A DNA stretch of 22,192 nt from a virus: IMG/VR virus record IMGVR_UViG_3300030012_000385, positions 1-22,192 of that record, one strand, 5' to 3'. Below, one piece after another: positions 1 to 22,192 of this stretch. The position numbers and the translations under genes were made by a program. Each line of letters starts with the position of its first letter. Position 1 is the first letter of the stretch. The notes under the pieces are model-generated. The model saw only the letters and a program-made list of their open reading frames with translations. It was not told the DNA's origin and did no database searches.

Positions 1-17
1 ATGTACATATTTACGCT

Positions 18-245
18 CTATACTTTTTGCCCCCCCCCCATAACATCTACATAATCTTTGGTTATGATCTCTAATTCTTCTTGTAAATCTGCTAGTTGTT
101 TCTTTAATAGTAACTCATTTATTTCTACACCTTGTAGTTCTTTTTGCATTGTATTAATTAAAGATTGTTGTATTTTAATTAATTCTTCTTGCTTGTCTAT
201 TATTTGCTTTGCCTCATCAAACAAGTCTAATAATTCGTTTGTCAT
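18..245 (-). CDS. Small coiled-coil protein, unknown function
   Basis: A 75-residue protein of unknown function. Residues 1-65 are rich in Leu, Ile, Glu, Gln and Lys in a heptad-like pattern and should form one long coiled coil. Its ATG overlaps the stop of the DUF3310-like gene as ATGA, so it is probably translationally coupled to it. The last codons contain a run of ten G (plus-strand C10 at 30-39), which gives the tail MGGGQKV. One G more would open the frame to the window edge and one less would give a slightly different short tail, so the C-terminus is uncertain. It is the last gene of the early operon visible here. Confidence 0.7.
   Translation of the reverse strand: MTNELLDLFDEAKQIIDKQEELIKIQQSLINTMQKELQGVEINELLLKKQLADLQEELEIITKDYVDVMGGGQKV
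30..39. repeat. Homopolymer tract of ten C/G
   Basis: Ten consecutive C on the plus strand (ten G in the coding strand) in an otherwise very AT-rich genome, at the 3' end of the 75-residue gene. Tracts of this length are prone to polymerase slippage and to sequencing error. The count decides the reading frame of the gene's last codons. Confidence 0.9.
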
Positions 246-529
246 TGTTCTCTGTTGTTTAGTTTATCTAGTTCAAAGTTTAAATGGTTTATAGCCTTCT
301 GTATGCAATCGTAGGGACTGTCGTGCTTGTAATTACTTCTTAAAAGATATGTTACTGCTGTGCCTACATTATAACTTAAATCCCAGTCCTCAACTACTTT
401 CCTTGCCTCATATCCATAAGTATTGCCAATGTAATAGTTTGGTATAGGATTACTATTTAAGTCTTGTATAACTTCTTTAGCTTCATCTATGTTTCTTGTA
501 AAGTCGTAGTAGTATTTACTCTTTGCCAT
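242..529 (-). CDS. DUF3310-like phage protein
   Basis: A 95-residue protein. Residues about 40-88 fit the DUF3310 pattern common in phages: a YEA start, a V-E-D-W element, an N-x-G-x-A-V-x-Y-L-x-R core and a final helix with K-A-I-N-H-L. DUF3310 proteins are small and helical and are often annotated as SaV-like or nucleotide-kinase-like, without a settled function. It overlaps the HNH gene by 14 bases upstream and the coiled-coil gene by 4 downstream, so it belongs to the same transcript. The family assignment comes from remembered motif shape and not from a search. Confidence 0.65.
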   Translation of the reverse strand: MAKSKYYYDFTRNIDEAKEVIQDLNSNPIPNYYIGNTYGYEARKVVEDWDLSYNVGTAVTYLLRSNYKHDSPYDCIQKAINHLNFELDKLNNREQ

Positions 530-857
530 TTCTTTTACGTTTTGCTTTTGCCCATGCTGTCTTTTGATTGTGATGTGGTAAACATAAAGTCATCAGGTTA
601 TTTTGGTTAAGTCTATCTCCACCATCTTTGATTTCAATAATGTGATCTATTACTATCTTATCTTTATAATTTACTTTGCCTTCTTCACTGCACCACCTAC
701 AATGTGGTTCTCGTTCAATATGCCACTTTCTGAGATTCCTCCAAGCTCTGCTATTATAAAAGTCATAGTTTTCGCTCTTATGCTTTTCAGTAAAGCCAGT
801 AGTCTTTTTACTACTTGCAATCCACTTCTTTTTCTTTCCCTTTGGTAAACTTGGCAT
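516..857 (-). CDS. HNH endonuclease
   Basis: A 113-residue phage-type HNH nuclease. A Lys-rich N-terminus leads into FYNSRAWRNLR (residues 33-43), typical of these proteins. The zinc-binding pair C53-x2-C56 follows, then D71-H72 of the first catalytic strand, N86/N87, C92 and H95-H96. In many siphoviruses such a protein lies next to the terminase genes and supports DNA packaging with the large terminase. Here it lies near the left edge while the terminase is at the right edge, which would bring them close on a circular map. Its start overlaps the previous stop as TAATG. A stand-alone homing nuclease is less likely, because the gene is seamlessly integrated in the operon. Confidence 0.88.
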   Translation of the reverse strand: MPSLPKGKKKKWIASSKKTTGFTEKHKSENYDFYNSRAWRNLRKWHIEREPHCRWCSEEGKVNYKDKIVIDHIIEIKDGGDRLNQNNLMTLCLPHHNQKTAWAKAKRKRNGKE

Positions 858-1054
858 TAATTTAAAAATTCTAAATCGTTATCATCATATTCTGGCAGCT
901 TGTACTCTATTGTTATTATTGGTGGTATTCCATTATTGTTAAGCCAATCATCTAGGTTGTCAATTAAAGTATCTACTGCTCTATCTTTTGCATCGTCTAA
1001 TAGTTCTGTGTCATCTAATTTTATCTCTATGCTAACACTTGCGATAATCTTCAT
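857..1054 (-). CDS. Small acidic protein, unknown function
   Basis: A 65-residue, strongly acidic protein that I do not recognise. It starts with a beta-like stretch (MKIIASVSIEIKL), has a central Asp-rich helix (residues 14-40) and ends with the acidic segment PEYDDNDLEFLN. No membrane segment or cysteine is visible. Start and stop both overlap neighbouring genes by one base (TAATG), which indicates translational coupling. Small acidic phage proteins can be DNA mimics or inhibitors of host proteins, but nothing here proves that. Confidence 0.7.
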   Translation of the reverse strand: MKIIASVSIEIKLDDTELLDDAKDRAVDTLIDNLDDWLNNNGIPPIITIEYKLPEYDDNDLEFLN

Positions 1055-1275
1055 TATATATACTTTTTATAATCCTTAACATCTAAATATGTTTTTATAA
1101 AATATCTATCTGCATTCTTTTGTATCTTTTCTTGTTCAACTCTATAATCCTCTCTATATCCAAACATCAATTGAAATCCTATGTCTGATGTTATCTTTTT
1201 TGGCAATACTAACTCTAGTCCGTTCTCCGTTCTTTTATATATCTCTTGGTGTCTGGTTGCCCTATTAGACTTCAA
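1054..1275 (-). CDS. Small protein, unknown function
   Basis: A 73-residue protein of unknown function with many charged and aromatic residues, including FGYREDYRVEQEK in the middle and YLDVKDYKKYI at the end. No recognisable motif, signal peptide or membrane span is seen. It overlaps the upstream 124-residue gene by 11 bases and its stop overlaps the next start by one base, so it is embedded in the operon. Being a real gene is supported by this tiling and by the absence of a better frame. Confidence 0.65.
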   Translation of the reverse strand: MKSNRATRHQEIYKRTENGLELVLPKKITSDIGFQLMFGYREDYRVEQEKIQKNADRYFIKTYLDVKDYKKYI

Positions 1276-1639
1276 GAGTTGATTTATATTTATTTATAAT
1301 GCGCTCCATCTGTGATTCATAAAACACTGGGAAATCTTTATAACCTCTAGGCTGTCCTTCTTGCTCCCATACTCTATATAATACAGCTCTTAATCTTTGA
1401 GATGCTGTTTTTGTCTTACCTACCTCAAAGTCTGTTGTAAACTTCTCTACTTCCTCTTGCTCTGCTTTGCTTATATCATCAGAACTTATTAAAACCATTC
1501 CAGGACATTTACGTAAGTTAAATATTCTCATCATTGTTTCATCTGGTAGCTCTTGAGTATGTATGTTTATACTAAGAGTTCCATCTGCTAGAGTACTTAC
1601 CTTATTTACTCCTCCTTCAAATATTACTGTTTTCTTCAT
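1265..1639 (-). CDS. Conserved-looking phage protein, unknown function
   Basis: A 124-residue protein. The N-terminal half looks like beta strands (VIFEGGVNKVS, LSINIHTQELP) and the C-terminal half is helical, with S-Q-R-L-R-A-V-L-Y-R-V-W-E-Q followed by Y-x-S-Q-M-E-R-I-I-N-K-Y-K. From memory the C-terminal pattern (an R-A-V-L-x-x-L/V-W helix, then an F-Y-x-x-x-M-E helix) recurs in Bacteroidota phage early regions, next to recombination and replication genes, without an assigned function. The ATG overlaps the end of the upstream 39-codon gene by 23 bases, and the gene overlaps its downstream neighbour by 11. Confidence 0.7.
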   Translation of the reverse strand: MKKTVIFEGGVNKVSTLADGTLSINIHTQELPDETMMRIFNLRKCPGMVLISSDDISKAEQEEVEKFTTDFEVGKTKTASQRLRAVLYRVWEQEGQPRGYKDFPVFYESQMERIINKYKSTLEV

Positions 1640-1736
1640 CTTTGTAAATATATAAAATAGATTCTATTATCCAATCTTCAGGGTTTAAAGTTTTAAACAA
1701 CCGATTGTTAATCCAGCTCTGTAATCTTTTATTCAT
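1617..1736 (-). CDS. 39-residue micro-protein
   Basis: A short gene that fills the apparent gap between the PP-loop enzyme and the 124-residue gene. It starts with ATG at 1736, overlapping the PP-loop stop as ATGA, and ends with TGA at 1617, overlapping the next gene by 23 bases. The product begins MNKRLQSWINNRLF, has LNPEDWIIESILYIY in the middle and ends DEENSNI. It would form an amphipathic helix pair with several Trp, Tyr and Ile. No function can be assigned. Reality is supported by the exact ATGA coupling, as at other junctions in this operon. Confidence 0.55.
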   Translation of the reverse strand: MNKRLQSWINNRLFKTLNPEDWIIESILYIYKDEENSNI

Positions 1737-2599
1737 AAGCCACAATACCCGCTATCACATTCATTAAAATCATCAAAAGATAATTCTATTTGTGGTTTAT
1801 AATTCATAATATCTTTATACAATTCTTTTTTACTTTTCCAATATTTACTATCATTTTCTTGTTTAGCAAACCATTCCATTTTGTTTTTATGTTCTTGTGC
1901 CATTTTATTTAAAAACATTGGATTTCTATGAAAACAGCCAACGCAATTATTATAATACCCTTTTTGAAATCTTACATTTTTATTGTTTTTCCAATATTTT
2001 TCTATATCTATAGATTTTATAATATTATCTATAAGAGGATAGCTTAACTTTCTCCATTTTTTAGTTTGCCATTTATTTCTTCCATTAGAACTTTTACCTA
2101 CTATGACCTTGTCATATTGAAAACCATCAATCAGTCTTTCATCTATTCTTGCTTTTCTTCTTTCTTCCCCATATCTAAAACCTATTCTCATATCTATTGG
2201 TTCATCAAAGTTATTATTCCACCAATTTAAGATTGGTTTAAATTTCATATGATGCGTGCATTCTCTATGCATAACATTAGGTAAATGTCTACCTTTTAAT
2301 TCTTTTATTAAAATATCATCAAATGTAGGTGATTTTATCCAAGTTATTTCTTGACCTATATATTGCTCAAGGTCTAACATTATATTAATTATATTGTCTT
2401 GCTCTAAAGTTCCAATAAATTCATCATCAATTTTATCAGAAACAATTTGTCTTATTTTTTTGTCTGGATAAATACAATTTTTATCTGTAGTTCTAACTAA
2501 TGCAAATATATTATAATCGGCTTTATAATTAGCAGCAATATAACTAGAGGATTTGCCTCCACTTAAACTATTTACTGTTATAAGTTTTTTAGTTTCCAT
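1733..2599 (-). CDS. PP-loop ATPase, PAPS reductase-like
   Basis: A 288-residue member of the adenine nucleotide alpha-hydrolase (PP-loop) superfamily, closest in shape to phage proteins annotated as phosphoadenosine phosphosulfate reductase-like. The PP-loop SGGKSS is at residues 13-18. Further hallmarks are an R-I-G-F-R-x-G-E segment near 138-145, YPLID at 187-191 and NNCVGCFHR at 217-225. Cysteines at 42, 114, 219, 222, 281 and 286 could form a metal or Fe-S site together with the CDSGYC tail. The family activates substrates with ATP for sulfur transfer or reduction, and DndC, which acts in DNA phosphorothioation, is a distant relative. The substrate here is unknown. It lies between the NinG-like gene and micro-genes in the early operon. 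Confidence 0.82.
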   Translation of the reverse strand: METKKLITVNSLSGGKSSSYIAANYKADYNIFALVRTTDKNCIYPDKKIRQIVSDKIDDEFIGTLEQDNIINIMLDLEQYIGQEITWIKSPTFDDILIKELKGRHLPNVMHRECTHHMKFKPILNWWNNNFDEPIDMRIGFRYGEERRKARIDERLIDGFQYDKVIVGKSSNGRNKWQTKKWRKLSYPLIDNIIKSIDIEKYWKNNKNVRFQKGYYNNCVGCFHRNPMFLNKMAQEHKNKMEWFAKQENDSKYWKSKKELYKDIMNYKPQIELSFDDFNECDSGYCGL

Positions 2600-2688
2600 T
2601 CTTTAAATTTTAAAGGTTTTTGTTTTAGTTGTATTTTTACTGCATAGTAATATTTAGCATATTCCATTACTTCCTCTTCAGTTATCAT
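2578..2688 (-). CDS. 36-residue micro-protein
   Basis: A small gene between the NinG-like and PP-loop genes. Its ATG at 2688 overlaps the NinG-like TGA as ATGA, and its TAA at 2578 lies 22 bases inside the PP-loop gene. The product is charged and aromatic (MITEEEVMEYAKYYY at the start, KFKEWKLKNL at the end) and probably one or two helices. Tiny proteins ending in a similar F-x-E-W motif are common fillers in Bacteroidota phage early operons, from memory. The function is unknown. Confidence 0.55.
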   Translation of the reverse strand: MITEEEVMEYAKYYYAVKIQLKQKPLKFKEWKLKNL

Positions 2689-3077
2689 AATTCTTTTATC
2701 TTTTGTTTATAGCTTTCGATTGCTTCTTCATAATCAGATCTTGTTAATTTTACTACTATGTGCATTCTACTTTCTAAATCATCAACTGTACCTTTACCCC
2801 ATTTATTTTCTACTCCTCTAGCTGCTTTTATTTGGTTTCCGTTCAAAAAAGTATTACAATAACTACACTGGCTGTTAACATTTTTTTCATCGTATCTTAT
2901 GCTAAGGTAACGTCTAGAAAATAGATGACCAGCGTGAATATTACCACCAAAAGCTGGATATTCTTTACCACAACTAATACACTTGCAATTGCCTTTATAA
3001 TCGCTATCACGCTTTCTGATGTACTCGCTAAATACTTTATCTAGCTTTTTTTTTAGTTTACTTATTGTTGTTGGCAT
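2685..3077 (-). CDS. ninG: NinG-like recombination nuclease
   Basis: A 130-residue protein matching the lambda NinG (Rap) pattern, a structure-specific nuclease that acts on Holliday junctions and branched DNA in phage recombination. Visible features are the N-terminal helix with DKVFSEYIRKRD, the zinc knuckle C33-x2-C36 (CISCGK), H48-A-G-H51 followed by LFSRR, then RYDEKNVNSQ and the second pair C71-x2-C74 before N75. The fold is HNH-like. It overlaps the upstream replication-associated gene by 20 bases. Position just after the replication genes matches lambdoid layout. A general HNH nuclease is the alternative reading. Confidence 0.82.
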   Translation of the reverse strand: MPTTISKLKKKLDKVFSEYIRKRDSDYKGNCKCISCGKEYPAFGGNIHAGHLFSRRYLSIRYDEKNVNSQCSYCNTFLNGNQIKAARGVENKWGKGTVDDLESRMHIVVKLTRSDYEEAIESYKQKIKEL

Positions 3078-3477
3078 TGCCTATCTTCTTTATCTCTCTT
3101 TTATCTATTGCCTTACTAAATGATTCAACACGCTTTTTATAAATTTCGTATTCTTCTATTTGATTTGTTTGTCTTTTTAATGCTTTTGATTTTTTGTAAT
3201 CTCTCAATGCTTGACTCCACGTAGGTACATTAACAAAGTGTGGTCCATCATTTTCTCTTATGTGTTTATTTAAAGCAAATCTAACTTCTTCTAATTCCAT
3301 AGAACCATAGTTATTAGCTAAGTCATTACAAAATAAATTAGTCATCTGCACTACTATCTCAGCTTCTGGAGCTTGTCCTAGCTGTACATAAAGAGTTGAA
3401 ATAACGTCATAACATTGTCTTTTGAGTTCTTTGATGTTGTTTGCGTATAGATACCAAACTTGATTTTTTTTAATCAT
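3058..3477 (-). CDS. Replication-associated phage protein
   Basis: A 139-residue, mostly helical protein directly after the replication initiator and overlapping it by 8 bases. It starts KKNQVWYLYANNIKELKRQC, has an acidic helical middle with MELEEVRFALNKHIRE, then PTWSQALRDYKK and a basic C-terminal tail. There is no Walker A motif, so it is not an ATPase helicase loader of the DnaC kind. Similar proteins sit at this place in Bacteroidota phages as I recall, so a helper role such as a lambda P-like loader or adaptor is possible. That role is inferred from position only. Confidence 0.65.
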   Translation of the reverse strand: MIKKNQVWYLYANNIKELKRQCYDVISTLYVQLGQAPEAEIVVQMTNLFCNDLANNYGSMELEEVRFALNKHIRENDGPHFVNVPTWSQALRDYKKSKALKRQTNQIEEYEIYKKRVESFSKAIDKREIKKIGNANNNK

Positions 3478-4144
3478 TATATTCTTTATTTATCATTTCT
3501 AGTCCTTTGTGATAGTTGCTAAGTATCTTTTGAACTTTAGTTTGTTTTTCTGTTTTAAGCTCAAACAATCCCTTCCATCCGTTTTCGATAGACTGCTGGA
3601 TTATTTTAGCTTGGTTTTCTTTGTTGTTGTTGGAGATTCTTAGTAGCTTGGATATGGCAGCAGATTCACCTAAAGGTTTGTAGGTGGTTCTAAATTGTTC
3701 TTTTCTAAATGCTTTCCACAATTCCCAAGCGTCTAAATTTAATTCAAAAGGATAATCCCTTTCTGTTTTAGTATTATTAGTATTTAGTTTTATATTAGTA
3801 TTTAGTAGCGGTTGATTTTCTACATCTAACTTTTCTATTTCTTGAAAATCGAAATGTGGCTTTTCAAAAACTATATAATCCCAGCTTACTATCTTACCTT
3901 TATCTCTAATCTGTTTTCGTTTCATATAGCCATTAGATGTAAGTTCCTTAAAGGCTGAGTATATAGCAGACTTACCATCTGTGCTCCATTTTTCAACTTC
4001 TTCGACATATAGTTTCCAATCATTAGGTAAAGCCAAGAGGTGACATAGTAACCCCTTAGCTTTTAACGATAAGTTTTTATTAAATATAAACTCATTATTT
4101 ATAGTAGTAAAGTTCTTAGATTTCTCTACTCTAATTCGCTTCAT
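3470..4144 (-). CDS. Winged-helix replication initiator (phage O-like)
   Basis: A 224-residue protein whose N-terminal 90 residues look like the helix-turn-helix domain of phage replisome organisers: FTTINNEFIFNKNLSLKAKG, then LLALPNDWKLYVEEVEKW, GKSAIYSAFKELTSNGYMKR and a basic wing. Residues about 100-125 form an Asn/Thr-rich linker (LNTNIKLNTNN), and the rest is a helical C-terminal domain with AWELWKAFRKEQF. The layout resembles lambda O, with a DNA-binding head, a flexible linker and a partner-binding tail. The linker DNA carries direct repeats that could be initiator sites. It overlaps the HTH gene by 14 bases and the next gene by 8. Confidence 0.72.
   Translation of the reverse strand: MKRIRVEKSKNFTTINNEFIFNKNLSLKAKGLLCHLLALPNDWKLYVEEVEKWSTDGKSAIYSAFKELTSNGYMKRKQIRDKGKIVSWDYIVFEKPHFDFQEIEKLDVENQPLLNTNIKLNTNNTKTERDYPFELNLDAWELWKAFRKEQFRTTYKPLGESAAISKLLRISNNNKENQAKIIQQSIENGWKGLFELKTEKQTKVQKILSNYHKGLEMINKEYND
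3768..3806. repeat. Iteron-like direct repeats inside the initiator gene
   Basis: The heptamer TTAGTAT occurs at 3768-3774, 3777-3783 and 3795-3801, at spacings of 9 and 18 bases. The last two copies extend to an identical 14-mer (TATTAGTATTTAGT, at 3775-3788 and 3793-3806). They lie in the part of the winged-helix initiator gene that encodes the Asn/Thr linker, which is where lambda O carries its origin iterons. The two 14-mers use the same synonymous codons. The repeats also encode the peptide repeat LNTN, so protein-level duplication is a simpler alternative. Confidence 0.5.
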
Positions 4145-4367
4145 TTAATGTGTATTTAGAGAATGAAACCTTTTCATTGAATCTATTCCTACTAGATACC
4201 AGCTCAGACTTTATATCATAGCCTTCGTCTTTCAATTCGCATATCCTTGACGTTAGTCTCATAATTGCATAATCATTAAAAGCATCTAATGCAGTTATTG
4301 GTCCAATCTGTTTAAGATGTCTAAGTACTTTGTCTTTCTGTGATAATTTTCTTTTCATTGTTTTCAT
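4131..4367 (-). CDS. Small helix-turn-helix protein
   Basis: A 78-residue protein with a winged-helix pattern seen in many phages: LSQKDKVLRHLKQIGPITALDAFNDY, then IMRLTSRICELKDEGYDI as the recognition helix, and a C-terminal beta wing ending KVSFSKYTL. These proteins are usually annotated as HTH-domain proteins of unknown role and are probably DNA binding. The start is ATG at 4367; a second ATG three codons later is possible. It sits between the DnaA-like gene and the winged-helix initiator and overlaps the latter by 14 bases, which suits a replication or regulatory role. Confidence 0.7.
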   Translation of the reverse strand: MKTMKRKLSQKDKVLRHLKQIGPITALDAFNDYAIMRLTSRICELKDEGYDIKSELVSSRNRFNEKVSFSKYTLNEAN

Positions 4368-4380
4368 TTATTGGTTAATA

Positions 4381-4779
4381 TTAAATTCCTTGTCCGTGAT
4401 TTTCTCTAAGTTTTTGTTTTAAATAATTATTATATCGTTGTTTTTTTATGTTGACTATCTCTCTTATTAACTCTTTTGGTTCAACATAGTCAATCTGTAA
4501 CTTAAATACCTCTAATATATCATTGTATTTATTATGGTAATAATCATCATAAGCCATCAAGTCTTTATGTTTTTTGTAATGGTGTATTATACTAGCGTGA
4601 TTTAAATTAAACTCTTTTGCTATCTTAGTCCAGCTTAGTTCAAGTATATCCCTACAAATTACAAAAGCCATTCTTCTATTATCCACTATATGTCTTTTTC
4701 TGCTTTTAGATAACAGTTCTTTTTCTGACATCTTAGTAACATAACTAACAACTTTTTTTACTCTGTCTATTTTATCCAT
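4381..4779 (-). CDS. Free-standing DnaA domain IV-like protein
   Basis: A 132-residue protein whose residues about 5-76 match the C-terminal DNA-binding domain of bacterial DnaA: SKSRKRHIVDNRRMAFVICRD, then LSWTKIAKEF, and LNHASIIHHYKKHKDL in the place of the DnaA signature D-H-T-T-V-x-H-A. There is no AAA+ domain. Residues 77-132 form a charged helical extension ending in a basic Lys/Arg/Asn tail. It may bind DnaA-box-like sites to recruit or compete with host DnaA, or act as a regulator. It overlaps the upstream gene by 8 bases and is followed by the HTH and initiator genes. Confidence 0.75.
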   Translation of the reverse strand: MDKIDRVKKVVSYVTKMSEKELLSKSRKRHIVDNRRMAFVICRDILELSWTKIAKEFNLNHASIIHHYKKHKDLMAYDDYYHNKYNDILEVFKLQIDYVEPKELIREIVNIKKQRYNNYLKQKLRENHGQGI

Positions 4780-5041
4780 TTTTCTTATTTTTTTTATACC
4801 ATTCTTGAAGCTCTTGACACTGCTCTTGTCTAATAATTGTTTGAGAAATAAATTTATCTCCTACGTTAATATACCAGTCTGCCAGTCTTACTTCATAATA
4901 ATCATCGTGTTCTATAAGCTCTGTTGCTTTTCTGTTTAAGTGCATCCAACCTTTACCCCTCCTTAATTTAAAGCAATAGCTGGTTTCGTGTTCATATGCT
5001 TCGTCACGTGATTGTTTACTAAAAAGGTAAGTCTGTGCCAT
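4772..5041 (-). CDS. Small protein, unknown function
   Basis: An 89-residue protein that I do not recognise. It has mixed beta/alpha character, with CFKLRRGKGWMHLNRKA near the middle, HDDYYEVRLADWYINVGDKF after it and a C-terminal helix rich in Gln, Glu and Lys. No membrane span or metal motif is visible. Its ATG is 23 bases inside the end of the SSB-like gene, and its end overlaps the DnaA-like gene by 8. The tight packing implies co-expression with the replication genes. Confidence 0.65.
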   Translation of the reverse strand: MAQTYLFSKQSRDEAYEHETSYCFKLRRGKGWMHLNRKATELIEHDDYYEVRLADWYINVGDKFISQTIIRQEQCQELQEWYKKNKKNG

Positions 5042-5453
5042 TGTTTGTTGATTTAGGTTTTACATCGTTTAAAACGTATTCTTTGAATGCGTCAGCTATT
5101 TCAATAATCTTGGGTATATCAGCCTCTCCGACTATGTTACAAGCGTTTGTCAATGCGTTCTGCTTTATGATATACTCTTGTGTTTTATTATCCTTTGGAA
5201 CTGCTGTATAGCTTTTACCACCACCTTGAAACGTTGAAGCTGGTTTTATCTTGTTGATAGTAGTACCGTTGTATTCTCGTGTACTTACTTCTATTGAAGC
5301 TGTTTGACCTTCTATAAATTTGTTTTGAGTTTCTGTCTTGGATAGGTATTCTCCTTTAAATCCATCTTCAAACTCTAAAAGCCACTTATAAAAGTGTCCA
5401 TATTGAGATTCAAAATCTCCTACTTGTTTAACTGATTTGACTATTTTTTCCAT
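5019..5453 (-). CDS. SSB-like single-stranded DNA-binding protein candidate
   Basis: A 144-residue protein with a beta-rich N-terminal half (residues 1-72, with YKWLLEFEDGFKGEYL and ASIEVSTREYNGTTINKI) that could be an OB fold. A flexible Gly-rich stretch (73-82) follows, then a helical segment IIKQNALTNACNIV and AFKEYVLND, and a tail ending GTDLPF. The terminal D-x-P-F resembles the acidic tip by which bacterial SSB recruits replication and repair proteins. No clear SSB family signature is visible, so the call rests on architecture, tail and position beside the replication genes. It starts one base after the upstream stop. Confidence 0.6.
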   Translation of the reverse strand: MEKIVKSVKQVGDFESQYGHFYKWLLEFEDGFKGEYLSKTETQNKFIEGQTASIEVSTREYNGTTINKIKPASTFQGGGKSYTAVPKDNKTQEYIIKQNALTNACNIVGEADIPKIIEIADAFKEYVLNDVKPKSTNNGTDLPF

Positions 5454-5660
5454 TTAATAAAATTTTATTGGTTTTTCATTTTCTTGTTCTTCCTCTAATA
5501 TTTGAATCAAAGTTCTTCTGATCTTTGCAATATACAACTCTAAGTTTTTAATTATATCATCTCTATCGAGTTTCTTATACTTATCGTATTTCTTTTCGTA
5601 ATGTATCAAAAGATGTTGTAATGCTTGTGCTTGAATGTGTTTGTCGGTTAATTTTTCCAT
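5454..5660 (-). CDS. Small helical protein, unknown function
   Basis: A 68-residue, probably fully helical protein: MEKLTDKHIQAQALQHLLIHYEKKY, then a charged linker, IKNLELYIAKIRRTLIQIL and an acidic C-terminus. The pattern suggests a two-helix hairpin or coiled coil. No catalytic motif is seen. It abuts the SSB-like gene with no intergenic base and begins 2 bases after the membrane-protein gene stops, so it is in the early operon. The role is unknown. Confidence 0.65.
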   Translation of the reverse strand: MEKLTDKHIQAQALQHLLIHYEKKYDKYKKLDRDDIIKNLELYIAKIRRTLIQILEEEQENEKPIKFY

Positions 5661-5662
5661 AA

Positions 5663-5893
5663 TTAGTTAGTTCCGTTAATAATATAAAAAACCACCATAG
5701 TAACAAAAGAGCCAGTATAAAGGCTTAAAACCTCTGTTAAGTATGTTGGTATCAAAAACAAAAGAAGTAACGTTAGAAACGCTAAAACCATTGTATAAGT
5801 ACATAATTGAGTTAATGTAAAGCTAAAAAACTGTACTTGAGTTCCAAGCTCTAATTTAGCATCTAAGTAATTTGGTTTGTGTAAATCTTGCAT
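5663..5893 (-). CDS. Small two-span membrane protein, unknown function
   Basis: A 76-residue protein with a short soluble N-terminus and two hydrophobic stretches: residues about 30-48 (YTMVLAFLTLLLLFLIP) and about 54-73 (VLSLYTGSFVTMVVFYII). Both are long enough to span the inner membrane. It lies near the start of the early operon, not near the lysis genes, so a role in host takeover or superinfection exclusion is conceivable. No homology supports either idea. Confidence 0.68.
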   Translation of the reverse strand: MQDLHKPNYLDAKLELGTQVQFFSFTLTQLCTYTMVLAFLTLLLLFLIPTYLTEVLSLYTGSFVTMVVFYIINGTN

Positions 5894-5904
5894 TGTTAGT
5901 TATT

Positions 5905-6153
5905 TTAGTGATTTGTTAATTCCATACTACCATCTTTAACTAATCTGATTAAGTAGTCAATCATTTCAGTCATATCCTCTCCACACTCATCTATTAATGT
6001 TGTGTAAATACTACCTACTAAATCAGCTTTGTTGTAATAGTTGTAGTTGATAGTATTTTCTGATGTTAGTATTTTATCTATTTGAAAAGCTATCTCTTTT
6101 AAGTTGTGATTGCTTAGTTGCTCTAAATCCCAAATGTTGTATAAAGTTTTCAT
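5905..6153 (-). CDS. First gene of the early operon, unknown function
   Basis: An 82-residue helical acidic protein starting MKTLYNIWDLEQLSN. The frame stays open upstream to a TTG at 6228, but I prefer the ATG at 6153. The extra 25 codons lack conserved character, the ATG is preceded by an A-rich leader (ACACAAAACA) as other starts here are, and a promoter-like element fits just upstream. The middle has HNLKEIAFQIDKIL and the end has MTEMIDYLIRLVKDGSMEL. No family is recognised. As the first gene after the terminator it would be made early. Confidence 0.6.
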   Translation of the reverse strand: MKTLYNIWDLEQLSNHNLKEIAFQIDKILTSENTINYNYYNKADLVGSIYTTLIDECGEDMTEMIDYLIRLVKDGSMELTNH

Positions 6154-6185
6154 TGTTTTGTGTTTTAGTTTGTTAATTTCTTTGG

Positions 6186-6216
6186 CTAAAGTAATACATT
6201 CTAAACTTCTGTGCAA
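6186..6216 (-). promoter_or_regulatory. Possible promoter of the early operon
   Basis: Minus strand: TTG at 6216-6214, a 20-base spacer, then TACTTTAG at 6193-6186, against the Bacteroidota consensus TTG, about 19 bases, TAnnTTTG (one mismatch in the required six positions of the -7 box). It would start transcription roughly 25-30 bases before the ATG at 6153. It lies downstream of the terminator at 6293-6324, where a new promoter is expected. The match is imperfect. Confidence 0.35.
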
Positions 6217-6292
6217 ACTTTTCAACAAAAAAAGTGTAATTATTTTAGTTTACTAGAGTAAAAAAATGTTAAAGTTTTTTAAATATAGGCAT

Positions 6293-6324
6293 AAAAAAAG
6301 AGGATATTCGCTAAAATATCCCCT
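6293..6324 (-). terminator. Rho-independent terminator after the late genes
   Basis: On the minus strand the stem GGATATT (6321-6315) pairs with AATATCC (6308-6302) across a 6-base loop. It extends by a G-U pair, a G-C pair and an A-T pair to 6324/6299. Seven T follow directly (6299-6293). It lies about 60 bases after the metallophosphoesterase stop and before the first early gene, so it separates the late and early transcripts. The remaining DNA from 6154 to 6385 holds no credible gene, only this hairpin and the weak promoter candidate. Confidence 0.85.
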
Positions 6325-6385
6325 AAAAACAAACTAATAAACAAGTAAAAAATCTTTATTTACTAACAAAAACGTTGCAAATATA

Positions 6386-7441
6386 TTAAAAAATATGAGT
6401 TAGGTGTGCTATTTGTCCAAATTCGTTATGAATAAATCCTTCAACTGCTTTAATACTACCAGTATATCCCTTTTGATAATGCCAAGAATCAGTACCACTA
6501 GGTGAACGTAGAAACTCTACAGTTACTCCTACGTTATCAAAACTAGTCAAAAACTTATAGCGTTGTTTGTGGTGTAAATGATGTAAATACCAATATCTAT
6601 ATTTAGTATCTGCCCACATCTTAGGCTTTTCTTGTGCCATATGTAAAGGTAAATTAGGCAATTTAGCACCATCTCCGTGAGTCAATCCTATTAAACTGTT
6701 TTTGTATTTATAATATTTTCTGTGCATTGGTTCAGCATCTACGCTTACTGCTTCTGTATTACGATACCAAGACTTGAGAGCGTGTGCTAAATGAAAGCCA
6801 CTCATATAATCGTGATTACTCATAGAGTGTACGCAATCTACTGGAGCTAACTGCATTAACATCTCTACAACCTCAACGTAAAGTTCTAAAGCCTCTGTAA
6901 AGTGTTTATGCCATTTACCATCTACATCTTGTGCAGTTCCTTTTGTAGTTGTTTTATGAACATTGTCTATGTGTAGTATATCATTACCTATACAAAACAA
7001 TATACGTTCTATTGGATAGCCTTCTGCGTTTCTTAGAATACCCTTGACTCCATCTCTTACTCTATTCTTAGCTATGTCTATATTATATTCGTTTCCAGTT
7101 TCACTAGCATCGGCATACTTACCAATGTGAACGTCTGCTGGATTTATTATAAGTAAATGACCATCTTGTCTTATAGGATAATCAATAGATGGATATTTAG
7201 GAGAGTATTGTGAGATAAGCTCCTCTATAGATTGTAAGAAGTCATCTTTAGTATATTCATTTGGTTTAGCAAATATTGAGAACTTCTGACTCTTATACCA
7301 ATAATGAGAAACAGATCCGACATCTATACCAACTTGATTACATTCTTCAGCTAATAGGTTTTGTCTTTTTTTGTCGTTTCTATATTCGTCTACTAATTTC
7401 CATTCATCTTCTTTAAGTCTATACCTCTTAAAGTCTTTCAT
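6386..7441 (-). CDS. Calcineurin-like metallophosphoesterase
   Basis: A 351-residue protein with the five blocks of the calcineurin-like phosphoesterase fold: D103-V-H105, G152-N-D154, S-N209-H210-D211 (Ser where Gly is usual), H255-G-D and H288-L-H290. These bind two metal ions that hydrolyse phosphate esters or nucleic acids. Residues 1-60 are charged and helical and could be a helix-turn-helix extension. Phage homologues are often annotated as metallophosphatase or DNA-repair exonuclease. The start overlaps the holin candidate's stop as ATGA, so it is translated from the late or lysis transcript and ends it. The substrate is unknown; a nuclease, a nucleotide hydrolase or a protein phosphatase are all possible. 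Confidence 0.85.
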   Translation of the reverse strand: MKDFKRYRLKEDEWKLVDEYRNDKKRQNLLAEECNQVGIDVGSVSHYWYKSQKFSIFAKPNEYTKDDFLQSIEELISQYSPKYPSIDYPIRQDGHLLIINPADVHIGKYADASETGNEYNIDIAKNRVRDGVKGILRNAEGYPIERILFCIGNDILHIDNVHKTTTKGTAQDVDGKWHKHFTEALELYVEVVEMLMQLAPVDCVHSMSNHDYMSGFHLAHALKSWYRNTEAVSVDAEPMHRKYYKYKNSLIGLTHGDGAKLPNLPLHMAQEKPKMWADTKYRYWYLHHLHHKQRYKFLTSFDNVGVTVEFLRSPSGTDSWHYQKGYTGSIKAVEGFIHNEFGQIAHLTHIF

Positions 7442-7833
7442 TTTCTTTTTATCTTTTCGTACGAACGACCACCGAAGTATGCTCCAAAGGCTGTAATGGC
7501 TAATAATTGCCAGAGGTCAATCCAAGAGTCTTTTATCTCTAAGTCAATAAAACTAAAATCAACGAGAGTAAATACAGTAAGAACGAGAAGCAAAAAAAGT
7601 AAGCTAATAGGACGTACGGATTTAGCCAAGATATTATCACTTTGGTTATCCGATTGCCAACGTTTTGTAACTTCTTGTTGTATTTTTTCTTCATAGTTAA
7701 AAATATGTTTTTCTATCTCAGCTTTTATAAGCTCTTTTTCTTCTGCTGATGTGTGTATTTTATCAATAGCATTTCCAACAGAATCAACTAACTCTTTTGC
7801 TCCAGAGCTGAAAAGTTTTTTTAATAAAGCCAT
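7438..7833 (-). CDS. Holin-like membrane protein
   Basis: A 131-residue protein with an N-terminal amphipathic helical region (1-68, rich in Lys and Glu), a hydrophobic segment at about 72-92 (RPISLLFLLLVLTVFTLVDF) and another at about 107-123 (LWQLLAITAFGAYFGG), then a basic end. This matches the 3TM holin family of gene transfer agents and many phages, in which RP-x-S and the F-G-x-Y-x-x-G-R-S end recur. It follows the M15 peptidase (13-base overlap) and precedes the phosphoesterase (ATGA). It would time lysis by making holes in the inner membrane. Confidence 0.75.
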   Translation of the reverse strand: MALLKKLFSSGAKELVDSVGNAIDKIHTSAEEKELIKAEIEKHIFNYEEKIQQEVTKRWQSDNQSDNILAKSVRPISLLFLLLVLTVFTLVDFSFIDLEIKDSWIDLWQLLAITAFGAYFGGRSYEKIKRK

Positions 7834-8168
7834 ATTGCATCAGTTTTAGAATCGTTGTCAGCGTGTATAAAGGTTTTGGATATACCAATTCTAGTAAATC
7901 CAGCTTTTATCAGTCCACTAACTATCTTTTGTCTTGTTACACTATCAGCACAAGCAATATCAACTGCCATACCTTTTAGATGACTGCTGTTTTTTGAGCT
8001 GTTTTTCAAAGAGTTGTTTTTTTCTACACTTCTCCAAGTGCTGGTCAATTTAAATGGAGTGTTAGCATATTCTCTAGCTTGATCTAACATTTTTAATAAA
8101 TCTACATCCATTTTATCGTAACAGATAACACCATCACAATGAAACTCCTCTATCTTAAAATATTTCAT
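7821..8168 (-). CDS. M15-family peptidase, endolysin candidate
   Basis: A 115-residue zinc peptidase of the M15 (VanY/VanX-like, D-Ala-D-Ala carboxypeptidase) fold. The ligand signature is SH63LKGMAVD70, then FIH102AD at the end. It also has STWRS, typical of the phage M15_3 group, and starts MKYFKIEEFHCDG. Phage proteins of this size cleave peptide cross-links in peptidoglycan. The frame extends to a TTG at 8180, but ATG at 8168 gives the family-typical start. No signal peptide is visible, so release should depend on the adjacent holin candidates. A tail-associated role is less likely given the neighbouring holin candidate. Confidence 0.85.
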   Translation of the reverse strand: MKYFKIEEFHCDGVICYDKMDVDLLKMLDQAREYANTPFKLTSTWRSVEKNNSLKNSSKNSSHLKGMAVDIACADSVTRQKIVSGLIKAGFTRIGISKTFIHADNDSKTDAIWLY

Positions 8169-8244
8169 TTTAATATACAATTACAATAACCTAAGCAAAT
8201 TTTTCTAAATGTTAATTTATATATTAATGTGCAAATAATCTTTC

Positions 8245-8454
8245 TCATTTTTTTTCTTTTATAAATTCTAATATTATGTCAATCTTACTTTTGATATATT
8301 GCATATCCTTAGCATTATTCTCGTGATATTTTGAGAATGTTTTTTTTACTTCAACTATACTAAAAAAGAAAAATCTATATAAAGCATATAAACTACCAAG
8401 CAACAATACTACCGACAATCCGTAACTTTCTATTAATTTTAAAATATCTTCCAT
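8245..8454 (-). CDS. Small single-span membrane protein, holin-like
   Basis: A 69-residue protein with one hydrophobic segment at about residues 13-33 (LSVVLLLGSLYALYRFFFFSI) and a charged helical C-terminus (KYHENNAKDMQYIKSKIDIILEFIKEKK). The layout, one N-terminal span then a coiled tail, resembles small BhlA/UviB-type holin-like proteins. Its ATG overlaps the upstream micro-gene stop as TAATG, and it precedes the M15 peptidase gene by 76 bases. It could be the holin, an antiholin or a lysis accessory protein. Function is inferred from location and topology. Confidence 0.6.
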   Translation of the reverse strand: MEDILKLIESYGLSVVLLLGSLYALYRFFFFSIVEVKKTFSKYHENNAKDMQYIKSKIDIILEFIKEKK

Positions 8455-8585
8455 TATCTACCTTGTTTATTGTAAGGCTTTAAATATTGTGAGCCTCCTT
8501 TTGTTTTACTTTTGTTTTTTGAATGTATGCCTTTTCTCTTTTTTTTAGGCTTTTCTCTAAAATTACTTGATATTAACTTAGCCAT
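8454..8585 (-). CDS. 43-residue highly basic protein
   Basis: A small gene in an apparent gap. ATG at 8585 overlaps the end of the 54-residue gene by 8 bases, and the TAA shares a base with the next ATG (TAATG). The product is MAKLISSNFREKP, then KKKRKGIHSKNKSK, then SQYLKPYNKQGR. From memory, tiny basic proteins with K-K-x-R-K-G-x-H-x-K and an end Y-x-K-x-Y-x-x-Q-G-R occur in many Bacteroidota phages near the lysis or tail genes. They probably bind nucleic acid or another polyanion. No function is established to my knowledge. Confidence 0.65.
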   Translation of the reverse strand: MAKLISSNFREKPKKKRKGIHSKNKSKTKGGSQYLKPYNKQGR

Positions 8586-8742
8586 TTTTCTTTCTGTTTT
8601 TAATTATCTTATCAGCAGTATATACAATTGATAAAATCAAAAGAACTATTTTCAATATCATCTCAACTTGAGTGAAACTGATTGCTAATGTTGTAATGTT
8701 TAACGTTAGAACGTCAGAACATTCTTTTAATAAATTTTTCAT
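8578..8742 (-). CDS. 54-residue single-span membrane protein
   Basis: ATG at 8742 overlaps the preceding stop as ATGA, and the TAA at 8578 lies inside the next gene. The product starts MKNLLKECSDVLTLNITT, has a hydrophobic segment at about residues 26-43 (MILKIVLLILSIVYTA) and a basic C-terminus (KIIKNRKKNG). By the positive-inside rule the C-terminus faces the cytoplasm. The position before another membrane protein and the peptidase suggests a lysis-related or holin-partner role. It is too short to be a confident family match. Confidence 0.62.
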   Translation of the reverse strand: MKNLLKECSDVLTLNITTLAISFTQVEMILKIVLLILSIVYTADKIIKNRKKNG

Positions 8743-8864
8743 TTCTCAAGTTCTTCTATTTTATCAATAATTAATTTTAATATCACAACAACACTTTCAT
8801 AGTCACCAGAGAGCATAGCATCCTCAATATCTATTTTTAGTTTTTCAATTTCTTGTTTTATCAT
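8739..8864 (-). CDS. 41-residue acidic helical protein
   Basis: The first of four coupled micro-genes after the fibre candidate. ATG at 8864 overlaps that gene's TGA as ATGA, and its own TGA overlaps the next ATG in the same way. The product is MIKQEIEKLKIDIEDAM, a short LSGDYESV turn, then VVILKLIIDKIEELEK: two amphipathic helices joined by a turn. No function is assigned. Reality is supported by the exact ATGA junctions at both ends. Confidence 0.58.
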   Translation of the reverse strand: MIKQEIEKLKIDIEDAMLSGDYESVVVILKLIIDKIEELEK

Positions 8865-9676
8865 AATATATCGTTGTTATTATGTATTGTTTTTACAACT
8901 ATTGTGTAGGTAATCCTGGCATTACCACCATCATCTGTAACACTATTAAAAGCTGGTAATATTATATCTCCTTTTGAAAGTGTGTGACTTCTAGTTAAAT
9001 CCTCAGCTTTTACTGGTCTTTGACTATAATTTGAGTCTGGACCAGCAGAATTATCAGCAGCAGCGTAAGCTCTCAAAGTAAAGTTTTGAGTTGCATTGTC
9101 GTTATATGCTGGAGTTCCACAAAACAAACCAACAGCAGTTTGAAAATTACCTACTCTGTATATAATTGCTCTAATACCTATTAATATACAATCAAATGGC
9201 ATCACTATACCAACAGACTGAATAGCTGTGGATATTGATGTTATTTGAGAAGATCCAACTGTTGTACCAGTATCTGTTGTTGTAGTATTCCAAGTGTGGT
9301 TTGATATACCAGCAGAACTAAATGTTTTCCATTCTGCTTGTGTTGCTGCTTGACTAGAAAAACTAATATATTGGAGGCTTGTGTGCTTTCTTTGAAAAGC
9401 AACATCTTTAGATTGTATGATAACACTTCCTTGTGGAATATTTGTGTCAAATGTCACAGAGCTGAAAGTACATCTATTAACAGAATTGTCTAAATCAGCA
9501 GTCAAAGTCAAACTATATTCTCTACCCGTTCCTCTATGTATTAGTTTTACTACATCACCACTAAAAGCCATTTTTTGATTTAAAGGAAAAATAGATAAAA
9601 CAGTTGTTGCACCTCCTTCTGTGGCATCTGAAACAGTAGCTAAAACTTTATTATTAAGATATTGTTGTAGTGACAT
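8861..9676 (-). CDS. Putative tail fibre or tail-tip protein
   Basis: A 271-residue protein rich in Thr, Ser, Asn and Gly with a beta-strand pattern throughout and few Lys or Glu, as is usual for fibres and virion surface proteins. The N-terminal part (MSLQQYLNNKVLATVSDAT) may be the attachment region. The middle is Thr/Ser-rich (NHTWNTTTTDTGTTV). The C-terminal half has alternating hydrophobic strands. It starts one base after the large tail protein stops and is the last virion-like gene, where receptor-binding proteins often lie. No family is recognised, so the role is inferred from composition and place. Confidence 0.5.
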   Translation of the reverse strand: MSLQQYLNNKVLATVSDATEGGATTVLSIFPLNQKMAFSGDVVKLIHRGTGREYSLTLTADLDNSVNRCTFSSVTFDTNIPQGSVIIQSKDVAFQRKHTSLQYISFSSQAATQAEWKTFSSAGISNHTWNTTTTDTGTTVGSSQITSISTAIQSVGIVMPFDCILIGIRAIIYRVGNFQTAVGLFCGTPAYNDNATQNFTLRAYAAADNSAGPDSNYSQRPVKAEDLTRSHTLSKGDIILPAFNSVTDDGGNARITYTIVVKTIHNNNDIL

Positions 9677-9677
9677 A

Positions 9678-11834
9678 TTACCAGCTATTAGTAGATAATG
9701 AATTATTTGTATCGATATTTAAGCTTTCTGCTTCTAAAGATTCTGTTAATGTAGGTGAGCTAGTGTTTATCTGATACCATTCACCTTGCCAAGTGTCTAG
9801 ATTGGCAATAAAAGTACATTGATAAGGAATGTATAATTTGCTATCAATAGTAATACCATTATTAAATTTATATCCATTTAAATCAACATTGTTCGATAGT
9901 ATTTTTAAAGAGCCATTAAATATACTTGCTCCATCATTTTGACCTATCATAATTTGATTTAGTAATAAATTACTTATAGATTTACCAGTACCAGTTCCAT
10001 AAGCTACATAAGTTGCAACATTACCATTGTCATAAGCAGTAGTATCAAAATCATAAACTGATATACGACCTTGTCCAGCTAATGGTCCAGTTCCTATAAA
10101 AACCTCACCCACTTCATATGTAACCCCATTAGATATATTCTGAGTAGTTCTAAAAACTTGTTTGCTTGTTGATTCACCATTAACATAGGCTTGTATTAGT
10201 TGATCGTTAGCGTTTTCTGGAGCTGAAAAAATATAAAACTTTTGTTGTTCTGCTAATGTTGTTATTTCTGTACCAGTATCTGGATCATTTATACCATAAT
10301 TATAATACATTTTAGCAAAACATTCAAAAAACAAATCTCCACTAAATGGCACTTCTTCTGTTTCAAAATCTAATTCGAAAAAATTAGTCGGTGTTGTTCC
10401 TACAAAACCCAAAGAGCCAGAAGAGTATGATGCACCATAGTCTGGAGCATTTCCATAAGCTGATGTACTTGTCCATTCTGCCACACCTCCATTTAAATAG
10501 TTTGAACGTGCATAAACCGTTGAACTAGTACCAACTAATTTTAGTCTATGAAAAAATAAAATAGATGCTGATGTATTTGATATTAAAGTATGTAGTTCTG
10601 TTTGTGTACCATTAAAAGCTCTATTAAATCTTCTTTTAAATTTTATTGTCTGACCAGCTATCTGAGTTATCTCACCTAATCCAAAACTTATTTTGTCAGA
10701 GGTATCATCATTTATACCATAAATATCACCATCAGTATTGAAACCTTCTCCAACACTTGCCCATCCATTCCAAGCCACCAAAGCGTTGTTTATTGGTGTT
10801 TGTGAACCAGCATTTCCACTTATGCTAATAGGTATTAAATCATAACTCCTAAACATTTCATAAGTTAAATTAGCTTCTTTTAAAATAGCTAAAGAGTCAA
10901 AATCATTACCAGCTAACCTCTGTATGTTTGTTCCATCTTCTGTTTTGTTTTCTGAATAAGAGCTACTAAAACTTGGTGATGCTGTACTACCATTATTTGT
11001 TTTGATATAATCTCGTCTAAATTGGTCTGATGATGACATTTGCTCATAAGTGTTGACTTGTATAAATGTCCATATACCATTACTTAAAAACAATCTAGCT
11101 CCAAAAACCTTACATATATCATTTAATAATTTAAAAGCAGTTTTAGGTTGTCTAGTTCCATTGTCATCAACTGGAGCGTAAGCACAAGCCTTAAATCTTG
11201 AAAGGTTAAGAGGATCTCTATTTTGCGCTCGTTGTGCTGGATATGGTGTCCAATCAACTACAGTTCTTATAAATCTGTCTGTACTACCCCAATTGTTTTC
11301 TGTATCAACGTCAGTAGTCAAAGAATTATATATATATCTATAAGCAGTATAATAGGAATTAAAATCATAAGCCACTTCCTCATTAAAAGGTATATTTTCT
11401 AAAGCACCTAAACCACATATAGCAGTTAATTTAATTTCTCTTGGTAAAGAAATATCTTCTTCAGCATTTATATCATTTAACAAGTTACCAGCCCAAAATA
11501 AATAATAGGTAGAATCATCAGTAGAATTTTCAATTTTTAATTGCCACTTTTTATAGTCTGATGTCTTTATGGAATTTACAATTGTAGTTATATTGCTTGG
11601 TGTTCCATTACCAGAATTATCATCAATAAAAAAACCTAAATCTACTTTGGATGGAATTAAACCAGTAAATCTGTCATCATCGTTGGTTTCGTAAGTTAAT
11701 CTAAATCCATCATCATTAGCAAAAACATCAGTATATAAAGAAGATGATATAGTATCTGTGTCAATGATTGTTATTCTATAATAAGTTCCTCTATCACTTC
11801 TAAACTTATATTGTATTCTATCTACTATCGCCAT
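9678..11834 (-). CDS. Large tail protein, probable tail-tip component
   Basis: A 718-residue protein directly after the tape measure (the start overlaps its stop by one base), where the distal tail and tail-tip hub proteins of siphoviruses are encoded. It starts MAIVDRIQYKFRSDRG, is beta-rich with many Asn, Asp, Thr and Ser, and includes KTAFKLLNDICKVFGARLFLSNGIW near residues 235-265, a pattern also seen in hub-like tail proteins of Bacteroidota phages. The C-terminal third is low in charge and resembles a carbohydrate-contacting beta domain. No enzyme motif is obvious. It may combine distal-tail and hub roles, since no separate distal tail gene is visible. Confidence 0.6.
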   Translation of the reverse strand: MAIVDRIQYKFRSDRGTYYRITIIDTDTISSSLYTDVFANDDGFRLTYETNDDDRFTGLIPSKVDLGFFIDDNSGNGTPSNITTIVNSIKTSDYKKWQLKIENSTDDSTYYLFWAGNLLNDINAEEDISLPREIKLTAICGLGALENIPFNEEVAYDFNSYYTAYRYIYNSLTTDVDTENNWGSTDRFIRTVVDWTPYPAQRAQNRDPLNLSRFKACAYAPVDDNGTRQPKTAFKLLNDICKVFGARLFLSNGIWTFIQVNTYEQMSSSDQFRRDYIKTNNGSTASPSFSSSYSENKTEDGTNIQRLAGNDFDSLAILKEANLTYEMFRSYDLIPISISGNAGSQTPINNALVAWNGWASVGEGFNTDGDIYGINDDTSDKISFGLGEITQIAGQTIKFKRRFNRAFNGTQTELHTLISNTSASILFFHRLKLVGTSSTVYARSNYLNGGVAEWTSTSAYGNAPDYGASYSSGSLGFVGTTPTNFFELDFETEEVPFSGDLFFECFAKMYYNYGINDPDTGTEITTLAEQQKFYIFSAPENANDQLIQAYVNGESTSKQVFRTTQNISNGVTYEVGEVFIGTGPLAGQGRISVYDFDTTAYDNGNVATYVAYGTGTGKSISNLLLNQIMIGQNDGASIFNGSLKILSNNVDLNGYKFNNGITIDSKLYIPYQCTFIANLDTWQGEWYQINTSSPTLTESLEAESLNIDTNNSLSTNSW

Positions 11835-14197
11835 TAATAACCTCTTGTTCTATTTCTATTATTTTTAGCTCTATCTGAACTTAATAAAATATCTTGTCCC
11901 CTTAATGTTCCAAATACTTCAACTTGTCCACCTCCATTATTTTGCATCATAGATCTAAGCTTGTCTAACGGTGCGACTACCTCTGGATTGCTTAGTGACG
12001 TTCCTGGTCCTTCTCCTACGACTGCAAAAGTAGGTCCAGTTACTAATCCACCTTCTGCAAAAAATGGTAATCCTTTTAATAGTTTACTTATACCTCCAAA
12101 ACCTCCTATGTCTTTAAATCCTAAAGCCTTTCCAATACCAGTACCACCTAGTAAAGCATTAAGAACAGCAGTTGCAGCTAGTTGAGCTAGTATAGCTGAC
12201 ATAGCTCTTTTAGAGCCTTCTACAAACGATTTGAAGAAACCATCTGAACTCTGTAAGGCTTGGGCAAAAGTACCTTGTAACACGTTGCCAAAACTGTCAA
12301 AACTAGAATTCATTTCATCGGTGATAGATTTTAAATCATGAAATTCTTTAACTATTTTAGCTGTATCAAATCCTAAATCTTCTAATTCTTCTTCTTCTTC
12401 TATTTCTACCAGATTTAAGCTTTCAATAGAAGGAAGTTCTACTTTTTTGAAAAAATTATCTAAGTTATTCTCTATCTCTTTAAAAACTTCTTCTTTTTCT
12501 AACTGCCTATTGAATTCTTCCATAAAGCTAGTAGCTTCTGGAATTTCTTTTTTAAATTCTATAAACTTTTTTTTAGCTGTTTCTAAAGCTTTAATTTGTT
12601 CATTATTTTTACTAATTTGTTTTTCAATACTTTTTATGTACTCGGATTGTGGACCTTCAATGTCAATATAACTATCTATTAAAAATTGCCAATTTTTGTT
12701 TTCGTTTTTTAAATTTTTAACACTTTGCTTAACTTTGTCTATCTTTTCTTTATCTCTGTCAGCAGCAGTTTTAGTTGCATCGTTTAATTCATTTACTAAC
12801 TTTTCTTGAGTTGAAAGTTGTTGATTTGTGCCATCAATAGAATCTTTCATATCTTTTTGATATGTATTAAATTCTCTTGAAGGAGCTCCAAAAGCAATAA
12901 GAGCAGTTCCAGCTGAAGCTAATATAGTTAAAAATAATCCTAGAGGATTTCTTGCTATAGCTAATGATAAAAGTCTAACAGCCTTAGTTATTGCTCCAAT
13001 ACTTATTAATAATTGACCTAAAATAATTAGTAATGGTCCAGCAGCGGCTGTGATAAGAGCCATATTAACTTTAGTTTTTTTAGCTTCTGGATCTAAGTCT
13101 TGAAATCTTTTTAATAAACTTCTAAATGATTCAGCTAATTCTAAAACTTTAGGCAATAAAATATTACCGATTTCAATACCAGTATTTTGTAGAGATACTA
13201 ATGTTTTATTGAACTTAAATCCAGATGTTTCTGTAAGAGTTTCAAAACCTTCATTTACATTACCTATACTATTATGCATTCCATCTAAAACCTCTGCATA
13301 AGTTTCAGCTTGTAATCCCATTGTTGATAATGCTCCAACTACAGCTTTAGAACTACCAAACATAGTTAGTAATTCTTGATTATTGTCTTTTAAATTATCA
13401 AATAAAAATTTAAGAGTATTCATTAAGCTATCACCCATCATAGCAGATAGGTCCGCAGTAGTCATACCAAGTTTGGCTAAAATTTCTTCTTGTTGAGCTG
13501 ATGGTTTTTGCAAAGACATTAATAATGAACGCATAGCAGTTAGAGTACCAGCAGCATCACCACTTAATTTAGACATTGTAGCAGATGCTGCTCCTAGTTC
13601 TTCCATACTTACACCACTAGCAGCAGCAACGGGTATTACACTTCCAAGCTTATCCATAAACTGACCAGCCTCAAACTTACCTTGTTTTAATGTTTCGTGC
13701 AATAAATCACCAGCTTGAGAAGCAGTCATTTGCTCGTCAGCGTATGCAGTCATTATAGAAGTCAAAGCATTAGATATAGATGCCATTTCTCCCATACCCA
13801 TAGCAGATGCCTTAGCAGATACTTCTAAAGCATCTAATGCCTCAGCACCTTCAAAACCAGCAGATGTAATAAAAAATAAACCATCAGCCAAATCTTTTGC
13901 AGAAACTCCAACTTGATTAGAGAGTTCCATTATACCTTTTTCATACTCTTTTAAATCTTGTGCAGATGCACCTACAAGAGTAGATATTTTAGTCATTGAT
14001 GTCTCAAAGTCAGTAGCCAACTTTACTGATGCTGTACCCAAAGCTATTATAGGCATTGTAAGACTTGTAGTCAAATTTTGACCAGTCCTTTTCATTGATT
14101 TGCCAAATCGCTTCATAGATGAGGAGGCTTTCCTCAATGCACTCATGAATTGCTTATCGTTTAACGATAATTTTATACTAAGATTTTTCTGTGCCAT
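11834..14197 (-). CDS. Tail tape measure protein
   Basis: A 787-residue tape measure protein, which sets tail length and later helps deliver DNA. The N-terminus is basic and helical (KLSLNDKQFMSALRKASSSMKR). Residues about 60-310 match the phage tail tape measure core, with STLVGASAQDLKEYEKG, FEGAEALDALEVSAKAS and GTLTAMRSLLMSLQKPS. A hydrophobic region at about 380-440 contains GPLLIILGQLLISIGA and LGLFLTILASAGTALIAF. A charged coiled-coil stretch follows, and the C-terminus has FAEGGLVTGPTFAVVGEGPG, typical of the family. At about 1.5 angstroms per residue the tail would be roughly 115-120 nm. The start overlaps the frameshifted chaperone end by 20 bases. Confidence 0.93.
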   Translation of the reverse strand: MAQKNLSIKLSLNDKQFMSALRKASSSMKRFGKSMKRTGQNLTTSLTMPIIALGTASVKLATDFETSMTKISTLVGASAQDLKEYEKGIMELSNQVGVSAKDLADGLFFITSAGFEGAEALDALEVSAKASAMGMGEMASISNALTSIMTAYADEQMTASQAGDLLHETLKQGKFEAGQFMDKLGSVIPVAAASGVSMEELGAASATMSKLSGDAAGTLTAMRSLLMSLQKPSAQQEEILAKLGMTTADLSAMMGDSLMNTLKFLFDNLKDNNQELLTMFGSSKAVVGALSTMGLQAETYAEVLDGMHNSIGNVNEGFETLTETSGFKFNKTLVSLQNTGIEIGNILLPKVLELAESFRSLLKRFQDLDPEAKKTKVNMALITAAAGPLLIILGQLLISIGAITKAVRLLSLAIARNPLGLFLTILASAGTALIAFGAPSREFNTYQKDMKDSIDGTNQQLSTQEKLVNELNDATKTAADRDKEKIDKVKQSVKNLKNENKNWQFLIDSYIDIEGPQSEYIKSIEKQISKNNEQIKALETAKKKFIEFKKEIPEATSFMEEFNRQLEKEEVFKEIENNLDNFFKKVELPSIESLNLVEIEEEEELEDLGFDTAKIVKEFHDLKSITDEMNSSFDSFGNVLQGTFAQALQSSDGFFKSFVEGSKRAMSAILAQLAATAVLNALLGGTGIGKALGFKDIGGFGGISKLLKGLPFFAEGGLVTGPTFAVVGEGPGTSLSNPEVVAPLDKLRSMMQNNGGGQVEVFGTLRGQDILLSSDRAKNNRNRTRGY

Positions 14198-14869
14198 TGT
14201 CTTTATTTAGCAATTCGTATTTCTTTTTAACATATTCTGCTCTCTTTCTTTGTTTCTCGATGTCGGTCTTTCTTTTCTTTTTCTCCCAATCAAACTTAAC
14301 AAGTTTTTGAGGTGTTAGGTTTTGTCCTTTCTTTGTGTGTGGTTGTAAATTTACACAAGCTAACCATCTTACTCGTTCCCATTCATAACGTTGTTCTAAT
14401 TCAAATCGGTCATTAATACCTTTTTGAGTACATAGAAACTCGTGAAACGTAAGACTCCAAAAGTCTTTTGGTAGTAAACCAAGACCATAAGCAATAGCCT
14501 CTAACTTATCCCAAGTTACTTCTTCTTCTTCTTTGCCACTTTCTTCGTGGCTTTGTCGTTTCCCTCCGTCTCAAATTTTGCAGAGAACTGACTAGTAAAT
14601 ATCTCTAACACTTTATTCAAAGCCTCGAAATCCTCGTCTAACATATCTGCGACATCATCAACATTCAAAGAACATTCTTGACCACTTACACGTGATCCGT
14701 CTTTTATTCCGTTTAGAATTAGATAACAAGCATCATCTAAACTTATCCCTTCTCCTAGCTTTTCTAAGTCAGCCAAACTTCTATTAGTATCTTTACAGAA
14801 TAACCTCAACGAGTTCATTCCAAATCTTACTGGGTAATCTTTTCCGTTTATTATAACTACTTCATACAT
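14178..14869 (-). CDS. Frameshifted tail assembly chaperone (gpG-T type fusion)
   Basis: A -1 frameshift at G GGA AAC (14564-14558) joins the first 104 codons of the 117-residue chaperone to 126 codons of the next frame, ending with TAG at 14178, about 230 residues in all. The -1 frame has no stop between the slip site and 14180. Its product continues RQSHEESGKEEEEVTWDKL, then EAIAYGLGLLPKDFWSLT, EQRYEWERVRWLA and a basic end EYVKKKYELLNKDNGTEKS. That W-D-x-L...L-P-x-x-F-W-x-L-T pattern is typical of the T-like part of phage tail chaperones. The long form would recruit tail tube subunits to the tape measure. The 323-base stretch after the short form thus is coding. Confidence 0.85.
14516..14869 (-). 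CDS. Tail assembly chaperone, short form (gpG type)
   Basis: A 117-residue acidic protein with a Lys-rich end (KKVAKKKKK). It begins MYEVVIINGKDYPVRFGMNSL, followed by RLFCKDTNRSLADLEKLG and a helical C-terminal half with VADMLDEDFEALNKVLEIF, the usual pattern of GTA gp11/TAC-type tail chaperones that bind the tape measure before tube assembly. It lies between the major tail and tape measure genes, as expected. Reading in frame stops at 14516; a fraction of ribosomes should shift at 14558-14564 to make the long form. Confidence 0.85.
   Translation of the reverse strand: MYEVVIINGKDYPVRFGMNSLRLFCKDTNRSLADLEKLGEGISLDDACYLILNGIKDGSRVSGQECSLNVDDVADMLDEDFEALNKVLEIFTSQFSAKFETEGNDKATKKVAKKKKK
14558..14564 (-). 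promoter_or_regulatory. Ribosomal -1 slippery site GGGAAAC
   Basis: On the minus strand the heptamer is read G GGA AAC in the zero frame, a perfect X XXY YYZ slip site like lambda's G GGA AAG in gene G. It lies 42 bases before the zero-frame stop, in the expected gene pair. The -1 frame stays open from here for 126 codons. No strong stimulatory hairpin downstream is obvious. Confidence 0.85.
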
Positions 14870-14892
14870 ATCTTGTTGGTTTTATATTGCTA

Positions 14893-14924
14893 GTTGGGAG
14901 ACGTGCCGTAGCACAATCCCCAAC
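14893..14924 (-). promoter_or_regulatory. GC-rich hairpin between tail tube and chaperone genes
   Basis: The 69-base gap after the major tail gene holds a symmetric hairpin: outer stem GTTGGG/CCCAAC (14893-14898 with 14919-14924), a 4x4 internal loop, inner stem GTGC/GCAC (14903-14906 with 14911-14914) and a tetraloop. No T-run follows on the minus strand, so it is not a classic terminator. It may protect the major tail mRNA 3' end, be a processing site or lower downstream expression. It stands out from the AT-rich surroundings. Confidence 0.6.
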
Positions 14925-14938
14925 CAACAAAGAAATTA

Positions 14939-15370
14939 TTAAATTGAGTTCTGAGTCAACGTTCCGCTGCCCTCTATCGAAACCGAGTACGTGGGGGCAT
15001 CTTCCATTCCTCCAGAAATCTCTAGAGAAGTAATAAAACCAGAGCCGCTATAGGTATAGTCACCAGATGCTGGAGAAGCTAAACCAAACACAAATGTAAC
15101 TGCTGTTCTGTTCATCGCTTGAGTAAATAACTCATCTGGTTCTGTGTCAGCAGCAACACCAGCAAAGTCCATAAGACCATCAGCCGAAAGACTGAAAGAC
15201 TTTTGTCCACCTATTAAATCTCTAAATCCCGAACTATCTTTAGTCGAGATGTCTATCGTATCAACGTTAATTGATAACGATACAGTTTGTGAATGCATTA
15301 GTTTAGCATTCGAACCACCATCACTAGGGCTTACCGTAAGCACTAGATCGGTTCCATTGAAAATTGCCAT
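14939..15370 (-). CDS. Major tail protein (tail tube)
   Basis: A 143-residue protein of the TP901-1-like major tail type. It starts MAIFNGTDLVLTVSPSDGG, is all-beta with VSLSINVDTIDISTKDSSGF followed by RDLIGGQKSFSLSADGLMDF, and ends with TSLEISGGMEDAPTYSVSIE and the tail GTLTQNSI. The D-I-S-T-K motif followed by an aromatic and a G-x-K-S-x-S-L-S strand is characteristic of tube proteins that stack in hexameric rings around the tape measure. It sits just before the chaperone pair, the standard position, and its downstream hairpin fits a highly expressed gene. Confidence 0.87.
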   Translation of the reverse strand: MAIFNGTDLVLTVSPSDGGSNAKLMHSQTVSLSINVDTIDISTKDSSGFRDLIGGQKSFSLSADGLMDFAGVAADTEPDELFTQAMNRTAVTFVFGLASPASGDYTYSGSGFITSLEISGGMEDAPTYSVSIEGSGTLTQNSI

Positions 15371-15394
15371 AATCTTTTAATTTTAAATTTATAA

Positions 15395-15571
15395 TTAGCT
15401 AATATCTAAATTCTTAGAAGTTTCCTTCTTTTTAGATTTTTTCTTTGTTGTGTCAATTGCATTGTTATGTCTAAGATAATTAAATACGACTCTAACTACT
15501 TCGTAAGATTCGCCTTCTTTGTATTCTACTCCTCGACATTCAATATCTTTTTTTATCTTTACTTTATACAT
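15395..15571 (-). CDS. 58-residue tail-region protein
   Basis: A small gene filling the 203-base gap between the DUF3168-like and major tail genes. ATG at 15571, TAA at 15395. The product begins MYKVKIKKDIECRGVEYKEG, continues ESYEVVRVVFNYLRHNNAI and ends with a Lys-rich tail (TTKKKSKKKETSKN). The first 40 residues look like the small beta-domain proteins often encoded near phage head-tail genes, in which a short strand, a G-x-x-Y-x-x-G turn and a helix recur. The role is unknown. It starts 2 bases after the upstream stop. Confidence 0.65.
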   Translation of the reverse strand: MYKVKIKKDIECRGVEYKEGESYEVVRVVFNYLRHNNAIDTTKKKSKKKETSKNLDIS

Positions 15572-15573
15572 AT

Positions 15574-15993
15574 CTATCTATTTATGTTAAATCTATAATC
15601 TTGTGCAACGCCATAAAAACCTTGCTCACCAGCAGAATCGTCAAATAAGTCATTTTGATTTTCAAAGAATATCTTATCTACTACAACGCCTCTGAACGTT
15701 CCACTTGTATAGTCTAAAGCTGTTCTAACTTTTCCAGCTAAATCAATCATATTACCATACTTAATATCATAAATGCTTATTTGTACGGTTACATAGTCAT
15801 AAGTACTAACGCCATTCTTAGTATTGTTTGGTTCGTCAGATACTATTTGGTAAGTAATATATGGTAGTAATACATTAGTCGGAAAGTCATAGCGGCTAGG
15901 GAATATTCTAGGATTTGTACCACTCTCAGAAACTAAAGTTATGACATCAGAATCACTCCTTAATATATCAAATACTGCTTTACCTACTTCCAT
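15574..15993 (-). CDS. Tail completion protein, DUF3168-like
   Basis: A 139-residue protein of the DUF3168 pattern: an N-terminal helix EVGKAVFDILRSD, then a segment ending in RIFPSRYDF, LLPYITYQIVSDEP with a core beta strand, DYVTVQISIYDIKYGNMIDL, then LAGKVRTALDYTSG and a final YGVAQDYRFNI strand. These proteins form the tail terminator or completion ring at the head-proximal tail end. The start overlaps the gp10-like gene stop by one base (TAATG). Position between the gp10-like and major tail genes is as expected. Confidence 0.8.
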   Translation of the reverse strand: MEVGKAVFDILRSDSDVITLVSESGTNPRIFPSRYDFPTNVLLPYITYQIVSDEPNNTKNGVSTYDYVTVQISIYDIKYGNMIDLAGKVRTALDYTSGTFRGVVVDKIFFENQNDLFDDSAGEQGFYGVAQDYRFNINR

Positions 15994-16472
15994 TATTTCA
16001 TTGTTTTAGCAAATCGTTTTTCAATAATAGTTTTCAGTTTAGTGATAACATTATCCATCACTTGCTGACCTTTTGCTCTTGCAGTCTTATCAAGCATTCT
16101 TAAAGCTGGAGCGTTATAATATCCATACTCGTGGAAGAAAAAGTAAAATCCAGTCTTATCTCTTGCTGAAAATTTACCAGTTACTCTTGGTCCAATGAAT
16201 ACACTTGGCTTTAATCCACCTTTAGTCTTACCATTAATTATACCTATTGACTTAACAAGTTGTCCAGTCTTTTTTTCTGTTGCACCTGGTCTAGTTGGTT
16301 TTATGTCGGTCTTTATATTAGTTCTAAGCTCACTTCTCAAAGGTGTAGCAGACTTTCTCAAAGCACTTCTAAGAGTAGTTCTTAGCTTAGTGTCTGAACT
16401 AGGAAATAACCTATCTAAATCTTTTATAATTTGTTTAAGTTCTTTTTCGTCTATTTTAGCTGTTATCTTCAT
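15993..16472 (-). CDS. HK97 gp10-like head-tail joining protein
   Basis: A 159-residue basic protein of the HK97 gp10 type. The N-terminus has MKITAKIDEKELKQIIKDLDR, the centre ALRKSATPLRSELRTNI and TRPGATEKKTGQLVKSIGI, and the C-terminal half GKFSARDKTGFYFFFHEYGY followed by PALRMLDKTARAKGQQVM. The F-H-E-Y-G followed by P-A-x-x-M and a long helix is the family hallmark. It acts at the head-tail junction or tail completion stage. Both ends overlap neighbours by one base. Confidence 0.85.
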   Translation of the reverse strand: MKITAKIDEKELKQIIKDLDRLFPSSDTKLRTTLRSALRKSATPLRSELRTNIKTDIKPTRPGATEKKTGQLVKSIGIINGKTKGGLKPSVFIGPRVTGKFSARDKTGFYFFFHEYGYYNAPALRMLDKTARAKGQQVMDNVITKLKTIIEKRFAKTMK

Positions 16473-16810
16473 TATACCGTTAAATCTTGAGCATCAGTTT
16501 CCACCAATGTAAGTATTAATTTATCTTTTCTTCCAACCTCTTTGATACTTTTGATTGAATAAACCGTTGTCCCAAAAGTTATGGCATATTGTGGACTTAC
16601 TCCAATGTCTGTTCTAAATCTTACAAGACATTCTATCATTTGTTTGTTGATTAATGCATCAGCATCATACTTAGTATCGCCACTTTTAAAATCAAAGTTT
16701 CCAAAGATAGTTACAAAACTACTTGTAGCAACTTCTCTTTCGCCATAAACGTTATTGGTAAAAGTTCTTTTGTATAGTTTTAATTTTCTATCTAGTTTGC
16801 CGATTATCAT
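16472..16810 (-). CDS. Head-tail adaptor (SPP1 gp16-like)
   Basis: A 112-residue, all-beta protein: MIIGKLDRKLKLYKRTFTNN, then VYGEREVATSSFVTIFGNFD, a strand with IECLVRFRTDIGVS and a final IKSIKEVGRKDKLILTLVE. It fits the phage head-tail joining (adaptor, stopper) family that closes the portal after packaging. It overlaps the connector gene by 4 bases (ATGA) and shares one base with the gp10-like gene, so these four head-completion genes are translationally linked. Confidence 0.78.
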   Translation of the reverse strand: MIIGKLDRKLKLYKRTFTNNVYGEREVATSSFVTIFGNFDFKSGDTKYDADALINKQMIECLVRFRTDIGVSPQYAITFGTTVYSIKSIKEVGRKDKLILTLVETDAQDLTV

Positions 16811-17436
16811 AGTTCTAGCAATCTATAAGGAGTTAGTAAGTGTTCTACCATCAATGGAAGTTCATTTACTTGAGTTCCCATTACAACGTCTTGTCGATTC
16901 TCATAGTATCGACCAACGATAATATAAACAGCTTGTACTATTGGAGCTGGAACATCACTAGTAGCACCACCAACGACAAACTCAACTTCAACAGCATTAG
17001 GTCTTTCAAAAGTATCTGGAAAGTCTCCGTTTTCTGACTCATATATTCTTCCTGGTCTTATCTTTGTATCTACATCGAAATTAGATGCTCCTAAAGTTTG
17101 TTGCACATTGCTGGTATCATAATACTTGATATGAGTTACACTAGCAACCTCACCTACTTGTAAGTCAATGTAAGGAGGAAACTCATCGTAAAAAATATTG
17201 AATGTTTGAGTGACTAACCTTCTTCTTGTGAATTCTTCAACTACACTTGTTGCAACATTAATTAAAGACGTGATATAACTATCATCATCGTCATAATCTG
17301 AGTCTATTCTTAAAAATGTCTTTGCCTCAGCTAATGATATGACGGTTGATGATGGACCAGTTTTTAAAACTAACTTACCATAAGGCACAAAGTCAGTACC
17401 TCTTAATGTATTGAAGTTGTAGTTGTAGTATTCCAT
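16807..17436 (-). CDS. Head-tail connector (gp6-like)
   Basis: A 209-residue protein of the phage gp6-like connector type that binds below the portal. Residues about 30-70 have VISLAEAKTFLRIDSDYDDD followed by DSYITSLINVATSVVEEFTR and RRLVTQTF, the family signature. A beta region follows, and the C-terminal half has the helix PIVQAVYIIVGRYYENRQDV and a final LMVEHLLTPYRLLEL. The start codon lies three bases beyond the T-run of the terminator that follows the capsid gene, so its expression depends on read-through or a new start. Confidence 0.83.
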   Translation of the reverse strand: MEYYNYNFNTLRGTDFVPYGKLVLKTGPSSTVISLAEAKTFLRIDSDYDDDDSYITSLINVATSVVEEFTRRRLVTQTFNIFYDEFPPYIDLQVGEVASVTHIKYYDTSNVQQTLGASNFDVDTKIRPGRIYESENGDFPDTFERPNAVEVEFVVGGATSDVPAPIVQAVYIIVGRYYENRQDVVMGTQVNELPLMVEHLLTPYRLLEL

Positions 17437-17438
17437 TT

Positions 17439-17478
17439 AAAAAAAATTAATGGAGGGGCTATAAAACCCCTCCGTTAA
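17439..17478 (-). terminator. Terminator-like hairpin after the major capsid gene
   Basis: Minus strand: the perfect 7-bp stem GGAGGGG/CCCCTCC (17473-17467 with 17458-17452) with an 8-base loop, extended after one C-A mismatch by four A-T pairs, and followed by a run of eight T (17446-17439). It lies between the capsid stop (17488) and the connector start (17436). Read-through must be partial because essential genes follow. Confidence 0.87.
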
Positions 17479-17487
17479 AATAATAAA

Positions 17488-18693
17488 TTAAGATTCAGTT
17501 TGTATTTCTACAAATGCAGTTCCATTATCAGTTGCGTTTCCATCAACTAATGAAGTAGCGATTAATCTACCTACACCAGCAGAAGCATTTGTGAATGGGT
17601 CAAAAAGAACATCCAATCCGCCAAATTGAGCAATGTGTACTCTTGAGAAATCACCGAATAAAACATTATCAAAATTACTTGTTTTATTACCTACGTTTGA
17701 AGATACAAAGCTAAAGTAAGAGTTGATAGTTTTATCTCTATTGTCATAGATTGGTGAAACTGAAGCAACTTGAGCTAAACCTTTTATAACAGCTAAAGCA
17801 TCAGAGTTACAAAGGTAAGCGAATCGACCACCCAATAAAGGTACATTATTACCTAAAACTGTTGATTCCATAGCTAAAAGAGCAGCAGCATCAAGAGTAG
17901 CACCACCATCAGCAGCATCAGCAAAGATTGATTGTGGTCCACCATCTGAATTATCAGCAGCACCCAATAAGTTTTTTTCTAATTGAGCAGCAACTGAAGC
18001 AGCCATATTTCTACGGATTGCAGCCTCAACTCCAGCGTTTTGAGTCATTGACTCAGCAGAAATCTCAACGATAGAGATACATTTCTGTGGTGAAAGTGTT
18101 AAACTTGAAGCAGATCCAGCAGCAGAAACAGAACCACCCGTCTCACCTACGAAAGTAGTAGTAATACCACTAATAACTGGGAACTTCATATTTTTAACTC
18201 CTGAGTAAAAGTTTGCACCAGCACTAGCCAAAACTAAGTTAGCTTCTAACTGATCTGTAAAACTCATAGTTTCAACTTCGTTTACATTAGAAGTTGTGAT
18301 TGCTCTTGCTTCTAATACAGAACTAGGTATTGCTATACCTTTATACATTTGACCAGTGTAACGAGCTTCTCTTCTTGCTTCAGAATCCATTTCTTTGACT
18401 AATCCCTCTAGCTTACCAGAATAAGCAGCTTTCATAGCATCTTGGAAAGAATAATCTCTTAATTCTTTTGGAGTGTTTTCTGTTACTTCTTTAACAGCTT
18501 TAGTAGCTTGAAGTTTCTCAAAAGACTCAGCACGTACTGCCATCTTATTTAACTCCTCTACTTTTTCATTTAAAGAATCAAAGCTAACTTGTTCATCAGA
18601 TGTCATATCACGACCTTCAACAGAAGCTACTAAACTTTCCATCTTTTCGATAACCTCAGCTCTTTCTTCTTTATAAAGTTTTGAATTTTTCAT
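17488..18693 (-). CDS. Major capsid protein, HK97 fold
   Basis: A 401-residue HK97-type major capsid protein. Residues 1-70 form a coiled-coil scaffold (delta) domain with YKEERAEVIEKMESLVASVE and SFDSLNEKVEELNKMAVRAE, to be removed by the maturation protease. The mature part begins at roughly residue 105-125. The N-arm/E-loop region has MYKGIAIPSSVLEARAITTS, the spine helix AAIRRNMAASVAAQLEKNLL, the P domain FAYLCNSDALAVIKGLAQVA and the C-terminal strand GLDVLFDPFTNASAGVGRLI. It lies between the protease and the connector and is followed by a strong hairpin. The DNA is less AT-rich than the neighbourhood, fitting high expression. Confidence 0.93.
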   Translation of the reverse strand: MKNSKLYKEERAEVIEKMESLVASVEGRDMTSDEQVSFDSLNEKVEELNKMAVRAESFEKLQATKAVKEVTENTPKELRDYSFQDAMKAAYSGKLEGLVKEMDSEARREARYTGQMYKGIAIPSSVLEARAITTSNVNEVETMSFTDQLEANLVLASAGANFYSGVKNMKFPVISGITTTFVGETGGSVSAAGSASSLTLSPQKCISIVEISAESMTQNAGVEAAIRRNMAASVAAQLEKNLLGAADNSDGGPQSIFADAADGGATLDAAALLAMESTVLGNNVPLLGGRFAYLCNSDALAVIKGLAQVASVSPIYDNRDKTINSYFSFVSSNVGNKTSNFDNVLFGDFSRVHIAQFGGLDVLFDPFTNASAGVGRLIATSLVDGNATDNGTAFVEIQTES

Positions 18694-18710
18694 TTGATTG
18701 AAAATTAATA

Positions 18711-20600
18711 TTAATATTTATTTTTTAAGATTGTCAAGCGCATTTTATGGAGGCTGCGCTGTTTTAAATCTTCTTCATTTTTTTGTGCCTCTATTTTTTC
18801 AGCCTCTAAACTTTCTTCTAGTTTTTTAGCTTGTTCTTTTTCTTGCCACTCTTTCATAGAACGTAATGCGACAGAACTAGATGCAGAATTATATGCCGGG
18901 AACGTCACAACGCTTGTATCGTAGAGACGTGCAACTTTATCGATTGTTCTTATATTCATACCGTCTTTAACTTCCCAACTATCTTCCTCAACAATAAATG
19001 CAAAGCTAGACTGGTTGATAGTTCCATTCTTTAGCAGTTCCATCAAATCTCTAGCTGTTGATGTGTTAGGCATATCAGCCTCATATCTTAATCCTTTTTC
19101 ATCGACCGATAGTCTTAGCGTTCCGTTTGTTGTTCTAGCTAATGGCATACCTTCGTGATTTATTAAGAATCTAACATCGTCTTCTAATCTACCTTCAAAA
19201 GCGTTAGGAGCTATAAACTCTCTAAATCCACCTAAATCATTAGACATAGAGTTAAAGACAGCTCCGTAACCTACAACGGTTGGTTTATCATCATCCATTC
19301 TTAACTCTAAGTCTTGAACATCAAAAGTTCTTACCTCAGCATTAGGATTGTTTCTCATATATAATGGTCTTTTCATTTCATCCTCATCGTGGTCTGGATT
19401 ATGATCACTCATATCCTTATCTTTCAAAGCCTCTTTAGCTTGATCGTGTGTATCGAATGGCATATAATAAGTCTTGCCATCCATTGTATGCTCGTGAGAG
19501 CCACTACCACCTAGTTTTTCAGCCTCAGCCTCAGCTTCCTCTTTGGTGTCGTATAATGGCAGCTCTATACCATCTACTATCATTGAGCCGACCTTTTCAC
19601 GCTTTTCGTCTTTATCGTGATGATAATTGTCTTCCATTTCATCCGTCAGCTTATCGTAGGTGATAATGATTGAGTCTTCTGTTTCCTCAATCTTTTGGAT
19701 GTGTCTTAAATCGTGCTTTTTCATAAATCTATTATTTTCTTCCATTTCTTTTTTTACTGGATGATTGTCAGGTAATAAATCAGTATCGTGTTTACCACCT
19801 TGAAATCTACCTTTTTTGAGAGCAAATAAAAACGAATTAACTCTCGCCATCGCCCACATCTCTGGTCCAGAAACATTAGGTCTGACAGAACTTGGATTAT
19901 TATAGTATGCTCCGACACCTCTTTCAAATACTTTTACAAGTTCAGCGTAAGTAGTACGACCATTCCAAGCTAAATCAAGCTCTTTTATTTCTTCGTTATG
20001 TTTTTTAACTTTGTTCTCTAATCCTTTTTTTACTTTAGCACTAACTTGGTTTTCTTCTTTTTTACCCTCTAGCTTTTTTGTTAGTTCTAAAATTACGTCT
20101 TTCATTCCTTGCTCTCCTAGTGTTCCAATTGTTCCCCACTTGATCTGTGCAACAACACCACCTACATTTGAAAGGTTTGGTTCTGTATCGCCTTTGAATT
20201 GTTTACCATCTTCAAAGTGTCTTTTTATCCAAGACTCTCTCTCTTTTATCCATTCTCTGATAGCCTCAGTATCTTGACCATCTCTAGCTCTACCCCATAA
20301 CATAAAAGCCTCATTACCTCTTATATTACCTCCAGCCTTCCAAATCTCTGGTGTTTGTTCTTTTATATTTTTAGCAAAGTCATAATCAAATTGTGGTTCT
20401 TCACTATTTCTAAGACTTATCTTTTTATCATCTCCTTTGTTAGGAAAGTTTGTTTGTCTTTCCTCATCATCTTCTAATTGAGCATAACAAACTGCAAGTC
20501 TTTGTTTGTTATCGTCATACTCTTTCATAAACTCATCGGACATACATCTCTCGATGAATTCCTCGTTTGTTTCGTTTTCTTCTTTACTCGGTATCGGCAT
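18711..20600 (-). CDS. Composite prohead protease with N-terminal phage domains
   Basis: A 629-residue protein, about three times the length of a simple HK97 prohead protease. The protease is the C-terminal part, about 418-580: VVGYGAVFNSMSNDLGGFRE, then FIAPNAFEG, LINH482EG and NQS531SFAFIV (catalytic His and Ser candidates), and DTSVVTFPAYN. Upstream lie residues 10-40 (EEFIERCM...NKQRLAVCY, a motif common at the start of Bacteroidota phage proteins), 70-170 (EIWKAGGNIRGNEAFMLWGR to VAQIKWGTIGTLGEQGM), 210-275 (VFERGVGAYYNNP, WAMARVNSFLFALKKGRFQG) and 350-390 (KLGGSGSHEHTMDGKTYYMP). It matures the capsid by removing the scaffold domain. It overlaps the portal by 17 bases. Confidence 0.83.
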   Translation of the reverse strand: MPIPSKEENETNEEFIERCMSDEFMKEYDDNKQRLAVCYAQLEDDEERQTNFPNKGDDKKISLRNSEEPQFDYDFAKNIKEQTPEIWKAGGNIRGNEAFMLWGRARDGQDTEAIREWIKERESWIKRHFEDGKQFKGDTEPNLSNVGGVVAQIKWGTIGTLGEQGMKDVILELTKKLEGKKEENQVSAKVKKGLENKVKKHNEEIKELDLAWNGRTTYAELVKVFERGVGAYYNNPSSVRPNVSGPEMWAMARVNSFLFALKKGRFQGGKHDTDLLPDNHPVKKEMEENNRFMKKHDLRHIQKIEETEDSIIITYDKLTDEMEDNYHHDKDEKREKVGSMIVDGIELPLYDTKEEAEAEAEKLGGSGSHEHTMDGKTYYMPFDTHDQAKEALKDKDMSDHNPDHDEDEMKRPLYMRNNPNAEVRTFDVQDLELRMDDDKPTVVGYGAVFNSMSNDLGGFREFIAPNAFEGRLEDDVRFLINHEGMPLARTTNGTLRLSVDEKGLRYEADMPNTSTARDLMELLKNGTINQSSFAFIVEEDSWEVKDGMNIRTIDKVARLYDTSVVTFPAYNSASSSVALRSMKEWQEKEQAKKLEESLEAEKIEAQKNEEDLKQRSLHKMRLTILKNKY

Positions 20601-21783
20601 TATCTTCTTCTTCTACGTCTCCTACTGGAGCAAAGTTTAACGGCATAAATAATTGATCACCTTCTGGACCTACTCTGTTCAAGTCTTCCATTCGTCTTAT
20701 TTCATTGATAGACAAAGCACCGATACTAGCCATCTCTCTATAATAACTTGCACGAGATGAGCTATCTCCTCTAAGTAAAGCCTTAGCATCTAGCTTTACA
20801 GTAAACAAACCAAACTCTCTATCTCTAAACAACTTTCTGTTTAGCTCTTGCTCGACCATTACCATATAAGGCATAAGTGTAAATCTAACGAAGTCAATAC
20901 TCAAAGCCTCAATAGATGAGTAGTTAGCAGCTTTCTCTAAGTGACCAATCAACGACAATGGCACTTTGAATATTCTTGCCACTTCCTCTATTTGGAATCT
21001 ACGAGTTTCTAAAAGTTGATACTTATTTGCATCAATGTTAGTTTGTTCAAACGTCATACCCTCCTCAAGGATAGCAGTCTTACCAGATACAAACGATCCA
21101 GAGTAGTTTTGATTCCAAGAGTTCTTCAATCTTTCAACAGCTTCTTTACTAAGTTTACCAGGATGTTTAATAACTCCACCTACTTGAGCAGAGTTTCCGA
21201 GATAACTATTTGCAGTATCATTAGCAGCAATAGAAGTTGCTATTGTTGTATTTTGTGCTTTCAATACGCTTACACCCTCATAACCATTGAATGATAAGTT
21301 GAAAAAATGTAGCATATCCTCTTTCATTACTCCGATTTCATAGTCTTTAATGTCGTAGAATATTTGACCATCGTGCTTTATTACTTTAACATCTTTTGGA
21401 TTGATAGGAATAAGTGAGATTGGTCTAGCACTACTATCTCTCTCAATGTAAAAATACGCATTCCCCTCTAGCAATAAGTTGGTCATTAGAGTGTCTAGGA
21501 ATGTGTATGGTGTCATATACTCGTTTGGATTACGAGCTAATAGTCGGTAGATTGGATGGCTGACGTCAGTAATCTTGTCGTCATCCTCCTCGACTCTGTA
21601 AACTTTTATAGGTAGACTTGCTATTGATTCGCTGATAACTCTAACACAAGCAAAGACTGCACTAAATGTTAAAGATGTATCTCTGTTAACTTGTGTTTTG
21701 TTGGCTGCACCATAACCACCAAACACAGCTCTTAAAAAATTATCTCCACGCTTTTCTGAACGTAGGAAGTCAAATAGTCCCAT
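20584..21783 (-). CDS. Portal protein, HK97 family
   Basis: A 399-residue HK97-family portal. N-terminal MGLFDFLRSEKRG leads to SLTFSAVFACVRVISESIAS and LPIKVYRV, the opening signature of the family. Then come HPIYRLLARNPNEYMTPYTF, LLEGNAYFYIERD, and in the C-terminal half LETRRFQIEEVARIFKVPLS followed by LIGHLEKAANYSSIEALSID and the helix MVMVEQELNRKLF. Twelve copies form the DNA gate at the capsid vertex, receiving the terminase and later the connector. A Bacteroidota-type promoter lies just upstream, and the gene overlaps the protease gene by 17 bases. Confidence 0.93.
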   Translation of the reverse strand: MGLFDFLRSEKRGDNFLRAVFGGYGAANKTQVNRDTSLTFSAVFACVRVISESIASLPIKVYRVEEDDDKITDVSHPIYRLLARNPNEYMTPYTFLDTLMTNLLLEGNAYFYIERDSSARPISLIPINPKDVKVIKHDGQIFYDIKDYEIGVMKEDMLHFFNLSFNGYEGVSVLKAQNTTIATSIAANDTANSYLGNSAQVGGVIKHPGKLSKEAVERLKNSWNQNYSGSFVSGKTAILEEGMTFEQTNIDANKYQLLETRRFQIEEVARIFKVPLSLIGHLEKAANYSSIEALSIDFVRFTLMPYMVMVEQELNRKLFRDREFGLFTVKLDAKALLRGDSSSRASYYREMASIGALSINEIRRMEDLNRVGPEGDQLFMPLNFAPVGDVEEEDNADTE

Positions 21784-21801
21784 AAAATTGTAATTACTTT
21801 A

Positions 21802-21829
21802 CAAAGATAGGAGAAATCGCAAAAGTCAA
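21802..21829 (-). promoter_or_regulatory. Bacteroidota-type promoter before the portal gene
   Basis: Minus strand: TTG at 21829-21827, a 17-base spacer, then TATCTTTG at 21809-21802, a full match to the -7 box TAnnTTTG with the -33 TTG at the short end of accepted spacing. Transcription would begin about 7 bases further, with a leader of about 12 bases before the portal ATG at 21783. It lies in the only intergenic gap between the terminase and the portal, and the TTG overlaps the terminase stop. Confidence 0.55.
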
Positions 21830-22192
21830 ATCCACATTATACCTCTGTCATCGTAAGTAGAAGTCTCGCTAGAATCGTCATTCATATAGCATCCCAAAGC
21901 CATAACAAGAGCAACCATTCCGTCAATCTTCTCTGTTGATTTACTCTTATCCATTTTAATATTACCCGCTGGATCTGTTTTCATAGCTAAGTTAGAACAC
22001 ATCCACCTCAACACTTTGTTACCAGCGTGGTTAATTTGTTTACCTAAAACTAAAGCCTCTAACATTTTTGACGGTGCGCTCATTGACGCAAATCCTTGTC
22101 CAAAAGGTTCACAAGGTAAACCATCCTCAGATAAATCTATTATCAATTGGCTAGAGTTCCATCTATCGTAGGCAATAGACTTAATGTTAACA
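21826..22192 (-). CDS. terL: Large terminase subunit, C-terminal part (partial at window edge)
   Basis: The 3' end of a large terminase gene; the reading frame stays open to the window edge with no start, so about 121 residues are present. They begin VNIKSIAYDRWNSSQLIIDL, then PFGQGFASMSAPSKMLEALV, INHAGNKVLRWMCSNLA, DPAGNIKMDKSKSTEKIDG and VALVMALGCYM. This is the nuclease half of the Terminase_1/HK97-type large subunit; the Asp in KIDG is a metal-binding residue of the RNase H-like nuclease. It cuts and packages concatemeric DNA into the prohead with ATP hydrolysis by its missing N-terminal domain. An in-frame TTG at 22146 is internal, not the start. Confidence 0.92.
   Translation of the reverse strand, partial: VNIKSIAYDRWNSSQLIIDLSEDGLPCEPFGQGFASMSAPSKMLEALVLGKQINHAGNKVLRWMCSNLAMKTDPAGNIKMDKSKSTEKIDGMVALVMALGCYMNDDSSETSTYDDRGIMWI

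Follow-up and report, generated by a model that had tools for sequence, protein, structure and literature searches.

Analysis of a window of 22,192 nucleotides (bases 1-22192 of a 23,899-base IMG/VR virus record, the source virus probably having a marine Bacteroidota host) revealed a gene for a solitary PP-loop protein, which is likely an ATP-dependent sulfurtransferase similar to SspD and DndC and probably of the Fe-S type. The complete reading, namely a stand-alone enzyme of the SspD/DndC type that would be fed by a host desulfurase and would use phage nucleic acid as acceptor, is put forward tentatively, with doubt slightly outweighing confidence. For the branch to which the window protein belongs, the sequence evidence points to ATP-dependent sulfur transfer of the DNA phosphorothioation type in a DNA-replication setting, not to sulfur cycling. 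Annotation has already pointed to phage genes resembling SspD or DndC in prophages of Sinorhizobium and in phage AP-20-A (PMC12429752, PMC13299392), and a paper on a Thermus phage stated that phage homologues of PAPS reductase deserve study (PMC11437467). New here is a case, made at the level of motifs, that a large and mostly marine phage branch would be SspD-like, not CysH, and solitary.

The gene, its relatives, and its predicted fold

The ORF at positions 1733-2599 (minus strand, ATG start) encodes 288 aa and was annotated as an SspD/DndC-like putative [4Fe-4S] sulfurtransferase with a PP-loop (ATP pyrophosphatase fold). All three segments quoted in the preliminary description, namely SGGKSS, N-C-V-G-C-F-H-R, and CDSGYC, were present in its translation. 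Relatives were gathered by tblastn and degenerate-pattern scans, resulting in an alignment of 106 distinct homologues drawn from IMG/VR, from isolated phages, and from a small number of bacterial genomes, and the ORF was confirmed as real, far beyond chance, and as part of a large phage family. The IMG/VR relatives revealed 49-62% identity to the window protein. Of at least 520 confirmed candidates in the IMG/VR scan, the best 80 were kept, so that the family exceeds the 106 aligned proteins. Identities were 37.5% for gp016 of Cellulophaga phage phi19:3, 28-29% for Nodularia phages, and 25% for Roseobacter phages, and family loci were also found on bacterial contigs of Kordia, Aureispira, Flavilitoribacter, and Pedobacter. 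Comparison of window positions 1-4400 with phage records at the DNA level resulted in no similarity, and a direct sequence search of the PDB with the window protein gave nothing. NCBIfam yielded no match for the window protein and weak generic models for other members, and the Pfam model PAPS_reduct, present in 2 of 13 members, did not match the window protein either.

Residues P107, R112, C114, T115, K119, G140, R142, E145, R148, P188, N218, C219, C222, and E248 were conserved in 106/106 members of the alignment. The PP-loop motif LSGGKSS (residues 12-18, positions 2546-2566, minus strand; LSGGKSSS at residues 12-19), the ATP pyrophosphate-binding loop, displayed SGG..S in 102/106 members, and S13-G14-G15..S18 was kept in all 103 of the 106 rows that are ungapped there. 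The first invariant cysteine, C114 in the segment HRECTHHMK, is held by the signature R112-x-C114-T115-x3-K119 (positions 2243-2266, minus strand), and the second and third by N218-C219-x-x-C222 (positions 1934-1948, minus strand) within NNCVGCFHRN at residues 217-226. As a set for comparison, we used 25 CysH proteins from genomes of the class sampled around Kordia, which were found with the APS-reductase model and whose ORFs were picked by ECGLH. The pattern [RK].CT...K occurred in all 106 family members, in 4/4 SspD and 4/4 DndC, and in 0/25 CysH. Less strictly kept were C42 (93/106) and the cysteines of the C-terminal tail NECDSGYCGL (residues 279-288, positions 1736-1765, minus strand), namely C281 (95/106) and C286 (104/106, the other two rows being gapped). 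The possible metal binding suggested in the preliminary description is supported in the form of a probable metal-centre set of cysteines. Of the three invariant core cysteines, it had caught C219 and C222 but missed C114. Nor is the set unusual, as had been claimed, since C114, C219xxC222, and a C-terminal cysteine are common to SspD and PptA.

An AlphaFold2 model based on 78 sequences reached a pLDDT of 92.1 and a pTM of 0.90 (pLDDT 82.8 with 15 sequences). In this model, the PP-loop is located between strand 7-12 and helix 16-24, C114 opens helix 113-130, C219 and C222 lie in a loop preceding helix 227-236, and C286 is part of a flexible tail of low confidence (mean pLDDT of the last block 47). 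The top PDB match in Foldseek was the APS reductase 2goy with a probability of 1.00, but an E-value of only 2.7e-3. VIA-align placed yeast PAPS reductase 2oq2 (Z 10.7, rmsd 3.5, 177 aligned), 2goy (Z 10.4), the [4Fe-4S] enzyme LarE 8cnz (Z 10.3), NcsA 6scy (Z 9.9), and TtuA 5mkq (Z 9.7) close together, with GMP synthetases level with these (Z 10-11) and FAD synthase also in the matched fold group. In the model, an adenosine-phosphosulfate reductase fold is present (VIA Z 10.4-10.7), but it is common to the whole PP-loop superfamily. Structures of DndC and SspD were not among the fold matches; they may lie outside the compared set, so this has no bearing on the fold. Taken as a prediction, the model settles membership in the PP-loop superfamily, not function. 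The earlier proposal of an ATP-type PP-loop enzyme was borne out by the fold models, and the structure prediction and comparison suggested along with it returned a PP-loop ATP-pyrophosphatase fold, not a structure without an ATP pocket.

Genomic neighbourhood and search for partner subunits

The gene lies among minus-strand genes for DNA metabolism, in accordance with the earlier remark that it sits beside a NinG-like nuclease and outside any metabolic cluster. Its upstream neighbour encodes a NinG-like recombination nuclease (positions 2685-3077; PF05766, E 2.2e-19; phrog_5034, 1.7e-31), and further genes encode a replication-initiation-like protein (3470-4144; phrog_4707, E 3.5e-25; HTH_36, 2.4e-6), a protein of 132 aa that has the DNA-binding C-terminal domain of DnaA but lacks the ATPase part (4381-4779; PF08299, 2.5e-15), and a DNA repair exonuclease (6386-7441; phrog_704), all on the minus strand. 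An HNH endonuclease (516-857) and a 95-aa protein with a weak PHROG match to a nucleotide kinase (242-529; E 2e-5; its cluster occurs at 22 loci) are encoded on the same strand. The exonuclease is followed by genes for structural proteins and by packaging genes, which were recognised by eye, and no sulfur-metabolism gene was recognisable among the proteins examined on the record. A run of C in AT-rich sequence at window positions 31-39, near the record end, is possibly an assembly edge effect.

Neighbour clusters were counted within six genes of the family gene at 106 loci. The most frequent ones were a Toprim primase-helicase (32), NinG (29), and a replication-initiation-like HTH protein (22), followed by C5 cytosine methylases (20 and 8), the DnaA C-terminal protein (19), an SSB-like DUF3127 protein (13), ParB (10), and phage endonuclease I (7). 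As every cluster was confined to about a third of the loci or fewer, the idea of a fixed operon partner was dropped. At the Kordia aestuariivivens locus (L106:4671-6496), inspection by eye placed the family member after TcmP-like (three-Cys-motif partner) and phage Gp37/Gp68 (DUF5131)-like genes. Four loci from Saprospiraceae-type genomes (L104, L105, L108, L109; about 8-16 kb) harbored a short P-loop ATPase near the family gene, which by eye resembles packaging or Zot proteins, and their neighbouring proteins were almost without PHROG matches; a small phage or an integrated element that has not been described before may be present here.

Known phosphorothioation requires SspBCD or DndCDE together with a cysteine desulfurase, which IscS can replace (PMC8092258, PMC12707154). 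SspB (DUF4007) was detected in 0/44 records, i.e., the window record and those of 43 relatives, many of the viral ones being fragments. As a control, the same search was applied to the three genomes with canonical SspD; in 3/3 it recovered SspB, which lies on the contig of SspD at a distance of about 4 kb, and none was found in six genomes with a family member but without canonical SspD. Cysteine desulfurase (PF00266) was likewise found in 0/44 records, compared with 14/14 in the control, and DndE in 0/44, where the control genomes were equally blank. Thus, the window enzyme is solitary in that no phosphorothioation partner was found, though this absence is not proof because many of the viral records are fragments. 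One Saprospiraceae genome (G007:C14:12395-17538; L107) carried a member of the solitary family in addition to a canonical SspD, the latter having SspB at a distance of about 4 kb, so that both branches coexist there.

Proposed sulfur transfer and its alternatives

By analogy with DndC, a PP-loop enzyme with a three-Cys 4Fe-4S centre and an extra Cys dyad that receives sulfur (PMC10853773), we suppose that C114, C219, and C222 would ligate a [4Fe-4S] cluster and leave one of its irons free. A host cysteine desulfurase of the IscS or SufS type might pass sulfur to this cluster or to the C-terminal cysteine, which, by the same analogy, would act as a relay. ATP would then adenylate the acceptor at the PP-loop, and sulfur would take the place of oxygen. 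The least certain step concerns the acceptor, which would be nucleic acid of the phage, with replicating DNA as the likeliest form and a phosphorothioate or thio-base as the product; thiolated phage DNA would resist host nucleases or restriction. Phage DNA is favoured because of the SspD-like signatures together with the DNA-replication setting, but this choice is a guess, and tRNA and nucleotides are live rivals that both fit the chemistry. DNA thiolation, one of the roles raised in the preliminary description, may thus apply, and the signature closest to that of the family is indeed the one of SspD/DndC. Rather doubtful, in turn, is the most far-reaching version, in which an SspD-like enzyme with host sulfur alone, lacking SspB/SspC or DndD/DndE, would sulfurate replicating phage DNA as a one-protein system, so that a large share of viral 'cysH' genes would be DNA-modification genes.

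Among the alternatives, an RNA thiolase is unlikely, though it survives best. Such an enzyme, similar to TtcA or NcsA, would carry out ATP-dependent sulfuration of tRNA and thereby sustain translation or evade anticodon nucleases. In tRNA thiolation, it is normal for an enzyme to work alone on sulfur provided by the host, and the three-Cys [4Fe-4S] PP-loop thiolases NcsA and TtuA fit the fold (Z 9.7-9.9). However, the signature residues follow SspD and DndC, the window contains no tRNA genes, the 288 aa leave no separate RNA-binding domain, and the gene is set among genes for DNA replication and recombination. Somewhat less likely again is an enzyme that would thiolate or otherwise alter small molecules, free (deoxy)nucleotides among them, instead of polymeric DNA. 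The fold shared with GMP synthetase, FAD synthase, and LarE is consistent with such a role, as is a dATP/dGTP diphosphohydrolase gene near one relative (CRP-831), but no dedicated polymerase or kinase partner recurs alongside, and the SspD-like signature also argues against it.

Still more improbable is a counter-defence partner, i.e., a protein that mimics SspD or DndC and thereby poisons the host phosphorothioation complex, or one that borrows host SspBC or DndDE for marking phage DNA. An SspD-like protein without SspB would suit this role, anti-Dnd factors are known in phages (e.g., JSS1_004; PMC12345140), and an anti-defence role has been proposed for a DndC-like gene of a phage (PMC13299392). 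On the other hand, the strict conservation of all catalytic-looking residues argues against a dead mimic, and genuine Ssp and Dnd systems are rather rare for so widespread a gene: in the class sampled around Kordia, SspD at E<=1e-30 was seen in 2/119 genomes and DndC over the cut-off in 6/119.

Equally little credence is given to a true PAPS/APS reductase (CysH) acting as an auxiliary metabolic gene that raises host sulfate assimilation during infection, despite the name of phrog_424 ('phosphoadenosine phosphosulfate reductase'; E 3.4e-19, residues 5-287 of the window protein), the PAPS reductase labels in GenBank entries of relatives, the PAPS/APS reductases as nearest fold, and the counting of viral cysH as a core auxiliary metabolic gene, globally conserved and interpreted as a means by which viruses steer the sulfur cycle (PMC9301287, PMC7785012). 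The recurring neighbours of the family are DNA genes, not sulfur genes. CysH is defined by the loss of the ATP-type PP-loop and by the ECGLH cysteine. In bacterial CysH, C[CY]...K was found in 25/25 proteins and RxGRW in 19/25, compared with 0/106 family members for each; ECGLH also gave 0/106 and 25/25, where the family value alone is informative, the CysH ORFs having been chosen by this motif. Conversely, SGG..S, intact in 102/106 members, was seen in 0/25 CysH. The family does share with CysH the fold, a cysteine at the position of C114, a CxxC, and a cysteine near the C-terminus, but it lacks ECGLH, RxGRW, and the C-C/Y pair and retains an intact ATP PP-loop. Judged by these motifs, the label 'PAPS reductase' is not supported for the family, and filing the window gene and about a hundred relatives as sulfate-metabolism genes is probably wrong. 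The group phrog_424 is a lumped one, elsewhere matched to DndC (PMC13299392), and its name denotes an activity that the motifs of the window branch contradict. If the SspD-like reading is true, counts of viral cysH as an auxiliary metabolic gene would have to be revised, and isolates such as Cellulophaga phage phi19:3 would allow a direct check by mass spectrometry for sulfur in phage DNA.

Comparison with PptA, DndC, and SspD

The PADLOC model for SspD matched 13/13 diverse members scanned (best 2.5e-21), the window protein with E 1e-6 over residues 65-150 only; it also gave weak matches in 7/14 control genomes. The DndC models matched 3-4 of the 13 members. In a first tree, the family joined PptA (87/75), then SspD (86/72), then DndC, apart from CysH, and a constraint grouping family and CysH was marginally rejected (p-AU 0.04). 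A second tree, which included more CysH, again placed the family, PptA, and SspD on one side of a branch (76/85) that was not starred in either tree, and the grouping of family and CysH was not rejected (p 0.21), so that the claim of a tree excluding CysH was dropped. The trees thus agree with an SspD affinity of the family without proving it, nor does the phylogeny settle the order within the superfamily; the argument for this affinity is carried by the motifs.

PptA, the protein of PDB entry 21fy, corresponds to the hypothetical protein QGH73774.1 of Vibrio phage vB_VhaP_VH-5 (MN497414.1, 18758-19510; L144:6908-7660), identical over the 98 aa compared. A search of the PDB with the family profile A2 gave PptA 21fy as the only match, which was not significant (E 0.18); with the deeper profile A4, this match was gone and nothing relevant appeared. 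PptA was the sister group of the family in one tree only, the first. No partner chain of 21fy was found among four neighbouring VH-5 proteins, which were concatenated for this comparison. The literature searched contained nothing relevant on the function of PptA, the meaning of its name, or phage-encoded phosphorothioation, and the name is therefore not used as evidence. Relatives of PptA occur in Pseudoalteromonas, Verrucomicrobia, Nitrincola, and Pseudomonas phages, where they are mostly labelled PAPS reductase. Like the family, PptA is a solitary phage protein of the PP-loop type with C-T-x3-K, NNNCVGC, and a C-terminal C-x3-C, but its PP-loop reads SCGAPS instead of SGGxxS.

SspD and DndC are the ATP pyrophosphatases of phosphorothioation, in which IscS can stand in for SspA or DndA (PMC8092258); SspD belongs to the SspABCD system, which acts on single-strand DNA, and DndC to the DndABCDE system. 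DndC shares with the family the PP-loop, [RK]xCTx3K, and the C-x2-C pair, but with about 440 aa it has a further upstream cysteine and a long C-terminal part. Compared with the three canonical SspD, which carry an insertion before C-x2-C, the family is about 90 aa shorter; its C-terminal C-x4-C replaces C-x2-C-F, the similarity is weak, and SspB is found neither on the window record nor on those of the relatives. What SspD has in common with the family is the PP-loop SGGxxS, R-x-C-T-x3-K, G-x-R-x2-E, C-x2-C-F with the following helix, and a cysteine near the C-terminus, the last of which PptA likewise displays.
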